Below, piece after piece: positions 1-64,000 of a stretch of DNA of 64,000 bases (within the stretch, counting starts at the first letter, position 1; each line of letters opens with the position of its first letter). The stretch spans positions 124,001 through 188,000 of the forward strand of contig JACRIK010000001.1 of assembly GCA_016235865.1 (NCBI GenBank). The letters run 5' to 3'. The position numbers and the translations under genes were made by a program. The stretch is from Planctomycetota bacterium (GTDB taxonomy: Bacteria > Planctomycetota > MHYJ01 > JACQXL01). Below the pieces are notes generated by a model. The model worked only from the letters and a program-made list of their open reading frames with translations. It made no database searches and was not told the DNA's origin.

Positions 1-2
1 GC

Positions 3-374
3 TTTGTCCTGCTGTTCTTCAGCCGTCATCGCCAAGACCCGGCGCTTATCTGGCTGGGTTCGTTTATGGTTGCGCTAAGCATCTTTTTCCTGTGCCTGAA
101 TAACACGGCCTGGGCGACCCTGTCCTATCTCTGGCCGGTATTCCTGGGCATTGTCGGCCTGAGTTTCTTGGTTACCGGCATCTTTGTAAAAGGCCGGACT
201 TATGCCTATCTGGCGGTGTTTTTTATCAGCGTATTCCTGGCCTTGTATTTCGTATTCACGGTATCGCTTAAATTATGGCCGCTGTCAATGGTGCTCTTCG
301 GCATAAGTTTATTGATTATAGATTACTTTAATACGGCGCAATCACGCGCGGAGGAAAAAGAGAATGTATCATAA
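3..374 (+). CDS. Partial multi-pass membrane protein, C-terminal part
   Basis: The frame is open from the left edge, so the true start lies outside the window. The visible part is almost entirely hydrophobic, with four stretches that could each cross the membrane, and ends in a short charged tail (QSRAEEKENVS). The length and spacing resemble small LiaF/DUF5668-type membrane domains, but no diagnostic motif is visible, so this is only a resemblance. The stop overlaps the next gene by 11 bp (ATG at 364), so the two are probably translated together. Confidence 0.6.
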   Translation, partial: FVLLFFSRHRQDPALIWLGSFMVALSIFFLCLNNTAWATLSYLWPVFLGIVGLSFLVTGIFVKGRTYAYLAVFFISVFLALYFVFTVSLKLWPLSMVLFGISLLIIDYFNTAQSRAEEKENVS

Positions 375-1767
375 AAAAGTCCTGTTTATCGAGCCGCGCG
401 GGGCGCAGTCCAATGTCTTTACCAGATTTATGAGCACCCCGTTGCTGGGCCCGGTCTATCTGGCCACCATCGCCCGGGACGCCGGATATGACGCCACGGT
501 CTTTAACGAGAATATCTCGGGCCGGGCCGTCAGCCCGGATGAACTGGCATCGGTTGATATCCTGTGCCTGAGCTGCCTGACCGCCACGGTCACCCGGGGC
601 AAGGAAATCGCCCGGGAATATAAGGCGCTCCGGGCCGCCCAGGGACTGGAATCGTTCACCGTCATCGGCGGCATCCACGCCAGTATGATTCCGGAAGATG
701 TGGCGCCTCACTTTGACCGGGTGGTGGTCGGCGAGGCCGAGAACGTCATTCTGGATGTGCTGGCCGGACGGACCACGGATAAAATAATCCGGGCGGCCCG
801 GCCAGAGCAATTGGATGGCCTGCCCATGCCGGATTTCAACCTGATAAAGGACTCGGATAAGATAAAGGTCTGGCCGATAATGACCTCGCGGGGCTGTCCG
901 TTTGACTGCAATTTCTGCTCAGTCACCGAGATGTTCGGCCGGGACTACCGGTCCCAGAAGGCCGAAAAGGTGATTGAGGAGATTTCCAGATACCGAACCG
1001 GGTCGATGTTCTTCGTGGACGACCATTTTGCCGTCAATACGGCCAAGACCGGCCAACTCCTGGATATGATGATTGAACGCCGGTTTAACCGGGTCTGGTC
1101 CACCCAGATGCGGACCGAGGCCACCAAGAACCCGGAATTCATCGCCAAGCTGCGGAAGGCCGGCTGCGAGACCGTTTATATCGGATTTGAATCCATCAAT
1201 CCGCAGAGTTTGAAGGATATGAACAAGCACCAGACCGTGGACGACATCAAGCGGTCCATCCGGGTGTTCCACGACAACGGCATCGAGGTGCACGGCATGT
1301 TCATCGTGGGCAACGACGCCGACACCAGGGACGTCTTTAAGATGACGACCGATTTCTGCCAGTCCAGCAAGATTGACTATGTCCAGTATTCCATACTCAC
1401 GCCTCTGCCGGGCACCCGGACCTATGCCGCCCTGGAAAAAGCCAATCGGATTCTCCATAAGAACTGGGAACTCTACGACGGACTGCACGCCCTGTTTACC
1501 CCGAAGAACATGACCGCCCTGGAATTGCAGAGCGGGCTGATAGAGTGTTTCAGCGACTTCTATTCATACACCAACGCCTTTAACGACGCCCTGAACACGG
1601 TGATTGAAAAGGTGGCTACAGCCGCCAAACTGATACCGGCCCGGCCGTATGGAACCTCTTTCTATCGCTCTTTCATAAAACTCATCGGCACCGGCATTGT
1701 CAGGAGTTGGATGAAACACAACAGGTTTTATTTCAATTATCTCAGGCAGTTGCGAAGCCGTAGCTGA
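364..1767 (+). CDS. B12-binding radical SAM protein
   Basis: The radical SAM cluster motif CPFDCNFC is clear, with Cys at about residues 178, 182 and 185 after TSRG. It is preceded by a roughly 150-residue domain of the cobalamin-binding type that includes GGIHASMIPED, followed by the (beta/alpha) half-barrel (FVDDHF, GFESINPQSLKDMNK, HGMFIVGND). This is the B12-dependent class B architecture (BchE/methyltransferase-like superfamily), so a radical methylation, cyclisation or rearrangement in anaerobic metabolism is expected; the substrate cannot be read from sequence. GAGGAAAAAGAGA before the ATG supports this start. It overlaps the upstream membrane protein by 11 bp. The 467-aa length is normal for the family. 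Confidence 0.88.
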   Translation: MYHKKVLFIEPRGAQSNVFTRFMSTPLLGPVYLATIARDAGYDATVFNENISGRAVSPDELASVDILCLSCLTATVTRGKEIAREYKALRAAQGLESFTVIGGIHASMIPEDVAPHFDRVVVGEAENVILDVLAGRTTDKIIRAARPEQLDGLPMPDFNLIKDSDKIKVWPIMTSRGCPFDCNFCSVTEMFGRDYRSQKAEKVIEEISRYRTGSMFFVDDHFAVNTAKTGQLLDMMIERRFNRVWSTQMRTEATKNPEFIAKLRKAGCETVYIGFESINPQSLKDMNKHQTVDDIKRSIRVFHDNGIEVHGMFIVGNDADTRDVFKMTTDFCQSSKIDYVQYSILTPLPGTRTYAALEKANRILHKNWELYDGLHALFTPKNMTALELQSGLIECFSDFYSYTNAFNDALNTVIEKVATAAKLIPARPYGTSFYRSFIKLIGTGIVRSWMKHNRFYFNYLRQLRSRS

Positions 1768-1790
1768 GTCCCGATTATTTCGGGGCGCAA
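1768..1790. repeat. Dispersed palindromic repeat (CCCGATTATTTCGGG type)
   Basis: TCCCGATTATTTCGGG forms a short hairpin directly after the radical SAM stop. Near-identical copies sit near 27272, 55366 and 55729, always intergenic, and a diverged one near 51505. It is REP-like and might act as a weak terminator here. Confidence 0.7.
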
Positions 1791-1866
1791 ATCACCGGTG
1801 GCCTGACGTCAGACAGGTTTGGCATAAATAGGGCGGTTTCTTCGTCAGCATAATTTTACTTTCTAC

Positions 1867-1895
1867 TTGACAAGACGCATCTGGCTGGTTATATT
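1867..1895 (+). promoter_or_regulatory. Sigma-70-type promoter for the ABC exporter, leaderless
   Basis: TTGACA (1867-1872), a 17-bp spacer and TATATT (1890-1895). Transcription would start about 1902-1904, at or next to the ATG at 1905, so the mRNA should have essentially no leader. Confidence 0.75.
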
Positions 1896-1904
1896 TAAGG
1901 TAAC

Positions 1905-2825
1905 ATGATTCAACTCAATTCACTGCGCAAGGAATACGATGACGTCATCGCCGTAAAGAATCTCACCCTGACCATTAACAAAGGCGATATCTTCGGGCTG
2001 ATCGGGCCCAATGGCGCGGGAAAAACCACCACCATGCGCATGATGGTCGGCATCCTGGAGCCGACCAGCGGCCAAGCGCTTATCAATAACCGCCCGGTCG
2101 ACCAGGATATGATGGCCACCCGCCGGATGGTCGGCTACATCCCGGATTTCTTCTCGCTCTACGACGAACTCAAGGTCTGGGAATACCTGAATTACTTTGC
2201 CGATGCCTACCGCGTCCCAAATAAGCCCAGCCGGATTGATGAGGTTATTGGTATGATGGATTTGGTTTCTAAGCGCAATAATTATATTGCCCATCTGTCC
2301 CGCGGCATGAAACAGCGCCTGGCCATCGGCAAGACCATACTGCACGACCCGGAACTGCTGGTTCTGGATGAGCCCTCAGCCGGCCTGGACCCCAAGGCCC
2401 GGGTGGAGCTGCGCGATATCCTCAAAAAAATATCATCGACCGGACGAACCATCGTGATTTCCTCGCATATATTATTGGAACTCTCCGACCTGTGCAAGAC
2501 CATCGGCATCATGCAAAAAGGCGTGATGGTGGAATCCGGCTCCATAGAGGAAATCACCGCGAGAGTCCAGCCTAAGATAATCCTGCGCCTGGAAGCCCTG
2601 GGCGACAAGAATAAACTGGCTGAATTAGTCAAAACCTTGCCGAATGTATCGGAGGTTACCATCAAGGACTGCTTCCTCGAAATAGTATTCTTCGGCCTGC
2701 GGGATGAAATTCCCTTATTGCTTAAAAAATTAGTGGACAGCGGTGTCCAGGTCAGCTCGTTCTATGAATACAAACAAAACCTGGAAGAACTATTTATGTC
2801 GCTGGCTATAAAAGAAGTATCTTAA
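1905..2825 (+). CDS. ABC-2 exporter, ATP-binding protein
   Basis: This is the ATPase of an ABC exporter. Visible motifs in order are Walker A GPNGAGKTT (about residues 34-42), the signature LSRGMKQRLAIGKT (about 128), Walker B LLVLDEPSAGLDP (about 148) and the switch His in ISSH. The roughly 85-residue C-terminal extension is typical of ABC-2 ATPases of the CcmA/NodI/gliding type. The ATG lies immediately downstream of a strong promoter with no room for a Shine-Dalgarno. The stop is separated by one base from the permease gene at 2827, so the two form one unit. The transported substrate is unknown. Confidence 0.92.
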   Translation: MIQLNSLRKEYDDVIAVKNLTLTINKGDIFGLIGPNGAGKTTTMRMMVGILEPTSGQALINNRPVDQDMMATRRMVGYIPDFFSLYDELKVWEYLNYFADAYRVPNKPSRIDEVIGMMDLVSKRNNYIAHLSRGMKQRLAIGKTILHDPELLVLDEPSAGLDPKARVELRDILKKISSTGRTIVISSHILLELSDLCKTIGIMQKGVMVESGSIEEITARVQPKIILRLEALGDKNKLAELVKTLPNVSEVTIKDCFLEIVFFGLRDEIPLLLKKLVDSGVQVSSFYEYKQNLEELFMSLAIKEVS

Positions 2826-2826
2826 T

Positions 2827-4335
2827 ATGTTTAAAAACGCCTTTAATAATCCGGAACTTGAGCGCAATATTCTCTACCGCCTCAGGCCGAAAATGGCAGT
2901 ATTAACGCTCGTTTTTACCGTGGCCTTCTGCGTCTTTGTCGCTTTGGTAACCTTGCTGAACAATAACCGGTATTATTACGGTTACTACAACGATGGCGGC
3001 CTGGAATTATTCCGCTTTTATACCGGGTTTGCCCTGATACTCGGATACTCATATGCCTTGCTGGCCGCTTCCTTTTCAATCATCAGTGAGAAAACCCGGA
3101 AGACCTATGACCTGCTTTTTATGGCGCCTATGTCCGATGCCCAGATTTCCATCGGCAAACTCATCGGCTCATCGATTCATATGTGGCTTATCCTGGGTAT
3201 TGTCACCCCGTTTATTACCTTTGCCGCGGTGCGCAGTTATGAGACCATCGGCTTATATAATTTTACCTTGTTTTATCTTGTTTTGATATCCGGTTGTGTC
3301 TTATGCGCCTCAATCGGGCTGCTCTTTTCCGTAAGCATTAATCCCAAATCATCCCTGATAGTCGCGGCCGGTAATATCATTATAATGGGTTCCGCCTTAG
3401 GAGGGCTGATCGCCGGTTTCGCGCGAACTGATAATCAATTCCTCGCCATTCTTACGCCCACCTCGTTCCTGGCGCGGTTTGACAGCTATGACCATGCCTT
3501 AACCAGCGCTGATTTCTTTGGATTAAGCATCGATAAAGGATTGCTGACTATTGCCATTTACATTTGGTTTTCCTTTTGGATAATCCGGGCGGTCATCAGG
3601 CGGATTCGCAATCCTTACGGCACCTACTTAAAACCCCTGGAGGCGCTGGGCTTCTTTGCCGGATTGGAAATATTCCTGACCGGCATGCACTGGAATACAT
3701 TTACCCAGCCGTCTCACATCTGGAACGCCTTTTCTTTTTACCTGCTCTTTAATGGGTTGGTGCTGGTGATGATGGTTCTGCTGATGGCCCTGCCCAGGGA
3801 TACTTATCAGGATTATGTCAGAGGCATCTTGGCGAAAAGGCCGTTCGGATTTATGGACCGCAAGTCGCCGCCTCATATATTGCTTCTTCTTTTGTGCGGT
3901 GTCTTATTTGCCGGATTATACGGTATCATAAATTCCAATGATATTTCAGTGAAATACGCGCCGGAAATCTACCTGGCATTCTGGGTCCTGGTGGCGTTTG
4001 TTTATATATTCTATCTGCTGGTCCAATTCTGCAAGACCATCTTCGTATATTCCGGGCCCCTGGTGGCGGTTTTAATAATCTGCGCCGCCTCCATCATCCC
4101 TTCGATTATCCTGGGGGTCTGCAGAATGCCCGAAAAGTATTTCCTTTATTTCAATCCCATTGCCTATATTATGGAAATACCGGGTGTTTATCGGCATGAT
4201 TATTGGCATTTACGGGATGCGGACTATTTTGGCCCGCCTGTGGCATTGACTATCCTGTTAGGCGTTATGCTGGTGGTTTTTGTCATGCGCCATTATCAGC
4301 TCAGGGCGAAGATAGCCCGGCGGATGAAGGAGTAA
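2827..4335 (+). CDS. ABC-2 type permease
   Basis: This is the membrane partner of the ATPase encoded one base upstream. It has about twelve hydrophobic segments, with a large periplasmic-type loop after the first (NNNRYYYGYYNDGG) and the conserved cytosolic helix ISEKTRKTYDLLFMAPMSDAQISIGKLIGS, which is the coupling region of ABC-2 permeases. At 502 aa it is longer than the usual 250-400, as in two-module ABC-2 permeases. Translation is probably coupled to the ATPase. Together they should export a lipid, polysaccharide or peptide across the inner membrane; nothing nearby narrows this down. Confidence 0.88.
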   Translation: MFKNAFNNPELERNILYRLRPKMAVLTLVFTVAFCVFVALVTLLNNNRYYYGYYNDGGLELFRFYTGFALILGYSYALLAASFSIISEKTRKTYDLLFMAPMSDAQISIGKLIGSSIHMWLILGIVTPFITFAAVRSYETIGLYNFTLFYLVLISGCVLCASIGLLFSVSINPKSSLIVAAGNIIIMGSALGGLIAGFARTDNQFLAILTPTSFLARFDSYDHALTSADFFGLSIDKGLLTIAIYIWFSFWIIRAVIRRIRNPYGTYLKPLEALGFFAGLEIFLTGMHWNTFTQPSHIWNAFSFYLLFNGLVLVMMVLLMALPRDTYQDYVRGILAKRPFGFMDRKSPPHILLLLLCGVLFAGLYGIINSNDISVKYAPEIYLAFWVLVAFVYIFYLLVQFCKTIFVYSGPLVAVLIICAASIIPSIILGVCRMPEKYFLYFNPIAYIMEIPGVYRHDYWHLRDADYFGPPVALTILLGVMLVVFVMRHYQLRAKIARRMKE

Positions 4336-4349
4336 GTAATTCATTGTAT

Positions 4350-4404
4350 GGAATTCCCCCTCATCTATCCTCTCCCCATAGGGGAGAGGGAAGGGTGAGG
4401 GGCT
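4350..4404. repeat. Dispersed inverted repeat (CTCTCCCC...GGGGAGAG)
   Basis: CTCTCCCC and GGGGAGAG face each other inside a CCCCTCA...TGAGGGG frame. A second copy lies at 63675-63722, inverted in its outer elements. It is a short intergenic palindrome of the kind scattered through environmental genomes. Confidence 0.75.
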
Positions 4405-4419
4405 AATTTACTAAATATT

Positions 4420-5499
4420 ATGAAGAAAATATTCATAACCATAGGTATTGTTGTCGTTGTTTCCGTGCTGACGGCCATAATATTCAGCGGCAAGACCGCC
4501 GGATACTGGATTTATACGGGCTATAAGCTAAGCGGCGCGTCAAAACATGAGGAAGCCCTGCAGGCCTTTGACAAAGCCCTGAAACTTGACCCGGAAAATG
4601 CCACGGCCTGGCAACTCGAGGGCTCGGCTTTGCAGTTCCTGGGCAGATACGAGGAGTCGATAAAGGCGCTGAACCAGGCCATGAAATTTTCTTCTGACGA
4701 TACCATTGATCCCTACCGTATCCGGGGAATACAGATTTCCATAATCGAATCCCTCAATAAATTAGGCCGGTATGAAGAGGCCATTGCTATCTGCGACCAG
4801 CTGATAAAAATCAGCAAAGATTACTATTACTATGAAAACAAGCAGGCATTGTTACAGAAGGCGTTTGCCTTGGGCAAATTAAAACGTTATGACGAAGCGA
4901 TAGACATCTATACGGCGAACTACCTCGGTTACCAGGACTCCGAGACAAAATATAATCGCGCCCGCATTTATTCCCAGAAACATCAGAAAACCGAAGCGCT
5001 GGGCGACTTGAAAGATGCTATCAGTATCAGCAGTAACTACAAAAATAAGGCCATCAATGACATGGACTTTGAATGGCTCTGGGAGGATGCGGATTTCAAG
5101 CAAATCACGGCCAGAACCAATCACGAATGGCGTCAGTATGGGAATCAGTTATCCGGTCACGGCCAATATGGCGAGGCGCTAAAGGCATATGACCAAGCCA
5201 TCGAGCTTAATAGCCAGGAATTTTATGTTTGGGAAGATAAGGGGTATGCCTGCCTGAAACTGGCCCGGTATGACCAGGCCGCGCAGGCATACGAAAAGGC
5301 GTTGAAACTTAATCCCAATTCATTTACCGGTTGGTACAATATAGCCTGCGCCTATTCGCTCAAACAGGATAAGGAACATGCGCTGAGCAATCTGAGGCGG
5401 GCAGTGGCATTACAGCCGCAGAGCAAGGCCGGCGCCAGAAAAGACCAGGATTTTAAATGGCTCTGGAACGATGCGGAGTTCAAGCGGATAACCCGATAA
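4420..5499 (+). CDS. Membrane-anchored TPR protein
   Basis: One N-terminal hydrophobic helix (about residues 4-26) anchors the protein, leaving the rest probably periplasmic. It is built of tetratricopeptide repeats: EEALQAFDKALKLDPENATAW, YEESIKALNQAMK, YEEAIAICDQLIK, YGEALKAYDQAIELNSQEF and YDQAAQAYEKALKLNPNSF. It contains two copies of a TPR-capping motif, DxDFEWLWEDADFKQITA near 210-225 and DQDFKWLWNDAEFKRITR at the C-terminus, suggesting an internal duplication. TPR proteins are scaffolds; no catalytic domain is present. No clear Shine-Dalgarno precedes the ATG. Confidence 0.85.
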   Translation: MKKIFITIGIVVVVSVLTAIIFSGKTAGYWIYTGYKLSGASKHEEALQAFDKALKLDPENATAWQLEGSALQFLGRYEESIKALNQAMKFSSDDTIDPYRIRGIQISIIESLNKLGRYEEAIAICDQLIKISKDYYYYENKQALLQKAFALGKLKRYDEAIDIYTANYLGYQDSETKYNRARIYSQKHQKTEALGDLKDAISISSNYKNKAINDMDFEWLWEDADFKQITARTNHEWRQYGNQLSGHGQYGEALKAYDQAIELNSQEFYVWEDKGYACLKLARYDQAAQAYEKALKLNPNSFTGWYNIACAYSLKQDKEHALSNLRRAVALQPQSKAGARKDQDFKWLWNDAEFKRITR

Positions 5500-5614
5500 T
5501 TCGGCATACTTTGGTTTTACACTTACCTTAATAAGCAAAGTAATCCACACCCGGACTATCTGTATTATTCCGTAGTAGTATCCCTTGTCTTCATCTCCCA
5601 GCCCTCTAATCCCA

Positions 5615-6670
5615 ATAGGGCGGATAGATGATTCGCATCCCTACGCTGAATGGCGCTATCGGGTATGTTCCCTGGCCTGGCCAAGGATACGATTAAATCT
5701 GATTGCCTCTTACCTCTAATCCACCTATCCCAGTTCTATAATTCAATAGGGTATATCCAATACTAAGACCTCCCCGGTATGATTTAGCATCAGGGTATGT
5801 ATTCTTAAATAATAGGGTATGTACGGCATAAATATGGTGTATGGCCTCTGAAACACTATGGTATGTAAGGTAAGGGTATGGTATATGCCTGATAGGGGTA
5901 TAGGGTAGTCCTGGTGTATCCATAGCCATATAGTCCCGGCCGTAGCTCATACCATACTCTGCCCCATATGGTATTACGGTCTGCGTCAAGGGGTGCCAGA
6001 GGGTATGGTGGAGGGGGGTAGGAGGGGGGGTGGGGGGTACTACCCCCTGACGCTTGGGATAATAGGGTGTATCGCTAGGTGTATTACCATAACCGGCTGG
6101 GAGTATTATGGTTAGGCGTAGGGGCTGATACTCCATGTCTCAGGGGGTATCAGAACTTGCCGCTGGGGATACTACCATCCTGGTTAGGGGATAATACCTC
6201 ATCCGGCTACCCCTGATACCCTGTCTGGCAAGGGATAATAGGACTTGTGGTTGGCCATAATACCACGTATGGCCAGAGGTATTACCCTGTGCGGCCGGAG
6301 CTATATGGCTGTGGAGCCATAGGGCCGGGGGAGTAGGGGTATATAGCATACCATCTTTACACAGAGAGTATATACTATGCCTGATAGGATAATGGTCTAT
6401 GAGAGCTATCAGACGGGGTAGGCAGGACACATTATATACCCTGTTTCTTTATATAGGATACTCACTATAGGCATAGATACGCCGGGTGATGGTTTAAGGT
6501 ATGCCCGGTTTAGACACTAGAGCAGCGGGGTATTCTTTAGAGGTAACATGGGTAGAGAACATTCATAGTCCCCATATTCACACAGGGATATAGGCCATAA
6601 GGACAGATTGCCATATCGGTGGGATTATTCATACTCCCCTTAAGCAGTATGTGGCGCACCCCTGTATTAC
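5615..6670. repeat. Degenerate array in a 22-bp register (about 48 units)
   Basis: This gene-free stretch can be cut into consecutive 22-bp units with no indel that keep a common pattern: purine/G-rich positions 1-4, a TA-rich core at 5-9 (usually GTATR, ATAAT or ATACY) and GC-rich remainder. For example, the units from 5747 each carry GGTAT or a variant at the same place, and the units from 6121 share a GGGG-ATA-ACC-GGCT layout. Individual units are strongly diverged. Because 22 is not a multiple of 3, the register argues against coding, and the open frames on the minus strand look like repeat artefacts. A second array with the same period lies at 27371-27832. Confidence 0.65.
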
Positions 6671-6771
6671 TATCTGGCGGGAGAGGAAGGCACGTCCCGA
6701 CATTCGCCGGGATAAGTGGCGGTCCCTACGGGACTCCCTGCGGGTCGTAACGACCAGAGGTTTAACAGCCA

Positions 6772-6849
6772 CTAAAATGCATTCGGGATGAGTTCAATCT
6801 CCGGTTTATCCTTGGTCATCAGGATTGAGACTACGTCAAACCGGCAGGG
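6772..6849 (-). pseudogene. 3' fragment of a second yraN gene
   Basis: Read on the minus strand, this stretch encodes PCRFDVVSILMTKDKP followed by EIELIPNAF and a stop. That is nearly identical to the C-terminus of the intact YraN protein encoded at 10838 (PCRFDVVSILMKKDKP, EIEFIPNAF). Only about 25 codons remain and no upstream yraN sequence precedes them; the frame is cut where the GGDEF gene ends at 6858. It is therefore a remnant of a duplication or recombination event. Confidence 0.85.
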
Positions 6850-6857
6850 CATCGGTC

Positions 6858-7769
6858 TCAGTAGGAGCATTCAAAATGGGCGCTGGGGGAATACCGGGCC
6901 CGGGATTGTTTGTCCGCGTACATCAGTTTGTCAACCCGGGCGATCAGGGTTTTCATGGTATCATCCGGCTGAGCCATGCTCAGGCCCATGGATAATCCAA
7001 TCCGAACCATATCCGGCCCGAGCTGGACCGGGATTCCCTCCACGGCCCGGCGGATATGCGTTTTTATGTTATGCAGGTCGCTTTCCGATTCGGACGATGA
7101 AATGAGCAGGAATTCATCGCCGCCGAACCGGCTTAAATGGTCGGTCACCCGGGTATTCCGGTAAAGCACCGAGGCCGTTTCCTTAAGCACCTTGTCGCCG
7201 GCTGAATGGCCCCGGGTGTCATTAATATGCTTCAGGTCGTCAACGTCGATAAAGAGCACCCCGAAATTATAGCCGTAACTGCGCAGGGAATTCAGCTTGA
7301 TGCCCAGGTTAATCTCGCCGTACCGGCGGTTGCCCACATTGGTCAGATGGTCCATAAGCGAGAGCCGTTTTAGTTGTTCCATTTTTCTCATATGCTCGAA
7401 ATTAGTGATATTATCCCAAAAGACCTCAGCCGTTCCAACGGTTTGGTTGTTACAATCTTTAAGAGTGCTGGTGTAGGTATAGACGGCAATCGGATGTCCG
7501 TCTTTGCGGAAATAAATGGCCTCCTCCCGGACAGGCAGGTCCGTGGAGATTGCCCGGAAAACAGGATATTGCGCCTTATAACTATTCTGGGGCAGTTCTT
7601 TTATCAGGATATCCCGGGAGTATTTGCCCAGCACCTCCGAATGGGTATAGCCCATCAGCCGTTCCGCGCCCTGGTTCCAATAGGTGATTTTCCCCTCGGG
7701 GTTGGTCAGGTACACGCCCATACAGAAATTATCCACGATAACCTTAAACAGGTCGTTGGTAATAAACAT
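6858..7769 (-). CDS. PAS-GGDEF diguanylate cyclase
   Basis: It makes c-di-GMP from two GTP. An N-terminal PAS domain (about residues 8-125: NFCMGVYLTNPEGKITYWNQGAERLMGYTHSEVLG in pieces, then the PAC segment) precedes a GGDEF domain with SRFGGDEFLLI. The product-inhibition site RVTD (RxxD) lies exactly five residues before GGDEF, so feedback inhibition is expected. No membrane segment is visible, so the protein is cytosolic. A GGAG Shine-Dalgarno precedes the ATG. It is second in a unit with the 55-aa gene at 7825, downstream of a sigma-54-type promoter and a structured leader. The stop abuts the yraN remnant. Confidence 0.93.
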   Translation of the reverse strand: MFITNDLFKVIVDNFCMGVYLTNPEGKITYWNQGAERLMGYTHSEVLGKYSRDILIKELPQNSYKAQYPVFRAISTDLPVREEAIYFRKDGHPIAVYTYTSTLKDCNNQTVGTAEVFWDNITNFEHMRKMEQLKRLSLMDHLTNVGNRRYGEINLGIKLNSLRSYGYNFGVLFIDVDDLKHINDTRGHSAGDKVLKETASVLYRNTRVTDHLSRFGGDEFLLISSSESESDLHNIKTHIRRAVEGIPVQLGPDMVRIGLSMGLSMAQPDDTMKTLIARVDKLMYADKQSRARYSPSAHFECSY

Positions 7770-7824
7770 ATCCCGCTCCTTCCATAGGTTCTGATTTGGA
7801 GTTCATCCTGGTTTGGCCTCTGTC

Positions 7825-7992
7825 TTAAGAAGCCAGCGGATTTACCAGCAGTTTGCCCTGGTCCGGCGCGCCGGGTCCGGGCATTTGCTTGGTCTCAGGC
7901 AGGTCTATCTCAATAATCAGTTTCGAGCGGCTTCTATCGACATAAACCAGGGTATCCTCGGTCAGTTGCAGTTTCTTTTCATCATTTTCCAT
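7825..7992 (-). CDS. Small 55-aa protein upstream of the diguanylate cyclase
   Basis: Not recognised. A very strong Shine-Dalgarno (AAAAGGAGGTGCAG) stands right before the ATG at 7992. The product begins MENDEKKLQLTEDTLVYVD and has a basic-hydrophobic core (RSRSKLIIEIDLPETKQ) and a Pro/Gly-rich tail ending NPLAS. It has no signal peptide or membrane helix. It is followed after 55 nt by the PAS-GGDEF gene on the same strand, so it is likely co-transcribed and may be a partner or regulator of the cyclase. The RBS quality and the ordinary codon usage argue that it is real despite its size. Confidence 0.7.
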   Translation of the reverse strand: MENDEKKLQLTEDTLVYVDRSRSKLIIEIDLPETKQMPGPGAPDQGKLLVNPLAS

Positions 7993-8091
7993 TCTGCACC
8001 TCCTTTTCCAATAAGTGAAATTACCCCGCCGTGATTAAAGTAAGTTCGAAAGCCAGCATTTTGACGAAGTTTGCAATCCCCATCCCCCGGC

Positions 8092-8226
8092 GGTAGCCAT
8101 AACCCGGCAACCGGCGCACCCGTTTTTCCAGGCCAGGTATTTACCGAAATGGGTATAGACCGAAACCAGCGGATTATTTACCTCCTTTGCCGCGTCCTTT
8201 CCCTTAATGATGGGGTTATGGCTACC
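8092..8226 (-). ncRNA. Predicted structured 5' leader (riboswitch-like) of the small protein/GGDEF unit
   Basis: The 14-mer at 8213-8226 and the one at 8092-8105 are perfect inverted complements, enclosing 107 nt that contain two direct copies of TTTCGGT-N2-ATACC and further short hairpins. Transcribed leftwards from the sigma-54 promoter at 8339, this would be a closed multi-branch domain about 100 nt before the 55-aa gene's RBS. A piece, GGACGCGGCAAAGG, loosely recalls the c-di-GMP-I (GEMM) core GGGACGCAAAGC, but the GGCAAACC element is missing, so I do not assign a class. Confidence 0.5.
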
Positions 8227-8323
8227 TTTACCCGTAGTCCGTTACCTGCCCAACCCAAGAGTACCCGATCGGGCGCGCCTCTCCGGGCAGGGTCCTATTT
8301 TGGTATTATGCCAACATCTATTA

Positions 8324-8339
8324 TGCAAATCCTGTGCCA
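8324..8339 (-). promoter_or_regulatory. Sigma-54 (-24/-12) promoter
   Basis: On the minus strand, TGGCAC-AGGAT-TTGCA is a full match to the consensus (TGGCAC, five bases, TTGCA). The start would fall near 8312, leading through the structured leader into the 55-aa gene and the diguanylate cyclase. Confidence 0.8.
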
Positions 8340-8374
8340 GATTGGGAGTTTTTTCACAACTACCGCAGCGCTGT

Positions 8375-8403
8375 GATAACTCTATCGGCACCGATAGGTT
8401 ATC
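8375..8403. promoter_or_regulatory. Palindrome upstream of the sigma-54 promoter
   Basis: GATAAC-T-CTATCGG faces CCGATAG-GTTATC across two bases, giving 13-bp arms with one unpaired base. It lies 36-64 bp upstream of the -24 box on the minus strand. A further GATAAC occurs near 8490. It is a possible activator or repressor operator; it differs from the enhancer seen at 25079 and 61023. Confidence 0.5.
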
Positions 8404-8568
8404 AATCTGGTATTTTTTCGGAGTGAATTTCCTAATTTTAACTGCCGCTAAATCGTTAATCAGCGTTAACAAGTGTAAAGAGGGGGTTGATAACTTATGG
8501 CAACATGATGCGCCCGGCAATGCCGTTTGGCCTCCGGAGTGGTGAATTTATCCGGGGGCTGATTGCGT

Positions 8569-9915
8569 TCAGAACGGATTCCGGATATGGTTTTGCTGTA
8601 TCTTTTTATGGAGTGTCACGCGGGAGATTCCGAGGAGTTTGGCGGCCTTGGTTTTATTGCCGTTGGTCTTATTTAAGATCTGCTTGATCCGGTCGAATTC
8701 CGACAGCCGGGTGGAATCCCTGAGCCCGAACGGCAGGCCGACCTGGGCGCTGTCAGCCGCCACATTCCGGGACTCCAATATGTTAGCCGGCAAATCCTCG
8801 ACCCTGATGACAGTGCTATCCGGTATGACCAGCATCTGGTTGATAAGATTGGACAGTTCGCGGACATTGCCGGGCCAGTCGTATTTTGCCAGTATCTCCA
8901 GGGCCGCCGGCTCTATTTCCCGGGCCGGCTTGTGCTCCAGGGCGGCGAATTTGCCGATAAAATATCCGCAGAGCGGGTCGATATCATCCCGGTGTTCCCT
9001 CAGCGGGGCCATGTTTAACGGGATGACGCCCAGCCGGTAAAAGAGGTCTTTCCGGAACCGGCCGTCCTTTATCTCGTTCTCCAGTTTCCGGTTGGTGGCG
9101 GAAATAATCCGGATATCTATCTTGATTTTAGCCGTGCTGCGCAGGGGGGTGATTTCCCGGTCCTGGATAATATTGAGCAGTTTGGCCTGGGTCCGCAGGG
9201 ACAGGTTGCTGATTTCATCAAGGAAGATAGTGCCGGTGTTGGCCCGGGTAAACCGGCCGGTGTAGGAATCGACCGCTCCGGTAAACGCCCCCTTATTGTG
9301 GCCGAATAGTTCGCTTTCTATGATTTCCTCGGGCAGGGTGGCGCAGTCGATTTTGACAAAGGGCTTGTCTTTCCGCCGGCCCTGCAGGTGAATGGTTCGG
9401 GCCGCCAAATCCTTCCCGGTCCCGGTCTCGCCGTAAATCAGGACGTTGGCGTCGGAGTCAGCCGATTTCCTGATCAGGTCCAGGGTTTTGCGGATGGCCG
9501 GGGAGTCGCCGATAATCCGTTCGGACTTGAATACCTCGTCGATAACGCCGTTATACCGGCTGATGGATTTATTCAGTATATCCAGTAATTCATCGGCGTC
9601 AAACGGCTTGGTAATGTAGTCGGTCGCTCCGGATTTGATGGCCCGGATGGCGTTCCTGTGATTGCTGTCCGCGGTTAGGATGATTATCGGCGCGTAGATG
9701 AGGTTTTTCTGGAGCCGTTCCAATACCTCCAGCCCGTGCATTGTCGGCAGGGTTAAATCCAGGATAATGCCGCTGAATTGCATCTTGCGGCTCAATTCCA
9801 GGGCAATCGGGCCGTCGTCCACCGCCGAGACCCGGTACCCGGCATGGGTCAATAGCTCAGCGGTGCTGTCCCGCACTATCCGGTCGTCTTCAACCAGCAG
9901 AATATTCTGTTGCAT
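8569..9915 (-). CDS. NtrC-family sigma-54 response regulator
   Basis: This is a DNA-binding activator of sigma-54 RNA polymerase, switched on by phosphorylation. It carries a receiver domain (ILLVEDD; phospho-Asp in IILDLTLPT near residue 55; TKPF Lys), an AAA+ domain with GETGTGKD and the sigma-54 contact loop GAFTGA near residue 210, and a Fis-type HTH at the C-terminus (NKTKAAKLLGISRVTLHKKIQ split over two helices). The 448-aa length is normal. The ATG at 9915 was preferred to a GTG one codon earlier. The histidine kinase gene ends 15 bp upstream, so the two form a two-component pair. A sigma-54 promoter lies 230 bp beyond its stop, a candidate target. Confidence 0.94.
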   Translation of the reverse strand: MQQNILLVEDDRIVRDSTAELLTHAGYRVSAVDDGPIALELSRKMQFSGIILDLTLPTMHGLEVLERLQKNLIYAPIIILTADSNHRNAIRAIKSGATDYITKPFDADELLDILNKSISRYNGVIDEVFKSERIIGDSPAIRKTLDLIRKSADSDANVLIYGETGTGKDLAARTIHLQGRRKDKPFVKIDCATLPEEIIESELFGHNKGAFTGAVDSYTGRFTRANTGTIFLDEISNLSLRTQAKLLNIIQDREITPLRSTAKIKIDIRIISATNRKLENEIKDGRFRKDLFYRLGVIPLNMAPLREHRDDIDPLCGYFIGKFAALEHKPAREIEPAALEILAKYDWPGNVRELSNLINQMLVIPDSTVIRVEDLPANILESRNVAADSAQVGLPFGLRDSTRLSEFDRIKQILNKTNGNKTKAAKLLGISRVTLHKKIQQNHIRNPF

Positions 9916-9930
9916 CACTATGTATTATGG

Positions 9931-10725
9931 TTACTTTACCGGCAGGGAAACGGTAAAGGTTGTTCCCTGGCGCGGACGGCTCTTTACCCCGATGGTCCCG
10001 TGGTGCAGGGCGATTATATAAGAAACGATAAACAGGCCTAAGCCCGAGTTGCCGGTTCTTTTCAGCTTCCGGCCGGAGATAAACGGCTCGAAGATATAGG
10101 GCAGTTCCCGGGCCGGGATGCCGCAGCCGTTGTCGCCGACAGACAGAATCACCTGGCCTGGTTGGTGGGCGGTTGTGATGGTGATTATGCCGGCTTGGGG
10201 AACAGATTCCATGGCGTTTATGACGAGGTTGAAGACCACTTCGATCAGCTTGTCTTTATCGGCTTTTATTATCGGCAGGTCGGCTGCGAATTGGGTTATG
10301 ACTTGCGCTTTTTTCTCTTTTATGCTGTGCTTCAGAAACTCCAATGCCTTCTGGATTAGCCTATTGAGATTGACATCTGACTTATAAGTTCTTGCGAACA
10401 GGCAGGGTAATAATAAACCTGCCGTGGTTTTGTGTATTATCTGAAGTCCTTGTTTGATGGTCGCCAGGAGTTTTTTCTGCTCCGGCGACCGGCGCGTATG
10501 GGCCAGGAGTTTCAGGCAGTTGAAGATACCGCAGAGCGGATTCTTTATCCCGTGCACCGCAACCCCCAGAACCTGGCAGTAGATAGACAGTTTCTCGGCA
10601 TCTGAGATAGTATTGGGATAATCAAGCAGGATGGTATTTCTTCTTCGGTGTAACCGCGCCAATCTGGTGTTGAATTCCACGAAGGTCTCGGCGCTATTAG
10701 TTAAGATAGGCGATTTAACTAACAT
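9931..10725 (-). CDS. Cytosolic histidine kinase, partner of the NtrC-type regulator
   Basis: The protein has a dimerisation/phospho-acceptor helix with HGIKNPL (H box) near residue 75 and an ATPase domain with NLVINAMESV (N box), VGDNGCGI (G1) and TGNSGLGLFI (G2). There is no transmembrane segment or recognised sensor domain, and the roughly 60 residues before the H box are short and helical. The start at 10725 was chosen because a consensus promoter (10732-10760) would begin transcription exactly on this ATG; the frame stays open further upstream but overlaps yraN. It is followed by the response regulator gene after 15 bp. Confidence 0.9.
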   Translation of the reverse strand: MLVKSPILTNSAETFVEFNTRLARLHRRRNTILLDYPNTISDAEKLSIYCQVLGVAVHGIKNPLCGIFNCLKLLAHTRRSPEQKKLLATIKQGLQIIHKTTAGLLLPCLFARTYKSDVNLNRLIQKALEFLKHSIKEKKAQVITQFAADLPIIKADKDKLIEVVFNLVINAMESVPQAGIITITTAHQPGQVILSVGDNGCGIPARELPYIFEPFISGRKLKRTGNSGLGLFIVSYIIALHHGTIGVKSRPRQGTTFTVSLPVK

Positions 10726-10731
10726 ATTGGT

Positions 10732-10760
10732 AATATACCATAAAAATACTATTCTGTCAA
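10732..10760 (-). promoter_or_regulatory. Promoter of the two-component operon, leaderless
   Basis: TTGACA (10760-10755), 17 bp, TATATT (10737-10732), with the ATG at 10725 seven bases further. The start site falls on the A of the ATG, which also settles the kinase start. Confidence 0.8.
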
Positions 10761-10837
10761 GGAAAATCTTGGAAATATATCGGTTAGTTTTGATATCCGC
10801 CATAAAGGTTTCCCGGGCAGACTGGAAATTGCTTGCT

Positions 10838-11224
10838 TCACGGCTGGGCAAAGGCATTAGGAATGAATTCAATCTCCGGTTTGTCTTTCTTCATTAATAT
10901 GGACACCACATCAAACCGGCAGGGCAGGTCGGGCTGGGCCTTTTTCTTGTAGAGGTAATAATTAGCCAGGCGGATGAGACGCTTCTGCTTGGCCTTGTCC
11001 ACGGAATCAATCGGCAGGCCGAATTGGTCTGACGAGCGGGTCTTGACCTCAATAAACGACAGCACGCCTTTCTTGAAGCCGATAATGTCAATCTCGCCGA
11101 ACTTGCATCTGAAATTACGCTCGACAATCCGATAGCCCTGTTTCTTCAGGAATGCCTCGGCCAGGAGTTCACCCTTAGAGCCAATAGAAACGTTAGTGAC
11201 GTACTGGCTCTTATCCCGTAGCAT
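10838..11224 (-). CDS. yraN: YraN/UPF0102 family endonuclease-like protein
   Basis: A compact member of the UPF0102 family with the restriction-endonuclease-like core: GSKGELLAEAFLKKQGY, then ERNFRCKFGEIDII (catalytic Glu/Asp), and FIEVKTRSS (E-x-K). The function in cells is unsettled; a nuclease role in DNA processing or competence is assumed from the fold. The start at 11224 gives 128 aa, the usual size; the open frame continues to 11302 but those codons come from a dispersed GTCCC/GGGAC repeat. A second copy of its last 25 codons is stranded at 6772-6849. Confidence 0.9.
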   Translation of the reverse strand: MLRDKSQYVTNVSIGSKGELLAEAFLKKQGYRIVERNFRCKFGEIDIIGFKKGVLSFIEVKTRSSDQFGLPIDSVDKAKQKRLIRLANYYLYKKKAQPDLPCRFDVVSILMKKDKPEIEFIPNAFAQP

Positions 11225-11337
11225 CCCTGACGGGACTGCCTTGGGACAGTAGTCCCGTAGGGGCAAAGCGGAGGGGTTAGCCCCAGTTTCTTTCGTAGTC
11301 ATAATAGGGGTATGTTAGGTGTTACCGAGGTTAAACC

Positions 11338-12789
11338 TCATTTCTTCCATATTTTTATATAACCGGGCGGTTGTAATTCTTTCAGTGCCGCTTTGCACCG
11401 CCTCTGTAGGTCTTCTGGTTTTGCCGGATAAAATTCGTAAAGGCGGTCAATGCACCATTCAAGACGATGAAATGGTATCTGGTTTTTCGCGCCCAGTTCC
11501 ACCAGGGCAAGCACCGCTCCGGACGGCGTATAGGTGGCATGGTATTTATGCTTCTCATCAAGACGCTCTAAAAGTTGAGGTATGGCCTCTTTGGCATCAA
11601 GTTGTCCGAGTACCAGTGCCACTAAGCTCTGAATATATTCATCTTCATCATTGATTAGTTTGATTAGTTCTGGAATGGCTTCTCTGGCGGCCATTTGACA
11701 TCGTTCGTTGAGGGGTCTTATGCCTGTATAATTATGGCAGACATAGCACGTGAACGTTTCTTTGGCACCCATGTGGCGTAGTGCGGCGATAGCACCGAGA
11801 CGAGCATCTACCTCACTATGGCCAAGTAATTTAATAAATAGGGGTATGGCTTCTATGGCGCCGAGTGCGCCCAATGCGCAAGCCACGCCATCCCGTGCCC
11901 TTTCAGGTTTATCTTGCAGTAGTTCTATCATAGACGGTATAACACTTTTATCGTCTAAGTTGATAAGTGTTATAGATGCCTGAGAACGTACATACTTCAC
12001 CTTGTCGTCAAGCAATTTAATTATTTCAGGAACTGCCTCCCGGCCACTAAGGCTCGCCAGTGCATCTATGGCACATACGCGGACATATTCATCAGAGTCA
12101 GTTAGCAATTCGGTTATCTCTGGTATAGCGTCTTTCATGTCGGATTGACCGAGAACAATGACAGCCGCGCGACGGGTCCAGGAATCTTTATCGTTTAGAA
12201 GATGTATTATTTCTGGTGTATTTTTTACCGCACCGAGCGAGTTCAGAGTTTCAATCGCTGTTTTCCGAACATTGGGTTCACTATCATATAATAATTTTCT
12301 TAATTCAGGGATAGATTCTTTAATACCCATCAAGCCAAGTGTAAAAGCGGCAGATTCACGCACCGATCCATCTGGATCATTGAGAAGGTTCATTATCGCC
12401 GGACCGTCTCTAACAGCATCAATTCGGTATATCGCCCGCGGGCCGAATGAACTACTGGTATTTCCACATTCCGCTTTTATCGCATTTATCAATTGCTTAA
12501 TTTCCTCGTAATTCAGCGGAGTGGATGATGAAGATCCGGAGTTATTATCATTCTTATTATGCGGTATGCCCTGATTTACCAATTCTTTGTTATTATTGGC
12601 TTTGTTGCTTTCATCGAAGAAATCCTTAACCCATCCAGGCGCATTATCGTCTGCAACAATCGGCTCCACCTCTGTATCATAACAAATATGTATTTTCTTA
12701 TGTGCCGTGTGATGGGTATGTTGCATTATGCCCGCCGCAGCCAGCAGGGCGCAGCCGAGGCCGATGATGATTAAGATAGTTTTGTTCAT
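11338..12789 (-). CDS. Anchored HEAT-repeat protein with an embedded CxxCH
   Basis: One N-terminal hydrophobic helix (MNKTILIIIGLGCALLAAAG) probably anchors it in the inner membrane. It is followed by a low-complexity linker and about ten HEAT/PBS-lyase-type repeats (AIYRIDAVRDGPAIMNLLND, ESIPELRKLLYDSEPNVR, DAIPEITELLTDSDEYVR and others). Between repeats an insertion carries CYVCHNYTG, a canonical CxxCH haem c site (11734-11748). HEAT arrays bind proteins; no enzyme domain is visible. The N-terminus resembles those of the HEAT and PDZ proteins encoded at 29080-31440, a small family of anchors. A dispersed ACCACAGATT repeat lies before the start. Confidence 0.85.
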   Translation of the reverse strand: MNKTILIIIGLGCALLAAAGIMQHTHHTAHKKIHICYDTEVEPIVADDNAPGWVKDFFDESNKANNNKELVNQGIPHNKNDNNSGSSSSTPLNYEEIKQLINAIKAECGNTSSSFGPRAIYRIDAVRDGPAIMNLLNDPDGSVRESAAFTLGLMGIKESIPELRKLLYDSEPNVRKTAIETLNSLGAVKNTPEIIHLLNDKDSWTRRAAVIVLGQSDMKDAIPEITELLTDSDEYVRVCAIDALASLSGREAVPEIIKLLDDKVKYVRSQASITLINLDDKSVIPSMIELLQDKPERARDGVACALGALGAIEAIPLFIKLLGHSEVDARLGAIAALRHMGAKETFTCYVCHNYTGIRPLNERCQMAAREAIPELIKLINDEDEYIQSLVALVLGQLDAKEAIPQLLERLDEKHKYHATYTPSGAVLALVELGAKNQIPFHRLEWCIDRLYEFYPAKPEDLQRRCKAALKELQPPGYIKIWKK

Positions 12790-12808
12790 AAACCACAGAT
12801 TCCTCAGA

Positions 12809-13366
12809 TTACGCAGATGGACCTGTTATCGGTTCAGTCTTCTTTTCCCTGAATACTATGTTGACTATATGTTTAGCTCCGGCCAGCAGATATACACCAA
12901 TGGCAATACATACCATGGTATAGACAATATCCTGCCAGGAATCCTTCTCAACCGCCTTTTGATAAGTTGGTGATAAGGCAAGTTGTTTTACTAAAGCGGC
13001 GAGTCTCCTGGCGATTTCATATACACCGAAGATTCTTAAGGCGATGATAAAGACCTCTTTCTGCCAGGTGTTAGTGCTGAATATCTGAATTTCCTTGTCA
13101 ACAGGGATAAGTTTTTCTGATATCTTATCGCTATATCTCAATAGGATATACACCGTAACAATGGATAACAGAAAGGGAATAATGGTTGGGGCAAACAGGG
13201 CGAATTTAGTAACGCCTGATGATTCTACAGCCATTGACTGAAGCGGACTCGCCAATATTGTTAAATAAGACACTATGGTGATTAATGAAGTGAGAGCCAG
13301 ATAGATGAAATAAAATCCTAAAACCTTGAGGGCGATGGACAGCCCATCCCGGATGGTAATATTCAT
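12809..13366 (-). CDS. Four-helix membrane protein, paralogue of its neighbour
   Basis: Not recognised. There are four or five hydrophobic segments, with polar stretches such as YSDKISEKLIPVDKEIQIF and a C-terminal helix with GVYLLAGAKHIVNIVF. The protein encoded just upstream (13363) has the same layout: NKIANKLIPVNKELKIAG and GIYFLSGGKHIAGLLF. The shared LIPV-KE and GGKHI motifs mark them as tandem paralogues. The ATG overlaps the upstream stop as ATGA, so they are translationally coupled and perhaps form a heteromer. Confidence 0.75.
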   Translation of the reverse strand: MNITIRDGLSIALKVLGFYFIYLALTSLITIVSYLTILASPLQSMAVESSGVTKFALFAPTIIPFLLSIVTVYILLRYSDKISEKLIPVDKEIQIFSTNTWQKEVFIIALRIFGVYEIARRLAALVKQLALSPTYQKAVEKDSWQDIVYTMVCIAIGVYLLAGAKHIVNIVFREKKTEPITGPSA

Positions 13367-13851
13367 TTAATGCTCCCTTCTGAATTCTCTGTCGGGTTAG
13401 GTTGTATGGGTTTTCGGTCAAATAATAATCCGGCGATATGCTTGCCGCCGGAGAGAAAGTATATCCCGATAATTATTGCTAATAGGTTGGAAATAATTAA
13501 TGTTGTCTGTCGCTCTATGACCAAAAACAGAAGCAATCCAATGAAGTATTCAAGAGCAAGGATGATACTAAACATCCAGCTAATTTTCATTATTATGACA
13601 AATACATCCTTAGGTTTAATATTGCCGCCGGCAATTTTAAGCTCCTTATTCACTGGTATGAGTTTGTTGGCAATCTTGTTGGCTAATAGTATAAGCGCTA
13701 ATCCGATTATCAGTATAACACTAAAGATTATTAGAGATATTATCAATATCTTTATCTTAGCAATTACTAAGGGGATCCATACTATTGATGAGGTGACAAG
13801 AATCGTTCCGACTATCTTGATGAAGACCGATATAAAATCTCGCTTAGTCAT
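13363..13851 (-). CDS. Four-helix membrane protein, first of a paralogous pair
   Basis: Not recognised. It is very hydrophobic, with four transmembrane stretches (IKIVGTILVTSSIVWIPLVI, IIFSVILIIGLALILL, IILALEYFIGLLLFL, LLAIIIGIYFLSGG), an intervening basic loop NKIANKLIPVNKELK, and a tail with PTENSEGSIK. AAAGGATGTC before the ATG is a good Shine-Dalgarno. It is coupled to its paralogue by an ATGA overlap. Base composition is more AT-rich than the flanking genes. Confidence 0.75.
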   Translation of the reverse strand: MTKRDFISVFIKIVGTILVTSSIVWIPLVIAKIKILIISLIIFSVILIIGLALILLANKIANKLIPVNKELKIAGGNIKPKDVFVIIMKISWMFSIILALEYFIGLLLFLVIERQTTLIISNLLAIIIGIYFLSGGKHIAGLLFDRKPIQPNPTENSEGSIK

Positions 13852-13859
13852 GACATCCT

Positions 13860-14786
13860 TTATTCCCAGAGGTGTTCGATGGTTTTCCTGAGTCCCGTCT
13901 CAAATGGCACGATGGTTTTGTAGCCCAGATACCTGCGGGCCAGGGTGATATCAGCATACGAGTGCTTGATGTCGCCGGTCCGGATGGGATTGAATATCGG
14001 CTTTAGATTCTTGCCCAGTATCTGATTCAGGGATTTGACCAGTTGCAGGACCGTTATCGGATGGCTGGATGCGATATTGAGCGACAAGCCATTCACGCCT
14101 TTTGCGGTAAGCGCTCCGATGGTGGCCTTAGCTACGTTATCAATATAGGTGAAGTCGCGGGATTGCCTGCCATCGCCAAAGATGGTCGGGCGTTTGTCCT
14201 TGAGCATGGAATTGATGAACTTAATAATCACGCCGGCATAGGGCGAATCTGGTTCCTGTCTCGGGCCGAAGACATTGAAATACCTCAGGCAGACCGTTTC
14301 CAGATAGCGCATCCGGCTGAAGGTCTTGAGATAGGTTTCGCCAATGGCCTTGGTAGCGCCATAGGGCGATATCGGGGCCGGAATAAGCGTCTCCTTTTGC
14401 GGTAGCACCTTGACCTCGCCGTAGATGGAACTGGATGAGGCAAAGACCAGGCGCTTGACATTGGCCTTATGCGCCTGATTTAATATATTCAGGGTGCCGG
14501 CCACATTTACCTCATTAAACTCTTCAGGGTATTTGAGCGACTCCGGGACCGATTTCTTGGCCGCCTCGTGGATGATGTATTTCACACCCTTAACCGCTCT
14601 TTTGACAGTCGGGATATGGCGGATATCACCGCGGAACAGGTCTATCTGTTTGAGATTATGGCGGATATTGTCCATCTTGCCGGCAGTAAAATTATCCAGC
14701 ACCCGGACCTGAGCGCCGTCCTTGACCAGTTTGTCCACAATATGCGAGCCGATAAATCCGGCCCCGCCGGTGACTAATATCTTCAT
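13860..14786 (-). CDS. NAD-dependent epimerase/dehydratase (GalE-like SDR)
   Basis: An extended short-chain dehydrogenase acting on a nucleotide sugar. It shows the Rossmann motif GGAGFIGSHIVD at the N-terminus, the catalytic SSS...YGATK (Tyr-x-x-x-Lys) near residue 150 and the downstream ETVCLRYFNVFGPRQEP and DGRQSRDFTYIDNVAKA motifs of UDP-glucose 4-epimerase-type enzymes. The exact sugar is uncertain (UDP-Glc/GlcNAc or UDP-glucuronate), so no symbol is given. The start at 14786 gives the canonical MKILVTGG and fits a promoter 9 bp upstream; the longer frame adds twelve unlikely residues. Confidence 0.9.
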   Translation of the reverse strand: MKILVTGGAGFIGSHIVDKLVKDGAQVRVLDNFTAGKMDNIRHNLKQIDLFRGDIRHIPTVKRAVKGVKYIIHEAAKKSVPESLKYPEEFNEVNVAGTLNILNQAHKANVKRLVFASSSSIYGEVKVLPQKETLIPAPISPYGATKAIGETYLKTFSRMRYLETVCLRYFNVFGPRQEPDSPYAGVIIKFINSMLKDKRPTIFGDGRQSRDFTYIDNVAKATIGALTAKGVNGLSLNIASSHPITVLQLVKSLNQILGKNLKPIFNPIRTGDIKHSYADITLARRYLGYKTIVPFETGLRKTIEHLWE

Positions 14787-14794
14787 AGCTACAG

Positions 14795-14822
14795 AATATA
14801 CCAGCAGAATGAAACAAGTCAA
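14795..14822 (-). promoter_or_regulatory. Promoter of the epimerase gene, short or no leader
   Basis: TTGACT (14822-14817), 16 bp, TATATT (14800-14795). The ATG at 14786 is 36 nt from the first base of the -35 box, the same geometry as at 1867, 10760 and 28229. Confidence 0.65.
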
Positions 14823-14825
14823 GGA

Positions 14826-14920
14826 ATATTAAACAACCCCCTTTTATCCCCCCTTTTCTAAGGGGGAGTATTTCACAAAATTCTCCTTTTGTTAAGGGGG
14901 ACCAAGGGGGTTGTTACTCA
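14826..14920. repeat. Dispersed CCCCCTT/AAGGGGG repeat
   Basis: ACAACCCCCTTTT and AAGGGGGTTGT bracket inner CCCCCTTTTCTAAGGGGG and CCTTTTGTTAAGGGGG hairpins. Related copies lie at about 28970-29045 and 62557-62602. All are intergenic. Confidence 0.8.
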
Positions 14921-14944
14921 GTTAAATATATTTCTTATGCGATA

Positions 14945-14973
14945 TTGACAGGGTTGCCTTATTTATGTAATTT
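14945..14973 (+). promoter_or_regulatory. Candidate promoter of the Ser/Thr kinase gene
   Basis: TTGACA (14945-14950), 17 bp, then a weak -10 (TAATTT, 14968-14973). The ATG lies 40 nt from the -35 start, consistent with the leaderless pattern elsewhere. Confidence 0.5.
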
Positions 14974-14984
14974 GGTTTTATCAT

Positions 14985-17696
14985 ATGTTGGACAAGACCA
15001 TACAAATCAGCAAGTTCAATTCACCCGAGGAATTCCGGGTCTGGTGGGAGAATCCGGAGACGGCCCGGATAAGACAGACCAATCCGGGTCTGCTGGAGGC
15101 GCATCCGCTGGTCAGTCCCTGGCTGGAGCAGGGCGCTGTTTCTCCGGAAATAAAAGAAGAGCAATTCGGCAAATACCGGTTGATAAGCAAGCTGGGCCAG
15201 GGAGGGATGGGCACGGTCTATCTGGCCTATGACGCTATGCTCAAGCGCCAGATTGCGCTCAAGACCCTGATGCTGGAGGATACGGAATCAACCGCCAGAT
15301 TTATGCGCGAGGCCCGGGCCACGGCCAAGCTCAAGCATGCCAACATCGTCAATGTCTACGAGGCCGGGGTGGTGGGCAAGACCTATTACCTGACCATGGA
15401 TTACATCGAGGGCATATCGCTGGCCGATATGATAAAATCACGGGATAAGACCTTAACGCCCAAGCGCATCGCCCAGATTATCCACGATGTGGCTTTGGCA
15501 TTGGAATACGCGCATAAGAACGATATTATCCATCGGGATATCAAGCCGGGCAATATCCTGATAGACAATGCCGGGCACGTCTATCTGACCGATTTCGGGC
15601 TGGCCAAGGAATTAAACGGGCTGGACCGGTCATTGACCATGAGCGGTACGGCCTTAGGCACGCCGGACTACATGGCGCCGGAGCAGGCCATGGGCAAGAA
15701 GGACTTGGTAGACCAGCGGAGCGATGTATTTTCACTGGGCGCCACGTTGTATCATACCCTGACCGGCCAAGTGCCGTTCCAGGGTATGGAATTATACGAG
15801 GTGTTAAATAAAGTGGTCAACCACGACCCACCCACACCCAGCTCCATTATCGTAGTTCACAAAGACCTGGAGACGATATGCATAAAATGCCTGGACAAGG
15901 ACAAGTCACGCCGGTACCAGGGCATGGCCGAACTGGCCGAGGACCTAAGGCGTTATATTGAAGGCGAGCCGATACAGGCCCGGCGGATATCCGCCGCGAC
16001 CAAACTCTGGCGCCGGGTGCAGAAGAACAAGACCATAACTATCAGCGTGGCCGGTGCGGCTGTATTACTGCTGGCGGTAATCATCGAGCTGGCCATATCG
16101 TCAGGACAAGCCAAGGAGCGGGTGGAGGTTTACCGGGCTGAGGCATACAGATTATTTGGAGAAAAGAAATATGACCAGGCCTTGATTGCCTGCGAGAAGA
16201 TAAGGGAAATAACTACCGAGGACGAGAAGATTAATGAATTGAGGCAGAAGTGTCTGGCCGAGGTGGAAAGTCAAAAGGCGTTATTTATAGAAAAGGATGA
16301 GCGGGTTAGACGCCGGGCTGAGGCAAAGATGGTGCTGGACCGGGCCGAACGGGCCCCAACCGCAGACAAGAAAATAGAGATAGCCGGGGAGGCGCTTAAG
16401 ATAGACCCAACCTTTGCTGAGGCGTATCAATTACTGGGCCTAGTCTATAAGGATAAATTTGACTATTCTAAGGCCGTTGAGTGCTTTAGCAAGGCCATAG
16501 AATTCTCGCCTGAATTGGCCTATGCCTATTATGAACGAGCCATGATCATGACCTTCTGGGATATGCCCAAGAAAGCCCTTTCTGACCTTGAGATGGTTCT
16601 CAAATATGACCCGGAAAGTTACATGGGACACTTTGCCCGAGGCTGTATTGAGGGCGCACAAGGGAAATATGACGAAGCCATAGAGAGTTACACTAAGGTA
16701 ATAAAGCTGCATCCAAATTATAGTTTGGCATACAGTAAGCGCGGTTCTGCCTATGCCATTAAAAATGAATTGGACCTGGCCATCGCTGATTTTACCAAGG
16801 CTATCCGGCTTGACCCAAAAGATTCAGAGGCATACAACAACCGCGGTTTGGTTTATTATCAAAAGAAAGAGACAACCAAGGCCATCGCCGATTGGACCGA
16901 GGTAATCCGGATTGACCCGAAATGCGCTGAGGCATACACCAATCGCGGTAATACCTATAAGGAGAAAGGAGAATTGGACAAGGCAATATCCGATTATACA
17001 GAAGCCATCCGGCTTGACCCGAAGTGCTTCGAGGTGTACGACAACCGCGGTAATGTTTATGATGATAAGGGGGAATCAGACAAAGCCATTGCTGACTGGA
17101 CCGAGGCAATCCGGCTTAGCCCTAAATATGTGCTTGGTTACTATAAACGCGGTTTTGCTTATAGAAGAAAAGGAGAAATAGACAAGGCAATTACGGATTG
17201 GACCGAAGCCATCCAGCTTGACCCCCGATATGCGGAGGCCTACTATAAACGGGGTGATGCTTATAAAGATATGGGAGAATTAGGCAAGACAATTGCGGAT
17301 TGGACTGAGGCCATCCGACTCGGCTATAGATATTCATGGATATATTTCAATGTCGCTTCCGCATATTATAAAAATGGTGAAAAAGATAAGGCGATAACAA
17401 ATTATACTGAGACAATCCGGCGTGACCCGAAATTTGCTGATGCTTACCTTTACCGCGGCAATATCTATTATGAAAAAGGGAATTTTAACGAGGCAATTGC
17501 TGATTGGACTGAGGTAATCCGCCTCAACCCTAAATATGCCAATGCATATCATAACCGCAGTATTGCTTATGCTGGAAAAGGCATGTTTAAGGAAGCGATA
17601 GCAGACGGGCAAATCATTCTAAAACTGGCGCCTAATCATCCCGAAGCAGATCAGATAAAACAGTCAATCAAGGAATGGGAATCACGCCTGAAATAG
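14985..17696 (+). CDS. Membrane Ser/Thr protein kinase (PknB-like) with TPR array
   Basis: A Hanks-type kinase occupies about residues 65-330: glycine loop LGQGGMGTVY, Lys in IALKTL, catalytic loop HRDIKPGNIL, DFGLAKE, and the activation segment GTALGTPDYMAPEQA. A transmembrane helix follows near 347-366 (ISVAGAAVLLLAVIIELAI). The remaining roughly 530 residues are probably extracytoplasmic and form about twelve TPRs, many near-identical (AIADWTEVIRIDPKCAEAYTNRGN type), suggesting recent repeat expansion. This layout, an intracellular kinase with an external TPR sensor or scaffold, is common in Planctomycetota. It is divergent from the epimerase gene. The first 60 residues are not assigned. 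Confidence 0.94.
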   Translation: MLDKTIQISKFNSPEEFRVWWENPETARIRQTNPGLLEAHPLVSPWLEQGAVSPEIKEEQFGKYRLISKLGQGGMGTVYLAYDAMLKRQIALKTLMLEDTESTARFMREARATAKLKHANIVNVYEAGVVGKTYYLTMDYIEGISLADMIKSRDKTLTPKRIAQIIHDVALALEYAHKNDIIHRDIKPGNILIDNAGHVYLTDFGLAKELNGLDRSLTMSGTALGTPDYMAPEQAMGKKDLVDQRSDVFSLGATLYHTLTGQVPFQGMELYEVLNKVVNHDPPTPSSIIVVHKDLETICIKCLDKDKSRRYQGMAELAEDLRRYIEGEPIQARRISAATKLWRRVQKNKTITISVAGAAVLLLAVIIELAISSGQAKERVEVYRAEAYRLFGEKKYDQALIACEKIREITTEDEKINELRQKCLAEVESQKALFIEKDERVRRRAEAKMVLDRAERAPTADKKIEIAGEALKIDPTFAEAYQLLGLVYKDKFDYSKAVECFSKAIEFSPELAYAYYERAMIMTFWDMPKKALSDLEMVLKYDPESYMGHFARGCIEGAQGKYDEAIESYTKVIKLHPNYSLAYSKRGSAYAIKNELDLAIADFTKAIRLDPKDSEAYNNRGLVYYQKKETTKAIADWTEVIRIDPKCAEAYTNRGNTYKEKGELDKAISDYTEAIRLDPKCFEVYDNRGNVYDDKGESDKAIADWTEAIRLSPKYVLGYYKRGFAYRRKGEIDKAITDWTEAIQLDPRYAEAYYKRGDAYKDMGELGKTIADWTEAIRLGYRYSWIYFNVASAYYKNGEKDKAITNYTETIRRDPKFADAYLYRGNIYYEKGNFNEAIADWTEVIRLNPKYANAYHNRSIAYAGKGMFKEAIADGQIILKLAPNHPEADQIKQSIKEWESRLK

Positions 17697-17702
17697 AAGT
17701 GG

Positions 17703-19298
17703 TTACTCTTCTCTAAAGTAATTGATCAGCGATAAGGCAATCCAGACCAGGATAAACCCGCTATAAATCCAGAGGCAGAACTTGGGGAAGAAGTATCCGT
17801 ATTGGACATACCAGGTCAGCTTTGTTTCCCGGGGGACCTCACTGCGGATGATGCCGGAGGCGAGATATCCGATTTCCGCTTCAATCTTACCGGATGGGTG
17901 GATAATCTGCGAGATGCCCAGGGCGGTCGGCCGGACAATGGCGCGCCGGGTCTCTATGGCCCGGAACGGCGCGATGGTGGCGTGAATCTTGTGGGACAGT
18001 CCGGCCCAGCCGCTGACCTCCAGGGTCGGCGCCACGAATACCTCGACATCGTGCGCCACGACCAGCCAGCGGGAGATCCGGGTAAATCCGGATTCATAGC
18101 AGATGAAGATGCCGATTTTACCGAGCGGTGTGTCAAAGGCGCCCCATTTGTCGCCCGGAATGACCACGGTTTCCAGCAGCGGCACCGGCACGCGCTTGGC
18201 ATACTTGCCGATGACCTGGCCGTCCGGTCCCATCAAGGCCGCGTAATTGTGCACCCGGACCTGCTCCTCGGCCCGTTCAATGGTGCCGAAGACCAGATAG
18301 ATTTTCTTTTCCCTGATAAATGACTCTAATTTGCCCCGTTTGATTGGGTCATCAAGGATGTCATTTACCAACGCTTCGGGCCAGGCCACTAAAGCTTCTT
18401 GCTTGCCGTCCAGCGCCTGAGCGGTGCTGGTGATATAGGTGTCAAGCGAGTCGCGGCTGATTCCTTCCTGGACGACTACTACCGGAATCTCCTTTTGCGC
18501 CGCAGGCCGATATTGCTTGGGCAAATACGACTCCCGGGTTATCCCGTAGACCAGAATGACGGCCAGTATCAGGACCGCAAGAGCCGGATGCAGGAAACTC
18601 CATTTGAGTTTGCGGATGTATTTCAGGAAGAACCAGGCCAGCAGGGCGTTGACCGTGACAATCAGGAAGGTCAGGCCGTAGACGCCGATGAGGTCGCAGA
18701 CCTGAATCAGGGTCAGGTAGGGCGACTGGGAATAGCCCAGGCTCAGCCAGGAGAACTTGAGCGAATAACTCTCGGAGCGGAAAAATTCTATGCCGGTCCA
18801 GAAGAACGGGATTAATGGGAAAGAACGGCGCAGTCCGATTTTCGAGGCGGCCAGCCAAACCGAGACGCTGAAGACCGCCAGGTAGAGAGAAAGGATATTG
18901 GCGACTAATATGCCGAAATCAAATATGGCGACTAAGAACGAAAGCGAGACGGTATAAAACACCACGCCGGTAATCAGGCCGCAGATGCCGGCCGTGCGCT
19001 GGTTGGGCGAGGTATAGATGGCAATCAGCAGAGGCACCAGCGCCACCCAGCCCAACAGGCCAAAACTCAGGGGCGGGAAGGAAATTATCAGGAGCAGTCC
19101 GGAAATACCGGCCAGGATAAACCGGAACCATTTGGTGCGGTAGAGCAGGCGGACGCCCAGGTAATTAAGGGTCTTGTTGTCCGTATGTTTTATGGCCTGC
19201 TCATACTGAGGCGGCTTGGCCTGGACCGCCGGCTCTTTGACTGCCCCGGAATGCGATTCGGGCTGCTTGGATGATTCTGGTTTGGTATCAGTAGCCAT
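17703..19298 (-). CDS. lnt: Apolipoprotein N-acyltransferase
   Basis: It adds the third acyl chain to the N-terminal Cys of lipoproteins at the outer face of the inner membrane. An unusual hydrophilic N-terminal extension of about 55 residues precedes the multi-helix domain (ISGLLLIISFPPLSFGLLGW, typical of Lnt). A C-terminal nitrilase-fold domain follows, with catalytic Glu in AWPEALVND, Lys in YAKRVPVP and Cys in FICYESG. Conserved RAIETRRAIVRPTALGIS is also present. Its presence implies an outer membrane and agrees with the several lipobox proteins here. The start fits a promoter that places the transcript start on this ATG. It is convergent with the kinase gene, 6 bp apart. Confidence 0.93.
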   Translation of the reverse strand: MATDTKPESSKQPESHSGAVKEPAVQAKPPQYEQAIKHTDNKTLNYLGVRLLYRTKWFRFILAGISGLLLIISFPPLSFGLLGWVALVPLLIAIYTSPNQRTAGICGLITGVVFYTVSLSFLVAIFDFGILVANILSLYLAVFSVSVWLAASKIGLRRSFPLIPFFWTGIEFFRSESYSLKFSWLSLGYSQSPYLTLIQVCDLIGVYGLTFLIVTVNALLAWFFLKYIRKLKWSFLHPALAVLILAVILVYGITRESYLPKQYRPAAQKEIPVVVVQEGISRDSLDTYITSTAQALDGKQEALVAWPEALVNDILDDPIKRGKLESFIREKKIYLVFGTIERAEEQVRVHNYAALMGPDGQVIGKYAKRVPVPLLETVVIPGDKWGAFDTPLGKIGIFICYESGFTRISRWLVVAHDVEVFVAPTLEVSGWAGLSHKIHATIAPFRAIETRRAIVRPTALGISQIIHPSGKIEAEIGYLASGIIRSEVPRETKLTWYVQYGYFFPKFCLWIYSGFILVWIALSLINYFREE

Positions 19299-19304
19299 AT
19301 CATT

Positions 19305-19333
19305 ATTATAGTATACTTAGAGCAATATTGCAA
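19305..19333 (-). promoter_or_regulatory. lnt promoter, leaderless
   Basis: TTGCAA (19333-19328), 17 bp, perfect TATAAT (19310-19305), and the ATG at 19298 seven bases on. It is back to back with the promoter of the divergent gene (19341). Confidence 0.75.
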
Positions 19334-19340
19334 TTAATTA

Positions 19341-19369
19341 TTGACGGCAACAAATCAGGATGGTAATAA
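19341..19369 (+). promoter_or_regulatory. Promoter of the DUF4190-like gene
   Basis: TTGACG (19341-19346), 17 bp, TAATAA (19364-19369); the ATG is at 19379, 38 nt from the -35 start. Confidence 0.6.
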
Positions 19370-19378
19370 GTCAACTAT

Positions 19379-20377
19379 ATGGTGTTAGATGAAAATACCG
19401 GCCTGCAGGCGCCAATCAATCCGCCTAATAACAAGTCAAACCCCAAGAATTCACGCCTGGCCAAGGTTACTTTTATATTGGGGTTAATCGGGATTGTGCT
19501 TCTGGCTCTATCGTTTGTCGCACCGGCTTTAATCATACCAGCCCGGAGATCAATGGACAATTATTTTATACTTATGGCAATCGTCGGAATTACTGCGCTC
19601 TTGGGGCTTTTACTGGCGCTGGTCAGCATAATCATGGGAATAATCTCACTAATCATGATTAGGAAAAGCAAGGGTATGTTGCGAGGCAAGGGCTGGGCCA
19701 TCAGCGGATTACTGATGGGACTGATTCCGTTACTTTTGATTGGCGGGCTTATCATTTATGGTTTTGTCATGGCTGCATCAGCCAGCCGTTCGTATTCGGC
19801 CAAACCGTTTGACCCGTCCCAATACAAAGGCGCCACCGGCTCGATTGTCCTGCCGTATAAAGGCGAATCAGTATTGACACTGTATGGAAAAGGGGAGAGT
19901 ATCAGGTTAACCACTGCCGACGGGACAATTAAAACGCCGGTGGGTGACTATACGGTTTCGTCATACGAGGCCAGCGGCCAGGATGAGAAAAATACCAAAT
20001 GGACCGCCAGTAGCTACCCGCGCAGTAGCCGTGTAGTAGTTAAGGACGGGACTCCCGCCCACTTGGCAATCGGGCCGCCATTTATGGCTTCAGTTGATGT
20101 CAAAAGCGGACCAGGCAACCAGGTATCAATGACCTTTAATCTGAAGGATAATGCCGGCAATTCATTTACGATTTATAATAGCGAGCCGTCCTTCCAGGTC
20201 ATCTCCCAATCAGGCGATACGCTCTGGCAGGGCAAGTTCCAGTTCGGCTGAGGCGGCACCTGCGCGTATTCCGGGAGAATACCAGACAATGTCAAGGGCG
20301 AGGTGACTGTTCGCCCAGCGCTTAAAAAGGGGCCGTTTGAGATAACGATTAAAGATACCAACTGGCTCAGGGAATAG
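19379..20377 (+). CDS. DUF4190-like membrane protein with an in-frame TGA (possible selenoprotein)
   Basis: The uninterrupted part is 290 residues: a Pro/Asn-rich cytosolic start, three hydrophobic helices (ILGLIGIVLLALSFVAPAL, FILMAIVGITALLGLLLALV, GLIPLLLIGGLIIYGFVMA) of DUF4190 type, and a soluble domain beginning KGATGSIVLPYKGESVL. A TGA at 20249-20251 interrupts FQFG-stop-GGTCAYSGRIP. The same frame then runs 41 codons that look like the natural end of the domain (GEVTVRPALKKGPFEITIKD) to a TAG at 20377, 8 bp before the convergent neighbour. A 6-bp hairpin, GTATTC-CGGGA-GAATAC, sits 14 nt after the TGA, within the accepted geometry for bacterial SECIS elements. Either selenocysteine, or a recent nonsense mutation leaving a 290-aa product. 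Confidence 0.6.
20266..20282 (+). promoter_or_regulatory. Candidate SECIS-like hairpin after the in-frame TGA
   Basis: The stem GTATTC/GAATAC is perfect, with a 5-nt loop CGGGA carrying G at loop position 2. The loop starts 20 nt after the TGA, inside the 16-37 nt window usually required. The stem is short, so chance is possible. Confidence 0.35.
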
Positions 20378-20385
20378 GCGATTTA

Positions 20386-20817
20386 CTAAGCAGGGGAGGA
20401 CGACACTTCGGAGGACCGACCTTTTCTGGGCGTCCTGATGATATTAGATTTAACCAGCGAGATAAAATTCTGGCCGCTTATCAGGCCTAATTCCAGTTGA
20501 TATTCCATATCAGGCAGCACGATCAGATAATAATTACCCTGAACATTGCCAAGGTGCTCCGGCCTCGGTAACTCGATATCAGAGAATTCTTTCCGGAACA
20601 GGTTATGCGTCCTGAGAAGCCATTTGACCGCGGCGGGCTTTAGGTCGCGCAGCCTGAATATTTCCGGCACCATCTGGGTAGAGAGTTCCCAGTAGGCAAA
20701 GATGCATTCCGGGTCGCGAATTAAGGCGACCAGCACCGCCTGATTATAGGTGTCCGGCAGCGGCGGGCCGTAGTCCAGATAGATTGACGCCTGGTCCGGC
20801 TCAATATGTTTTTCCAT
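20386..20817 (-). CDS. DUF4912 domain protein
   Basis: A 143-aa protein with the DUF4912 hallmarks: a Tyr/Pro-rich start (YLDYGPPLPDTYNQ), VALIRDPECIFAYWELS and a C-terminal YYLIVLPDMEYQLELGLISG. The fold is thought to be a carbohydrate-binding-like sandwich. DUF4912 genes often neighbour GH57 and glycogen genes, as here. The ATG lies two bases after the GH57 stop without its own Shine-Dalgarno, so translation is coupled. The function is unknown; a role in alpha-glucan metabolism is an inference from context. The frame extends 14 codons upstream, but that overlaps GH57. Confidence 0.85.
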   Translation of the reverse strand: MEKHIEPDQASIYLDYGPPLPDTYNQAVLVALIRDPECIFAYWELSTQMVPEIFRLRDLKPAAVKWLLRTHNLFRKEFSDIELPRPEHLGNVQGNYYLIVLPDMEYQLELGLISGQNFISLVKSNIIRTPRKGRSSEVSSSPA

Positions 20818-20819
20818 AC

Positions 20820-22970
20820 TTAGATGAATTTGACTCTCTTGGCAATCCGGACCTGCCACTTCTCCTGAGGTTTAAGATGGATTTCCCAGCCAGGCAATAT
20901 TACGGATGACTGGTAAACCAGTTCAAAGCCGCCTTCGGACTGAGAAACGGTCTGGATCGGGAAATACCATATCCGGGACGGTTTAGTCAAGTCAAATGAG
21001 ATGTCTATTTTCTGGAATAAATCCTGGATGCCGAATATTTTCTCATTAGCGGCCTCGCCCTGGCTGATGAGCGGCCCGAGGTTTTTATTACGGCTGCTAT
21101 AGTAGAACCGGTCATGGGCATTGCCGGCTAACATCGAAAGATTAAACTCCACGGCAAACACGGCCTCAATCGGTTCCGGGCCGGTATTGGTTATTTCATA
21201 GTCCATCTGCAGGGATTTAGGGTCGTCGAAAGCAAAGGAGATATTTTTACTTACCTGTACTGGATATGATTTGCCGGCTTGTCGGACGAATCCGTCACGC
21301 GCGAACTTTATTGCGGCTTTCTTTAATGGGATTGAGGTTTTATACTCACCTGACAGGAAATCGCCTTGTTCCGCATAGTGGCAGCGGGCAAAACCATCCA
21401 GCGAAGTGTCTTTAGCGATAAAATGGTCCAGGCAGCTCTGCCTCGGGTAGTTGTCGTAATAGAGCAGGTTTTCCAGCCCCTTGGTCTTACTGATAACCAG
21501 GTCGTGGATGGTAGCGACATTGGTAACCGAGTTCTGTGCCTGGGCTTCAAGGATTTTCTTATGGTATGATTCCTGCCGGCGCCTGATGGTGGCGAGCGGA
21601 TTAAATCTCTTGGGGATGACATCAAGTTCGTAGAGCGCGCCGCCCTGGGCCGGCTTGAAATAGCAGTTAAGGAACTCGTTGGAATAGCGGATTTCCGGAT
21701 AGCCGTCATAGTCTAGGTCGGCGATCTCAAGTAAGACGTTATCGTGGTTCTGTGCTTTGCCGTTCGGTTTGGCAGGCGCAATCTGACGCAGTAGCTCTTC
21801 AGCCGCAATCAGGTGGTTATACATCGCGTGCCTGAGGTGGGGGAGATAGAACCCGCCGAATACGCCGTGCCAAAAGGCGTCATTGCCCTGGCCCCGGTAG
21901 AGTTCCAGTTGCGCCGGTGGCAGCGCGGCCTGCGACTTTTTATCCGGTTTCTTATCCGATAGCGATGCCAGCACCTGGCTCACCTGCATCATTTTTGAAT
22001 ACATCAGGTTGATTTCCGGATACTTGACGAAGAAGTTGCGCCAGAATCCGCCCGGATTCAGGGCGAATTCCGAAGGCGGCAGATGTTGTTTATAATCTTC
22101 ATAGACCATTGAGGCCTCGTTTGACAGAACCCATTCGGTCATCTCGCGGTATGAGCCGGCCGGGATGTAGGCCTTGCCGACCGGCCTTGCCTTGTCAATC
22201 ACCTCTGAAAAGGTGGTGATATTAATCCAGGGATTGGCGTTTAATGACTGCAGAAAGCGTTCCAACCAATTATTACCGTAGCAGTGCTCGTAGGTCTTGG
22301 GCCAGAGCCCGAATTTTTCGCCGTCGTCCGCATAGCAGATAACCGCGTTTGCGGATTTATTATTATGGTTAAACTGCGCCAGGTAGTTTATGCTCTCCTG
22401 CGGTTCTTTAAACGGAATGGAGTAGCGCAGTTTTTCCGGGATCGGGAAGATTCCCAGCGTATGTCCCTGGTCTTCGGTAATAAAGTAGCCGGTGAGTTCT
22501 TTGGATAAGAATCCGGCAGTCCTGAAATGGAAATCGTCCAGGATGGTGAATTCCACGCCGGCCTGAGCCAGAGGCTTAGTCAACGACTGTTCCCAGGCCC
22601 GTTCAGCCAGCCAGATACCGCGCGGGCGTTTGCCAAAGAGTTTGGCCAGATAATCGCTAAAGGCGGTAATCTGGCCGATTTTGTCGCGGTCCGTCAGCAT
22701 GGTCAGGATTGGCTCATAGAAACCGCCCCCGATAATCTCCACTCGATCCTCCGAAACCATTTTCTGTAGGCGGCTGATGAACCTGGGATGGGTTCGCTCA
22801 AGGTATTGCAGCAGGGGACCGGTATAGTGGATGCAAAACCTGATTTGGGGGAACCGGTCCATCACGTCAATAAACGGCGCGTAGGCCTGTTTGTAGGCGG
22901 ATTCCATCACCTCGTCAAAATTACCCACCGGCTGGTGGTTGTGGACGCAGAAGATAAAGTTCACAGGCAT
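20820..22970 (-). CDS. GH57 alpha-glucanotransferase/amylase
   Basis: A glycoside hydrolase family 57 enzyme acting on alpha-1,4-glucans. It has HNHQPVGNFDE at the N-terminus, the nucleophile Glu in WLAERAWE near residue 125, and the acid/base Asp in YADDGEKFGLWPKT near residue 215. A C-terminal beta-sandwich region of about 300 residues follows, as in the 4-alpha-glucanotransferase of Thermococcus. No signal peptide is visible, so glycogen or maltodextrin processing in the cytosol is likely. The start at 22970 (MPVNFIF) was chosen; 20 further codons are open but lie in a dispersed repeat. It forms a unit with the DUF4912 gene. Confidence 0.9.
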   Translation of the reverse strand: MPVNFIFCVHNHQPVGNFDEVMESAYKQAYAPFIDVMDRFPQIRFCIHYTGPLLQYLERTHPRFISRLQKMVSEDRVEIIGGGFYEPILTMLTDRDKIGQITAFSDYLAKLFGKRPRGIWLAERAWEQSLTKPLAQAGVEFTILDDFHFRTAGFLSKELTGYFITEDQGHTLGIFPIPEKLRYSIPFKEPQESINYLAQFNHNNKSANAVICYADDGEKFGLWPKTYEHCYGNNWLERFLQSLNANPWINITTFSEVIDKARPVGKAYIPAGSYREMTEWVLSNEASMVYEDYKQHLPPSEFALNPGGFWRNFFVKYPEINLMYSKMMQVSQVLASLSDKKPDKKSQAALPPAQLELYRGQGNDAFWHGVFGGFYLPHLRHAMYNHLIAAEELLRQIAPAKPNGKAQNHDNVLLEIADLDYDGYPEIRYSNEFLNCYFKPAQGGALYELDVIPKRFNPLATIRRRQESYHKKILEAQAQNSVTNVATIHDLVISKTKGLENLLYYDNYPRQSCLDHFIAKDTSLDGFARCHYAEQGDFLSGEYKTSIPLKKAAIKFARDGFVRQAGKSYPVQVSKNISFAFDDPKSLQMDYEITNTGPEPIEAVFAVEFNLSMLAGNAHDRFYYSSRNKNLGPLISQGEAANEKIFGIQDLFQKIDISFDLTKPSRIWYFPIQTVSQSEGGFELVYQSSVILPGWEIHLKPQEKWQVRIAKRVKFI

Positions 22971-23014
22971 AGAATAATTATAATAACATAAGAGAAGCGT
23001 GGGAGCAAGAAAAA

Positions 23015-23100
23015 TCTGCCACAAAGGCACAAAGACACTAAAATATATTGATAGATTGTTTTCTTCGTGCCTTGGTGTCTTCGTGGCAAGTTTTACACTT
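23015..23100. repeat. Dispersed CCACAAAGGCAC.../...TCTTCGTGGC inverted repeat
   Basis: GCCACAAAGGCACAAAGACAC and the facing TTGGTGTCTTCGTGGC form a long imperfect hairpin in the gap before the GH57 gene. Related half-elements end at 29072 and 63747 (TTTGTGGTGAAGATT). Confidence 0.7.
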
Positions 23101-23134
23101 TCCTATACTACAAGAAATGAGTGGATAAGAGCAT

Positions 23135-23860
23135 CTAATCAGCCACGCGCCATCTTCGGCCGGCCGGGCCGTCTACTCCGGCGGGATTTACTCCCGGCCA
23201 GTCCAGTCCGCCGGTTGCCGTGGTTTTCCACGGACCGGTAGTCAACCCGGTATCAGTGGCAAAAACCGTGCCCGCCTCATTGACAATAAGCGAGTTGACT
23301 CCGCTGGTCCCATAAACATCGGGCGCAGCCATGAAACCGTACCGGTTATTATTGCAGGCCGGAATAGTATTGGTTCCAACGGTATTGACTCTATAGGCGG
23401 TACCGCCCGGCGCATCAAGGGTCATAGCCCGGAACCAATAGCCGGATTTTGTTCCGGTCAAAACAGAGGTCCAGACTTCCACCTGAATGCCTCCAAACGG
23501 CAGAATCCCTCCGGTTAAATCGGCCGGAACCGCATCAGCCTTGGCTACATCAATCGGAATAAAGGCGACTTTATTGACGTTATCTGCGCGGAACATCCGG
23601 TGTATGCAGGAGACGTCATATGTCCAAAAATCCTTAATGGCATTTCCGTCGGCGTCCTGCTGCGACCACATTGATTCGGCATTGGTCAGCAGCCGCAATG
23701 ATGCGACAGCAGAATTCTCATTGGCAGAAATACGGCCGGTCAGGAGATTGGGAATTGCAATCGCCGCAATCACGGCGATAATGGCGATAACAATCATCAG
23801 TTCTATGAGGGTAAATCCGTGCTTATCCTGAACCAAACCGGTTTGAGATTTGTTATACAT
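23135..23860 (-). CDS. Type IV prepilin-like / major pseudopilin, second of two
   Basis: A leader of about 14 residues ends in Lys-His-Gly, then FTLIELMIVIAIIAVIAAIAIPNLL: the prepilin peptidase site G/F with Glu at +5, as in PilA/GspG-type pilins. The globular part (about 200 residues) includes ANENSAVASLRLLTNAESMW and a Trp-rich C-terminus (WKTTATGGLDWPGVNP) shared with the neighbouring pilin at 23935. The start at 23860 has GGAG nearby. The 241-aa length, with large C-terminal domain, is more like Planctomycetota DUF1559/GspG-type pseudopilins than classical pilin. It is downstream of its paralogue and likely shares the sigma-54 promoter, with a hairpin in between. Confidence 0.9.
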   Translation of the reverse strand: MYNKSQTGLVQDKHGFTLIELMIVIAIIAVIAAIAIPNLLTGRISANENSAVASLRLLTNAESMWSQQDADGNAIKDFWTYDVSCIHRMFRADNVNKVAFIPIDVAKADAVPADLTGGILPFGGIQVEVWTSVLTGTKSGYWFRAMTLDAPGGTAYRVNTVGTNTIPACNNNRYGFMAAPDVYGTSGVNSLIVNEAGTVFATDTGLTTGPWKTTATGGLDWPGVNPAGVDGPAGRRWRVAD

Positions 23861-23876
23861 AAATCTCCATTTGGTG

Positions 23877-23916
23877 TAAAGGGCGCCCCGATTTGCCGTC
23901 GGGACGCCCTTTTTCA
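23877..23916 (-). terminator. Hairpin between the two prepilin genes (attenuator-like)
   Basis: On the minus strand GGGCG-T-CCCGA faces TCGGG-G-CGCCC, followed by only TTTA; on the plus strand it ends in TTTTT. Between co-oriented genes this suggests partial termination, giving more of the first prepilin than the second, or mRNA end protection. Confidence 0.55.
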
Positions 23917-23934
23917 AATACGTACCGGGTAGTT

Positions 23935-24645
23935 TTAGTCAGCCACGCGCCAGTTCCTGCCGCCGGGTCCAGCTGTACCAGTTGGATTTACGCTGGGCCA
24001 GTTTAAGCCGCCAGCTGCTGTGGTTAGCCATCTATTGGCTTGTCCACCGGTATCATTGGCATAGATGGTGCCTTCCTGGTTCACGATAAACGAGTTAATT
24101 CCGCTTGTGCCATAGGCATCCGGAGCCGCCATAAAACCAAATCGGCTGTTGTTACAAGATACTAATGCTGCTCCTCCTACTCCGACATTATTCACGTTAT
24201 AAAGATCTACGGCAACTGAACCATTTGTCAACGCCTGGAACCAGAAGCCGGATTTCACGGTGCTAACAATGGCTGTCGGAGTTGCCGATGACCAGTCCTC
24301 CATAAGCGGGCCGGTGGCACCAAACACATCATCAACCACTTCAGCATTGTCGGCCTTGGCCAAATCTATGGGGATAAAGGCCACTTTGGTTGAGCCATCC
24401 GCGCGATACATACGATGCATACAGGAGACATCGCGGGTCCAGTAATCCTTTATGCCATTACCGTCAGCGTCCTGTTGCAGCCAGACCGCTTCCGATGAGG
24501 TTATCAATTTTAGGGCTGCTACCGCAGAATTCTCATTGGCCGACATACGGCCGCTGAGCAGGTTCGGAATCGCGATAGCCGCGATAATCGCGATGATAGC
24601 AATAACTATCATCAGTTCAATCAAGGTAAAACCTTGTTTACGCAT
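23935..24645 (-). CDS. Type IV prepilin-like / major pseudopilin, first of two
   Basis: The protein starts MRKQG/FTLIELMIVIAI: a five-residue leader, the G/F prepilin peptidase site and Glu at +5. The long hydrophobic helix is followed by a globular domain with LQQDADGNGIKDYW, MHRMYRAD and FGFMAAPDAYGTSGINSFIVN, about 60 per cent similar by eye to the neighbour at 23135. AAAGGAG is 6 nt before this ATG, making it the true start; a frame extension to 24708 runs through the leader palindrome. Transcription probably starts at the sigma-54 promoter at 24944, giving a leader of about 270 nt. Pili or a type II secretion pseudopilus are both possible. Confidence 0.92.
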   Translation of the reverse strand: MRKQGFTLIELMIVIAIIAIIAAIAIPNLLSGRMSANENSAVAALKLITSSEAVWLQQDADGNGIKDYWTRDVSCMHRMYRADGSTKVAFIPIDLAKADNAEVVDDVFGATGPLMEDWSSATPTAIVSTVKSGFWFQALTNGSVAVDLYNVNNVGVGGAALVSCNNSRFGFMAAPDAYGTSGINSFIVNQEGTIYANDTGGQANRWLTTAAGGLNWPSVNPTGTAGPGGRNWRVAD

Positions 24646-24661
24646 AGTTTTTACTCCTTTA

Positions 24662-24681
24662 GAGTCAGTAATTACTGACTC
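24662..24681. promoter_or_regulatory. Perfect 20-bp palindrome before the pilin RBS
   Basis: GAGTCAGTAA/TTACTGACTC is a perfect, loopless palindrome five bases upstream of the AAAGGAG of the first prepilin. In RNA it can only form a tight hairpin next to the RBS; in DNA it suits a dimeric regulator. Confidence 0.65.
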
Positions 24682-24684
24682 TTC

Positions 24685-24860
24685 TGGCCCCGAAGTATTC
24701 GGGACCATTGTTTATAATGTTAGTGGTCCCGCCCGTACGGGTCGGGTCCAGCAACAACATAGATATCACTACTCTCTATGCCTTCTATGTCCCGACACCT
24801 TTCGTCGGGATAAGAGATTGTAACGCCCATACGGGCTGACAATCTCTAATAAGTTAGGTT
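24685..24860 (-). ncRNA. Structured 5' leader of the prepilin mRNA
   Basis: The leader contains several strong hairpins in succession: AGAGATTGTCAG/..TTACAATCTCT, TCCCGAC-GAAAGG-TGTCGGGA, and GGACCCG/CGGGACC-type stems. Some arms resemble the genome's dispersed GTCCC/GGGAC palindromes, so part may be repeat insertion. No riboswitch class is recognised. Confidence 0.4.
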
Positions 24861-24928
24861 CTCTCACCTCCTCTCCTAATTATAGAAGCCACAGATACAT
24901 AGTGCATCTGTTTTGTTTATCATTTATG

Positions 24929-24944
24929 TGCAATTATTATGCCA
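24929..24944 (-). promoter_or_regulatory. Sigma-54 (-24/-12) promoter of the prepilin genes
   Basis: On the minus strand TGGCAT-AATAA-TTGCA matches the consensus, preceded by TTT. The start would be near 24917. Sigma-54 control of major pilins by PilR-type activators is well known. Confidence 0.85.
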
Positions 24945-25078
24945 AAACCAGCCGATTTGTCAATTAATAGTGATATTTTTATAAGGTTTTTATTATCATA
25001 TTGATATAGCAATATTATTTTACAGCTTATGGCGGACAGTATAAGGTTAAGCAGTCTCTATGACTAAAATATGGTACA

Positions 25079-25098
25079 AAGTGACAATTTTTGTCACT
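25079..25098. promoter_or_regulatory. Palindromic enhancer (UAS) upstream of the pilin sigma-54 promoter
   Basis: AAGTGACA-ATTTT-TGTCACT is the centre of a palindrome whose midpoint is 145 bp upstream of the -24 box. The same sequence stands at 61023-61042, 147 bp from another sigma-54 promoter. Further GGACA half-sites follow at 25103-25117. Confidence 0.75.
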
Positions 25099-25148
25099 AA
25101 TAGGACAAATTTGGACACCACCTATAATTTAGCAATCTGTCAAGATAT

Positions 25149-25874
25149 TTATATCAATAAGCGTCGTAACTCGTCAATATGGCCGATTACGGCATCGGGC
25201 TGATAATCGCCTTCAGACGGCGGGACAATTCTATACGGCTCATATTGCCTGGTCTGAATCGCCTGCATGCCGATGCGCTTTGCCCCCTGGATATCATCCA
25301 GCCAGGTATCGCCCACATAGATGCATTGCTTGGCGGCCAGGTTCAGGCGCTTAAGCATCGTGGCAAAGGGAAGCGGATGCGGCTTGACATAACCGACCTC
25401 GCCGGAAACCACTATCGTCTCGAATCTATCCGTCAGTCCAATCTTGGTCAGAGAATCCCTAATACATCTGCCGCAGGGATAGTTGGAAACCAGGCCCAGG
25501 CGGTAATATTGGAACAGGTCATCGAGCAATGGCCGGACATTACCGGGCAGTTCCACCACCTGCAAAAATGTATTATATCTGGCATCGGTCAGGGTGGTTA
25601 TCTGTTCCTCTGAAGCCGTGGTGTTGTAGAGTTCCCGGATTAACTCAATCGCGATGCTTCGTAAATCGTTCTCTTTGAAGCCGTTTTGATAAGGGGCGGC
25701 AAACTGCCGGTCCCGGATAGCGGCCATGCGCTCCAGGTCGCAAGACCCGAACATCCGGATTAGCGCCTGCTCCCGGGCGTCGTTGAATGATTTAATCTGC
25801 CGCGGGCCGAATTCCACCAGCGTATTGCCCAAATCAAAAACAATCGCCTTTATATCAGCTAAAATAAGTGGCAT
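25149..25874 (-). CDS. HAD-superfamily phosphatase
   Basis: A HAD hydrolase with the nucleophile Asp in IVFDLGNTLVE (Asp-x-x-x-Thr), motif II in LGLVSNYPCG, and motifs III/IV in KPHPLPFATML and VGDTWLDDIQGAKRIGM. A helical cap lies between motifs I and II (C1-type). It hydrolyses a small phosphorylated metabolite; subfamilies with this layout include phosphoglycolate and beta-phosphoglucomutase-like enzymes, and the substrate is not evident. The start at 25874 (MPLILADIKAIVFD) is favoured over an open stretch of 15 hydrophobic codons upstream. No Shine-Dalgarno is visible. Confidence 0.85.
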   Translation of the reverse strand: MPLILADIKAIVFDLGNTLVEFGPRQIKSFNDAREQALIRMFGSCDLERMAAIRDRQFAAPYQNGFKENDLRSIAIELIRELYNTTASEEQITTLTDARYNTFLQVVELPGNVRPLLDDLFQYYRLGLVSNYPCGRCIRDSLTKIGLTDRFETIVVSGEVGYVKPHPLPFATMLKRLNLAAKQCIYVGDTWLDDIQGAKRIGMQAIQTRQYEPYRIVPPSEGDYQPDAVIGHIDELRRLLI

Positions 25875-25929
25875 ATTTATTTTATAACATATCAACAAAT
25901 AATATACAATGTTAATCATGATGTTCCAA

Positions 25930-26060
25930 AAATGTCATTCCCGCGAAAGCGGGAATCCAGTAATCCCCAAGCGGTCTGGATTCGCTTCGCGGTCTCTGCT
26001 GAGTTCCGTGTCCCGCCCAGAGGCGAGGCCCGCCAGAGGCGGCAAGCACGGAATGACAGG
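25930..26060. repeat. Dispersed CATTCCCGCGAAAGCGGGAATCC element
   Basis: A TGTCATTCCCGC/GCGGGAATCC hairpin starts the element, and CGGAATGACAGG ends it in inverted orientation. A sister copy (GGATTCCTGC...GCAGGAATGACAG) lies at 61249-61300. Its inside carries GCGGTCTCTGCTGAGTTCC, shared with 31650-31680. It is a composite intergenic repeat. Confidence 0.75.
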
Positions 26061-26200
26061 AAGTAATTCGTATGACTAATTCCGAGTTGAAACCATTCCT
26101 GGCCCCGTTAGAAGCGAACACAGTAGTGACCGCGTCAGCGAACAAAAGTAATAATCCTAAACCGTTGTTATGTTTACCCCGTTAGAAAGTTCTATCAATT

Positions 26201-27106
26201 ATGTTTATATTCATTAAAAGGTTTTATTATCCAGACACATATCTTTCTAACGGGGTTCACCAACCTTCAGGAACGCTTCTAACGGGGTTAGCCGCGCTGG
26301 CCGCCATACTGATGTGGAGCGTCATGGCATTGCTGACCGTCAAACTCCCGGCCGTGCCGCCATTCTTCCTGGCCGGCTCAACCCTCCTCTTGGGCGGGCT
26401 GATATCACTGCCCAAGATTCGCGCCTGGCACTGGAATACCAAATTTATACTGGTCGGTGCCGCAGCGGTCTTCCTCTACCAATTCCTGTTATTCATCGCC
26501 CTGCGCTCCTCGCCGGCCATTGAGTGCAACCTGATTAACTACCTCTGGCCGCTCCTGATAATCCTGCTGGCTCCGATATTCGACCGCCAGGTGCATTTAA
26601 GGCCGGTTCATATCCTGGGCGGGCTGCTGGGCTTTAGCGGGGCAGTCATCGCCATCTACAACCAAGCCAATGGCATTTCAACCGCCTTGTATTGGGGCTA
26701 TCTGATGGCCCTGGGCGCCGCCCTGACCTGGTCTTCCTATTCGCTCTACATGAAACGGTTTGCCAACACCTCGGCCTGGACCATGGGACCGGTCTGCATC
26801 ATCAGCGGCATATTCTCGCTCAGCGGCTCAATGATTTCCGGTGAGGTCATCAGATTGGGCCGGGTGGATATCCTGTATCTGGTTATTATCGGGCTTGGGC
26901 CGCTGGGATTATCATTCTATCTCTGGAACTATGCGATGAAAAGGGCTGACCCGCGCAAAATCGGGACGCTCTCCTACTTAGCTCCGATCCTCAGCACCAT
27001 CTGGCTGTCATTAGGCACCGGACTGCCGCTGAGTTTTGGTCTGCTCATCGCCCTGGGATTGGTCGTGTCCGGCGCGATACTGGGCCGGCGGGAGCGGAGG
27101 AATTGA
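26201..27106 (+). CDS. EamA-family drug/metabolite exporter
   Basis: Ten hydrophobic helices are arranged as two EamA halves (LAALAAILMWSVMALLTVKLP in the first, YWGYLMALGAALTWSSYSLYMKRF in the second), the DMT superfamily topology. Members export amino acids or other small metabolites; the SMKR-type spacing and GLGPLGLSFYLWNYAMKRADPRKIGTLSYLAPILSTIW recall YddG-like aromatic exporters, though this is not decisive. The first 25 or so residues overlap copies of a TCTAACGGGGTT repeat, so the true start could lie later, but no good alternative ATG precedes helix 1. No Shine-Dalgarno is visible. Confidence 0.85.
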   Translation: MFIFIKRFYYPDTYLSNGVHQPSGTLLTGLAALAAILMWSVMALLTVKLPAVPPFFLAGSTLLLGGLISLPKIRAWHWNTKFILVGAAAVFLYQFLLFIALRSSPAIECNLINYLWPLLIILLAPIFDRQVHLRPVHILGGLLGFSGAVIAIYNQANGISTALYWGYLMALGAALTWSSYSLYMKRFANTSAWTMGPVCIISGIFSLSGSMISGEVIRLGRVDILYLVIIGLGPLGLSFYLWNYAMKRADPRKIGTLSYLAPILSTIWLSLGTGLPLSFGLLIALGLVVSGAILGRRERRN

Positions 27107-27300
27107 AACCACAAATAGACACGAATTGACACAAATGGATTCGTGTTTATTCGTGTGCATTAGTGGTTGCCTTGTAGGCCGGAATCTGCGATAGGGGGGA
27201 ACCAGATTAGGACTTTAACAACGGGATTAAACTGATTTTCCGCTAAATCAGTTAAATCCTGCGGAGTCACAACGGAGTCCCGATTATTTCGGGGTTGTTA
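27107..27300. repeat. Dispersed repeats after the EamA gene
   Basis: ACCACAAATAGACACGAATT and the facing AATTCGTG..-type arms give a hairpin (27108-27168). It is followed by GGAATCTGCGATAGGGGG, which recurs at 53751, and TCCCGATTATTTCGGG (27272-27287). No gene is seen here. Confidence 0.7.
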
Positions 27301-27370
27301 GAAATTCGTATGTGTCCCCAGATTACGCTTTTTCAATCTTGGCCCCAGAGTGCATACATTCCATTCCTTA

Positions 27371-27700
27371 CATCGTTACTATCCAATCTTTATATCGTCA
27401 GCATCTAACATTTATATCGTTACCACCTAATTTTTACATCGTTACCATCAAACTTCTACATTGTCACCATCCAATTCTTACGGAGTGGCCATCAAACTTC
27501 TACATCTTCACCATCTAACATTTATATCGCTACCATTTAATTTTTACGTCGTTACCATCAAACCTCTACATGGTCACCATCCAATATTTACGGGGTGGCC
27601 ATCAAATCATTAGCTGGTTACTGTCCAATATTTACAGGGTTGCTATCAAATATTTAAATGGTTACCATCTAATTCCTACGGAGGCGCTATTAACCCTAAG
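27371..27700. repeat. Tandem array of fifteen 22-bp units
   Basis: Fifteen consecutive units of exactly 22 bp, with no indel, share the core GTTACCATCNAA followed by an AT-rich TTTA end. Units differ by 2-9 bases, and similar ones recur every fifth unit: the blocks starting at 27415 and 27525 match unit by unit (B, C, D, E), giving a 110-bp higher-order period. The same 22-bp register appears to continue, more diverged, to about 27832, where units acquire GGGTAT as in the array at 5615-6670. Confidence 0.88.
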
Positions 27701-27831
27701 AAGCGACACTATCCTGGGTTATTCCAGTAGGGGGGATACCCTACCCCCCACCGGCTAAGGATTGACCATAGTGTAACCCTAATATTATCAATATGTTAAA
27801 ATTAGGGTATCATGAAAATACCTGTTGAAAC

Positions 27832-27889
27832 CTAAACTTTTCACATTTTGATTATGCCGAAATATTGATTTTTACACTGAAAAGTTTAG
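27832..27889. repeat. 12-bp perfect inverted repeat before the HTH gene
   Basis: CTAAACTTTTCA (27832-27843) and TGAAAAGTTTAG (27878-27889) flank 34 bp and end ten bases before the ATG at 27899. They could be a terminal inverted repeat relic, an operator, or an RNA hairpin. No partner copy was found on the far side of the gene. Confidence 0.6.
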
Positions 27890-27898
27890 TATTCATCT

Positions 27899-28171
27899 AT
27901 GGCACGAAAACCGTCTTTTATCAGTGTTAACCCCGAGGAGATTGAGCAGGTCCGGCGTTTCTTAAATGCTTCCTTATACTGCGACCGTAAAGCAAGGAAA
28001 CTTAAGGGGCATCGCCGTCGCCATCGGGCACAGATAGTGTATTTTTCATTATTGGGCCGGACCGTTTCCTGGATTGCCCATGAATTCAAGGTCAGCCAAC
28101 AAACCGTCTGGAAATGGCGCCAGATATATAAGCAGCAGGGAATTGAAGGATTAAAGGGCCGGCATAATTAG
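27899..28171 (+). CDS. Short HTH protein, N-terminal part of an IS630-like transposase
   Basis: The 90 residues match the layout of the DNA-binding N-terminus of IS630/homeodomain-like transposases: EEIEQVRRFLNAS, a basic RKLKGHRRRHRAQIVYF stretch, then VSWIAHEFKVSQQTVWKWRQIYKQQGIEGLKGR. No DDE catalytic domain follows; a TAG ends the frame after GRHN. It is either a truncated transposase or a domesticated DNA-binding protein. The ATG has no obvious Shine-Dalgarno. A 12-bp inverted repeat and the 22-bp array lie directly upstream, and a minus-strand gene fragment directly downstream. Confidence 0.7.
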   Translation: MARKPSFISVNPEEIEQVRRFLNASLYCDRKARKLKGHRRRHRAQIVYFSLLGRTVSWIAHEFKVSQQTVWKWRQIYKQQGIEGLKGRHN

Positions 28172-28172
28172 T

Positions 28173-28226
28173 TTATTTATTCTCCTGGGCCTTTTCTATC
28201 TCCTCCCACGGCACGCCGGGGTTATT
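28173..28226 (-). pseudogene. Remnant of a gene 3' end (GVPWEEIEKAQENK)
   Basis: The minus strand reads NNPGVPWEEIEKAQENK then TAA. This resembles the C-terminus of the HEAT gene at 63749 (LGVPAEEIEQAKQK and stop), also at DNA level. Nothing upstream continues the frame sensibly, since the promoter of the next gene pair begins at 28229. It is probably a severed tail; short length limits certainty. Confidence 0.5.
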
Positions 28227-28228
28227 TC

Positions 28229-28257
28229 TTGACAGGGCCGGAGCTAAATGGTATAAT
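28229..28257 (+). promoter_or_regulatory. Perfect consensus promoter of the nucleotidyltransferase pair
   Basis: TTGACA (28229-28234), 17 bp, TATAAT (28252-28257). The start falls at about 28264, the A of the ATG chosen for the first gene, so the mRNA is leaderless. Confidence 0.85.
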
Positions 28258-28263
28258 ATGTCA

Positions 28264-28467
28264 ATGAAAAAGATGTGGATAAGGGTAGCCCATTCTTTCC
28301 GCCAGGCTGAGAAGTTTGACCGCCAATATTACCAGTCCATGTCGCCGGAAGAGCGGCTTTCAACGGTCCAGTTCCTGCGCGAGAGCCTGGCTCAGTTCAG
28401 CCAGAAAGGCCAACATGCATATCGAAAAGGATTACGAAGAGTTATTAAAGTTGTTAAACCGGCATAA
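28264..28467 (+). CDS. Small partner protein of the nucleotidyltransferase (putative antitoxin)
   Basis: A 67-aa charged protein (KMWIRVAHSFRQAEKFD, then YYQSMSPEERLSTVQFLRE) with a basic end (GLRRVIKVVKPA). Small proteins of this pattern are regularly found directly before DUF6036-type nucleotidyltransferases, overlapping them, which suggests a two-gene toxin-antitoxin or abortive infection unit. Which one is toxic cannot be read here. The ATG at 28264 is favoured over 28258 because transcription should start on it. Its 3' end overlaps the next gene by 53 bp in another frame. Confidence 0.7.
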   Translation: MKKMWIRVAHSFRQAEKFDRQYYQSMSPEERLSTVQFLRESLAQFSQKGQHAYRKGLRRVIKVVKPA

Positions 28468-28864
28468 GGTCCGCTACTGCGTGGTCGGAGCTTTTGCCGT
28501 GGCTTTTTACAGCCGCCCGCGCTACACCAAGGATATGGATATCCTGGTCGAGCCGTCCAGCGCCAACGCCCGTAAGGTTATCCGGGCTCTGAAGGATTTC
28601 GGATTTAAGCGCCTGCCGATGGATGAAACAGAGTTGGCTAAGCCGGGCCAGATTGTCCAGCTGGGCTACGAACCGGTCCGGGTGGATATCATCACTTCCA
28701 TCGAAGGGTGCGAATTCGGCCAGGTCTGGAAGAACCGGGCGACCGGCCGATACGGCAAGCAGAAGATTTATTTCATCGGACTGAAGGAATTGCTCAAGAA
28801 CAAGAAGGCCCTGAACCGCCCGCAGGATAAAATGGATTTAGACAACCTGTCCAAAGACCGCTAA
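28415..28864 (+). CDS. Minimal nucleotidyltransferase (DUF6036/AbiEii-like)
   Basis: A 149-aa protein of the DNA polymerase beta nucleotidyltransferase superfamily: YCVVGAFAVAFYSRPRYTKDMDILVE holds the G-A/S and Asp-x-Asp pattern (DMDIL), and a later VRVDIITSIEG supplies the third acidic residue. The C-terminal LKELLKNKKALNRPQDKMDLDNL is typical of the family. Such proteins act in toxin-antitoxin modules (MNT, AbiEii) by adding nucleotides to proteins or tRNA. It overlaps the small upstream gene, and dispersed repeats follow it. Confidence 0.82.
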   Translation: MHIEKDYEELLKLLNRHKVRYCVVGAFAVAFYSRPRYTKDMDILVEPSSANARKVIRALKDFGFKRLPMDETELAKPGQIVQLGYEPVRVDIITSIEGCEFGQVWKNRATGRYGKQKIYFIGLKELLKNKKALNRPQDKMDLDNLSKDR

Positions 28865-28959
28865 CTGCCGAAAACCTTTCCGCGGCGCAAATCATAGAGT
28901 CCCCATCAGATTAACCACTGCACTAAGCGCAGCGTGACCACCGCAGTGACCGTGAAGTG

Positions 28960-29075
28960 AATACGAAGGCACAACCCCCGGCCCCCTTTTCTAAGGGGAA
29001 GTGGCCAATAAATTCCCCCTTACGAAAGGGGGATAAAGGGGGTTGTTTCCTCTTTGTGTCTTTGTGGTGAAGATT
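28960..29075. repeat. Dispersed CCCCCTT/AAGGGGG and TTTGTGGTGAAGATT repeats
   Basis: ACAACCCCC...CCCCTTTTCTAAGGGG and CCCCCTTACGAAAGGGGG...GGGGTTGT form an inverted element like those at 14826 and 62557. It is followed by CTTTGTGTCTTTGTGGTGAAG, shared with 63728. Confidence 0.75.
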
Positions 29076-29079
29076 CGTC

Positions 29080-29604
29080 TTAATTATTAATGATAAGAGT
29101 AGTTTCTAACTTATTCCACGGATTCCGGCTGGAATCTTTCTTAGGCCTATGATATTTGATTATTATTTTGTCACCCTTTTTTGCGGCTCTAATTAATCCG
29201 GCTAATTGTTGTGCGGATTTTATTGGTTCTTTATTCCAATCATTAACAACATCTCCTTTTTGCAGTCCAGCCCGTTCAGCCGGGCTACCCTCTTTCACTC
29301 GGCTGATAAAAAAACCATGAGCATTTTTACCGCTCACTATAGAACGCAAAGCGTATGATTTAACGAGAGATAGTTGGATACCGATTGCATTTTCTATTTC
29401 TTCGCAGCATTCTTTTTCTTGTTGATAAGAGGAAATGCCATCGGATAAGATTTGACGGATTATTTTTTCCTCGATAGACGAATTAGACTCTGAATCTTGG
29501 AAGAATTCTGGATGCCAGTTTAGGTTACTATACCAGTGCATAATCCCGGCGGCGGTAAGCAGGGCGGCCAGGATGCCGATTACGATTAATAGGGCGCGGG
29601 TCAT
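29080..29604 (-). CDS. Membrane-anchored PDZ protein
   Basis: An N-terminal hydrophobic helix (TRALLIVIGILAALLTAAGIM) is followed by a helical linker and one PDZ domain (HGFFISRVKEGSPAERAGLQKGDVV, then IKSAQQLAGLIRAAKKGDKIIIKY). No protease domain is present, so it is an adaptor or scaffold in the periplasm. The N-terminal signature LLIVIGI-AAL-TAAGIMH is nearly the same as in the HEAT proteins encoded at 29608 and 11338, suggesting a shared targeting segment copied between genes. Its ATG follows the HEAT gene stop by 3 bp, so the two are co-expressed. Confidence 0.85.
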   Translation of the reverse strand: MTRALLIVIGILAALLTAAGIMHWYSNLNWHPEFFQDSESNSSIEEKIIRQILSDGISSYQQEKECCEEIENAIGIQLSLVKSYALRSIVSGKNAHGFFISRVKEGSPAERAGLQKGDVVNDWNKEPIKSAQQLAGLIRAAKKGDKIIIKYHRPKKDSSRNPWNKLETTLIINN

Positions 29605-29607
29605 ATT

Positions 29608-31440
29608 CTATTTACCTTCTTTATTTTTGAAGTTGGTGACTTCTACCAGCCAAAAGGTGTCAGTCAAAAATATTCCCTCTTGGTTGACAGTGGTTTTGGT
29701 ATTGTCGGGCTGCAGGACGAGTATTGTATTGTTCATCAGTCGTGTCTTGACCTGCATACTGGTCTTTCGGGCGGAGTCCCAGGTATCTGAGATTTTAACA
29801 GACAGGAATATGGTCGATTTTTCAGCCGGCTGGACCAGGAATGACGCCCGGCGTCTTTTTTCCGTGCCATCCTTTTCGACCTCGCCGAGAGAACATGTTC
29901 CCGGTTGGCCGTCAACCAGGAGTAAGCTGGGCAGCAGGGCCACCCGGGCTTTGTATTTGCTTTCGAGGGTAGCCAGCGCCTCATCCAGTTTTTTATTGTC
30001 GCATTCGGCCTGTATCTTTATCGGGGTTTCCGGGGCGCCCAGGATTATCGCGGCCGTTTTTATCTGGTATTGGATGGGCGGTTTGTCCTCGGCATATATT
30101 ATTTTCTGCACTTCTTCCAAAACCTGAGGAGTATCGCAGATGATTATTCTGTTTTTGTACCGGTCAGACTCAAGCGTGATGGTTCCTTCCTTTGATTTTA
30201 TGGCATTGAGCCGGTCAATAAAATCCCGGACCATTTTCGGCCTGAGGGATTGGAAATCAGGGTTATCCTGCTTGTCGTCTACGTCAGCCAGCAGAATGTA
30301 ATTAAGCTGAAAGACCTTTGTTTGCAGGTTCTCTTCAATTTCCGCTTCTATCACGCCGAAGTCGCGCAGGACTTCTTCAGCCGCTTTACGCACCTTGTCT
30401 TTAGGGTCCGATAACAGTCTTTTTATGTCCGGAATCGCCTCTTCGGACTTATTAAGCGCCCAAATAGCTGAGAAGCGCACCTCTTCGTCAGGGTCGGCTA
30501 ACAATTTGATTATGGCCGGCGCGTTTTCACGGGTAGCATATAATTCATCCAGCGTGTCAACTGCCGTGCAACGCACCTGGGCGTCTGAATCTGATAACAA
30601 TCCGGTTATTGCGGGTATGGCTTCCCTGGCTCTTAACAACTTAAGCGCGTAAACCGAAGAATTGCGCACCTCGGCATCCGGGTCTGAAAGCAGCCGGATG
30701 AGCGGCGGGATTGCCTTTTCAGCCTGCCAGAAGCCGAGGATATCAGCCGCGGCGCCGCGCGTTTCGCTGGCCGGATGGGACAGGAACCCGATGACCTGTT
30801 TTATGGCTTCCCGGCTTTTCAATTCCCTAAGCGCCTTAACGGTAACATAAACTTCATCGGGACTGCCATTGTATAGCTTGTCCGCCAGTTCGATTACCTG
30901 TTCCGACGTTACCTTTTCTGTTGCGGGCTCCGGGATTCCTTCGGCCGGCCGGCCGGTGGTCATGAAGAGCGTTTCCTGGAATTCGCAACATTCAATCATG
31001 AAGTTATTGTCTTCATAATCCGTCATCCGGAATTTCTTTTCTTTTATTATTTCATCCAGCCATTCTCCTTCGTAACCCGGCATGCCATATTCAAATGAAA
31101 CCTGGCATTTGTGAATCTGGTCGACCTTGGCGCCGTCCGGGAATTGTTTCAGGCCGGCGATGAATTGCCTGAAGTCGCCGGTGACGGTGATGGTCCAGGA
31201 CGGGCGGTTGTAGAGATAGAATTCGGGCTCGGTTTGTCCGAGATAATTTAACAGGAATCCGTAGTCATTAGGCAAATAGACGGTCTTCTGTTGTTCCAGG
31301 CCCGGAAAGCCCCGGCCTTCAGTCCGGCTCAGAATCATAATTGGCAGTTTGATGCTCTGGATTTGGTTGTGTTGCATAATCCCGGCGGCGGAAACGAGGG
31401 CACAGAATATTCCGATGAGAACCAAAATGGTTCTATTCAT
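29608..31440 (-). CDS. Anchored HEAT-repeat protein with secretin-like C-terminal region
   Basis: After the N-terminal anchor (NRTILVLIGIFCALVSAAGIMQ) comes an unassigned domain to about residue 190. About six HEAT repeats follow (residues 195-345: SREAIKQVIGFLSHPASETRGAA, KAIPPLIRLLSDPDAEVRNSS and others). The last roughly 260 residues contain EVQKIIYAEDKPPIQYQIKTAAII followed by KARVALLPSLLLVDGQPGTCSLGEV and a beta-rich end, which resembles the N-domain/secretin core of GspD-type proteins (the P-LL-VDGQPG segment). That assignment is tentative. GGAGG precedes the ATG. Unit with the PDZ gene. Confidence 0.8.
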   Translation of the reverse strand: MNRTILVLIGIFCALVSAAGIMQHNQIQSIKLPIMILSRTEGRGFPGLEQQKTVYLPNDYGFLLNYLGQTEPEFYLYNRPSWTITVTGDFRQFIAGLKQFPDGAKVDQIHKCQVSFEYGMPGYEGEWLDEIIKEKKFRMTDYEDNNFMIECCEFQETLFMTTGRPAEGIPEPATEKVTSEQVIELADKLYNGSPDEVYVTVKALRELKSREAIKQVIGFLSHPASETRGAAADILGFWQAEKAIPPLIRLLSDPDAEVRNSSVYALKLLRAREAIPAITGLLSDSDAQVRCTAVDTLDELYATRENAPAIIKLLADPDEEVRFSAIWALNKSEEAIPDIKRLLSDPKDKVRKAAEEVLRDFGVIEAEIEENLQTKVFQLNYILLADVDDKQDNPDFQSLRPKMVRDFIDRLNAIKSKEGTITLESDRYKNRIIICDTPQVLEEVQKIIYAEDKPPIQYQIKTAAIILGAPETPIKIQAECDNKKLDEALATLESKYKARVALLPSLLLVDGQPGTCSLGEVEKDGTEKRRRASFLVQPAEKSTIFLSVKISDTWDSARKTSMQVKTRLMNNTILVLQPDNTKTTVNQEGIFLTDTFWLVEVTNFKNKEGK

Positions 31441-31556
31441 AAGGTAACCCCTCCGTCCCTGTGGGACTACGGGATAAGAGGCTATACGTCACTGCGTTCC
31501 TATAGCCCCTAAGCCCGATTACGATTAATATAGTGCGATTCATAAAATACAATATA

Positions 31557-31616
31557 ACCACAGATTTCACCGATTACACTGATTAGCGTATTAAAATCTG
31601 CGTAATCTGTGGTCTA
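31557..31616. repeat. Dispersed ACCACAGATT...AATCTGTGGT inverted repeat
   Basis: ACCACAGATTTCACCGATTA faces AATCTGCGTAATCTGTGG. A half-copy (ACCACAGATTCCTCAGATTA) lies at 12787-12815. Intergenic. Confidence 0.8.
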
Positions 31617-31690
31617 TTTCCCCTCCCTGGCCTTAGGAATTTCGCTGTCGCTGGCGCTATCGCGGTCTCTGCGGAGTTTTCCGTGCGCTC

Positions 31691-32950
31691 CTATCGGTGC
31701 TCCGTTTCTCTGCGGAGTTCCAAGACCAGGGTGAGCTTTTTGGTGTCCTTGCCCCGTTGGACCGTGATTTCCACCTTGTCGCCGGCCTTCTTATTACCCA
31801 ATGCGCATTTCAGGTCAACCATATCAGCTATCAGCTGATTGTCCACCATGATAATCACGTCGTCCTTCTGCAGTCCGGCCTTGGCCGCCGGGCCGCCGGC
31901 TACCGCTTCCACCACGGTCAGGCCTTTGGTGTCCGCCTTGGGCTCCGCTAATTGCACGCCCATCAGCGGCCGCACTTCGTCTATCTTCAGGATTTTGGTA
32001 AAACACAGGTAATCAGCCGGATTGTTGCCATAGCCCTCCAGCACATCCATTACGCCGCCTGGGCTGGTCTCAACACACAGGATGGAGGAGTAATTCAGCC
32101 CGGTGCGCCATTTGGCCCGGGCCGGTATGCCGAATCGGTAGATGATATGACCGCCACCCACCACGACCACTTCATGCCCGTTGGCCGCGTCTGGACCCAG
32201 CGCGCGGAAGAAACCGGCTACGGAATCGGCCATGGTGTCCTCCCAGATGCACTGGGATTCGTAGAAGTTCTCAAAGTTCATGCCCATGCCGCTGTGCGCC
32301 TTGAATCGTTCGGTGATGTAATCGCGGTGATTCTTGTCCGCGGTATCAATCTTTTCCGGCAGGAGTTTACGCTCCTCGGCGGTGAGCGACTTCAGACCGT
32401 TGCGTGCCACCTTACGGCTTATTTCAGCCGGCGCGTTCATGGCCACCACCTTGAAACCATTAGTCCGGGCCAGGTTGACCATGGGCTGATACATGGACCA
32501 GTCAAAGCTCCAGCGGGTGTAATACTCGGTCTTGCGGAGCAGTTCCGGCTCGCTTATCTTTCCGGCCGTGTAGTCATCCAGGAATGACTGGTAGGGGCGC
32601 TGGAACATCTCCATGGCGAGGGCGATTTTGCGGGTCTGGCCGTTTTTGTCAACGACCGCGCGCAACACCTTTTCCTGCATCTGGTGGTGCAGGACGTTGT
32701 CGTGCGTCTCGCCTACATAAATAATGTTGCTCTTGATGGCCTCGGCGATCATCTCGTCAAAGGAGACGAACTTCTTTTTCGCCACGCTGTAGATATTGCC
32801 AATCAGTTTCTCAGTCGGCATTTCTTTGAGGTCCCTTAACTCTATGGGTGACGATGGCGGCGGGGGTATGACCGGCGGCGCGGCCCAAATATTCTGAATT
32901 ACCAGTGCGCTAACGGCGGCTAATCCAAATAACCACATCTTCTTTTTCAT
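31691..32950 (-). CDS. ChaN-family haem-binding-like protein with PDZ domain
   Basis: A signal peptide (KKKMWLFGLAAVSALVIQNIWA) leads to a ChaN/Tiki-like domain: NIIYVGETHDNVLHHQMQ, LAMEMFQRPYQSFLDDYTAG, WSFDWSMYQPMVNLAR and the later VVVGGGHIIYRFGIP. ChaN proteins bind haem or are metalloproteases of the EreA/TIKI clan; the GETH...D and GGGH residues are present. A PDZ domain closes the protein (GLTVVEAVAGGPAAKAGLQKDDVIIMVD). AAAGGAG stands before the ATG. It lies 48 bp downstream of the DUF1080-like operon and may be its last member. Confidence 0.88.
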   Translation of the reverse strand: MKKKMWLFGLAAVSALVIQNIWAAPPVIPPPPSSPIELRDLKEMPTEKLIGNIYSVAKKKFVSFDEMIAEAIKSNIIYVGETHDNVLHHQMQEKVLRAVVDKNGQTRKIALAMEMFQRPYQSFLDDYTAGKISEPELLRKTEYYTRWSFDWSMYQPMVNLARTNGFKVVAMNAPAEISRKVARNGLKSLTAEERKLLPEKIDTADKNHRDYITERFKAHSGMGMNFENFYESQCIWEDTMADSVAGFFRALGPDAANGHEVVVVGGGHIIYRFGIPARAKWRTGLNYSSILCVETSPGGVMDVLEGYGNNPADYLCFTKILKIDEVRPLMGVQLAEPKADTKGLTVVEAVAGGPAAKAGLQKDDVIIMVDNQLIADMVDLKCALGNKKAGDKVEITVQRGKDTKKLTLVLELRRETEHR

Positions 32951-32998
32951 TCATTCATCTCCTTTATAGCAGTGAACATGATATTTATTTAATATTTG

Positions 32999-34072
32999 CT
33001 ACTTTGCCTCAGGTCTTTCCAGTGGGCCAAGCACGATGCTCTCAAACTGAATCCGACCGCCTTTAACCGAAAACCCGATGGCCGGAGCTTCTTTAATGCC
33101 ATTCATCCAGGTAAGTCCTTCGCTCACCGACTTTCCGTTGATGTTAAAAGTGCAGAACTTCTCATCCCGGCTCATTTTTATCTGGTTCGCGCCCGGACGC
33201 AACATTGCCTTAGGGATGGTGTAGACGCCGGCAAACTGGTATTTGCCGAGGTCGGTCATGCCCTTGGTAAAACTAAGTTCCAGGTTGATGGTCTTGGAGT
33301 TTTTGGCATCTATAAAGAATTTAAGGGTAAGCGAAAACTCCTCGGGCGGCGTGCCTTTCCATTTTATGGAAGCGGCTTTGGATGTTTCGGGCTGGGCCAC
33401 GAGCTGCCCTTGGGTTATTTTCCAGCAGTCCGGCGGGCCGACCTCCCAGTTGCTGAGGTCTTTGCCGTTAAAGAGGTACTGCGGGCGGACCAGGGCGTTT
33501 TTCTTGCGCTCTTTTTCCTTCCGGCTATCGACCACGGACTGGTCTATCTTTGCGGAGAGCTCCCGGGCCGGTTTGTTCGCCGGGTCAATCTTGAAAATGC
33601 TTTCGGTAATCGTATAGGTGAATCGCTGGTATTTCTTATTGAGGCATTCGCCGCCTAATGCCAATAATCCCGAAATATGGTTGTTTTTTATCCTGGCAAA
33701 CCGGGTTCCATTCAGGTCAACTCTTTCCAGCGAGCGGGAAACAGAGCCGAGTAATTCATCCTCATCCCTGGTCCGGGCCGGGTTTTCCGAGAGCGATTTC
33801 ATAGCCAGCCGGTAATTGCGCACGGCTCGCTTATCGTTTTTAAGTTTCTCATAACAATCGCCCAGGCGAAAGCGGGCGGCCGGAAAGTCCTTGCGGTAGG
33901 AAAGCGCCTTAGTGAACTTCTCCGCGGCCTCGTCGTTCTTACCCTGTTTAGACAGCGATAACCATGATTGGTAATAGACCTCGGATAATTCATTGTTGTC
34001 GGCCGGAATAACGGTGTTACAGATTGCGAATAAAAGTGCCAGGACAGCCGGTAATATTTTGCGGTCCATCAT
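32999..34072 (-). CDS. TPR plus DUF1080-like secreted protein, fifth of the run
   Basis: Signal peptide (RKILPAVLALLFAICNTVIPA), then TPRs (SEVYYQSWLSLSKQGKNDEAAEKFTKALSYRKDFPAARF in pieces), a helical linker, and one DUF1080-like/laminin-G-type sandwich starting YLFNGKDLSNWEVGPPDCW. DUF1080 domains are glycoside-binding or 3-keto-disaccharide hydrolase folds; catalytic residues cannot be judged here. The gene overlaps the preceding one by 4 bp (ATGA) and closes a series of five similar genes read from 39429. Confidence 0.85.
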   Translation of the reverse strand: MMDRKILPAVLALLFAICNTVIPADNNELSEVYYQSWLSLSKQGKNDEAAEKFTKALSYRKDFPAARFRLGDCYEKLKNDKRAVRNYRLAMKSLSENPARTRDEDELLGSVSRSLERVDLNGTRFARIKNNHISGLLALGGECLNKKYQRFTYTITESIFKIDPANKPARELSAKIDQSVVDSRKEKERKKNALVRPQYLFNGKDLSNWEVGPPDCWKITQGQLVAQPETSKAASIKWKGTPPEEFSLTLKFFIDAKNSKTINLELSFTKGMTDLGKYQFAGVYTIPKAMLRPGANQIKMSRDEKFCTFNINGKSVSEGLTWMNGIKEAPAIGFSVKGGRIQFESIVLGPLERPEAK

Positions 34073-35109
34073 TCAGGCGTTTCAATAGTCAGGTTGCGGA
34101 ATCTGGCGATATAACCCTGGGCATAGATGCCGATGACCGGGGTGTTATAAGGGTCCATCTTGCCGGAGCGGGTGATTTTGCCGCCTTCTTCAACCTTAAA
34201 TTGCGCGTCCTTGACGATAAATCTCACTTTTGCCCAGGTGCCGAGCCGGTTAAAGGTGCATTGAGCCCTTTGATTGGTTACGACGCTGACCGCCCCGGAA
34301 GTCCTGCTCTCACCGTAGGCAAAACTGATTTCGTAATTATTGGCGGTAATCCTTTTTTCCAGGAACATTTCCACGGAGAATGCATAATTTTTAGGCGGCG
34401 GCTTTGTCCACTGGATCAGACTCGGCTCGCCGGATGACTTGGCATTAAAAACCAGGCAGGATTTGTCAACGGTCCAGAGCTTCAACCAGACACTGGGTAT
34501 AACCAGGCCTTTTAAGTCGCTGCCGTTAAATAAGGTATAAGCCTTTCCGGACGTCGTTCTTTTCTGGGCGCCGCTGTTAACCTTCTCCAGTCCATCTAAG
34601 GCGGCCTTATTATTCGGGTCAACCTTAAGTATTTGCTTGTAAATCATTGAGCCCAAAAACAGATACTTCCGGGCGATGCAATCATTGGCAATGCCTGAAA
34701 GCCCGGAGATGTATTTATCCTTGATTTTTCCCGCCTCGTTGCCGGCCTCGTCAATTTTGGCCAGATTGCGGCGGGCGGCCTGCAGAATTTCCTTTTCCGC
34801 GTTAGTAGGTTCGAGATTATCCTCCAGGCCTCTAATGCCCAGCCGGTAGTTCTTTATGGCTGACCTGGTATCGCCGGTTTTCTCGCAGCATTCGCCCAGT
34901 TTGCAGAGCGCCGGAGCAAAGTCTCGCCAGTAGGAAAGGGCTTTGTTGAATTTTTCAGCCGCCTCATCGTATTTACTTTGCTTGAGAAGCGCCAGGCCTG
35001 ACTGGTAATAGACATTGGCTAAATCGCTGTTATCATCAGCGAAGGCGCCGGCGGCGTGCGCAAAAAGCGCCAGCAGAATACCGAACACTAACATTTTATT
35101 ATTCGTCAT
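34069..35109 (-). CDS. TPR plus DUF1080-like secreted protein, fourth of the run
   Basis: Same architecture as its neighbours: signal peptide ending AAGAFA/DDNSDLANVYYQSG, about two TPRs, a linker and one sandwich domain (YTLFNGSDLKGLVIPSVWLKLW). The usual Gly-Lys in the NGKDL motif is Ser here and the following W is replaced, so this copy is the most diverged. The start overlaps the upstream stop by 11 bp, with ATGACGAATAA serving as start in one frame and stop in the other. Confidence 0.83.
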   Translation of the reverse strand: MTNNKMLVFGILLALFAHAAGAFADDNSDLANVYYQSGLALLKQSKYDEAAEKFNKALSYWRDFAPALCKLGECCEKTGDTRSAIKNYRLGIRGLEDNLEPTNAEKEILQAARRNLAKIDEAGNEAGKIKDKYISGLSGIANDCIARKYLFLGSMIYKQILKVDPNNKAALDGLEKVNSGAQKRTTSGKAYTLFNGSDLKGLVIPSVWLKLWTVDKSCLVFNAKSSGEPSLIQWTKPPPKNYAFSVEMFLEKRITANNYEISFAYGESRTSGAVSVVTNQRAQCTFNRLGTWAKVRFIVKDAQFKVEEGGKITRSGKMDPYNTPVIGIYAQGYIARFRNLTIETPE

Positions 35110-36736
35110 CTTTAGTGTCTTTTTTCAATTCCTCAATTTTGATGCTGGAAATAGACAGTATAATATTCTGGGCGAAAAAACCGATTGCCGGAGGCTTTAT
35201 GGTCCCGCTGAACTCGTTAAACGGTTCATCGTTTATCAATAATTTATAGGAATTGCCGTTTTTAATAACCTCTATTTTCGATGACGCCGGTATGACCTGC
35301 CCTGAGTAGAAGGTGATCCCGTCGCAGGAGCCGCCTGCCTTGCCGTAAAGAAATCCGATCGCGCTGAACTTGTCCTTTAGAGGCGCGCCGCCTATGGTAA
35401 ACGCCACGGTGAGTTTGTAATTTTTGGTCGGCGGGTCGTTCCAGAGCAAGCTCGCCTTGGTCTCCGGCTTCTTGGTATTGAGGACGATTTTACCGGCCTT
35501 GACAATCCAGCATTCGGTTTCAGAAGGGTCGTTGCTGGTCGACACCCAGTTAACCAGGCTTTTGCCGTTAAATATTTCTTTTATTGAACTTTTTTTCGCG
35601 GAGGGCGGGGTAGCGGGTTTTTTACCCTGAACGCCTTCTGATGGGTCCGGGGTTTTTGATTGGGCCGGCTTTTTTACTTCCTGAACAGTGATATTCTTGA
35701 TGGAAATCACCGCTCCGCTGACGGTTATGCCCACCAGTGGCGTCTGAATTTGAAGCAGTTCTAATCGATAGTTTTCCTCATTAAGCGGAGCGGTTTTCCC
35801 GTTTACTATCAGCTTTAGCCCTTCGGCGTATCTGATAAGCTTTATTTCGTTTTCACCGCTGACTAACCACGAAGACCTGATTGGGGTTGACGAATACTTT
35901 TCATTGCTAGTCCTGCCGTTAATGATAGTAACCAAAGCCCTCGGCTTGTCAACATAGTATTTCTGGATACTAAATTTTATAGTCAGGAGGTATTCATTGG
36001 GAATTCTATCCGTGCCCAGCAAGGCAATTCTCATGGTAGGGTCTTTGGGGTCGCCGATAATCCTGCCGCCTGCTACTCTCCATAATACATCCTCTATATA
36101 GTCACTCGTGCCTTGCCCCCAATTTTTTATATCCTTACCGTTGAAAAGCTCCTTAGGCGGCCCGGCATCAATCTGCTCCGGCAACAGCGAAGCTATAATC
36201 TTCTTGTCTATTTTTGCCGTTAATTCCTTGGCGGACTTGTTGGCTTCGTCCACTTCCAACACATTCTGAGCCAGACGGAAGGTAAGCCGCTGCTGTTTCT
36301 TGTTAAAGCAATCACTGGCCAACGCCAATAGGCCAGTAATATAATCATTTTTTATCTTTTTGAAGTCAGCGCCATTGGTATCAAGCTTATCTATACAGCG
36401 ATTTACCTGAGCCAACAACTCGTTTTCCTCCCGGGAAAGCGTTTTCTGCTGTTTGAGACATCTCAAGCATAAGCGGTAGTTATTGAGAGCGCTTCTGCTG
36501 TCCGCAAGTTTTTCGTGGCATTCGCCCAGTTTAAATAATGCCTGGGAAAAATCCCGCTTATATGACAGCGCTTTGTTAAACTTCTCGACCGCTTCATCGT
36601 GCTTATTCTGCTTAAAAAGCGCCAGCCCGGATTGATAATAGACATCGGCTAATTCATTGTTGTCTTCAACAAAGATAACGGCGGCGTAAGTGAGAATAAC
36701 CAGCAGGATACCGAATAATAATATCTTATTTTTCAT
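35099..36736 (-). CDS. TPR plus double DUF1080-like secreted protein, third of the run
   Basis: 545 aa from the ATG at 36736: signal peptide (KNKILLFGILLVILTYAAVIFV), ELADVYYQSGLALFKQNKHDEA TPRs, a helical stretch, then two sandwich domains, each opened by the same motif (ELFNGKDIKNWGQG and EIFNGKSLVNWVSTS) and separated by a Pro/Lys-rich linker (KKPAQSKTPDPSEG). The N-terminal 200 residues are almost identical to those of the neighbour at 36726, pointing to recent tandem duplication. Start overlaps the upstream stop by 11 bp; the longer open frame at the 5' side is inside the upstream gene. Confidence 0.86.
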   Translation of the reverse strand: MKNKILLFGILLVILTYAAVIFVEDNNELADVYYQSGLALFKQNKHDEAVEKFNKALSYKRDFSQALFKLGECHEKLADSRSALNNYRLCLRCLKQQKTLSREENELLAQVNRCIDKLDTNGADFKKIKNDYITGLLALASDCFNKKQQRLTFRLAQNVLEVDEANKSAKELTAKIDKKIIASLLPEQIDAGPPKELFNGKDIKNWGQGTSDYIEDVLWRVAGGRIIGDPKDPTMRIALLGTDRIPNEYLLTIKFSIQKYYVDKPRALVTIINGRTSNEKYSSTPIRSSWLVSGENEIKLIRYAEGLKLIVNGKTAPLNEENYRLELLQIQTPLVGITVSGAVISIKNITVQEVKKPAQSKTPDPSEGVQGKKPATPPSAKKSSIKEIFNGKSLVNWVSTSNDPSETECWIVKAGKIVLNTKKPETKASLLWNDPPTKNYKLTVAFTIGGAPLKDKFSAIGFLYGKAGGSCDGITFYSGQVIPASSKIEVIKNGNSYKLLINDEPFNEFSGTIKPPAIGFFAQNIILSISSIKIEELKKDTKDDE

Positions 36737-38345
36737 CGAGTTCCTCCAGCTTAATGCTCGAGATGGACATTCTGATATTCTGGGCCAAGATGCCGATGAC
36801 CGGCGGTTTTTTTTCCTGCTCAAATTCCCGGAAAGTGCTGCCGTCGCGGATAATTTTGTAGAGATTGTCCGTTCGGATAATCTCCAGTTTATGTGATTTG
36901 GGCATTTCGCCCAGATAAATACTGCTCACATCAAAGGCCAGGTCGTCCTGACCCGACTTGTTAAGCGAACCGTAAATAATCCCCATTCGACTGTCTTTAT
37001 CTTTTGCAACAGGCCCCTCTATGGAAACATCAATAGTCAGTTTATAATTCGCTGGTGGCTTGCCGTTCCAAAACAAAACGGTTCGCACCTTAGGGTATTT
37101 GGTATTAACGTTTATTTTACCCTGCCTGATGGTCCAGCAGTCGCGCACGGAAGAATCGCTATTACCTATCGTCCAGTTGGAAAAATCCTTCCCGTTAAAT
37201 AATTCCTTCGCCGGCTCTTTTTTGTCCGGGGAAGACAATTTTTTGCTCTGGATGCCTTCTGGCGTATCCGGAGTTGGTTTCTTGAATTCCTGGACGGTAA
37301 CTTTGCTGATAGAAATCTTAGCCCCTCTAACAATCATACCGATTTTTAATGCATCTATTGAACTGAATTCTATTTTCATTTCTTCCTTATTGGCTATTAT
37401 AGACTTGCCATTTAACAGTAATTCGTATTTATCTTTATATTTGATAAATTTCACCTCATTTTCCCCGGTAAGCGCCTGAGTTAAATTATAGGATCCACCC
37501 ACATACGTGTTTCTGATAGTATGGCCATAAATGGCGGCAATGAATGACTGGGATGGTTCAAGATAGTATTTTAGCACCTTAAATTTTATGGTAAGAGTAT
37601 ATTCATCAGGCGGCTCCGCATCAACCACCAACCAAATACCATTATTTGAATCGACAGGGTCAACTATAATCCTGCTATTTTCTACCTCACAAAAACTTGA
37701 GTCTACTCTTTTCTCAGATCCTTTTTTCCAATTTTTCAGGTCTTTACCATTAAATAATTCTCGTGGAGGTCCAACGTTTAGCCGGCCCGCTGACAGAGAA
37801 GTAATTATCTTTTTATCTATTTTGGCCAGTAATGCCTGGGCGGTTTTATTGGACTCGTCAATTTCCAGCACACTCTGCACCAGGCGTAAACTAAAACGCT
37901 GACATCTCTTATTGAAGCAATCGTTGGCGACCGTTAATAATCCTGAAATGTAATCGTTTTTCATTTTCCCGAATTCATTACTATTGATATCTAACTTATC
38001 GATGCAACGGCATACCTGGACGAGTAATTCGTTTTCCTCTTTGGAAAGGGTTTTTTGTTGTTTGAGATACTTCAGGGAGAGCCGGTAGTTATCAACCGCT
38101 TTCTTGGTTTCGCTTACCTTCTCGCAGCATTCGCCCAGCTTGAATAATGCCTGGGGAAAATCCTGCTTATATGACAGCGCTTTGTTGAACTTCTCGATCG
38201 CTTCATCGTGCTTATTCTGCTTAAAAAGCGCCAGCCCGGATTGATAATAAACGTCGGCTAATTCATTGTTGTCTTCCGCAAAGACAACGGCGGCGTAAGT
38301 GAGAATAGCCAGCAGGCTACCGAATAATAGTATCTTATTTTTCAT
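36726..38345 (-). CDS. TPR plus double DUF1080-like secreted protein, second of the run
   Basis: 539 aa with the same plan as the protein encoded at 35099: signal peptide (KNKILLFGSLLAILTYAAVVFA), TPRs (LADVYYQSGLALFKQNKHDEA, KKAVDNYRLSLKYLKQQ), linker, first sandwich (ELFNGKDLKNWKKGS), Pro/Lys linker and second sandwich (ELFNGKDFSNWTIGNS). The protein is expected in the periplasm or on the surface. The DUF1080-like folds suggest glycan binding or hydrolysis, with TPRs for assembly. Overlaps the upstream gene by 11 bp. Confidence 0.86.
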   Translation of the reverse strand: MKNKILLFGSLLAILTYAAVVFAEDNNELADVYYQSGLALFKQNKHDEAIEKFNKALSYKQDFPQALFKLGECCEKVSETKKAVDNYRLSLKYLKQQKTLSKEENELLVQVCRCIDKLDINSNEFGKMKNDYISGLLTVANDCFNKRCQRFSLRLVQSVLEIDESNKTAQALLAKIDKKIITSLSAGRLNVGPPRELFNGKDLKNWKKGSEKRVDSSFCEVENSRIIVDPVDSNNGIWLVVDAEPPDEYTLTIKFKVLKYYLEPSQSFIAAIYGHTIRNTYVGGSYNLTQALTGENEVKFIKYKDKYELLLNGKSIIANKEEMKIEFSSIDALKIGMIVRGAKISISKVTVQEFKKPTPDTPEGIQSKKLSSPDKKEPAKELFNGKDFSNWTIGNSDSSVRDCWTIRQGKINVNTKYPKVRTVLFWNGKPPANYKLTIDVSIEGPVAKDKDSRMGIIYGSLNKSGQDDLAFDVSSIYLGEMPKSHKLEIIRTDNLYKIIRDGSTFREFEQEKKPPVIGILAQNIRMSISSIKLEELDEK

Positions 38346-39429
38346 TATCTTGTTCTTTTTCCAGCTTTTCTCTGGCCTTCTCCAGGTTTTCCTGCGCCTC
38401 CTTGTTATCCTTTTCTATCTTGAGAACAAGCGAGAAAATATCTTCAGCCAAAATATAATCCTCCTCATCAAGGCATTTTTTGCCCAAATCCATCAGCTTG
38501 GCAACCGTTTCCCTGGCAAGATTGTTAATCTTGTCTTCGATGGGTTTAAATTTCTCGGTTTTCTTGACAACCTCTTCGCGGAGTTTTGCCAGCTCATCAG
38601 ATAGTGATACGCTACGGTCAGTTATTTCCAGGAATTTCCTGTAGTTTTCGTAACCAAGTTCCTCTTCCTTAAGCGCGGTATAGGCATCGCCTAATTTGGC
38701 GTATGCCTCGGCATAGTCCTCGTAATAAGAAATTGACTTAAGAAACAAATCCCTGGCGTTTTCATATTTCTTGTCCTTTAACGCCTCCACACCCAGGTTA
38801 TAAACCTCCTTGGCGGCTTCAATCTTCTCCGGGTCGGCGCTCCTGGGCTCAGATTCGGACTTATCGACCTCGGAACTATCAGGTTGCGACGGTTCAGGCG
38901 TTCGGGAGACGGATTTCTTATCCTCTTTAGGCGGCGGAAGCTCTTTATCCATAACCTTGAGCGACCGCGCCTGTTTCATGGTGCTGTTGATGTCCTTGAG
39001 CTGGTTGCCAATGGCCTTGCCGTCCTCGCCCGCAAAGACATCCACCACATCCATGCAGATATTCTGCGCTTTATTAAGCATTTCGAGCGACTTGTCAAGC
39101 GAGGCATTACGTTCCTTGGGGTCGTCAATCTTATTGGCGCCGTCGATGAGACTCTTGGCTTCGACCAGGGTGTCGGTCGTTTCCTTGAGAATCGCCGCGG
39201 CATCCTTGTAGATGGCTTTGATCCGGTCTTTCTTGACGGTCATCTCGCCGTCCGGCGTGGCAATTCTCAGCGTGTCACCTTCGTCGGTTATCTTACCGAT
39301 ATACTTGTTGCCGTCCTTGAGAATCACCACCTCGGATAAGGCGTAATTAATGATAACAAAAAGAAAAATAATTCCGAGAAGCGGGACAATAAGTCTGGCT
39401 TTCGCTAGCGCGGTCACGGTGGTGTTCAT
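38335..39429 (-). CDS. Anchored coiled-coil/TPR protein, head of the DUF1080-like run
   Basis: A strong AAGGAGG precedes the ATG at 39429; the longer frame lacks an RBS. An N-terminal hydrophobic helix (ARLIVPLLGIIFLFVIINYAL) is followed by a small beta domain typical of planctomycete proteins (SEVVILKDGNKYIGKITDEGDTLRI), helical and Ser/Glu/Asp-rich segments, TPRs (EVYNLGVEALKDKKYENARDLFLKSIS) and a Lys/Glu-rich coiled coil to the end. Its stop codon lies inside the start of the next gene. As first gene with the only good RBS, it probably sets the level of the whole operon. Confidence 0.85.
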   Translation of the reverse strand: MNTTVTALAKARLIVPLLGIIFLFVIINYALSEVVILKDGNKYIGKITDEGDTLRIATPDGEMTVKKDRIKAIYKDAAAILKETTDTLVEAKSLIDGANKIDDPKERNASLDKSLEMLNKAQNICMDVVDVFAGEDGKAIGNQLKDINSTMKQARSLKVMDKELPPPKEDKKSVSRTPEPSQPDSSEVDKSESEPRSADPEKIEAAKEVYNLGVEALKDKKYENARDLFLKSISYYEDYAEAYAKLGDAYTALKEEELGYENYRKFLEITDRSVSLSDELAKLREEVVKKTEKFKPIEDKINNLARETVAKLMDLGKKCLDEEDYILAEDIFSLVLKIEKDNKEAQENLEKAREKLEKEQDNEK

Positions 39430-39546
39430 ATATGCCTCCTTATGCAAGTTTTGTTTTGGAAGAACTCTATGATGCAAATCTTGATTCTTATAAGATTATT
39501 CTTAAGCAAAAGGTTTGAGGAAAGTCAAGTAATTTCCGCCACTGAT

Positions 39547-40617
39547 TTACAGATTAATCAAATGCTTGCATATCCTGGCTGTGGCGTCGGGCCGGCCTAT
39601 TTTACGCGACCTGGTTTTCATCTCTCTGAGCCGGGCCGAGTTTTCAGAAAGGAATCTGACCTTGGCCACGGCATCAGCCCGGTTGCGGGCATATAAGGCC
39701 GCGCCCTGATTGACCAAATAGTCCAGATTGAAGATTTCCTGGCCCGGAATAGGGCGGTAGATAATAATGGGCAGGCCCAGAGCCATGGCTTCTGAAACCG
39801 TGATGCCTCCGGCCTTGCCGATCAAAAGGTCGCTGGAAACCATCAGTTTATGGACCTGGTCGGTGAAACCATAGATGGTTAGATTCCGGGCGCGGTTTTT
39901 CTTCTTGAGTTCCGAGACCTTGCGGAAGAGGCGTTTATTATTGCCGCACACCATGATTAAGCGTATCGGAAGTTTGGCGAGTTGTTGGCAGAGTTTCCTG
40001 ATTTTGCCGATGCCGTATTCGCCGCTCATCAGCAGGACAGTAAAGGGATGTCTTTTGGCCGGCGCGCCGATGCCTGAGAATGCCTGGCGTATGGGAATGC
40101 CGGTGACCTTGATTCTGCCTGGTTTGATGCCTTTGGAGGCCAGGAATTTCTTAAGATTATCGGTCGGCACGAAATACAGATCTGTTTTCGGGCTAATCCA
40201 CTGGCTGTGGGCGCCGAAGTCGGTGATGATGGTGGCGGTTCGGAAGCCCAATTCCCGGCTCAGCATAGAGGAAACAATGCCGGCAGTGGGATAAACCGAC
40301 ACAACTATATCAGGCCTGGATTCTTTAAGGAACCTTCTGACCTTATCAAGCGGGGGAGTGAGAATTTTCTTACCCAGCGGTTTGGTAAAGAGTTTGTCGG
40401 TGACATTAAAGAACAATCCGTAGGCCGCAGGCAGACGCTTGGTGCTCTGTTTATAGAGCATGCGCATAATCTTATCGCCGGCCACAAAGCGTTCCATAAA
40501 GTCCACCACCTCTACGGTTGTCTTGGGATAATGCGAGTGGAAGTATTCTGACAGCGCTTTGGCCACACTGTTATGTCCACCGCCATAGGAGGCGGTAAAT
40601 ATGAGGATTTTGGGCAT
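39547..40617 (-). CDS. MGDG-synthase/MurG-type glycosyltransferase
   Basis: A GT28-type glycosyltransferase with the N-terminal signature of monogalactosyl-diacylglycerol synthases and UgtP (ILIFTASYGGGHNSVAKALSEYF, then VEVVDFME and a Tyr-rich YGLFFNVTDK). The C-terminal nucleotide-sugar site is DLLIGKAGGITVSEAMALGLPIIIY, with PGQE. It should glycosylate diacylglycerol or a related lipid at the inner face of the membrane. The 356-aa length is normal. A small gene precedes it (40626), 8 bp away, same strand. Confidence 0.9.
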   Translation of the reverse strand: MPKILIFTASYGGGHNSVAKALSEYFHSHYPKTTVEVVDFMERFVAGDKIMRMLYKQSTKRLPAAYGLFFNVTDKLFTKPLGKKILTPPLDKVRRFLKESRPDIVVSVYPTAGIVSSMLSRELGFRTATIITDFGAHSQWISPKTDLYFVPTDNLKKFLASKGIKPGRIKVTGIPIRQAFSGIGAPAKRHPFTVLLMSGEYGIGKIRKLCQQLAKLPIRLIMVCGNNKRLFRKVSELKKKNRARNLTIYGFTDQVHKLMVSSDLLIGKAGGITVSEAMALGLPIIIYRPIPGQEIFNLDYLVNQGAALYARNRADAVAKVRFLSENSARLREMKTRSRKIGRPDATARICKHLINL

Positions 40618-40625
40618 ACTATAAG

Positions 40626-40904
40626 TTAACCAGTTATCAGTTTAAGAACTCCATTGCCGGTAAGATTAACCTTAAAGACCTTAAGTTTACCGGCTACGTT
40701 GAGGATAATCCGGCTCTGGCCGGATTTCTTATTCTGCAGATTGGCGTTATATTTGATACGCGCATAAATAGCGTTAAATACGTGGTGGGACACCGGGGTG
40801 CCGTTTATCTTTGAACCGGACAGGATAATCTTGTTATGTTTAAGATAAAGATTCGCCACGGCCATTAACACGGCCTTGTCTATAAATTTATAGAGTCGGC
40901 TCAT
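40626..40904 (-). CDS. Small conserved-looking protein upstream of the glycosyltransferase
   Basis: Not recognised. It is 92 aa, with a helical start (YKFIDKAVLMAVANLYLKHNKIILSGSKING) and a basic beta-rich end (SGQSRIILNVAGKLKVFKVNLTGNGVLKLITG). CGGAGGC before the ATG is a good Shine-Dalgarno and base use is like its neighbours, so it is likely real. There is no signal peptide or clear transmembrane helix. Its 8-bp spacing to the lipid glycosyltransferase suggests a joint role, which is inference only. Confidence 0.7.
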   Translation of the reverse strand: MSRLYKFIDKAVLMAVANLYLKHNKIILSGSKINGTPVSHHVFNAIYARIKYNANLQNKKSGQSRIILNVAGKLKVFKVNLTGNGVLKLITG

Positions 40905-40965
40905 AAGTTATGCCTCCGTCTTTAGCATATGATGCCAGAATGCCTATATTTGTCAAGGTAATTTG

Positions 40966-40995
40966 TTGACTATAGTGCGATAATTATATTATACT
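40966..40995 (+). promoter_or_regulatory. Promoter left in front of the decayed epimerase
   Basis: TTGACT (40966-40971), 18 bp, TATACT (40990-40995), and an ATG at 41000. It has the leaderless geometry seen elsewhere and may now drive the aminotransferase gene at 41182. Confidence 0.65.
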
Positions 40996-40999
40996 AAAG

Positions 41000-41168
41000 A
41001 TGACTATTAAAGATGCCGTCTTAATCACCGGTGGTGCGGGATTTATCGGCTCGCGCCTCTGTGAATACTTTTATAAAGAAAGATATGTACGAGTAGTAAG
41101 AGCAGGATAAGGTTAAGAAACTAAAGAAGACGCTTGAATATTTTAAAGTCTTGGCGGGAAACAATTAG
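41000..41168 (+). pseudogene. Epimerase remnant with large internal deletion
   Basis: From the ATG at 41000 the frame reads TIKDAVLITGGAGFIGSRLC and EYFYKERY, the Rossmann start of an extended SDR epimerase, then diverges and stops at 41110. In the +1 frame, 41112-41168 reads VKKLKKTLEYFKVLAGNN and stop, which looks like the usual C-terminus of such an enzyme. So both ends of a gene of about 300 codons survive without the middle. Confidence 0.75.
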
Positions 41169-41181
41169 AGAGAGTTGAATT

Positions 41182-42498
41182 ATGGAATTTAATCCGATGA
41201 TAGAGGCGTCCAAATTCTGGACCCTGCGCGGTAATCCGGCAATATTATCGGGCCGTAAGTTAAAACGGGAAAACGCGGAATTTAGCCACAACGGGATTAA
41301 ACACGGAGTGGTATTCCTGAATATCGGCGATACCCACCTGGAAAAGGAGATTATTGTGCCGGCCCTGGTGCAAGAGGCAATTCATCGGGCGATAGAATCA
41401 CAGCGGATGTGCTATACTTTTTCAGAAGGGGACCCGAATTTAATAAAGAGAATCGCGGCTTATTACGGCGTACCGGAAACCGAGGTTTTTGTCGTCAACG
41501 GAGTGACGGAAGCGATATTATTTATTGGGCGGATGTTGTCCCAGACGGTGAACTCGCCGGCTGGATGTCAGCGTATGGCCCGACGGGCTGATTGGCCCAA
41601 TGTTATTTTAGTCCGGCCTGTTTATCCGCCCTGGAGCGGTATTATGTTGGAACAAGGATTGAAGGTCGAACTAACCGAGCGCTACACCTACGGTAAAATG
41701 AAAGGCCAACCGGATATAGATGGGATTAGCAGGAAAATAAACAAGGAAACCAGGGCCATTGCTTTAATCCCGGCTGATAATCCCACCGGTGTGGTGCTTA
41801 CCCAGCAAACCGTGGAAGGCATTGCGAAACTAATCGCCCGCCGGCAGGATAAAAAACACGACATCTTTTTGATTGTGGATAATATATACAGTGAATTCAT
41901 CAGTCCGGCTCATCGGATAGATTATGTTAAGGTTGCCGAGAAGTATAAGATACCGCTGCTTTTATTAGGCGGTATTGATAAAACGCTGGGGACCGGATTC
42001 CACGGCGGCTGGATGGTTGCGCATGTCCCAAAAGAGAATGAAAAACTACATCGCGAAACCCTGGAGGTCATAAGAATTTTATTTGCCAAGTACCTGGGGG
42101 CGAATACATTAACCCAACATGCAATGCTGCCTTATTTTAATGACTATGATAGGGTTTTGGTTGACATTAAAAGAAATATTGCTAAATTCCAACTCTGGTG
42201 CAATAAATTTATCAGGGGGTTAAAAGGAGCGGAAAGGAAGTTTCTCCGGTTTAAATACGGACATCCTGAGCTACCCTTGTATATATGGCTGGAGATAATC
42301 CCCAAGGGTGTCTGGGCAAATGCCACGGAGTTTGCCGACGACCTGGTGAAGACCACCGGAATTTTAGTGGCGCCGGGCGACCCATTTGGCGACAATAATT
42401 GTTTTCGCGTTTCCATGGTTAGGGATCCGATTAAGCCGCTGAATATACCGAGAGTCATCACTGAGTTTATGAATAAAAGAATAGGAGAAGAAAAGTAG
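41182..42498 (+). CDS. PLP-dependent aminotransferase (class I/II)
   Basis: A fold-type I aminotransferase. GDTHLEKEIIVPALV and CYTFSEGDPNLIKRIAAYYG match the N-terminal region of alanine/aspartate-type enzymes, VNGVTEAI the cofactor-binding turn, PADNPTGVVL the conserved Asn-Pro pair, VDNIYSEF the Asp-x-x-Tyr, and GGIDKTLGTGFHGGWMVAHV the PLP lysine region. The substrate is not evident; these motifs fit alanine or valine-pyruvate aminotransferase-like enzymes. A stretch QTVNSPAGCQRMARRADWPN looks like a small insertion. The start is the first ATG after the epimerase remnant; it may be transcribed from the promoter at 40966. Confidence 0.88.
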   Translation: MEFNPMIEASKFWTLRGNPAILSGRKLKRENAEFSHNGIKHGVVFLNIGDTHLEKEIIVPALVQEAIHRAIESQRMCYTFSEGDPNLIKRIAAYYGVPETEVFVVNGVTEAILFIGRMLSQTVNSPAGCQRMARRADWPNVILVRPVYPPWSGIMLEQGLKVELTERYTYGKMKGQPDIDGISRKINKETRAIALIPADNPTGVVLTQQTVEGIAKLIARRQDKKHDIFLIVDNIYSEFISPAHRIDYVKVAEKYKIPLLLLGGIDKTLGTGFHGGWMVAHVPKENEKLHRETLEVIRILFAKYLGANTLTQHAMLPYFNDYDRVLVDIKRNIAKFQLWCNKFIRGLKGAERKFLRFKYGHPELPLYIWLEIIPKGVWANATEFADDLVKTTGILVAPGDPFGDNNCFRVSMVRDPIKPLNIPRVITEFMNKRIGEEK

Positions 42499-42504
42499 CT
42501 CCTT

Positions 42505-42729
42505 ATGATTATGGTGCAGAAAAAAGAATTGTTTGGTGAAGTCGCGGTGCGGCTGGGGCTGGCCACAAAACTGCAGGTTAAATCCGCCCTGAAGAAACAG
42601 AAGGAGCTAAAGGAAAAACGGCTCCGGCACCGCCTGATCGGCCTGATTATGCTGGATATGGATATCCTTGACACTACCGGGCTGATTATGATTCTTAAGG
42701 AAATAAACGGCAGCGGCATCCTTAATTAG
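42505..42729 (+). CDS. Small single-domain MshEN-like protein
   Basis: 74 aa that match one T2SSE_N/MshEN-type domain: KELFGEVAVRLGLATKLQVKSALKKQ and a second half with HRLIGLIMLDMDILDTTGLIMILKE. MshEN domains at the N-terminus of secretion ATPases bind c-di-GMP through two such halves with RLG-type motifs; here the RLG...L-x-x-AL pattern is visible in the first half. As a stand-alone protein it could be a c-di-GMP receiver next to the GGDEF gene at 43261, an inference. It follows the aminotransferase by 6 bp. Confidence 0.72.
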   Translation: MIMVQKKELFGEVAVRLGLATKLQVKSALKKQKELKEKRLRHRLIGLIMLDMDILDTTGLIMILKEINGSGILN

Positions 42730-42779
42730 ACGCTGGCGTAAAGAGGGCATCAAGACGAAGATTAGTAAAAGGATTTCAT

Positions 42780-43253
42780 ATGAGAAAAAATAAGCCCACT
42801 AAAGGGCGAAACCTGAAACAACAGACACTGACGTTTCCCTGCCACCCGAAATATCTGGTTGCGATACGCAAGATTGTCAGCAAGATGTGGCGACAGAACG
42901 GATTGCCCCTGAGTGATATGAGGCTGGTAACCCTGGCAGTTGACGAGGCCATAAGCGCCATTACCCAGCATGCCGCGGCGATTAAGCAATCCGGCAATAT
43001 CAATATCAACCTCGACTTGAATGACGTGCGGTTTAAGGTGGTCATCCAGGACAATATTCATTACTTTGAGGTTGACCATTTGTCTGAAACGGAACGGCGA
43101 GCCGTGCTGTTAAAAGAAAAACACTACCAAATCGCCCTCTATCTGATAACCACGCTGATGGACGAGGTTAATTATGTTTACAAAAAAGGTTTTGAGAATG
43201 AATTGCACCTCATCAAGTTTATAAAACCGCCGATTGGGAAGCCCGGTAAATAA
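42780..43253 (+). CDS. RsbW-like anti-sigma factor/serine kinase
   Basis: A GHKL ATPase domain protein of 157 aa: TFPCHPKYLVAIRKIVSKMW, then TLAVDEAISAITQHA (the N-box variant of RsbW/SpoIIAB; Asn is replaced by Ser/Ala after DEA) and a C-terminal beta half. Such proteins bind sigma factors or STAS antagonists and phosphorylate the latter. The G1/G2 glycine boxes are poorly kept (VVIQDNIHYFEV), so ATP binding may be altered. AAAGGATTTC precedes the ATG. Partners could be the sigma28-type factor at 46897 or the STAS protein at 57832. Confidence 0.75.
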   Translation: MRKNKPTKGRNLKQQTLTFPCHPKYLVAIRKIVSKMWRQNGLPLSDMRLVTLAVDEAISAITQHAAAIKQSGNININLDLNDVRFKVVIQDNIHYFEVDHLSETERRAVLLKEKHYQIALYLITTLMDEVNYVYKKGFENELHLIKFIKPPIGKPGK

Positions 43254-43260
43254 CAAATAT

Positions 43261-44175
43261 ATGCCAGAGGCCAATATCAATACTTCCTTTACGCCTAACG
43301 CTTGGAGCACGACCACAAAACCAGCCGAGCGCTTGCGCTATTTGGAAAACATCCTTAATTTCTCGCCTGACGTGATTGTCTGCGGCGACAGCCGGGGCCG
43401 AATTGTAGAGTTCAACAAGGGAGCAGAGAAATTGCTGGGATATGCGCGCACTGAAGTTACCGGCAAACCGGTGGCCGATTTATATTACAACCCGCGCGAC
43501 CGTTACAAGCTGATTAACCTGCTTCAGCGCAAGGGACAGGTTACTGATTATGAAACCAGACTCAAGAATAAATCGGGCCGGGTAATTTATATCTCCACCA
43601 GCGTGGCATATATTTATGACGAACGAGGCAAGGTAGCCGGAACGATCGGGATTGCTAAAGATATCAGACGGCGTAAGGAAATGGAAAAGAAACTCGAGAA
43701 GCTGGCGATTACGGACGGATTAACCAATCTTTACGACCGGGGATATTTTAACACCTCCCTGCCGAAGATGATTGAAAAATCACAGAAAATCCATGAATTG
43801 CTGTGCTGCATCATGATGGATTTGGACGGATTCAAAGAGTTCAACGATAAAGAAGGGCATCTAGGCGGTGATTATGTCCTAAAGAAAGTGGGGGAAATCA
43901 TTCTGGCCGTGCTGCCTAACAAAACAAGCATGGCTTACCGTTACGGAGGGGATGAATTTATCGTCCTGATATTGGGCAAAAAACAGGCGGCGATGACCGC
44001 GATTGCGGAGAAAATCAGAAAAGAAATAGAGGGCGAATTCAAGAAGGAAATAACCGCCAGTGTCGGCGTTGCCTATTTTCGCCAGCCTCAGCCGGCGACA
44101 CAACTGATCAAAACGGCTGATAACGCGATGTATCGCGCGAAATCATATGGCGGTAACAGGGTTTGTGTGGCATGA
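43261..44175 (+). CDS. PAS-GGDEF diguanylate cyclase without I-site
   Basis: One PAS domain (NFSPDVIVCGDSRGRIVEFNKGAEKLLGY, then PAC) and a GGDEF domain with YRYGGDEFIVLILG. The residues five before GGDEF are NKT-type, not RxxD, so product inhibition through the I-site is not expected, unlike the other two GGDEF proteins here. The LYDRGYFNTSLPKM and MMDLDGFKEFND segments are typical. No membrane helix. ATG at 43261 chosen, 7 bp after the RsbW-like gene; an upstream TTG in frame overlaps it. The stop overlaps ruvA (ATGA). Confidence 0.92.
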   Translation: MPEANINTSFTPNAWSTTTKPAERLRYLENILNFSPDVIVCGDSRGRIVEFNKGAEKLLGYARTEVTGKPVADLYYNPRDRYKLINLLQRKGQVTDYETRLKNKSGRVIYISTSVAYIYDERGKVAGTIGIAKDIRRRKEMEKKLEKLAITDGLTNLYDRGYFNTSLPKMIEKSQKIHELLCCIMMDLDGFKEFNDKEGHLGGDYVLKKVGEIILAVLPNKTSMAYRYGGDEFIVLILGKKQAAMTAIAEKIRKEIEGEFKKEITASVGVAYFRQPQPATQLIKTADNAMYRAKSYGGNRVCVA

Positions 44176-44771
44176 TAGAATATATTTCCGGCGAGCTTAA
44201 GGAAAAGAACCCGGCTGCGGCCGTCATCGACATCAACGGCATCGCCTATAAATTATTTATCCCATATTCCACGTATGAAAAGCTGCCGGCGAAAGGGGCA
44301 GTAACTCTTTTTACCAGCCTCATCGTGCAGGGCGGCATGCAGTCAACCGGCGAACTTAAATTGTACGGATTCGTTTCCCGCGAGGAGCGGCAGGTCTTCC
44401 AGTTATTGTGCTCGGTCACCCGGGTCGGCCCCTTGCTGGCCTTAAGAATACTTTCCGGCTCCTCGGTGGGCGAGATAAAAAACGCAATTGTTTCCGAAAA
44501 CGCCGATTTCTTATCCAAGATAAAAGGGGTGGGACTTAAAACCGCCCAACGGATTATCATCGAATTGAAAGACTCCTTCAAGGATTGGAATGTCACCGGG
44601 GTCACCAAGGCCGATGATAATGGCTCCGTCGCCACCGAAGCGGTATTGGCTTTAGTGGCATTAGGATACCAGCGGAATCTCGCGGAGAAGTCTGTCAGGG
44701 AGGCGCTGCAGAAGCCAATGGCCGAAATATCAACGGAAATATTGGTAAAGCAGGTGCTCAAGGGGGGTTAA
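44172..44771 (+). CDS. ruvA: Holliday junction helicase subunit RuvA
   Basis: RuvA binds four-way junctions and loads RuvB for branch migration. It starts with the canonical MIEYISGELKEKN and AVIDINGIAYKLFIP (OB domain). It continues with two helix-hairpin-helix motifs (RVGPLLALRILSG and IKGVGLKTAQRIIIELKD) and the C-terminal domain III (EAVLALVALGYQRNLAEKSVREAL). At 199 aa the length is normal. The start at 44172 overlaps the GGDEF stop by ATGA; a GTG three codons earlier is rejected. ruvB and ruvC are not in the window next to it, which is unusual but not rare. Confidence 0.96.
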   Translation: MIEYISGELKEKNPAAAVIDINGIAYKLFIPYSTYEKLPAKGAVTLFTSLIVQGGMQSTGELKLYGFVSREERQVFQLLCSVTRVGPLLALRILSGSSVGEIKNAIVSENADFLSKIKGVGLKTAQRIIIELKDSFKDWNVTGVTKADDNGSVATEAVLALVALGYQRNLAEKSVREALQKPMAEISTEILVKQVLKGG

Positions 44772-44772
44772 T

Positions 44773-45411
44773 ATGAAATATCACCGATGGTCTATTACAA
44801 CGGCTTCTTTATTTCTGCTATTCACCGTTTCTTGTGCTTCTGATTCCCGCGTCGACCGGATCGGGTTTTCAGCGCTTCAGCACTATAACTTGGGATTAGA
44901 CTGGTTAGGAGCGAATAAGCTGGAAAACGCCGAGGTCTCGTTCCAGAAAGCCCTTCAGTTAGACGATAAGTTTGGTGATGCCTATATTCAGTTGGGACTG
45001 ATTTATTACGTGCTCTATGAAAGGGAGGTCAGTCTCAACTCTGATCGTGATGCGATATCCAAATACTATAACCAGTCATATAACTGCCTCCAGAAAGGCT
45101 TAAAATACAGCCCTAAAAACCCGTCCGCCTATACGGGTTTTGCCCGATTGCAAATGATCGGAAGGCAAATTGATGGCGCAGTAGCTAATTTGCTTAAAGC
45201 CCGGGAATTGGCCACGCCGGAAAACATCTCGATAGACGCAATCATTTGTTATGAACTGGGCAACTGTTACCTGTCGCAAGGCAAATATCAAAACGCCGTA
45301 AAAGAATACAAGAATTACCTGCAATTAGTTCCGGACGGACCAGAGCGTGACAACGTCAGCAGCCTGATCAAGGAAATAGAGAGCCAGCTGGAAATCGCCC
45401 CGGAAAAATAA
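44773..45411 (+). CDS. TPR lipoprotein
   Basis: A lipobox signal peptide (ITTASLFLLFTVSC/ASDS) predicts lipidation and processing by Lnt (encoded at 17703). Four TPRs follow: LQHYNLGLDWLGANKLENAEVSFQKALQLDDKFGDAY in pieces, then YNCLQKGLKYSPKNPSAYTG, GAVANLLKARELA, and ELGNCYLSQGKYQNAVKEYKNYLQLVP. The length (212 aa) and layout recall PilF/PilW pilotins and other outer-membrane assembly lipoproteins, though no specific motif is seen. It lies one base after ruvA; GGGGGG upstream serves as RBS. Confidence 0.85.
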   Translation: MKYHRWSITTASLFLLFTVSCASDSRVDRIGFSALQHYNLGLDWLGANKLENAEVSFQKALQLDDKFGDAYIQLGLIYYVLYEREVSLNSDRDAISKYYNQSYNCLQKGLKYSPKNPSAYTGFARLQMIGRQIDGAVANLLKARELATPENISIDAIICYELGNCYLSQGKYQNAVKEYKNYLQLVPDGPERDNVSSLIKEIESQLEIAPEK

Positions 45412-45552
45412 AATCCGCCTGGCGGGCAGGAAAATCCGTAAATTCCGACGAAAACCACCCAAAACCGCCGATAAATCCCGCCTACTATATATAGCATCTG
45501 TTTTACGCCGCCATACCATCGATTGGCTGGTTTTGCCAGGCGGACGGCCCCG

Positions 45553-45577
45553 GCCCGGCGCCGGGCGATATTTTTTC
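45553..45577 (+). terminator. Rho-independent terminator after the TPR lipoprotein
   Basis: The perfect palindrome GCCCGGCGCCGGGC (45553-45566) is followed by GATA and TTTTTT. It would close the run that starts at 41182 or 42505. Confidence 0.65.
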
Positions 45578-45597
45578 AATAAATATTTATTTTTTCC

Positions 45598-45636
45598 TTG
45601 ACATTATCTTTACAAACGGTAAATTACATACTGTAA
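45598..45636 (+). promoter_or_regulatory. Promoter/operator region of the MerR-EBP-sigma28 operon
   Basis: TTGACA (45598-45603) is followed by two adjoining palindromes, TTTAC-N5-GTAAA (45609-45623) and TTACA-TAC-TGTAA (45624-45636), where the spacer and -10 should be. No good -10 is seen at 17 bp. Dyads between the boxes suit a MerR-type regulator acting on its own gene. Confidence 0.55.
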
Positions 45637-45657
45637 AAATACTCTGGAATATATGCT

Positions 45658-45921
45658 ATGAAAGAAGTATTTAAATATTATCCAAAGAAGCTATACCGGA
45701 TTTCGGAGATACTGCATTATTTGAAACAGGGGGGAACGGAATTGTCGCGGCAGACTATTCATAATTATACCATGATGGGATTGATTTCGGAAAGCAGCCG
45801 CTTATCCGGCGGGCACCGCTTGTATGATGAGAATGTTTTCAGCCGCCTGAGAAAAATCGAGCTGCTGAAAAGGCACCGGACCCTGTCGGAAGTCAAAAAG
45901 ATACTGAATAAAGAAAAATGA
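45658..45921 (+). CDS. MerR-family regulator, DNA-binding domain only
   Basis: 87 aa: a winged helix of MerR type (YRISEILHYLKQGGTELSRQTIHNYTMMGLISESSRLSGGHRLYDENVFSRLRKIELLK in pieces) and a short helix (TLSEVKKILNKEK). There is no effector domain or dimerisation coiled coil beyond it, so it is shorter than classical MerR (about 130 aa) and resembles the HTH-only members. It overlaps the next gene by ATGA. Tight coupling to an enhancer-binding protein and a sigma factor suggests that it senses or sets the state of this regulatory unit. Confidence 0.85.
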   Translation: MKEVFKYYPKKLYRISEILHYLKQGGTELSRQTIHNYTMMGLISESSRLSGGHRLYDENVFSRLRKIELLKRHRTLSEVKKILNKEK

Positions 45922-46904
45922 AATCGTTATTCCAGTTAGACGGCGTGCACTTTGTTATCGGCGTTTCGGCCGTGATGCAAAAGGTATATCAAACCATCCT
46001 GAAGGCATCACGCACCGACCTGCCCGTAATGGTAACCGGGGAGACCGGCGTCGGCAAAGAGATTACCGCCCGCCTGATTCATTTCCTGAGCCACCGCAAA
46101 AACAATCCTTTTGTCAAGGTCAATTGCGCCGCGCTCTCACCGCATTTGATCGAAAGCGAGCTGTTCGGCCATGAAAAGGGGGCGTTTACCGGCGCGGAAA
46201 TCACCCATCTGGGGCGCTTCGAGATCGCCAACAGCGGCACATTCCTGCTGGACGAAATCAACGAGCTGGACATCCAGCTCCAGGCAAAACTGCTCCAGGT
46301 CGTTGAAGACAAGTGCTTTGAGCGGGTCGGCAGCAGTTTCCCACAGAAGATAGATGTCCGTTTCGTTTCCACCTGCAATAAGGACATCGCCAATATCTTA
46401 AAGGACGAAAAATTCAGGATGGACTTATACTACCGCCTGAACATCATATCGATTCACATCCCTCCGCTGCGCGAGCGGAAGGAAGACATTATTCCACTGG
46501 TCCAGGATTATATGGGCAAATACCCCGGCCCAGCAAAGAGAATCCACGATAAGGCCGTTGACCTGTTGTTAAATTATGACTGGCCCGGTAACGTCCGCGA
46601 ACTGTTTAACGTCATGGAACGGGCGTATCTGTTTCTAACCGATGACTGCATCATGCCCGAACACATCACCGGGTTGCTGGAGCGGTGTTCCGGCGCCGGG
46701 CCGGGCAATATGGATACCCTTATCGGGCTGCCGCTTTCGGACATTGAAAAAGAAACAATAAAAGGCACGCTTTCTTATTTTGACGGCAACGTCCAGAAGG
46801 CGTCCCACGTCTTGGGGATAACCGACCGGACATTAAGGAATAAAATAAAGCTATATGCGATAAATAACGAGAGGAGATTAGGAAAGGACGTTATTTATGA
46901 ATAA
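45918..46904 (+). CDS. Receiver-less sigma-54 enhancer-binding protein
   Basis: An AAA+ activator of sigma-54 RNA polymerase: GETGVGKEITARLIH (Walker A, about residue 40), ELFGHEKGAFTGAE (sigma-54 contact loop, about 88-93), LLDEINELDIQLQAKLLQ (Walker B) and a Fis-type HTH at the C-terminus (NVQKASHVLGITDRTLRNKIK). There is no receiver, GAF or PAS domain, so activity must be set by expression or by a partner, as in PspF. The MerR-like gene overlaps it upstream and the sigma28-type gene overlaps it downstream by 8 bp. It is one of two activators in the window for the sigma-54 promoters at 8324, 24929 and 61180. Confidence 0.94.
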   Translation: MKSLFQLDGVHFVIGVSAVMQKVYQTILKASRTDLPVMVTGETGVGKEITARLIHFLSHRKNNPFVKVNCAALSPHLIESELFGHEKGAFTGAEITHLGRFEIANSGTFLLDEINELDIQLQAKLLQVVEDKCFERVGSSFPQKIDVRFVSTCNKDIANILKDEKFRMDLYYRLNIISIHIPPLRERKEDIIPLVQDYMGKYPGPAKRIHDKAVDLLLNYDWPGNVRELFNVMERAYLFLTDDCIMPEHITGLLERCSGAGPGNMDTLIGLPLSDIEKETIKGTLSYFDGNVQKASHVLGITDRTLRNKIKLYAINNERRLGKDVIYE

Positions 46905-47676
46905 AAACCCTGTGGAAGCGGAAATGATATCCGCGCTTTGGAAGAGGTACAAAAAGGCCCCCCGGAAAGACCTGCGCAATAAATTAGTGGAGCATTACAT
47001 GCCGATCGTCAAGACGATTGCCGAAAGGTTGTCATTGCATCTGCCAGGCTTTGTCGGCACGGATGACCTGATCAGCCTGGGGATTTCAGGATTATTCAAT
47101 GCGATAAAATTGTTTAACCTGAGTCGGGGGGTGCGCTTTGAAACCTATTGCGTAACCAGAATCCGCGGTTCCATGATAGACGGGCTCAGGGATGCGGATT
47201 GGGTTCCCCGCCTGGTCAGAATGAAATCGCATCGCCTGGAAAAAAGCCACCGCCAGCTGCAGAAAAAACTCTGCCGGAAGCCGAGCGACATGGAAATCGC
47301 CCGGGACCTTAAGGTGCCGATTGACGAATATAACAAACTGGTCCGCGAATCCATGCCGACTTCAATGATGTCTTTTGCCTATAAAGACAACAACGACGAT
47401 GCGAATGTTTCGACCGCCAACATGTTCGAGGACGCAAAAAGCGAAGACGATTACAAAACAATGCTCAACAAGCAGCTCATTGAATACATCAAAAGCGGCC
47501 TCGTCAAAAAAGAACGGTTGGTGCTGGAAATGTACTATTATGAAGAACTAACCATGGCTGAAATCGGCCGGGTTCTGGGCATCACCGAATCGCGGGTCAG
47601 CCAGATACTCGCCAATCTGATCAAGCGGTTAAAGTCTTTATTGCGCCAGCATAAATACGAATGGATGTCCGCCTAA
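46897..47676 (+). CDS. FliA/WhiG-type sigma-28 factor
   Basis: A group 3 sigma factor of 259 aa: region 2 (LVEHYMPIVKTIAERLSLHLPGFVGTDDLISLGISGLFNAIKLF and GVRFETYCVTRIRGSMIDGLRDADWVPR, the FliA signature), region 3 (LQKKLCRKPSDMEIARDL) and region 4 (KERLVLEMYYYEELTMAEIGRVLGITESRVSQI). FliA directs flagellar and chemotaxis genes and WhiG sporulation genes; no flagellar genes are in the window. The start overlaps the enhancer-binding protein gene by 8 bp, so a sigma-54 activator and a sigma-28 factor are made together. That is unusual, since the two normally form successive tiers. Confidence 0.93.
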   Translation: MNKNPVEAEMISALWKRYKKAPRKDLRNKLVEHYMPIVKTIAERLSLHLPGFVGTDDLISLGISGLFNAIKLFNLSRGVRFETYCVTRIRGSMIDGLRDADWVPRLVRMKSHRLEKSHRQLQKKLCRKPSDMEIARDLKVPIDEYNKLVRESMPTSMMSFAYKDNNDDANVSTANMFEDAKSEDDYKTMLNKQLIEYIKSGLVKKERLVLEMYYYEELTMAEIGRVLGITESRVSQILANLIKRLKSLLRQHKYEWMSA

Positions 47677-47789
47677 TCAGCGGCGTTGGTTTCCGCCCGG
47701 CTTGGAACGGATAAGCCGGGCCCAGGGCACCCGGGAAAGATAGCATAAATTCTTGATAGCCAGCCGGAAAACATATAGTCAATAGCCAT

Positions 47790-48803
47790 ATGTTGCCTGA
47801 AAACCGCAGATTAAAACTGATTACCGCCAAGGCCCTGGCCAACCAGGCGCTGACCGGCCCGGAGGCATTATACCTGACATCGTCTCAAGTCGCCTTCTGG
47901 GATTTGCTGCACGGGGCGCATAATATCACGAATCGATTCCTGAAAGGCAAATTCCATCTCTGCTCGATTATCAACGCCAAGAGCGGCCGCTGTTCCGAGG
48001 ACTGCAAATTCTGCGCTCAGTCGGCCCATCACCATACCGGGGTAAAAACCTATCCGCTGGTCGGTCTGGCGGCGATAAAAAAGGCCTACTCCAGTGCGGC
48101 CGGCACCGGCGCGGACGGATTCAGCATCGTCACCAGCGGCAACGAATTATCCGGCGCCGAGGTCGAATACCTTTCCGGGGCGGTCGGCCGCCTGCCCAGG
48201 AAGCGCAACGCGCCGTATCTCTGCCTTTCCATCGGGCGCCTGGCCGGACCGGACATTGCCCGGCTGAAAAAGGCCGGCGTCTCGAAATTCCATCACAACC
48301 TGGAAACCTCGCGCCGTTTTTTCCCGAAAATATGCTCCACCCATTCCTATGACGAGCGAATCGCCACCATCCGGGCGCTCCAGAAAGCCGGGATAAAGGT
48401 CTGCAGCGGCGGCATCTTCGGGTTGGGGGAGACCTGGACGGATCGGATTGACCTGGCCCGGACCCTGAAAGTGCTCAAAGTCGATTCCATCCCGCTCAAT
48501 TTCCTGCTACCGGTCCCAGGCACCTCATTGGAAAAAGCGCGCCGGCTCTCGCCGAAAGAGGCACTGACGACCATTGCCTTGTTCCGTTACATTCTGCCGG
48601 ACACGGACATCAGAATCTGCGCCGGGCGGGAGAAAACCCTGCGCGACCTGCAAGCCCTGATATTCTATGCCGGTGCCACCGGCATGATGATTGGCGGATA
48701 TTTAACCCAGCCGGGACGGGAAGTTTCGGATGACCTGCAGATGCTGTCAGACCTGGGGATTAAAAATAAAGCGCCGCGTTTACCGTCAGGCCAATGTTGC
48801 TGA
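47790..48803 (+). CDS. bioB: Biotin synthase
   Basis: A radical SAM enzyme that inserts sulfur into dethiobiotin. The radical SAM motif is CSEDCKFCAQS (Cys-x3-Cys-x2-Cys) near residues 68-75, followed by YPLVGLAAIKKAYSSAAGTGADGFSIVTSG, KFHHNLETS, SGGIFGLGETWTDRIDLA, and PLNFLLPVPGTSLE. FRYILPDTDIRICAGREKTL supplies the conserved Arg near the second cluster. The 337-aa length is normal. A TTGATA at 47753 lies 37 nt before the ATG, as in other leaderless promoters here, though its -10 is weak. Other bio genes are absent. Its last 44 bp overlap the convergent gene at 48760. Confidence 0.94.
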   Translation: MLPENRRLKLITAKALANQALTGPEALYLTSSQVAFWDLLHGAHNITNRFLKGKFHLCSIINAKSGRCSEDCKFCAQSAHHHTGVKTYPLVGLAAIKKAYSSAAGTGADGFSIVTSGNELSGAEVEYLSGAVGRLPRKRNAPYLCLSIGRLAGPDIARLKKAGVSKFHHNLETSRRFFPKICSTHSYDERIATIRALQKAGIKVCSGGIFGLGETWTDRIDLARTLKVLKVDSIPLNFLLPVPGTSLEKARRLSPKEALTTIALFRYILPDTDIRICAGREKTLRDLQALIFYAGATGMMIGGYLTQPGREVSDDLQMLSDLGIKNKAPRLPSGQCC

Positions 48804-49422
48804 AATCAACCCGGCGGACATTACGCGTGCCGTTGACCCCGTAATCGCTGTTGAAGAACCTGAATGGCTTGATAGTCTCGTAAATCATTTCACCCCTTAT
48901 CAGAATTCCCGATTCCGATATCCATTTCCCGCCTAACAGAAAATGATAGCCATAGGTGTTTTCCGCCTCGTATTTGCGGTATTGCCTCTGCGCGGACTTG
49001 AAATTCTCGAAAAAATAATAGCCGACTCCGAACCCGTAATAGGGCTTGGGATTCTCCAGCCACTCTATATCAACGGAAGAAATAAAAGATGTCAGGAGCG
49101 GAACGAAATAAACCCGGCCCAGGTTCTGGTTATACAACAGATACTCGCCGTTTAACAGCCCGGTCTTGAACTTATAAGACGAATTGGTGTTGGTGGAATG
49201 CGTCAGGGTCAGATAGGCATTGCCCATGTTATTGGTCCGGCCGCTGTTGGGTATCATGTAGGCGAATTCCATGCCCACCTCGAACGACTCGGTCAGGGTA
49301 TATTTCTTGAGGAATGATTCCGAAGACGGGATTTCCTGGGCCCAGACGCCGGCCGGGTTAATGAAATAAAGCAACGTCATGAAGCAACCGGCCAACCCCA
49401 AACCCTTGCTTTTAATATTCAT
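48760..49422 (-). CDS. Outer-membrane beta-barrel-like protein
   Basis: A signal peptide (GLGLAGCFMTLLYFINPAGVWA/QE) precedes about 190 residues with alternating aromatic/polar strands (FEVGMEFAYMIPN, NAYLTLTHSTN, YYGFGVGYYFFENF, YHFLLGGKWIS, GLTVNAALYF) ending in a terminal Phe, the pattern of a small outer-membrane barrel. No family is recognised; OmpW/OmpX-size barrels are similar. It is convergent with bioB and overlaps it by 44 bp, so the ends of the two genes are read from both strands. Confidence 0.75.
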   Translation of the reverse strand: MNIKSKGLGLAGCFMTLLYFINPAGVWAQEIPSSESFLKKYTLTESFEVGMEFAYMIPNSGRTNNMGNAYLTLTHSTNTNSSYKFKTGLLNGEYLLYNQNLGRVYFVPLLTSFISSVDIEWLENPKPYYGFGVGYYFFENFKSAQRQYRKYEAENTYGYHFLLGGKWISESGILIRGEMIYETIKPFRFFNSDYGVNGTRNVRRVDFSNIGLTVNAALYF

Positions 49423-49609
49423 ATTTATTTCATCCTCTTACGGACTGTCAGTCCAGCCCGTTAGACCCCGCCACATAACGGGGTTCTTATTTATTATACC
49501 CCTCAAATATCATTTCAGTAAATTGAGTCAAGTTTTTTATTAATAATTTTATGATAGGGCAGTAGTACCCCGGGTAGATTCCGCAGGGGCTATTTCCCGG
49601 AACAATCTC

Positions 49610-49636
49610 TTGACACTCAGCAATCGGGTGGTAATA
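49610..49636 (+). promoter_or_regulatory. Promoter of the frameshifted membrane protein gene
   Basis: TTGACA (49610-49615), 16 bp, TAATAT (49632-49637). The ATG at 49649 is 39 nt from the -35 start. Confidence 0.6.
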
Positions 49637-49648
49637 TGCCATTTAATT

Positions 49649-50199
49649 ATGAATGAATACCTGGCTGTTGACAATCAGGCCGAACCGAAACCGGAACCGC
49701 TATTCTTGTATATACCTATTTCGAGATTGATTCTGCTGTCCATTTTATCATTCAGTTTATACGAGTTCTACTGGATATATAAGAACTGGCGCTACATCAA
49801 GGAGCGGGAGGGACTGGAAATCAAACCATTCTGGCGCGGTTTCTTTGGTATCTTCTTTGCCATGGTCTGCTTCATCGTATCTATACGGATAAAGAGGCGC
49901 GAGCGGTTTTGCCGCCCCGGTTTTCACCCGGAGGATTAGCCACCGGCTGGGTGATACTGGTAATTAGCGCCAACTTCGTGAGTAGATTACCGGGTATTGC
50001 CGCGAGTCTCATATCGATATTTATGCCGTCCTTTTTGTTCCTTGTCCCGGTCCAGAGTTATATCAATTCCGTGAGCCGGAAGCGCAATCCGGGCGCGGAC
50101 TATTACGGCTGGTCAGCCGGCCATATTGTCTGTTTGGTCTGGGGAATCATTATCTGGGGGCTTATAATCATCGGCCTAATTCTGGGGGCGCAATATTAA
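49649..50199 (+). pseudogene. DUF4234-like membrane protein interrupted by a frameshift
   Basis: The first frame encodes LFLYIPISRLILLSILSFS, LYEFYWIYKNWRYIKEREG and FWRGFFGIFF, then runs into an out-of-family RKRRER tail and stops at 49939. The -1 frame, entered at TTCTTTGCC near 49853-49860, continues naturally as CHGLLHRIYTDKEARAVLPP, RFSPGGLATGWVILVISANF, and a long hydrophobic end to 50199. One T missing from the T run would restore a single protein of about 184 aa, so this is a one-base deletion, an assembly error or a programmed -1 shift. Confidence 0.75.
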
Positions 50200-50226
50200 A
50201 AGCCTCGGGACGGCGGAAAGGAAAAT

Positions 50227-51033
50227 ATGAAGAAGATAATTATTTTATTGGCGTGCCTGTTATTATTGGTTGGGTGCGCCGGCAACGCATCCAGTCCTCA
50301 TGATGCCAAGGCAATCGCACTTAATGCCTGCCAAATGCTGGATGCAGTAAAGGGATATCGGTTTACTATAGATGTGGCTATGGACCCGGAGATAATGGGA
50401 ATTTCCGTTACGCTTAAGGCCAAGGGCGTCATTCGGAATCCGGATTTCTGCTATTTTAATGTCACGCTTCCTGTTATTGAAAAGGCCGATGCAAGTGCAA
50501 GAGAAGTGTACCGGCAGGACAACAAGATAGTTAGGGGCGAGACTCGGGATGGAAAACCTGCAAAATGGGAACTGGAAAAGGGTGACCTTTCAGACGCCAT
50601 GGACGAAATATTTACGCCGTTCTATAAAACCGTTGATGGTGATAAGTTCCTCAGGAACGCAAGATTATCCGGGACCGAGACAGTTAACGGGACTGAATGC
50701 CATAAGATAGAGGCATTGATTGATGCGGAAGACCTTAAAAATGCGTTTAGCCTGATTAAAGCAATGGATGAGAAAAAGAGGTGTCCGCCTGGGACGGGTG
50801 ATGCCACAAAGGCCGTATATCGATTCTGGGTGGCAAAAGACAGCGGCGAACTCTGCAAAACACAACGCACCATTGAATACCTGTCACCGGATACAGATAA
50901 AAGTTTCCTGCCGCCGAATAAGGTAATTACATTGGATATTACAACGACGCTCTCCGACCATCATAAGGATATCAAACTGGAAATACCGGCCGAAGTCCAG
51001 GCGTTGTTAAAAGATAATCCGGGAGCAAAATAG
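50227..51033 (+). CDS. Lipoprotein with LppX/LolA-like layout
   Basis: A lipobox (LLACLLLLVGC/AGNAS) marks a lipoprotein of 268 aa. The body is a mixed beta protein: YRFTIDVAMDPEIMGISVTLKAKGVIRNPDFCYFNVTLP in pieces, SDAMDEIFTPFYKTV, and ARLSGTETVNGTECHKIEALIDAEDL. The alternation of VxVxxKxKG strands with later K-I-E-A strands resembles LppX/LprG or LolA-type lipid-carrier folds, as an eye-level comparison only. AAAGGAAA before the ATG is the RBS. It starts a run of four small envelope genes separated by GC-rich spacers. Confidence 0.75.
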   Translation: MKKIIILLACLLLLVGCAGNASSPHDAKAIALNACQMLDAVKGYRFTIDVAMDPEIMGISVTLKAKGVIRNPDFCYFNVTLPVIEKADASAREVYRQDNKIVRGETRDGKPAKWELEKGDLSDAMDEIFTPFYKTVDGDKFLRNARLSGTETVNGTECHKIEALIDAEDLKNAFSLIKAMDEKKRCPPGTGDATKAVYRFWVAKDSGELCKTQRTIEYLSPDTDKSFLPPNKVITLDITTTLSDHHKDIKLEIPAEVQALLKDNPGAK

Positions 51034-51064
51034 TCCCGGGCCGGCGGGCGGGGGAGGCTAATAA

Positions 51065-51457
51065 ATGGAAAACAACGAATTAAAGCAACCGAAAACAAAA
51101 GAACCGCCCAGGTTTGTTACCCTCCTTTTATTGGGATTAGAGCTTGTGCCTATTATCCTGGTGTCGCTGATTCTAATTACAATAACCCCGCAATTTATAA
51201 GAATTTTCAAGGGGCTGGGAATGGACCTGCCTTTCATAACCAGAGCATTTTTGCATTATTGGTATTTATGGGTAATCTTCCTGGGTGTGCTGTTTATGAC
51301 CGGCATATTATTGGAGATATTTGCCAAAGGCAAATGGAGGTGGGTCAATTTTTCCTTGTCCATATTTACGATGCTATTATGTGGACTTATATTTTTAGGG
51401 TATATCACGGCTGTTTTTCAACCAATCTTTGCGATACAGCAGGCGGTAAATAAATAA
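51065..51457 (+). CDS. Small three-helix membrane protein
   Basis: Not recognised. 130 aa with three hydrophobic stretches (FVTLLLLGLELVPIILVSLILITI, ALHYWYLWVIFLGVLFMTGILLEIF, FSLSIFTMLLCGLIFLGYITAVF) after a charged NNELKQPKTKEPPR start. The GGCGGGCGGGGGAGGCTAATAA spacer (in two parts) before the ATG holds the GGAGG-type RBS; similar GC-rich spacers precede the genes at 52382 and 52917. The layout of the second helix recalls the GspF cytosolic/TM segment, but it is too short for that assignment. Confidence 0.65.
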   Translation: MENNELKQPKTKEPPRFVTLLLLGLELVPIILVSLILITITPQFIRIFKGLGMDLPFITRAFLHYWYLWVIFLGVLFMTGILLEIFAKGKWRWVNFSLSIFTMLLCGLIFLGYITAVFQPIFAIQQAVNK

Positions 51458-51558
51458 CCCGATGCGGTCAAACCGCAGTGCAGTCCCGCGCAGCCGCAGC
51501 GGAGCCCCGATGTTTTCGGAGACCTAGCCGGGAGCGGGGCAGACGGCTAGAGAATACC

Positions 51559-52344
51559 ATGAATGTATTTAAAACTATCATTAAGGTAATCGGGCTTAAC
51601 CGGGAAAAGCCCAAGACCCGGGCCGGCCGGATTTTCAGATGGGCCGAATTGGGCGTGGCGATTTTGGTTTTTGGGTATTTGCTCCTGCTGGCGTTTCCCC
51701 AGGTGTTATTCTCTTATTCAATATCCGAAGCGGGCATTACCCTCTATGCGCGCCAGCCGTTCCCGGATAACGCCGGAGAAGTAATCAGGAAAATAAACGC
51801 CATCATCGATAAAAGCGAATTGCAGGACAAAAAGAACTCCTATCGGATTTTTATCTGCAACAGCCAATTGATGTTTACCTTATTTTCGCCGGTTTCCCGG
51901 CGCAGTTTCGGGATTAGTTCCCGCTTTACCAACCATATCTTTCTGGCCCAGGCAGAGGTCAGGGAAAATCTGGCCTTCAGGTATGGAGCCGAAAACAACA
52001 AGCGGGCCTTTCACACCGTGGCGGCCCACGAGATTGTCCATGTTATGATTAGGAAAAAGGTCGGGACCATAAAAGATTATCGTCTGCCCAGATGGATTAG
52101 CGAAGGGTATTGTGAATATGTTTCAGCCGACAGCAGTTTTCCGGAAGCGGAAGGCGTCCGGCTGCTAATCAGCGGCGGGCAAAACGACTCGGCGTCTTTC
52201 CGGTATTTCGTCTGGCGGAAAATGGTTGAATACCTGATAGACGCCCAAGGGTATTCCTTTGCCCGGCTCATCGGCGGTGGATTAAATCCGGAACAGGTTA
52301 AAAGGGAAATGGTCGAATGGCTTAAGGCACAGAAGCACGACTAA
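51559..52344 (+). CDS. Membrane-anchored HExxH metallopeptidase-like protein
   Basis: One N-terminal transmembrane helix (LGVAILVFGYLLLLAFPQVLF) precedes a domain with TVAAHEIVHVMIRK (HExxH zinc motif, near residue 165), followed by PRWISEGYCEYVS, where the Glu and Tyr fit the third ligand position of M1/M48-like or DUF4157-type gluzincins. It is probably a periplasmic zinc peptidase or an inactive relative. ATG 51559 was chosen because the preceding open codons are in a dispersed CGCAGCGGAG repeat. Downstream of the small membrane protein, same strand. Confidence 0.8.
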   Translation: MNVFKTIIKVIGLNREKPKTRAGRIFRWAELGVAILVFGYLLLLAFPQVLFSYSISEAGITLYARQPFPDNAGEVIRKINAIIDKSELQDKKNSYRIFICNSQLMFTLFSPVSRRSFGISSRFTNHIFLAQAEVRENLAFRYGAENNKRAFHTVAAHEIVHVMIRKKVGTIKDYRLPRWISEGYCEYVSADSSFPEAEGVRLLISGGQNDSASFRYFVWRKMVEYLIDAQGYSFARLIGGGLNPEQVKREMVEWLKAQKHD

Positions 52345-52381
52345 TATCAAGTGCCGAGCGGGAGGGCGGGGGAGTAAATAT

Positions 52382-52831
52382 ATGGATGAGAAAATATTAA
52401 AGCCGGGTGTTGTGGCGCAAGCCATACTTATCGTATTACCGATTTGCATAATGTGCTTTGGAGCATGGATGGTCTATTCGGGGACCGAGATTAATAAACC
52501 CGGCCAGGAAAAAGCAAAGGCGGTCGTAATAATGGTCATTGTCTGTGTTGGCCTGCTCCAGACCTATTTCTATCTGAAGATATTTAACACCTATATAATC
52601 AATGACAAAGGCATCAAAGCAAGCGGAGCTCTTATTAATAAATTCCTGGCCTGGAATGAGATATCCAAGGCTGTCTTCTATAGAAATAGGAATAACACGG
52701 GGTATGTAAATTTGCATCTGGAGGTTAATGGTAAAGTTGTGATAGAATTATGGATTTGGCCCATCCTGGACTCTGATGAGGTAAGCCGTGAGATTAGAAA
52801 ATATCTCCCGGCGGAAAAGATTGTCAATTAA
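52382..52831 (+). CDS. Membrane protein with PH-like domain
   Basis: Two transmembrane helices (VVAQAILIVLPICIMCFGAWMVY and AVVIMVIVCVGLLQTYFYLKIF) are followed by a small beta-rich domain (YIINDKGIKASGALINKFLAWNEISKAVFYRNRNNTGYVNLHLEV) of bacterial PH/DUF type, in which the pattern ND-GI...L--W-EI is common. 149 aa. No catalytic residues; probable envelope scaffold. The RBS lies in the GGCGGGGGAG spacer. Confidence 0.7.
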   Translation: MDEKILKPGVVAQAILIVLPICIMCFGAWMVYSGTEINKPGQEKAKAVVIMVIVCVGLLQTYFYLKIFNTYIINDKGIKASGALINKFLAWNEISKAVFYRNRNNTGYVNLHLEVNGKVVIELWIWPILDSDEVSREIRKYLPAEKIVN

Positions 52832-52916
52832 TCGCCCGGGCCGGTTAGGGGCAGTTCGAACGCAGTGAGTTACTGCGCCGTTATCCCCGCCGAGGCGGGG
52901 GGCGGGGGATTTAAGT

Positions 52917-53669
52917 ATGAATAATAAACCAAATACCGGATTCAGCCTACTTGAAATCGTCATTGTTGTGGCTATCCTGGTGGCCGTAATCGGCGGGGCG
53001 ATATACGTTCTTTCAAGCGGCCAGCAGGCCTTTGACGAAGGGGCGATGACCTCTTTCCTGGAATCACAAGCCGGACGTGTCATAGATGTAATGCGGGATG
53101 ATATCGGCGAATGCCTGGTTATCACGGCCGGCGCGCCGGCCACGGCCAATAATTACGCCTCATTGACCATACAGGTGCCAATCCGGTCCGGCGGGAATTA
53201 TCTGAATCCGACTACCGGGGCGGTTTATTGGGGCGCCTATGATAGCAATAACAACCCGCAGTCAAACTGGCATATTACTTATCGATTTGAACCTGACCCG
53301 GCCAAGTCCGGCCTTAATGCCCTTAATGAAAACACTGACCGAAAGGATTATAACCAGGACGGCGATATTTCCGATTCCTTTGATATCGGCCGGATGATTA
53401 AAGAAGTCTATGATTCATCCGCGGTTCTTCGGCACTCAACCGAATTATGCAATGACATTATCACGGTAGCCGGAACCAGGTACGAGGATATTAACAATGA
53501 CGGCAACGCCGACCGCATTTTCACCCTGTGCGACAAAAACGGACAGCCGGTAACCGGCGGCGGAACCGGAGTGAGAATCAACATCTGGCTGGGCGGTAAA
53601 CTCGGGGCTAAGCAGAATCCGATAATCGTAAATGCCAATACGGTTATTCTGTTGGTGAACCCCCAATAA
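52917..53669 (+). CDS. Prepilin-like protein (PilW/GspJ type)
   Basis: The leader NNKPNTG/FSLLEIVIVVAILVAVIGGAIYV is a prepilin peptidase site with Glu at +5. The globular domain (about 215 aa) has SGQQAFDEGAMTSFLESQAGRVIDVMRDDIGECLV, the helix-helix region typical of PilW/GspJ minor pilins, and Asn/Asp-rich loops (DRKDYNQDGDISDSFD, DINNDGNADRIF) of calcium-binding type. No other secretion genes flank it. It differs from the two pilins at 23135-24645 and is probably a minor (initiating) pilin. Confidence 0.85.
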   Translation: MNNKPNTGFSLLEIVIVVAILVAVIGGAIYVLSSGQQAFDEGAMTSFLESQAGRVIDVMRDDIGECLVITAGAPATANNYASLTIQVPIRSGGNYLNPTTGAVYWGAYDSNNNPQSNWHITYRFEPDPAKSGLNALNENTDRKDYNQDGDISDSFDIGRMIKEVYDSSAVLRHSTELCNDIITVAGTRYEDINNDGNADRIFTLCDKNGQPVTGGGTGVRINIWLGGKLGAKQNPIIVNANTVILLVNPQ

Positions 53670-53750
53670 AAGAAGCAATGCCCTCCGGCGGGCGGGCAAA
53701 ACCGCAGTGGCATCCCGATGGCTATCAGGACAGACGGGACGGAGGCAGGA

Positions 53751-53785
53751 ATCTGCGATAGGGGGTAACCGGATTAGGGTGTCCC
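53751..53785. repeat. Dispersed GGAATCTGCGATAGGGGG element
   Basis: GGAATCTGCGATAGGGGG followed by AACCGGATTAGGG matches the copy at 27180-27212 (AACCAGATTAGG). Intergenic; function unknown. Confidence 0.7.
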
Positions 53786-53869
53786 CGGAATTCTGTCCGG
53801 AATTCCATATTTCTCTTGTCTTTCCCTGAAAAGTTGGTAAAATGCCAGCAAAAACAAAAAGGAGGATAT

Positions 53870-55261
53870 ATGAACTCGCAGAGACCGCGTACAGCGAAAA
53901 ACCGCGCATATATGATAGTAGCGGCCCTAGGCCTGGTGGCGTTTATAATTGCCTTTAATTACATCGGTTGCGGCGGCGGGGGCGGCGGCGGCAATAGCGG
54001 CTCGTCTTCCGGCGGCGTTAAAATCACCGGCGTCCTGGACGCCACAACCCTGGTCAGTTTGCCGCCTGATGAAAACAGCATTCTCAACCGATTCTGCCGG
54101 ATATTTTCGCCCCAAAAAGCCTATGCTCAAAGCGGCTCGGATGTCAACCGGATCATTGCCATCTCATCAAGGGGGAATACCTATACCATTACCGAAGGCA
54201 CCTTAAACGTCAATTCCTTCTCGCTGTCCGTGGCCAAAGACAAACCCTATCTTCTGGTGCTTCTTTACGACACCTCTATTATCGGCGTTTACAAGGTTGA
54301 CGACGCCACCGGCCTGGACTCATTCCCTTTGAATTCCGCCTCTACAAATATAGACCTGGGCACGGTAGCTCTGAGCGGAACGGATGTCGTCACCGGCACC
54401 GCCTCGCAACCGGTCATCCTGGATAGTTTAGGCATCACGACCGCGCTGGCCAGCGCCATTGGAGTGATGGATGACGAGATGCTCCGGCTGGCCGGCTCGC
54501 TCGACGTTGACCAAAACGGGCTGCTCGATACCCTGGAAGGCAAGTGGTTCCCGTTTATCATTGACTTTGAGTTTGACCCGGGCGTATTCACCGACACGGT
54601 CAACGCCTTCAGCCTCAAGTCACCCATCTCTTACAACGGCTATAGTTTTGGCTTACATATGAGACCGTATGACGCCACGCTTGACTTCACCGCCGGCGGC
54701 ACGCTTACCTCTCCGGCCAACATAAACGGCGGGAACGACAATCCTTCGGGCCCAGCCTGGATAACCGGTGACCAGGCATCAATCAGCTTTTACTCCGGCG
54801 GCGGCATGGGCACCAATCCGGCCGCGCCTCCGGCCGGCACTTACGTCGTAACCATACCCATCAGCGGCACGGCCCTGACCAAGACCTATACCTTTAACAA
54901 CGTCAAAAGTTACGGGATTGATTCAAACCTCTACCATATCCTTATCCCGACTGTTAAACTCAACATTGACGGCTCCGACCGGATAACCTCTATCGAGATT
55001 GAATGGTGGAAAAAAATGCCCGGTGATATCTGGGTCCAGCCGGATGCCGCCGAACTGGGGATGTTGCTCCACGACTCGACGATGGAAATCGCGCCCGTTC
55101 CGCCTTCCGCTCCGACCGACCCGAAAATATCGGTCACCATGACCAGTTTTTCCAATCCGATGACGGTCATCCCGCCGGCGCAGGGCTTTGCATCAGGTTA
55201 TATGCGGATGATATACACGGACAAATTCGGCTATGTCTACGCGTTTTCCTGGAACAATTAG
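53870..55261 (+). CDS. Large secreted hypothetical protein with Gly-rich start
   Basis: AAAGGAGGATAT before the ATG at 53870 is an excellent RBS. A signal-type helix (RAYMIVAALGLVAFIIAFNYIGC) ends in Cys followed by a run of Gly, so it may be a lipoprotein with a Gly/Ser linker (GGGGGGGNSGSSSGG). The remaining 400 residues are beta-rich: VKITGVLDATTLVSLPP, QSGSDVNRIIAISSRGNTY, LDVDQNGLLDTLEGKW (an EF-hand-like D-x-D-x-x-x-D-x-x-E) and Ser/Pro-rich strands. It looks like an extracellular, possibly calcium-binding, adhesin-like protein. No family is named. Confidence 0.75.
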   Translation: MNSQRPRTAKNRAYMIVAALGLVAFIIAFNYIGCGGGGGGGNSGSSSGGVKITGVLDATTLVSLPPDENSILNRFCRIFSPQKAYAQSGSDVNRIIAISSRGNTYTITEGTLNVNSFSLSVAKDKPYLLVLLYDTSIIGVYKVDDATGLDSFPLNSASTNIDLGTVALSGTDVVTGTASQPVILDSLGITTALASAIGVMDDEMLRLAGSLDVDQNGLLDTLEGKWFPFIIDFEFDPGVFTDTVNAFSLKSPISYNGYSFGLHMRPYDATLDFTAGGTLTSPANINGGNDNPSGPAWITGDQASISFYSGGGMGTNPAAPPAGTYVVTIPISGTALTKTYTFNNVKSYGIDSNLYHILIPTVKLNIDGSDRITSIEIEWWKKMPGDIWVQPDAAELGMLLHDSTMEIAPVPPSAPTDPKISVTMTSFSNPMTVIPPAQGFASGYMRMIYTDKFGYVYAFSWNN

Positions 55262-55872
55262 CCGGCGAAACGACAGTGTAGTCCCGGAGCACCGCAGTGC
55301 CTCCCGCTTAGAGGGGCAACTTATTGCGGGGCGGAATGACAGTGCGGAGCCGCAGCGGAGTCCCGATTATTTCGGGGCAGTCCCCGCCCCTGCGGGGCGG
55401 TTGCCCCGGTGCGCAGCGCTCCGCCGGTGCCAAGGGGTGTAAATTAGCGCAGGTTCCCCTAATCACGTTCATTGGCGCAGTGCCAAAATAAGCGAGAAAG
55501 ATATTAAATAACACTTGACAAAAATAATAATATTGGTATATTACCGTCAGGTATGAACTCTACTAAGACCGCGTTAGCGAACACCGCAGTAGCCGCGTTA
55601 GCGAACACCGCAGTAACCGCGTTAGCGAAGACGCTGCCAACCATAAAGTGGCTACCCCCCACGAAACCACCATATAATACGGAGCCGCAGCGTCCGCCTT
55701 TGGCGAGACCTCGCCTTTGGGCGGGGGAGTCCCGATTATTTCGGGAAGGGGTGCAGGGCATTATTCTATTACAAGATACACGTTCGTTTTGCCCGGTGTA
55801 AACGATTCTAATTTAATAAATAGTTTTGCGCTGCCATTTTGTTTTAATCGGTTGGAGTGATATTTTATTATT
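55262..55872. repeat. Gene-free block of mixed dispersed repeats
   Basis: It holds two TCCCGATTATTTCGGG palindromes (55366 and 55729) and CCCCGCCCCTGCGGGGCGG. It also holds three tandem copies of an approximately 30-bp unit ACCGCGTTAGCGAACACCGCA (in parts; 55570-55632), also found near 26110 and 61262. A consensus-like promoter (TTGACA 55515, TATATT 55537) points at an ATG at 55553, but the 82-codon frame there is made of the repeat units, so a gene has probably been lost here. Confidence 0.7.
55515..55542 (+). promoter_or_regulatory. Orphan consensus promoter
   Basis: TTGACA, 16 bp, TATATT, with an ATG at 55553, 38 nt from the -35 start, as for real genes here. The frame behind it is repeat-derived. 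Confidence 0.55.
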
Positions 55873-57813
55873 ATGAAGCCATTAACGTTAGCGTTGTCCC
55901 GCAGGCCGCTGCTCCTGTTTCTGGCGACTCTGGCCTTAGTGTTTATTGTTGAAGGGTTAATAATGTATGGACTCTCTTTTTTACAGCCGTTACTTTCCCC
56001 GCGAACCGAAGGCGTTCTTGATTCGGCGCTGCTGACCGCTATTCTTTTTCCCGTTGGCTACTTCCTGATGTTTCGTCCCTTAAAACAATATCAGGAATCA
56101 TTAACCGGAAAAGAGGCGGAACAAAAATTCAACCTGCTGGCATTGGTTAAGGCAATTACTCTTTCGGATGACTTTGAGTCCGCTCTAAGGATTACCACTA
56201 AGACGGTATCTGAAACCATTGGCTGGGACTACGGCGAGGTCTGGGTGCCTGACCGGGATAATAAAACCCTGAGATGTCTCTCCAGTCATTGTGCCGATGA
56301 TCTGAAAATAAGCAAATTCAGGCAGGTTACCGAATCAACAGATTTTCGGTTTAATACCGGGTTGCCCGGCCGGGTTTGGTCGTCCGGACGTTATGAATGG
56401 ATTCCGGATATTTCTGCCGTTTCTGATACAGTATTCCTCCGAAACAAAGCCGCCCAGGAAGCCGGCCTAAAGGCCTGCTTTGGTATTCCGATTATCAACG
56501 GAGAAAAGGCGCTGGCTGTTTTGGTTTTCTGCGCATCTGAATCATTACCAGAAGACAAACGTCTGGTAGAAATGGTTTCAAGTGTCGCCCTTCAATTAGG
56601 TTCCATATTCCAGCGGAAACAGATGGCCGAGAAAGAACAAATGATTCAGAAACAACTTTATCAGGCGCAGAAGATGGAAAGCATCGGCGGGCTGGCCGGC
56701 GGGGTGGCGCACGACTTTAATAATATCCTGGGCGCAGTTAAGGGGTTTGCCGAACTGGCTTTGATGGATATTGACAAGACTAATCCGCTCTATGAATATC
56801 TTAAGCATATTGTGGCCTCAACGGACCGGGGCGCTAATCTCACCCGGCAACTCCTGCTCTTCAGCCGGAAAAGCAACGTTGAACTCCAGCCCCTCAACCT
56901 GAACGAGGCCGTCAATAATATGCTCAAGATGCTCGCCCGGTTAATCGGCGAGAATATCAGAATTGAGACCAAACTCAACCCTGATGTCAGTATCATTAAG
57001 GCCGATGCCGGAAACATTGAACAGGTTTTGATGAATCTGGCGGTCAATGCCCATGATGCCATGCCCCAGGGCGGTAAAATAACCATCACAACAGAAGATA
57101 TAACCATAGACGAAGAGTACAGCAAATTCCATCAGGAATCGCGCCCCGGTAACTTTATCTGTTTGTCTATCAGCGATACCGGCATCGGAATGGATAAGAA
57201 TACTGTGGCGCGCATCTTTGAGCCATTCTTTACCACAAAGACGGCAGGTAAGGGCACCGGTCTGGGGCTGGCCGTAGTTTACGGGATTGTCAAGCGGCAC
57301 GAAGGATGGATAAACGTTTATAGCGAACCCGGCCAGGGCGCGATTTTCAGGATATACCTGCCGGTTTCAGGCGAGAAGGTAAAGCCCAAAACAGATACCA
57401 AGACTATTGTTCTTGAGAACATCAGGGGCAATGGGGAGCGAATCCTCGTGGTTGAAGATAACATGGCAATCCAGGAGATGGTGGCCCGGGCACTGACTAA
57501 AATCGGCTATACCGTGTCGCGGGCGGCGACCGGTTCGGAGGCACGGGAGATATTTGGCCGGACCAAAGGTGGGTTTCACCTGGTCCTGAGCGATATCATT
57601 CTGCCTGATACCAACGGAATTGAATTGACGGATGAATTATCAAGGCGGAGACCAGGGTTGTCTATTATTCTCAGCAGCGGCTATCTGGATAAATCAGAAT
57701 ACAGCGATGAGGTAAAGAAACGCAATCTGCCTTTTATTCCGAAGCCGTATCAACTAACAACGCTTTTTAAGACCATAAAGGAAACCATCATGTTAGCGGA
57801 TACGACCAGGTGA
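55873..57813 (+). CDS. Hybrid histidine kinase (GAF-HisKA-HATPase-REC)
   Basis: Two N-terminal transmembrane helices (LLLFLATLALVFIVEGLIMYG and LLTAILFPVGYFLMF) are followed by a GAF domain (about 85-250, YGEVWVPDRDNKTLRCLS..), the H box GGVAHDFNNILG near residue 280, the ATPase (NLAVNAHDAM, SDTGIGMDKN, GKGTGLGLAVVYG) and a C-terminal receiver with LSDIILPD and KPY. It starts a run of signalling genes: STAS-DUF6485, PAS-GGDEF, PAS-HD-GYP. The REC is joined by the flexible SGEKVKPKTDTK segment. The signal sensed by GAF is unknown; redox Cys residues (CLSSHC, ACFG) are present. Confidence 0.94.
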   Translation: MKPLTLALSRRPLLLFLATLALVFIVEGLIMYGLSFLQPLLSPRTEGVLDSALLTAILFPVGYFLMFRPLKQYQESLTGKEAEQKFNLLALVKAITLSDDFESALRITTKTVSETIGWDYGEVWVPDRDNKTLRCLSSHCADDLKISKFRQVTESTDFRFNTGLPGRVWSSGRYEWIPDISAVSDTVFLRNKAAQEAGLKACFGIPIINGEKALAVLVFCASESLPEDKRLVEMVSSVALQLGSIFQRKQMAEKEQMIQKQLYQAQKMESIGGLAGGVAHDFNNILGAVKGFAELALMDIDKTNPLYEYLKHIVASTDRGANLTRQLLLFSRKSNVELQPLNLNEAVNNMLKMLARLIGENIRIETKLNPDVSIIKADAGNIEQVLMNLAVNAHDAMPQGGKITITTEDITIDEEYSKFHQESRPGNFICLSISDTGIGMDKNTVARIFEPFFTTKTAGKGTGLGLAVVYGIVKRHEGWINVYSEPGQGAIFRIYLPVSGEKVKPKTDTKTIVLENIRGNGERILVVEDNMAIQEMVARALTKIGYTVSRAATGSEAREIFGRTKGGFHLVLSDIILPDTNGIELTDELSRRRPGLSIILSSGYLDKSEYSDEVKKRNLPFIPKPYQLTTLFKTIKETIMLADTTR

Positions 57814-57831
57814 TGAGAAAGGAGCCTATTT

Positions 57832-58386
57832 ATGCGTGAATTATGGATTGGCACCGAGAAGATGCCGGATGGCGGCGTCAGAATCCAGCTCCAGGGCGCG
57901 GTGGACGCCTATTCGTACCGGAAACTGACCAATACCTTTAACAACCTGATTGATTACGGAGTTTGTAATATTGTAGTCGATATGTCTGATGTAGAAAGCC
58001 TGAACTGCGCCGGGGCGCATATTTTCCTGGGTGCCGGCATTATCACCCGGGAAAACGGCGGGCGAATGGCCATGCTCAACCCGGCCCCCAGGGTCCGGCA
58101 GATGCTTGACCTGTTAGATTGCAGCCAACTCTTTGAGGTCAGCGCAGAACCGTTCCCGGCTCCGGCCGGGCGCCCGGAATGCCCTAACCTTAAAACCAAT
58201 CTGGACTACTGTAATTGTTCGTTTCCGCTCTGTCACCGGAAGGGCAGGTGCTGTGAATGCCTGCATTATCACCGGACGAATGATGAATTGCCGGCCTGTT
58301 TTTTCCCTAAAGAAGAGGCGGTGATTTCCGCGGGGAAAACCCCGGACCGGTCGTTTGAGCGGTTTATGAAATTACGCCGTTTTTAG
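57832..58386 (+). CDS. STAS domain fused to a Cys-rich DUF6485 domain
   Basis: The N-terminal roughly 105 residues form a STAS domain of the anti-sigma-antagonist type (VRIQLQGAVDAYSYRKLTNTF, IVVDMSDVESLNCAGAHIFLGAG, GGRMAMLNPAPRVRQMLDLL). The classical phospho-Ser position reads SLNCAG, with a Cys beside it instead of the usual D-S-[ST]-G. The C-terminal half is Cys-rich (CPNLKTNLDYCNC, CHRKGRCCECLHYHRTNDELPACFF), matching the DUF6485 pattern, a probable metal- or Fe-S-binding module. So a partner-switch protein is coupled to a metal or redox sensor. AAAGGAG before the ATG. The cognate kinase could be the RsbW-like protein at 42780. Confidence 0.85.
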   Translation: MRELWIGTEKMPDGGVRIQLQGAVDAYSYRKLTNTFNNLIDYGVCNIVVDMSDVESLNCAGAHIFLGAGIITRENGGRMAMLNPAPRVRQMLDLLDCSQLFEVSAEPFPAPAGRPECPNLKTNLDYCNCSFPLCHRKGRCCECLHYHRTNDELPACFFPKEEAVISAGKTPDRSFERFMKLRRF

Positions 58387-58419
58387 CCGACCGGATTAAG
58401 GAGAAGCGAGGAGGGATAT

Positions 58420-59331
58420 ATGCATATCACCAGTCATTTGTCAACGAGTATTTTAGACAACATCGCCAACGGCGTCTATGTTATAGATAATAATATGAAA
58501 ATCCGGTATTGGAACCGGTCTATGGAAAAGATTAGCGGCATAAAATCCCGGGAGATGGCCGCACACCCCTGCGAAAGCAAGAAATTCTTCTATTATGACC
58601 GGAGCGGAGACCATCCCTGCAACCGCAAGCAGTGCATCCTGCTGAATTCCATAAAATACGGATGCTCCGATGAAAAGGAATTATATCTGCGCCATAAAGA
58701 CGGTTTCCAGGTCCCCGTTTCCCTGCGGGCCGCGCCACTGAAAAACTGCCATAACCAGATTATCGGCGCGGCTGGGATGGCCTGCGTTAATCCCTACCGG
58801 ATGGCCGGCATCCGATATGCCACCGAACAGGAACAGATGGCTTATATCGACCCCTTAACCGGCATCGGCAACCGGCGCTACTTGGAAATGAACGTCCAGC
58901 GCCGGATTGAGAAATACTCCCGCTATTCCTGGAAATTCGGCGTAATGTTTATCGACCTGGACCATTTCAAGAAAATCAACGATGCCTACGGCCACAATAT
59001 CGGCGACGAGGTCTTGAAGATGATGGCCGGGTCCATCCGGCGCAATTTAAGGCCCTATGACGGGGTGTGCCGCTGGGGCGGGGAGGAATTTATTGCCACC
59101 GTTCCGGGGGTTAACCAGGATTCGCTCCAGGCCGTGGCCAACCGGCTGCGCCGGGACATCGAACAGAATAAATTCTTTGTCCGGATGCGCAATATCAAAG
59201 CCACCATCTCGCTCGGCGTAACCATGGGCAAGACCACCGATACGGTGGACGGGCTGATAAAACGGTCCGATGCGCTGATGTACCGGAGCAAAAAATCAGG
59301 CCGTAACTGCGTCTCGGCTGATGTTTTGTGA
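58420..59331 (+). CDS. PAS-GGEEF diguanylate cyclase
   Basis: A PAS domain (DNIANGVYVIDNNMKIRYWNRSMEKISG) with an insertion rich in Cys (HPCESKKFFYY, HPCNRKQCIL), followed by a GGDEF domain in the GGEEF form (RWGGEEFIATVPG), which is active in known enzymes. The I-site RPYD lies five residues before. No membrane helix. AGGAGGG precedes the ATG. The Cys-containing PAS insertion resembles that of the downstream HD-GYP protein (HCVLNPSAHCPI), suggesting the same redox or metal input for opposing enzymes. Confidence 0.93.
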   Translation: MHITSHLSTSILDNIANGVYVIDNNMKIRYWNRSMEKISGIKSREMAAHPCESKKFFYYDRSGDHPCNRKQCILLNSIKYGCSDEKELYLRHKDGFQVPVSLRAAPLKNCHNQIIGAAGMACVNPYRMAGIRYATEQEQMAYIDPLTGIGNRRYLEMNVQRRIEKYSRYSWKFGVMFIDLDHFKKINDAYGHNIGDEVLKMMAGSIRRNLRPYDGVCRWGGEEFIATVPGVNQDSLQAVANRLRRDIEQNKFFVRMRNIKATISLGVTMGKTTDTVDGLIKRSDALMYRSKKSGRNCVSADVL

Positions 59332-59361
59332 TAGATAGAACCCAGAACCGGAATAAATCTT

Positions 59362-60792
59362 ATGATTAAATCCACGCATCCGGATTGTTCCCGAAGAGGA
59401 CTCACCGGCACGCGCAGTTATTTCAAGTATGTTCTGAATCATATCCGGGATGGAATGATGCTGGCTGACCCACAGGGCATCATTTGTGATGTTAACACCG
59501 CCTTTCTCACTATGACCAACGCCCGGCGCAAAGACGTCATCGGCCGCCATTGTTATGAAATCAACCCCCATCCCGATAAACACTGTGTTCTGAACCCGTC
59601 CGCTCACTGCCCGATAAACATTGTCATCAAGAATGGCCAGCCCGTGCGCACCGAACATACCCATTTTACCCCGGAAGGCAAGAAAATTTTCGTGGAGATG
59701 TACACCTTCCCGATTTATGACAGTTCCGGGAAAATACAATTAATGGCCGCTCTGTTCCATGACCTAACCGACCAGAGACAAGCCGAGGATGCCCTGCGTA
59801 GATTGACCGATTACCTGAGCAATATTGTAAACGGAATGGCGGAAAGCATTATGGTCACAGACCGCAATTATCTCATCAAGGATGTTAATGACCAACTGCT
59901 GAAATTGTATCAGACCACCCGCGATAAAGTCATCGGATTACCATGCTATAAAGTCAGCCGCGGTTATGAAAAACCCTGCCAGAATGTAGAGCCGGGACTG
60001 GTGTGCCCTCATACAGAAGTGTTTAAGACAGGCCGGACGGTAACCACCGAGCATATCCATCGTGATAGCTCTGGCAACCGGCTGATAGAAGAAACCTACA
60101 GCTTCCCTGTTTTTGGAGAGGGTGAAAAGGTGGACCTGATGGTGGATATATTCCACGATGTAACTGCCCGCAGACGGGCTGAGACGGATTTAAAACGGGC
60201 TTACCGGAAATTGCAGGAGGTTACCAAAAGCATCATTTACGGGATGGTCAAGTTGGTGCGGACCAAAGACCCGGCAACCGCGGCGCATCAGGAACGAACC
60301 TCACGAATTGCCCAATCCATCGGCCGCCAGATGAAACTATCGCCGGAACGGATTAAAGGCATCCAGGTGGCTTGCCGGCTCCACGATATCAGCAAGATAT
60401 ATATCCCGCCCGAGGTCTTGGATAAATGCGGGCATCTGACTAAAAAGGAGATGGGGCTCATCAAAACCCATCCGCAGGTGGCTTATGACATCCTGAAACT
60501 CATAGAATTCCCCTGGCCGGTGGCTGAAATAATCTACCAGCACCACGAGTGGTTTGACGGCTCGGGGTATCCGCGGGGCGTGTCGGGCAAACAGATTCCA
60601 CTGGAGGCGCGGATACTTTCGGCGGCGGATGCGCTTGATGCGATGACTTCCCGGCGCGCTTATCACAAACCGTTGACGATGAATCAGGCGTTAAAAGAAC
60701 TCGCCAGCTACCGCGGAATCCGTTACGACCCTGCGGTGGTTGACGCCTGCATTAAACTCTGTAAGAAAAAGGGATTTAATTACAGAACCTAA
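59362..60792 (+). CDS. PAS-PAS-HD-GYP c-di-GMP phosphodiesterase
   Basis: Two PAS domains (about 15-135, with YVLNHIRDGMMLADPQGIICDVN; about 145-270, with LSNIVNGMAESIMVTDRNY) are each followed by a Cys-bearing loop (HCVLNPSAHCPI; CYKVSRGYEKPCQ). An HD-GYP domain follows: LHDISKIYIPPEVLDK (HD near residue 340), KTHPQVAYDIL, HHEWFDGSGYPRG (GYP near 400) and EARILSAADALDAMTS. It degrades c-di-GMP to pGpG or GMP with a bi-/tri-metal centre. The gene closes the run begun by the hybrid kinase, so synthesis and breakdown of the messenger are encoded in tandem. Confidence 0.94.
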   Translation: MIKSTHPDCSRRGLTGTRSYFKYVLNHIRDGMMLADPQGIICDVNTAFLTMTNARRKDVIGRHCYEINPHPDKHCVLNPSAHCPINIVIKNGQPVRTEHTHFTPEGKKIFVEMYTFPIYDSSGKIQLMAALFHDLTDQRQAEDALRRLTDYLSNIVNGMAESIMVTDRNYLIKDVNDQLLKLYQTTRDKVIGLPCYKVSRGYEKPCQNVEPGLVCPHTEVFKTGRTVTTEHIHRDSSGNRLIEETYSFPVFGEGEKVDLMVDIFHDVTARRRAETDLKRAYRKLQEVTKSIIYGMVKLVRTKDPATAAHQERTSRIAQSIGRQMKLSPERIKGIQVACRLHDISKIYIPPEVLDKCGHLTKKEMGLIKTHPQVAYDILKLIEFPWPVAEIIYQHHEWFDGSGYPRGVSGKQIPLEARILSAADALDAMTSRRAYHKPLTMNQALKELASYRGIRYDPAVVDACIKLCKKKGFNYRT

Positions 60793-61013
60793 CCGGCGGG
60801 ACACGGAATCTGCCACCCAACTTCGTTGGGCGGGCCGCGCCTCTTTGGGCTCGTAATCCGGTAATCCGGGACAGGCCCCTCCAGCGGCCCCGCCTACGGC
60901 GGGGTAAACGGGCAGTCCCGACCCTGGGAAACCCAGTATCTAAGCCACTTTCGCTGCGTAGTCTCTACGAGTCTTACTGCGCGGGCGCGGTCTCACTAGA
61001 GTTCCGACCATTT
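60793..61013. repeat. Gene-free stretch with short palindromes
   Basis: After the HD-GYP stop come short inverted repeats (CCCAACTTCGTTGGGCGGG, CCCCGCCTACGGCGGGG). GTCTCTACGAGTCTTACTGCGC and GCGGTCTCACTAGAGTTCC belong to the dispersed GCGGTCTC..GAGTTC family (26000, 31650, 55560, 61262). No gene or RNA is recognised. Confidence 0.6.
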
Positions 61014-61063
61014 TTTGTCAAAAAGTGACAATTTTTGTCACTTTCTGACACTTTTTGTCACTT
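61014..61063. promoter_or_regulatory. Cluster of palindromic enhancer sites (TGACA/TGTCA)
   Basis: Five TGTCA/TGACA half-sites spaced about 10 bp apart. The central palindrome AAGTGACA-ATTTT-TGTCACTT (61023-61043) is the same as at 25079 upstream of the prepilin promoter. A second, TGACACTTTTTGTCA, follows. Midpoint to the -24 box is 147 bp. Confidence 0.75.
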
Positions 61064-61131
61064 CCCACGATGCCCGGAATCCGGCCTGCATGGCCGGATT
61101 CAGAACCTGTCTCCGCTATCCCTTGATTTAT

Positions 61132-61175
61132 AAGGGGTTTAGGGCATCAGTCCGGATTTATTCCGTAAACCCCTT
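61132..61175. promoter_or_regulatory. 10-bp inverted repeat before the sigma-54 promoter
   Basis: AAGGGGTTTA (61132-61141) faces TAAACCCCTT (61166-61175) across 24 bp, ending 4 bp before the -24 box. It could be an IHF-like bend region, a repressor site or a terminator of the preceding run. Confidence 0.5.
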
Positions 61176-61179
61176 GTTT

Positions 61180-61195
61180 TGGCACAGGAATTGCT
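61180..61195 (+). promoter_or_regulatory. Sigma-54 (-24/-12) promoter upstream of the fibre genes
   Basis: TGGCAC-AGGAA-TTGCT is a full consensus match, preceded by TTT. The start would be near 61207. The next clear genes on this strand are at 61803 and 62617, behind about 600 nt of repeats, so either they are its targets or the original gene is gone. Confidence 0.75.
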
Positions 61196-61556
61196 TGTAA
61201 TATCAGTGCCGGGCGGGCCGGGCCTGCCCGGATGAATGGACCCAACTGGATTCCTGCTTTCGCTAACGCGGTCTCAGTAGAGTTCGCAGGAATGACAGAT
61301 GGTGTTAAAATCGGTGCAAGCCCAACCGCACGCCTACTGCGCTTGACACAGCGGACGCGCCGCGACTTACCCCACGATAAGCCCTTGAATAGGGCAGTAT
61401 TCCCGCCAGAGGCGGGTCTAACTCGCTGTAACGAGTAAACTCTAACAGCGAGTAAGAGGGATGGTTTTATGTTCGCGCAAGATTGCAGTTTCAATAGCGC
61501 AAGCCACAAGAGGTATACCGGTCACGTTCCTTAGTTTTCGGGCTGAAACCCGTTGG

Positions 61557-61745
61557 TTTCGGCTCAGGAATCATGAGTTTCGGCTCGGGAATCATGAGTT
61601 TCGGCTTGGGAATCGTGAGTCTCGGCTCGGGAATCGTGAGTTTCGGCTCGGGAATCATGAGTTTCGACTCGGGAATCATGAGTTTCAGCTCGGGAATCAT
61701 GAGTTTCGGCTCGGGAATCATGAGTTTCGGCTCGAGAATCATGGT
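61557..61745. repeat. Tandem array of nine 21-bp units
   Basis: Nine head-to-tail units of TTTCGGCTCGGGAATCATGAG or one- to two-base variants, exactly 21 bp each. Both strands are open through it (heptapeptides RLGNHEF and MIPEPKL), a trivial result of 21 being a multiple of 3. No start signals support coding. Confidence 0.9.
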
Positions 61746-61802
61746 ATATTAAGGTTATGCCACTAACTTTACGGTGATAACCTGTTAGATTGTGAGGTTT
61801 AT

Positions 61803-62495
61803 ATGAAAATCACTAGTCCATTTGGCAGAATACATCTAAGCGACGCCAAGTTCTATGGCCTGCAGGGTACTTATGTTACTCTGGCTGATGCCAACAAGGT
61901 GCTCTGGGGTCTGCCGCTGGCAGCGGTGGCCGCATTAGTGGCCCGCCGGGCGGAATATGAGCCGCTTTACCTGAAAATCCAGCAACTGAACGTCCGAACC
62001 AGGGCAGACGTGGCCGCGCATCGGGACAAGCGCCGGGTCTATGAAAAGGAGTTGCGGGAATTCCACAATGAGTGGATTGCCAACAACAGCGCCATACCGG
62101 CTGAACAGAAGATGATTCTGGGCGGACGGGAGCGCGACCTGGAGCCGTCACCGGGCGGGCCGATTGACGATGTGCCTTCTGTGAAGGTAGCCGGCGTCGG
62201 CGGCGGCACTATCAAGGTCTGGTGCAAGGTCACCGAGGATAAGACCCTGCCCAGCATGCATCCGGATGCCAATGTGGTGGAATACCGCTACATTTTGCTC
62301 GAGACCGGAGACGTGGCGCCCAGCGACCCGGAGGACTGCCCCAAGGGCGATAGCTCCAGCCGGGCCAGGTTCACCATCAAGGCCGGGGCCAAGAATGCCG
62401 GGAAACGTTTTTACGGATTCTTCAGGTGGGTCAATAACCACCGGCCCAGGCAGGAAGGGGACTGGACCAACGCCATCAGCGTGATTGTCGCTTAG
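61803..62495 (+). CDS. Hypothetical soluble protein with helical start and beta-rich end
   Basis: Not recognised. The 230 aa have a helical N-terminal half (VLWGLPLAAVAALVARRAEYEPLYLKIQQLNVRTRADVAAHRDKRRVYEKELREFHNEW in pieces) and a beta C-terminal half ending in KRFYGFFRWVNNHRPRQEGDWTNAISVIVA, the sort of closing strand found in fibronectin-type or carbohydrate-associated domains. No signal peptide. GTGAGGTTTAT precedes the ATG. It lies 121 bp before the fibre-like gene, same strand, and after the sigma-54 promoter/21-bp array. Confidence 0.7.
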   Translation: MKITSPFGRIHLSDAKFYGLQGTYVTLADANKVLWGLPLAAVAALVARRAEYEPLYLKIQQLNVRTRADVAAHRDKRRVYEKELREFHNEWIANNSAIPAEQKMILGGRERDLEPSPGGPIDDVPSVKVAGVGGGTIKVWCKVTEDKTLPSMHPDANVVEYRYILLETGDVAPSDPEDCPKGDSSSRARFTIKAGAKNAGKRFYGFFRWVNNHRPRQEGDWTNAISVIVA

Positions 62496-62556
62496 AGCCA
62501 GTTAGCGACGCAGGAGCTTTACTGGGTCTTAGTCCCGGCAGTATTTGCCGGGAGTA

Positions 62557-62602
62557 AAAAATCCCCCCAGCCCCCCTTTTGCAAAGGGGGGTAAAGGGGG
62601 AT
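62557..62602. repeat. Dispersed CCCCCTTTTGCAAAGGGGG repeat
   Basis: ATCCCCCCAGCCCCCC and TTTTGCAAAGGGGGG/AAAGGGGGAT form a hairpin immediately before the fibre gene RBS. Related to the copies at 14826 and 28960. Confidence 0.8.
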
Positions 62603-62616
62603 TAGAAAGGTTTTTT

Positions 62617-63669
62617 ATGTTAAAACCAAGCGAAGTAAAAACCGAGAACATCGCCAATAATGCGGTGACCACATCCAAGATAGAGGATGGGGCAGTGAAC
62701 TCGGCTAAATTACGCGAGGGCGCGGTCAAGGCCGAGCATATCACGGCTAAGGCCGTGGGTCCGAGCGAATTGCAGGACAGAAGCGTGACTACGGCAAAGA
62801 TTGCCAATAGCGCGGTGACCGAAGAGAAAATCGCATCCGGCGCGGTCACGACCGGAAAGATAGGGGAGTTGGCTGTAACCACCTCACGGTTGCAAGACCG
62901 GGGCGTCACGACCGAGAAACTGGCCAGCAACGCCGTGACAACACAGAAGATAGCCAATGGGGCGGTGACTCCGGCTAAACTCTCATTCACACCGCCGTCT
63001 GTGGCCCGGCCGATTACGCCCGCTGTGACGACCGAAGAAATAGCAGTAGGCGCAGTATCGGCTGACCGCCTCGCAGGAAGCGCTGTGACCGCAGAAAAAA
63101 TAGCAGCGAACGCCGTTGAGACGGCCAAGATAAAAGACCAGGCCGTAACCGGGGCGAAAATCAAGGATTACGACATCGGCTATACCCAGATTGCCTCCAA
63201 CAGCATCAATCGGGAAAAGATTATCAATGGCGAAATCCTGACCGAGAAAATCGCTAATGGGGCAGTAACCGCCGAAAAATTAGCCCCGGGCGTGGGCGGC
63301 GGGGACACGCTGACCATGTTCCCAACGCCACAGACCGCGCTGGACCAAGGCGGGATTATTGCCACGACCCAACCGGCCAGCGTTGACCTTTCCACAATTA
63401 TCCCGGTAGGCACCAAAGGCGTCATTGTGTCAATCGCAGTCATCAACCAGAGTTATGCCAACGGCGGGATGATGGCCTATATTTTTAGGCAGTTGGGCGC
63501 GGAGTATGCCTTGCAGGTCATGGCTCCGCCTGCTAACGCTCCGGGGGTATCTAACGGCGGCTCGGTCCTGATGCCGGTGGCAACGGATAGGACACTGTTG
63601 TGGCAGGCATATGTGGCTGGGAATAATTCCACGGAGTTGGTGATTTACATACTGGGGTATGTGATGTGA
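62617..63669 (+). CDS. Fibre-like protein of repeated AVTxxKIxxG decamers
   Basis: Residues 5-230 are built from about 20 copies of a ten- to twelve-residue motif (ENIANNAVTTSKIEDGAVNSAKL, GAVTTGKIGELAVTTSRL, NGAVTAEKLAPG). The spacing fits a beta-helix or trimeric stalk, as in phage tail-fibre and bacterial adhesin shafts. The final roughly 115 residues form a distinct globular head (TIIPVGTKGVIVSIAVINQSYANGG, LLWQAYVAGNNSTELVIYILGYVM). AAAGG before the TTTTTTATG is the RBS; the longer frame starts inside a dispersed repeat. No signal peptide. A function in adhesion or in a phage-like particle is inference. Confidence 0.8.
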   Translation: MLKPSEVKTENIANNAVTTSKIEDGAVNSAKLREGAVKAEHITAKAVGPSELQDRSVTTAKIANSAVTEEKIASGAVTTGKIGELAVTTSRLQDRGVTTEKLASNAVTTQKIANGAVTPAKLSFTPPSVARPITPAVTTEEIAVGAVSADRLAGSAVTAEKIAANAVETAKIKDQAVTGAKIKDYDIGYTQIASNSINREKIINGEILTEKIANGAVTAEKLAPGVGGGDTLTMFPTPQTALDQGGIIATTQPASVDLSTIIPVGTKGVIVSIAVINQSYANGGMMAYIFRQLGAEYALQVMAPPANAPGVSNGGSVLMPVATDRTLLWQAYVAGNNSTELVIYILGYVM

Positions 63670-63674
63670 TAAAA

Positions 63675-63722
63675 TCCCCCTCACCCTTCCCTCTCCCCAA
63701 CGGGGAGAGTATAGGAGAGGGG
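63675..63722. repeat. Dispersed CTCTCCCC...GGGGAGAG repeat
   Basis: CCCCTCACCCTTCCCTCTCCCC and GGGGAGAGTATAGGAGAGGGGG (in parts) mirror the element at 4350-4404. It is followed by CTTTGTGGTGAAGATT shared with 29060-29075. Confidence 0.8.
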
Positions 63723-63748
63723 GTTCTTTCTGTGCTTTGTGGTGAAGA

Positions 63749-64000
63749 TTATTTTTGTTTGGCTTGTTCTATTTCCTCCGCCGGCACGCCGAGTTGTTTC
63801 AGTGCGGCTTCGGCTGATATTCGCACACCTTCATCTTTGTCATTAAGCAGTTCTTTTATTAGAGGAATAGATTCTTTATCGTTCAGTCTGCCGAGCGCAT
63901 CAACAGCAACTCTGCGAATATAACTGTTTTTGTCTATTAAAAACTCTAATAAATATTGTTTCGCTTCTGGAATACGGTTGAACCATGTAAGCTGGCTTTG
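63749..64000 (-). CDS. C-terminal part of a HEAT-repeat protein
   Basis: The frame is open to the right edge. It reads HEAT repeats of the PBS-lyase type (AKQYLLEFLIDKNSYIRRVA, DALGRLNDKESIPLIKELL, NDKDEGVRISAEAALKQLG) and ends GVPAEEIEQAKQK then TAA, preceded by the dispersed repeat. The tail is like the severed fragment at 28173-28226. The start and any anchor lie outside the window. Confidence 0.85.
   Translation of the reverse strand, partial: QSQLTWFNRIPEAKQYLLEFLIDKNSYIRRVAVDALGRLNDKESIPLIKELLNDKDEGVRISAEAALKQLGVPAEEIEQAKQK

Follow-up and report, generated by a model that had tools for sequence, protein, structure and literature searches.

Arrays of contiguous 22-bp units form a dispersed class of chromosomal elements that is restricted to one bacterial order. 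The observations made on the class are a fixed period, units private to each locus, a phase that is kept, whole units gained or lost, in many arrays a palindrome, and a polarity toward an orphan gene, here called gene A. The window, that is, the whole stretch of 64,000 nucleotides analysed here, contains two such elements (family 1 and family 2, Table 1), the first of which had been noticed earlier as a kilobase of DNA in a strict 22-bp register.

Table 1 Features of the window (positions counted from its first letter).
Feature	Positions	Strand	Remarks
TPR protein	4420..5499	+	upstream neighbour of family 1 array
22-bp-register array, family 1	5560..6680	.	33-48 degenerate units; stand-alone, gene A absent
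Left arm of 24-position inverted repeat spanning the array centre	5919..5942	+	by-eye reading; family 1 alignment columns 34-57 vs 430-453
Palindrome GGGGGGTACTACCCCC	6032..6047	.	middle of family 1 array; conserved
Right arm of the 24-position inverted repeat	6292..6315	+	by-eye reading of family 1 alignment
PAS-GGDEF protein	6858..7769	-	downstream neighbour of family 1 array, convergent
Second 22-bp-register element, family 2	27327..27758	+	array ~27355-27690, cleaner than the first
Terminal palindrome of family 2, GGGGGGATACCCTACCCCCC	27730..27749	.	
90-aa helix-turn-helix protein	27899..28171	+	directly after family 2 palindrome; HTH_28/HTH_23

The 22-bp register in the window

Autocorrelation of positions 5615-6670, compared with 1000 dinucleotide shuffles, gave z = 10.1 at lag 22, followed by 8.6 (lag 44), 9.2 (66), 9.8 (88), 7.2 (110) and 7.0 (132), while at lags outside this series z never rose above about 2.9 and the shuffle maximum at any lag was 4.5. 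The register described earlier is therefore real, and a 22-state phase model run over 5560-6680 found its phase unbroken. The number of units, put at about 48 in the preliminary description, holds as an upper figure only: it falls between 33 and 48 depending on the chosen end points, and the signal peaks at about 5740-6450 and fades toward both ends. The unit itself is highly degenerate (4.3 bits over 22 columns, with R-T-A as its chief conserved part), adjacent units are about 0.40 identical, and Tandem Repeats Finder left the array at 5615-6670 undetected. No gene-sized open reading frame with support lies inside the array, which is thus gene-free as stated. We rejected a protein-coding repeat, since the period is not a multiple of 3 and the array lacks a supported gene, and likewise a CRISPR array, since the units are contiguous and degenerate and there are no near-identical repeats separated by unique spacers; both exclusions had been made before and agree with the data. 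Elsewhere in the window, a 21-bp tandem repeat (61556-61743, 9 copies, 92% match) has a period that is a multiple of 3 and falls outside the 22-bp class.

DNA searches recovered homologues of family 1 at two further places in its own genome, G000:C1:91900-92670 (77%) and G000:C14:51789-52288 (84%), and one in another family of the same order, G007:C54 (73% over 351 bp). The preliminary description had named absence of the register from syntenic relatives that retain the flanking genes as evidence against it. This objection does not apply, as the G007 homologue shows the array in another family and a second relative, G005, has an array too, though the synteny with G005 is only suggestive, because GGDEF genes are numerous. 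There, a convergent PAS-GGDEF homologue (35% identity) comes after an array and gene A, in the same order as at the window locus. A six-frame profile search found no gene A in the 64,000 nucleotides, and, judged from the gene order in G005, the window locus may have lost it.

Distribution and turnover of the arrays

The 2.67-Mb genome of this groundwater planctomycete was sampled in twenty 20-kb stretches (400 kb) picked by position alone; in all, about 740 kb of it was covered. The 400-kb sample contained 17 arrays of period 22; multiples of 3 left aside, the remaining periods between 15 and 40 were not represented, and the same detector returned no array from 400 kb of shuffled sequence. The resulting density, one array per 24 kb, extrapolates from this sample to about 110 genome-wide. 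Both gene A and arrays are present in G000, G003, G005, G007, G008 and the JACQXL genome, and the sampled DNA of relatives without gene A (G001, G004, G006 and G024, about 173 kb) yielded no array where about 7 would be expected at the density of the window's own genome. The shuffle and period tests exclude chance as the source of the arrays. Bacteria do carry occasional minisatellites, but an account by chance or by decay of ordinary minisatellites is hardly credible in the face of a z of about 10, a period of 22 that stands alone in 400 kb, and the absence of arrays from shuffles and from some 170 kb of gene-A-free relatives.

Individual arrays comprise about 9-35 units, and the consensus of these units is private to each array, being unrelated between arrays except in close copies. 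In 51 of 53 arrays the second half continues the phase of the first. Alignments of related copies contain 16 gaps of 14 bp or more, and 12 of these measure 22 or 44 bp, a count in which pairs within a family are not independent; smaller gaps also exist, many of them as compensating pairs that resemble alignment noise and some of them probably real. The central proposal of the preliminary description, conserved spacing with freely changing sequence, is thus strongly supported and extends genome-wide, with unrelated units, kept phase and larger indels mostly of 22 or 44 bp. The mean identity of neighbouring units over the arrays is 0.50-0.64, and unit identity drops slowly with distance, from 0.64 to 0.57 across 8 units. 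The GG, CC, GC and CG steps of the units concentrate at an 11-bp spacing (z 8.4, on a measure whose low frequencies are inflated by smooth composition alone), which would fit one contact per helical turn and is suggestive only.

Units private to a locus, whole-unit indels and an array that begins at a palindrome are also what fixed-size amplification would produce, if a polymerase or recombination added 22-bp units from the palindrome in a telomerase-like manner, templated by the local sequence. We regard this as very improbable, given that no reverse transcriptase or template gene was noticed near the arrays and that unit identity declines so slowly with distance.

Gene A, the palindrome and neighbouring genes

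Gene A is the orphan gene that stands downstream of two homologues of family 1, the C14 copy and the one in G007. The family has 18 members in the window's own genome and about 40 matches, some partial, in G005; its profile is present in 6 of 294 relatives, all of one order, and the named relatives are groundwater Planctomycetota MAGs. There was no convincing match in Pfam, NCBIfam or PHROGs, no sequence match in the PDB, and no homologue in phages, plasmids or viral contigs. AlphaFold gave a confident model (mean pLDDT 87), with which a Foldseek search returned nothing at E < 0.001 in PDB or BFVD. With a median pI of 9.2 the proteins of the family are basic; the residues invariant among them (W, I, G, G, G and L) carry no catalytic signature and suggest a structural rather than catalytic product.

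Arrays close to this gene take up a strict position relative to it. Within 3 kb of gene A in G000 and G005, 22 arrays lie upstream, none downstream and one between two gene A copies; the stretches from G005 covered about 6 kb upstream and about 3 kb downstream, so that only the 3-kb count is fair. An array occurs within 3 kb upstream at 11 of 17 and 11 of 20 gene A loci, where about 1 in 8 would be expected at one array per 24 kb. The distance from the array end to the start codon is 54-240 bp at several loci; at others a trypsin-like protease, a sigma-factor-like gene or small genes stand in between. Most arrays have no gene A nearby. We also considered a unit code specific to each gene A protein and found no support for it: paralogues whose relative alignment scores are near 0.8 are accompanied by arrays that cannot be aligned, so that resemblance between gene A proteins is not mirrored in their arrays.

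The surroundings of the arrays provided several further observations. Genes for trypsin-like proteases with signal-like N termini separate the array from gene A at L046 (4224-5096), L018, L045, L087, L094, L096 and L098. In four G005 loci trypsin and gene A share one frame; the idea of a fusion was dropped, because the linkers resemble read-through intergenic sequence, and we do not take these loci as evidence of a fused protein. The gene 3' of gene A encodes 10-residue fibre-like repeats of the AVTTDKI type and a conserved C-terminal part (L039 6875-7864; L086 7007-8104; L046 and others), with weak tail-fibre similarity only. Sigma-factor-like and anti-sigma-like genes adjoin the gene A loci L041, L044, L047, L048 and L084. 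A third orphan family of about 140 aa, starting with [A/S]YKSFKGKW or similar, is found beside arrays (L052 4648-5082; L019 ~374-793; L053 ~6720-6950), and its L052 copy has no Pfam match. Small helix-turn-helix genes adjoin stand-alone arrays as well (L109 ~7729-8010; L120 5440-5883), and genes of this kind may be a second type linked to arrays.

The palindrome within the window array, which the preliminary description does not mention, belongs to a class with at least 4 G, a TA-containing centre and at least 4 C. Such palindromes are carried by 30 of 59 arrays, half of the arrays lacking one at the pattern used. Up to 130 bp from an array their density is 3.74 per kb, against 0.024 per kb elsewhere, about 150-fold with overlapping matches counted alike. 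By hand count, 15 arrays have both a palindrome and gene A, and in 13 of them the palindrome is on the side of the gene. In a blind test, the exact sequence GGGGTANTACCCC was sought in 59 genomes and was found at six sites in the window's own genome, two in G003 and one in each of four other genomes. All three of the previously unseen sites (both of those in G003 and one of the six in the window's own genome) adjoin a 22-bp array, and none of the four sites in gene-A-free genomes is near one. Promoter-like sequences beside the palindrome are no commoner than in shuffled flanks, though single loci look promoter-like.

The 22-bp step and known repeat systems

An RNA with repeated small hairpins had been offered as one possible basis of the register, and some observations on family 1 speak for it. 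Its window array is more stable when folded than shuffles that preserve the register (z by strand, -6.2 and -3.7), as is the G007 homologue (-5.6 and -6.1), and its inverted repeat, as read by eye, has one mismatch in the window copy and, between copies, a few both-sided changes but also breaks. Averaged over 59 arrays, the folding excess is about -1.2 on both strands. Hairpins as a general feature did not stand: family 2 shows no excess (z +0.5 and -0.5), no general covariation links unit positions at any spacing, and the RNAalifold covariation term of family 1 is unfavourable (+2.4 kcal/mol). Hairpins within each unit were discarded as a candidate when the apparent covariation in array L117 was traced to linked unit subtypes. 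The excess, present in some families, is of similar size on the two strands and is thus not specific to RNA. Closing stems flanking the arrays did not rise above swapped flanks except in two related arrays, there was no Rfam match at the gathering threshold, and the window array has no terminator and no promoter excess. A structured non-coding RNA, in which the transcript of an array would form a series of hairpins or one long closed helix, thus appears improbable. Intrinsic curvature did not depart from column-order permutations either (mean z 0.06 with a wedge model and -0.24 with a roll/tilt model).

This leaves two candidates, a nucleoprotein platform read in steps of two turns and a selfish element that carries a satellite and whose amplification fixes the 22 bp. 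According to the latter, the arrays would be MITE-like elements spread by a predicted mobilising enzyme, with gene A cassettes as larger members and the period as a by-product of amplification. In its favour, similar copies with defined edges recur as families at scattered sites. A DNA search with the family 2 array recovered four more copies in its own genome (87-91%); the five copies are 85-92% alike and have a common left boundary, and other families have 2-4. The palindrome marks one element end, and stand-alone arrays are scarce between divergent genes (1 of about 21, by hand count), as tolerated insertions would be. A protein with transposase-type helix-turn-helix domains follows some arrays; the gene after family 2 was duplicated along with the C30 copy but not with three other copies. 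However, inspection by eye of three array families revealed no target-site duplication or clear terminal inverted repeats, no transposase was noticed at gene A loci, and gene A has no catalytic signature. A selfish origin also leaves unexplained why one period recurs across unrelated sequences in several genomes and why the upstream polarity is strict, and we consider it somewhat unlikely.

We tentatively favour a dispersed cis-acting element whose array is a platform loaded by a protein every two helical turns. The polarity toward gene A speaks for it over the selfish element, as do the palindrome and a period that stays constant from family to family. The window region would be one copy of a dispersed cis-acting family, made of 22-bp units of about two helical turns and often ended by a palindrome. 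The reader protein would be the gene A product or a co-occurring nucleoid protein, bound once per two turns, and the palindrome may provide a site of orientation or nucleation. An array beside gene A would be its upstream control site, and stand-alone copies, the window array included, would be extra loading sites or remnants. Units would be homogenised by unequal exchange, so that the sequence drifts while the step is held, in a turnover like that of satellites. Against such a platform, reading of the spacing alone would not need one sequence tandemly repeated; since the units are tandem, some recognition of sequence within arrays, or homogenisation, must also operate. The arrays that stand without gene A, those that lack a palindrome, the unalignable arrays of similar gene A paralogues and the ordinary frequency of promoter-like sequences beside the palindrome weigh against it as well. 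The interpretation given in the preliminary description, which also offered a protein bound side by side every two helical turns, is partly supported. A system spanning the chromosomes of one bacterial order, with the expanded orphan family or a shared nucleoid protein on some 100 palindrome-capped arrays reading the two-turn step and not the sequence, for example in chromosome organisation, silencing or segregation, is rather unlikely.

If the platform is real, it would be a simple system for how phased DNA is read without sequence specificity. Even if the arrays are selfish, a 22-bp step fixed across unrelated sequences needs a mechanism new to science. In either case, a large orphan protein family has come to light, whose confidently predicted fold is unmatched in PDB or BFVD.

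Plasmid iterons and partition centromeres, such as parC of R1 and tubC, are direct repeats with a near whole-turn step that often lie beside the gene of a DNA-binding protein. The arrays resemble them as direct repeats that step near whole helical turns. Gene A, a candidate for the gene of a binding protein, lies beside part of the arrays, whose sequence does not follow its similarity. The arrays differ in their dozens to about a hundred chromosomal copies, in units private to each locus, in the many copies without a gene, and in that no Rep, ParA, ParM or TubZ partner was noticed among neighbouring open reading frames at the loci examined. With REP/BIME and MITE elements they share many dispersed non-coding copies, convergent or codirectional spacers and a palindrome. 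REPs, however, have one sequence genome-wide, whereas the arrays have only the period and the palindrome class in common, and, unlike MITEs, array copies (family 2 with its sharp left edge among them), inspected by eye in three families, show no target-site duplication or clear terminal inverted repeat. Regular spacing is also a property of CRISPRs, but the arrays are without a conserved repeat and unique spacers. A literature search with little coverage of subscription papers returned no description of a repeat class that keeps only its period with locus-private sequence, and we know of none in bacteria. Since the tested features differ from iterons, REPs, MITEs, CRISPRs and known non-coding RNAs, we regard the arrays as a new kind; proof of mobility could later place them among repeat elements.

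In eukaryotic centromeric satellites the monomer length is held, the sequence turns over quickly, and whole monomers are gained and lost. The arrays are alike in their held monomer length, changing sequence and whole-unit gain and loss, but they are bacterial, short (9-35 units) and dispersed every ~24 kb, and 22 bp is not a nucleosome length. Were the platform reading true, they would also be a model in which to ask how satellite-like DNA keeps a constant monomer length, and a prokaryotic parallel to satellite DNA.

Follow-up and report, generated by a model that had tools for sequence, protein, structure and literature searches.

An in-frame UGA predicted to encode selenocysteine places a DUF4190-like planctomycete protein in an apparently undescribed selenoprotein family

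An open reading frame (ORF) of 290 codons occupies positions 19379–20251 of the window, i.e., the whole stretch of 64,000 nucleotides that was analyzed, and is terminated by an in-frame TGA (20249–20251). Past this TGA, the same frame continues for 41 sense codons, encoding the peptide GGTCAYSGRIPDNVKGEVTVRPALKKGPFEITIKDTNWLRE, until a TAG at 20375–20377, which lies 8 nt before the end of a convergent DUF4912 gene (20386–20859, reverse strand). Both the continuation and its end just short of the convergent gene had been part of the original prediction, and both hold. Read through the TGA, the gene spans 19379–20377 on the forward strand and would encode 332 residues with selenocysteine (Sec, U) at position 291, a reading that rests on homologues. 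The divergent neighbor on the other side (17703–19298, reverse strand) encodes apolipoprotein N-acyltransferase, Lnt (LNT_N, 4.9e-30); the two neighbors serve as context only. Residues 68–121 (19580–19741) form a membrane segment that matches PF13828 (DUF4190) with 31.1 bits, below the Pfam gathering cut-off of 35 bits. The sequence supports the label “DUF4190-like” only, not membership in DUF4190. The conserved Sec-bearing domain, delineated by alignments A1 and A5, covers approximately residues 152–332 (19832–20374) and is predicted by a low-confidence model to be all-beta. Four residues past the TGA is a Cys (U-x3-C). A hairpin of the bacterial SECIS (bSECIS) type, GUAUUC-CGGGA-GAAUAC, is found at 20266–20282, and its 6-bp stem, its 5-nt loop and its start 14 nt past the TGA are as originally described; the G is at loop position 2. 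Elsewhere in the window (23135–24708, reverse strand), there is a tandem pair of type IV pilin/pseudopilin-like genes whose N-termini are very similar.

The features of the window gene are weak when taken alone. The energy of the hairpin was no better than that of shuffled sequences (z 0.2 to 0.3), and its comparison with synonymous-codon resampling was not significant (p 0.24). The isolated 17-nt hairpin has an energy of -3.2 kcal/mol, while the limit given in PMC13188914 is -7.5. Window segments of 39 and 52 nt fold at -7.9 and -12, respectively, on the same scale; the optimum fold of the 52-nt segment does not include the 20266–20282 hairpin. Hairpin energy was dropped as stand-alone evidence, since it fell within both shuffles and codon resampling. 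An open frame of 41 codons past a TGA is not rare either: the window ORF at 34069–35109 (reverse strand) has a terminal TGA followed by 89 sense codons in frame; this case, which has a 4-nt overlap with the next gene, is probably due to chance. TGA is an ordinary stop elsewhere in the window, since 12 of its 42 long ORFs, including the selenoprotein gene, end in TGA; this agrees with the earlier claim that the code is not changed. Because the open frame and the hairpin of the window gene are by themselves within chance, the case for Sec rests on the comparison with homologues. Thus, the earlier reading of a new selenoprotein is supported by the homologues and not by the evidence of the gene itself.

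A first protein search in 199 Planctomycetota relatives recovered divergent proteins homologous to the C-terminal domain, and every one of them has a single in-frame TGA. When profile A1 was compared with 392 genomes of the phylum, 110 were matched, with many full-length domains carrying one TGA and a few carrying none; some of these matches were partial, in larger proteins without the Sec region. Hits that reached the Sec region, with TGA read through in translation, were deduplicated to form a set of 98 loci sharing 20–30% identity. At the column of the window TGA, 93 of the 98 loci had TGA and two had Cys, while Arg, Tyr, and Gly were each found once, in degenerate copies. Overlapping loci led to double counting of at least two genes, from G290 and the window's genome, and L129 and L130 were scored as U after correction of a one-residue alignment shift. 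The profile is biased toward the Sec column because U was modelled as C; individual profile matches were nonetheless significant across the whole domain. In alignment A5 (68 rows), U is the sole invariant residue and the next residue is G in over 90%. For most members, the real stop is found 36–51 codons past U. The original prediction had proposed that TGA recurring in homologues, or Cys in its place, would support Sec: approximately 90 divergent homologues repeat the TGA at that position, and two have Cys there. None of the outcomes it had named as refuting, such as another residue at the site, was found, R, Y, and G being limited to the three degenerate homologues. The Cys four residues past Sec, to which it also drew attention, is real in the window gene but is not family-wide, as a Cys occurs within 8 residues past U in only 41 of 93 members; for the same reason, this Cys was rejected as a universal resolving residue.

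The hairpin, too, draws its support from comparison across the family. Its mean energy in 92 genes was -8.4 kcal/mol, compared with -4.4 kcal/mol in resampled codons (Wilcoxon p 3e-14), and 81 of 92 Sec members had at least five of six pairs at one of the observed registers. In class A (U...C, 29 sequences), 90% of the six pairs were formed at one register and no more than 60% at any other. In class B (34 sequences, motif GUGGGG.AS, most without a nearby Cys), the stem axis is slightly shifted and 86% were paired; a third, mixed group of 29 sequences had no single common hairpin register. Covariation was counted in ungapped alignments of 29 sequences per class, the class B set being restricted to sequences that share the class B register. 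Paired cells made up 89.1% in class A, with a score of 0.677 compared with at most 0.166 for slid partners, and 90.6% in class B (0.546 compared with at most 0.233). Changes on both sides of the stem were found in 46 cells in class A and 33 cells in class B, as opposed to 17 and 10 in the respective shuffles. The slide control is the safer of the two, since relatedness inflates the shuffle comparison. The window stem GUAUUC/GAAUAC is itself a compensated form of the common GUACUC/GAGUAC. Thus, the bSECIS check proposed in the original prediction came out in its favor, with a hairpin at a fixed position across homologues and compensatory changes in its stem. In the two Cys homologues, at most 3 and 4 of the six hairpin pairs can form. 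The apparent motif YSWRVP should not be taken as catalytic, because it is largely encoded by the hairpin (UAC UCG UGG CGA GUA C).

The genome of the window, 96% complete at 2.67 Mb, carries tRNA-Sec (anticodon TCA), SelB, SelA (541 bits), and two SelD within approximately 8.5 kb of contig 3; every gene that the original prediction had suggested searching for is therefore present. One SelD has a TGA at its known Sec position (N-terminal CVGUAGK) and provides an internal positive control. Each of the 46 family-positive genomes examined has SelB, SelA, or tRNA-Sec. SelB exceeded the cut-off in 42 of these 46 genomes and in 94 of 153 other genomes (Fisher p 6e-5; the SelB-positive sum in this table differs by one from the search tally of 135). 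The four SelB-negative family genomes all have SelA over the cut-off, and tRNA-Sec with anticodon TCA is present in three of them. The clearest Cys homologue, in which the hairpin is lost, comes from G387, a genome that is 99% complete, lacks SelA, and has no tRNA-Sec above the cut-off, while its family-mate G290 has SelA and tRNA-Sec along with Sec forms. The second Cys homologue (L076) belongs to a genome (G192) that retains the Sec machinery, so the Cys forms are not all explained by loss of the machinery.

Seven genomes have family genes within or adjoining their sel clusters. One is that of the window, where a second Sec-bearing member (L133:10341–11375, reverse strand, contig 3) lies directly upstream of selD-selA on the same strand; this paralogue has a hydrophobic N-terminus and the sequence ...AFCVGUGGSINDYSGG. 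The gene order is member-selD-selA-selB in G002 and member-(SelD-CMD fusion)-selA-selB in G143. The start of a member is approximately 165 nt from tRNA-Sec in G290, a member and tRNA-Sec are divergently oriented in G030, and members adjoin selA/selB in G052 and G040. Several of the selA and selD calls in relatives are based on position and N-terminal sequence, without a profile, and the linkage was noticed post hoc, without a formal null.

The family extends beyond the phylum of the window. Among 240 genomes of Verrucomicrobiota, the phylum of Rubritalea, five matched, with seven members, all of which have TGA and all six hairpin pairs; tRNA-Sec and SelA are present in each of the five genomes. 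One of these members (EYGUGGTCRYSGRVPDNV) resembles the window protein (FGUGGTCAYSGRIPDNV). No family match was found in 35 further genomes, an arbitrary set that carries little weight, or by tblastn of plasmids. TGA-bearing members are present in a sizeable share of the sampled Planctomycetota genomes and, as far as sequence comparison can tell, the family is large, spanning Planctomycetota and some Verrucomicrobiota. In the Verrucomicrobiota genome G482, two members (L196) share a strand and are separated by approximately 2 kb; one of them runs on past the Sec domain into hydrophobic, membrane-like segments.

We hold with great confidence that 19379–20377 encodes a DUF4190-like, membrane-anchored selenoprotein of an undescribed family, with a UGA decoded by SelB, Sec-tRNA(UCA), and a bSECIS. 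In this process, SelB and Sec-tRNA(UCA) would insert Sec at UGA 20249, and the bacterial-type SECIS hairpin at 20266–20282 would direct the decoding. Computation has demonstrated the coding of Sec, the conservation of the hairpin, the family's dependence on Sec machinery, and its breadth. That the window TGA is decoded as Sec is almost certain as an inference from sequence; there is no protein-level or expression evidence.

That the TGA is an ordinary stop, followed by a chance open frame or a decayed tail, is favored by the 89 open codons past another TGA in the window and by a hairpin that does not exceed shuffles. However, the TGA and the residues downstream are conserved in approximately 90 divergent homologues, whose tails are consistent in length, and the hairpin covaries across them, which makes an ordinary stop extremely unlikely. 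A recent nonsense mutation or a sequencing error has a negligible chance of explaining the TGA: the same TGA occurs in unrelated genomes of two phyla, and nothing speaks for an error beyond a single base in a draft genome. Since the inserted amino acid cannot be named from sequence alone, a changed code or programmed read-through might instead place Trp, Cys, or Arg at the UGA. This we consider very unlikely, because TGA serves normally as a stop in the window and is the final stop in 45 of 93 family genes, the family genomes have Sec machinery, the hairpin has the position and loop G of the bSECIS model in PMC13188914, and the residue that replaces Sec in a SelA-less genome is Cys. A different matter is whether the family has been described before and was missed by the profile libraries. 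Most subscription-journal papers, all preprints, and supplements were outside the literature compared, leaving room for an earlier description, but one is improbable. Among the 87 members scanned, no Pfam or NCBIfam model covered the Sec domain, and the NCBIfam selenoprotein models gave, at E 0.01, only a chance-level match to ExtJ (0.0036). Likewise, none of the 119 prokaryotic selenoprotein families catalogued in Table 1 of the 2026 review PMC13188914 agrees in name and motif, and no counterpart domain was found among them; for families that no Pfam or NCBIfam model represents, the comparison covered only motif and name.

The selenoprotein family thus appears to be undescribed. Planctomycetes are not mentioned in the main text of PMC13188914. 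Selenoproteins of planctomycete strains associated with Porphyra are reported in PMC4807772, and an individual family member might be listed in its supplementary candidate table. As described in PMC13188914, the Cys/Sec-pair discovery strategy takes Cys homologues as its starting point. The family may have been overlooked because it offers hardly any. Existing annotations of family genes are probably truncated, since gene callers that stop at UGA lose the conserved C-terminus. The family would expand the selenoproteome of Planctomycetota, and the scarcity of Cys forms suggests that Sec may not readily swap for Cys in it.

Decoding in the window appears to be standard. As in other bacterial Sec insertion (SelA/SelB/SelD, tRNA-Sec, bSECIS), the genome has the complete machinery, and the UGA is immediately followed by a hairpin whose first two loop positions include a G, 16–37 nt from the UGA; no difference was observed. 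The Sec-form SelD of the same genome, with TGA at its known Sec position, belongs to an unrelated protein family, and the family paralogue precedes the other selD of the genome. Selenoproteins with a thioredoxin (Trx) fold (thioredoxin-, peroxiredoxin-, and DsbA-like; UxxC or CxxU) likewise have a short motif that contains Sec, in some cases near a Cys. In contrast to these, the domain of the family is predicted, with low confidence, to be all-beta, the spacing is U-x3-C where that Cys exists, and over half of the members have no Cys within 8 residues past U; a Trx profile had no match in the family members scanned.

The family domain comprises approximately 180 residues, with a near-invariant U-G dipeptide usually 36–51 residues from the C-terminal end of the protein; besides the class B motif, the motif [YF]GUGG...C.YSW characterizes the family. 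It is joined to varying N-terminal halves: ankyrin, TPR, exo/endonuclease/phosphatase, laminin G, and DUF4190-like. A structure model of the window protein, made from the single sequence without homologues, was all-beta and poor (mean pLDDT 50); Foldseek with this model gave nothing at E 0.001 or better, and sequence-profile matches to Ig-like chains in the PDB were weak (E 0.002 to 0.01). An N-terminal hydrophobic stretch was found in 37 of 88 complete members by a crude hydrophobicity test, with start codons uncertain, and we infer that the domain is exported in many members. The Sec domain is probably an extracytoplasmic beta-sandwich with a U-G loop; neither fold nor location is established. 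The N-terminal domain of DsbD has an Ig-like fold with a redox Cys pair. This beta-sandwich carrying a redox pair is a possible analogy, and only that, as no sequence match was found.

As to function, we lean slightly toward selenol redox chemistry, which is inferred. Members with a following Cys could shuttle a selenenyl-sulfide between U and that Cys, while members without it could perform single-selenol reduction or capture a metal or thiol; the existence of the latter disfavors a uniform U-C pair. Binding of a metal or of selenium is the main alternative to a redox role. A tentative idea, which we regard as unlikely, is that the domain is all-beta and extracytoplasmic, with near-obligatory Sec, spread by domain fusion and linked to the supply of selenium; since one copy leads a selD-selA operon, it may sense, bind, or deliver selenium beyond redox chemistry.

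In L191–L194, non-Sec relatives of approximately 690–745 residues keep the upstream part of the domain, and the U loop is replaced by a Cys-free segment. The sel cluster of the window's genome (L133:2033–10261) has two selD copies, one of them in Sec form, and carries between selD2 and selB a homologue of the 2-hydroxyglutaryl-CoA dehydratase D-component and a polyferredoxin-like 4Fe-4S protein. Finally, L137:3950–5554 and L082:13923–15545 encode SelD with a fused C-terminal carboxymuconolactone decarboxylase/AhpD-like (CMD) domain, and in the two genomes concerned this SelD-CMD fusion adjoins sel genes as well as family members.

Follow-up and report, generated by a model that had tools for sequence, protein, structure and literature searches.

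What does an enhancer of the kind found at type IV pilin genes control when no pilin gene follows it? This question is raised by positions 61014-61195 of the window, by which we mean the whole 64-kb stretch analysed here (C1:124001-188000, from a 2.67-Mb genome in 38 contigs). In the reading that we regard as likely, this is a PilR-type sigma-54 control region answering to an activator encoded at C12:103058-104485, with the pilin gene and probably also the 61803 and 62617 genes as targets. The control region is genuine and belongs to a known type; its novelty lies in the target, the mechanism being already known.

The site itself is a row of TGTCA/TGACA half-sites of alternating direction at 61016, 61026, 61036, 61046 and 61056 (TGTCA-AAAAG-TGACA-ATTTT-TGTCA-CTTTC-TGACA-CTTTT-TGTCA), all of which lie on one face of the helix, as each is 10 bp from the next. 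The original prediction had described a single palindrome at 61023; this core (61023-61043) turns out to be part of the row and is followed by a second palindrome at 61043-61063. The run of five half-sites is the sole example within the window, and runs of three were absent from 20,000 shuffles of the surrounding 400 bp. The palindrome pattern, with up to three mismatches allowed, was found three times in the window against 0.13 expected. As predicted, the core is shared with a site at 25079, and the longest block common to both is exactly 21 bp (AAAGTGACAATTTTTGTCACT, starting at 25078 and 61022); AAGTGACAATTTTTGTCACTT at 61023-61043 and AAGTGACAATTTTTGTCACTA at 25079-25099 differ in their last base. 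The 25079 site has four half-sites in all, including extra GACA elements at 25104 and 25114. Each read towards its own promoter, the two near-palindromes are oppositely oriented, with the loop AAAAT at 25079 and ATTTT at 61023. On opposite strands, a strong -24/-12 element points away from the palindrome at each site, and the -24 box lies 136 bp from the edge of the palindrome at 61023 and 134 bp at 25079 (154.5 and 152.5 bp from centre to centre). The 2-bp difference predicted between the two spacings is therefore correct, while the absolute values first given (147 and 145 bp) depend on the points chosen. An Rfam search of the window returned no RNA family.

With respect to the promoter, TGGCACAGGAATTGCT matches the 16-bp sigma-54 consensus, including the GG at -24 and the GC at -12, and its score lies at the 99.9th percentile of the best scores obtained from 260-bp pieces drawn at random from the window. 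Transcription from it would be expected to start near 61207. Genome-wide, 26 sigma-54 promoter sites were found versus 7 for the reversed pattern. The third strict promoter of the window is flanked by genes for a sigma-54 activator (8569-9918) and a PAS-GGDEF protein (6858-7769). Elsewhere in this genome, palindromes resembling GTTACC-N4-GGTAAC (L015, L019, L023, L026, L028, L034) or TGCACAAG-CTTGTGCA (L024 and L025) lie upstream of sigma-54 promoters, which points to several activators, each with its own sites.

Table 1. Coordinates of the features discussed, in window positions
Feature	Position	Strand	Remarks
Third strict sigma-54 promoter of the window, TGGCACAGGATTTGCA	8324-8339	-	Without palindrome
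Type IV prepilin, MRKQGFTLIELMIVIAIIAIIAAIAIPNLL	23935..24708	-	PF07963 N_methyl 2e-9; probable start 24645
Sigma-54 promoter, TGGCATAATAATTGCA	24944-24929	-	-24/-12 match, before the prepilin gene
Enhancer core, first copy	25079..25099	-	Plus GACA half-sites at 25104 and 25114
Upstream activating site, very probably PilR-type	61016..61060	+	Five half-sites in 10-bp steps; match to cross-phylum pilA enhancers
Sigma-54 promoter -24/-12, TGGCACAGGAATTGCT	61180..61195	+	16-bp consensus match
21-bp tandem array, 9 copies	61556..61743	.	Within the putative 5' leader of the 61803 gene
230-aa protein, no known family	61803..62495	+	First likely gene of the transcript
350-aa tail-fibre-like protein	62617..63669	+	AVTTxKI repeats, conserved C-terminal domain; phrog_892 tail fiber protein 8e-44

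The combination of this palindrome with a sigma-54 promoter recurs well outside the window. Searching for the bare palindrome in 149 related genomes led, at each level of relatedness (family, order, class and phylum), to loci in which it lies ahead of a sigma-54 promoter and a prepilin gene. A genome of the same family shares its pilin locus with a Planctomycetota record (L065/L213 and L107), which places the window in that phylum. When 84,980 species genomes were scanned for the combined pattern (GTGACA-N5-TGTCAC, a gap of 115-145 bp, then TGGCA-N6-TTGC), 71 places in 70 stretches were found, as opposed to the ~3.6 given by a uniform-base estimate. A GFTLIEL-type prepilin lies no more than 700 nt from the promoter in 52 of these 71 places, and these 52 belong to Gammaproteobacteria, Desulfobacterota, Acidobacteria, Planctomycetota, Hydrogenedentota, Myxococcales and others; the remaining 19 places lack a prepilin at this distance, and three of them are at contig ends. 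Within the window's own phylum (392 genomes), 13 instances of the combined pattern were found and five more with shorter gaps, and its reversed form gave no match at all. Among the promoters in this phylum that lie outside the window genome, 12 of 14 precede a prepilin.

The internal geometry of these loci is similarly regular. Gaps at the pilin loci cluster at 115-121, 125-131 and 138-143 bp, that is, one or two helical turns apart, and the clusters span phyla. A Rayleigh test for a 10.5-bp period gives p ~1e-11, a value that is too generous since the loci are related by descent and hence not independent. The loop AAAAT/ATTTT seen in the window is the most frequent one (18 of the 52 pilin loci), and extra half-sites at +22 and +32, like those at 61047/61056, are also present in other genomes.

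Taken together, the two prepilin-linked fractions place the 61023 site in a class that, as judged by where its members occur, is the upstream activating site characteristic of pilA promoters, and positions 61014-61195 are very probably a PilR-type enhancer. The original view of the element as an enhancer of sigma-54 promoters is supported, in that the same enhancer-promoter pair stands before prepilins in many phyla; the claim that prepilins are among the targets is likewise upheld, as an N_methyl prepilin (24708-23935) lies directly downstream of the 25079 copy, the arrangement of a pilA promoter. More generally, GTGACA-N5-TGTCAC, helically phased to a sigma-54 promoter, provides a sharp sequence definition of a pilin enhancer in many phyla, Planctomycetota included, and this definition can be used for listing the pilus regulons of uncultured bacteria.

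In terms of the second target, no prepilin motif was found in the 700 nt after the 61180-61195 promoter, and N_methyl matches were absent from the 61803 and 62545 proteins, the latter being the longest ORF of the 62617 gene (TTG start at 62545). With no prepilin directly downstream, the 61023 copy is not classed as a pilA promoter. We nonetheless lean towards the view that its control region serves the 61803-63669 genes. The 230-aa protein has three paralogues in the genome; of 24 related genomes, three contain relatives, and all three are from the same order. Nearly all relatives with enough upstream sequence are preceded directly by a 21-bp array whose sequence differs each time (L200, L201, L185, L223, L224, L226-L230, L232). 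A single-sequence structure model of this protein had a mean pLDDT of 38 and was unusable. Upstream of the 21-bp arrays of the C14 and C24 paralogues, at -514 and about -370, respectively, there are near-perfect TTGACA-16-TATAAT promoters. In the window copy, the best sigma-70 score is 9.5 versus a median of 9.3, meaning that none rises above background, and a sigma-54 promoter lies at -623. This difference suggests that in the window copy the usual promoter has been swapped for a PilR/sigma-54 one, to be read alongside the finding that other cassettes, too, are without a clear sigma-70 promoter. Tentatively, then, the PilR/sigma-54 enhancer could have been taken over for a chromosomal fibre cassette (21-bp array, 230-aa protein and fibre) alongside the type IV pilin, a view to which we give slightly less than even weight. 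The probable use of such a control region by uncultivated phages, described below, would be a parallel case.

A different and unlikely account is that the control region, real as it is, does not serve the 61803 and 62617 genes, being instead a relic of a lost pilin gene or the source of a short or non-coding RNA, while the fibre cassette moved in with its own promoter. The leader before 61803 would fit such a history, as it comprises ~600 nt that lack a conserved reading frame and are full of dispersed repeats, and the cassettes do appear to be mobile or rearranging, with about 17 fibre loci in the genome whose C-termini are near-identical. Such an enhancer is missing from the other cassettes examined as well, and the 61803 relatives in other genomes all lack it. 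What this account leaves unexplained is that both promoter and enhancer are intact and of full consensus, where drift would be visible, and that no promoter other than this one rises above background in the window copy, even though near-perfect ones occupy the corresponding place in two paralogues. Control of the 61803-63669 genes from 61023 hence remains our preferred reading. We also considered the fibre cassettes as a general PilR regulon and rejected this, since no other examined cassette has the enhancer and sigma-54 promoter.

The cassettes show further variation. Another class carries 22-bp arrays in place of the 21-bp ones; examples of 22-bp arrays are found at 27360-27673, L035:7364-7599, L036:6963-7267, L189:10603-10861 and L196:8852-9161, with a G-rich/C-rich motif (GGGGGGTAGGGTATCCCCCC) on one flank, and their density is ~1 per 18 kb even in stretches that were not picked for arrays. 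Short pieces of fibre C-terminus, at C37:6538, C19:4942, C27:125840 and C3:241777, closely follow full fibre genes. Some of these pieces contain stop codons, and the pattern is as if alternative tips were exchangeable.

As for the protein that binds the enhancer, the genome contains one rpoN gene (C33:41850-42332; PF04552, E 1e-50) and 17 full sigma-54 activators, a count from which two additional weak matches were left out. In a tree with activators from the pilA loci of other species, C12:103058-104485 was the only one of the 17 to group with pilA-adjacent PilRs. It pairs with an activator from a phylum mate, encoded beside a pilin gene (support 95/94), which identifies it by tree as a PilR orthologue, with moderate rather than full support (94/91) for the wider fork that unites it with all PilRs. 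Its domains are a receiver, a sigma-54 interaction domain and a Fis-type HTH, and its recognition helix (LRYKLKK) resembles that of PilR (FRQLRYRIKK). We infer that it is the best candidate for a PilR-like activator of this enhancer, the type of activator having gone unnamed in the original prediction. Given a site of the pilA type, rpoN and one activator that groups with PilR, the 25079 site is an ordinary pilin promoter.

It is improbable that another of the 17 activators binds the enhancer and that the PilR-like one is not involved. The C12 gene does stand alone, with no histidine kinase gene adjoining it in the neighbourhood examined, and the different palindromes at other sigma-54 promoters, such as GTTACC-N4-GGTAAC, speak for activators with other specificities. 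Against this, sites of this class accompany pilin promoters in different phyla, in several cases with a PilR-like gene within the 8-kb locus, and none of the 16 other activators falls in the PilR clade.

The palindrome also has copies that do not conform. Four near-exact copies are present genome-wide (25079, 61023, C12:89278 and C27:129316), and the last two are lone palindromes without extra half-sites, each at the G-rich edge of a 22-bp tandem array. Within 300 bp to the left or right of these two copies there is no -24/-12 element; the best scores in their vicinity are 3.4 and -2.1, compared with a background median of 1.9. The original claim that the palindrome by itself defines a regulon is consequently too strong, as two of the four genomic copies lack a sigma-54 promoter. 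Occurrence without such promoters had been named in advance as grounds for regarding the palindrome as just a repeat, and to this extent it is what we see; the enhancer reading survives these orphan copies owing to the loci found in other genomes. That the palindrome is a mere dispersed repeat or terminator with a chance sigma-54 match nearby is very improbable, for despite the two copies beside 22-bp arrays, the combination is conserved before pilin genes in many phyla with no match to its reversed form, the stem is A+T-rich with no terminator predicted at the site, and the arrangement of half-sites in a row is in keeping with a protein-bound array. A transcription terminator at 61023 was rejected, none being called there, as was the palindrome as a fixed part of a minisatellite, since most arrays have no palindrome nearby. 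In a genome of the same order (G008), a copy of the palindrome (GTGACAAAAATTGTCAC, L064:1502) lies within a CRISPR spacer.

Building from the PilR-type reading, the following mechanism can be proposed. A PilR-like activator, for which C12:103058-104485 is the candidate, would bind the TGTCA/TGACA row on one DNA face; the intervening DNA of ~136 bp would loop, and the looped activator would open the RpoN-RNA polymerase complex held at TGGCACAGGAATTGCT. At 25079/24944, the same activator would turn on the major-pilin-like gene (24708-23935), and the 61023 copy would give rise to a long leader transcript running through the 21-bp array into the 61803 gene and on to the 62617 gene, whose products would then be made together with the pilin. 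Binding by the C12 protein, transcription and the genes driven by the second promoter are all predicted here from the DNA. As a pilus-type switch appears again before a fibre-like gene, two distinct structures of the cell surface may answer to a single regulator. If the enhancer has indeed been taken over, a second surface or injection structure would be made only in piliated cells. A real second target would also link a multi-copy, uncharacterised fibre-like family to pilus control and provide a first handle on the role of these cassettes.

Several features of this system have precedents. The upstream activating sites of the NtrC/NifA class are likewise inverted repeats 100-200 bp upstream of a -24/-12 element with helical phasing, and the half-site TGTCA differs from those of NtrC or NifA. 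Earlier footprint work is said to have given a TGTC half-site consensus for PilR. The PilS-PilR/RpoN control of pilA in Pseudomonas aeruginosa, Geobacter sulfurreducens, Myxococcus xanthus and Dichelobacter nodosus shares with the window a sigma-54 promoter, upstream TGTC half-sites, an NtrC-type activator of the PilR clade and, at the 25079 copy, a pilin gene as target. It differs in that the second target here is a 230-aa protein and a tail-fibre-like protein, and in that the candidate activator gene has no neighbouring PilS. The site in the window is also a clean GTGACA-N5-TGTCAC palindrome set in a 10-bp series, whereas the PilR sites of P. aeruginosa have the hallmarks TGT-N11-AGA with nearby GTCT elements (PMC6058289). 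According to that article, which cites its ref. 25, predicted PilR sites together with sigma-54 promoters were reported at 54 loci in Geobacter, many of them at genes other than pilA. The 62617 protein shares AVTTxKI-type repeats with phage tail-fibre repeat proteins (PHROG 892, 28766, 21412), but unlike these it belongs to chromosomal two-gene cassettes in ~17 copies with a 21- or 22-bp array upstream. The fibre C-terminal domain has no close relative in the viral contigs searched, in which no relative of the 230-aa protein was found either.

The combined enhancer and sigma-54 pattern itself does occur in viral contigs, namely in 11 (L234-L244; for example, L244:2860-3041, L240:8930-9102 and L239:8856-9045), where a uniform-base estimate is well under a few. 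None of these 11 patterns precedes a prepilin, and a comparison of one of the phage loci with GenBank phage records gave no match. Rows of palindromes lie ahead of the promoter in L239, L240, L241 and L244, and terminase large-subunit genes are present within a few kb in at least three contigs (L234, L236 and L239). The promoter in L239 is followed by a gene with a match to a phage polymerase/reverse transcriptase family. These observations suggest that some uncultivated phages use control of the PilR/sigma-54 type.
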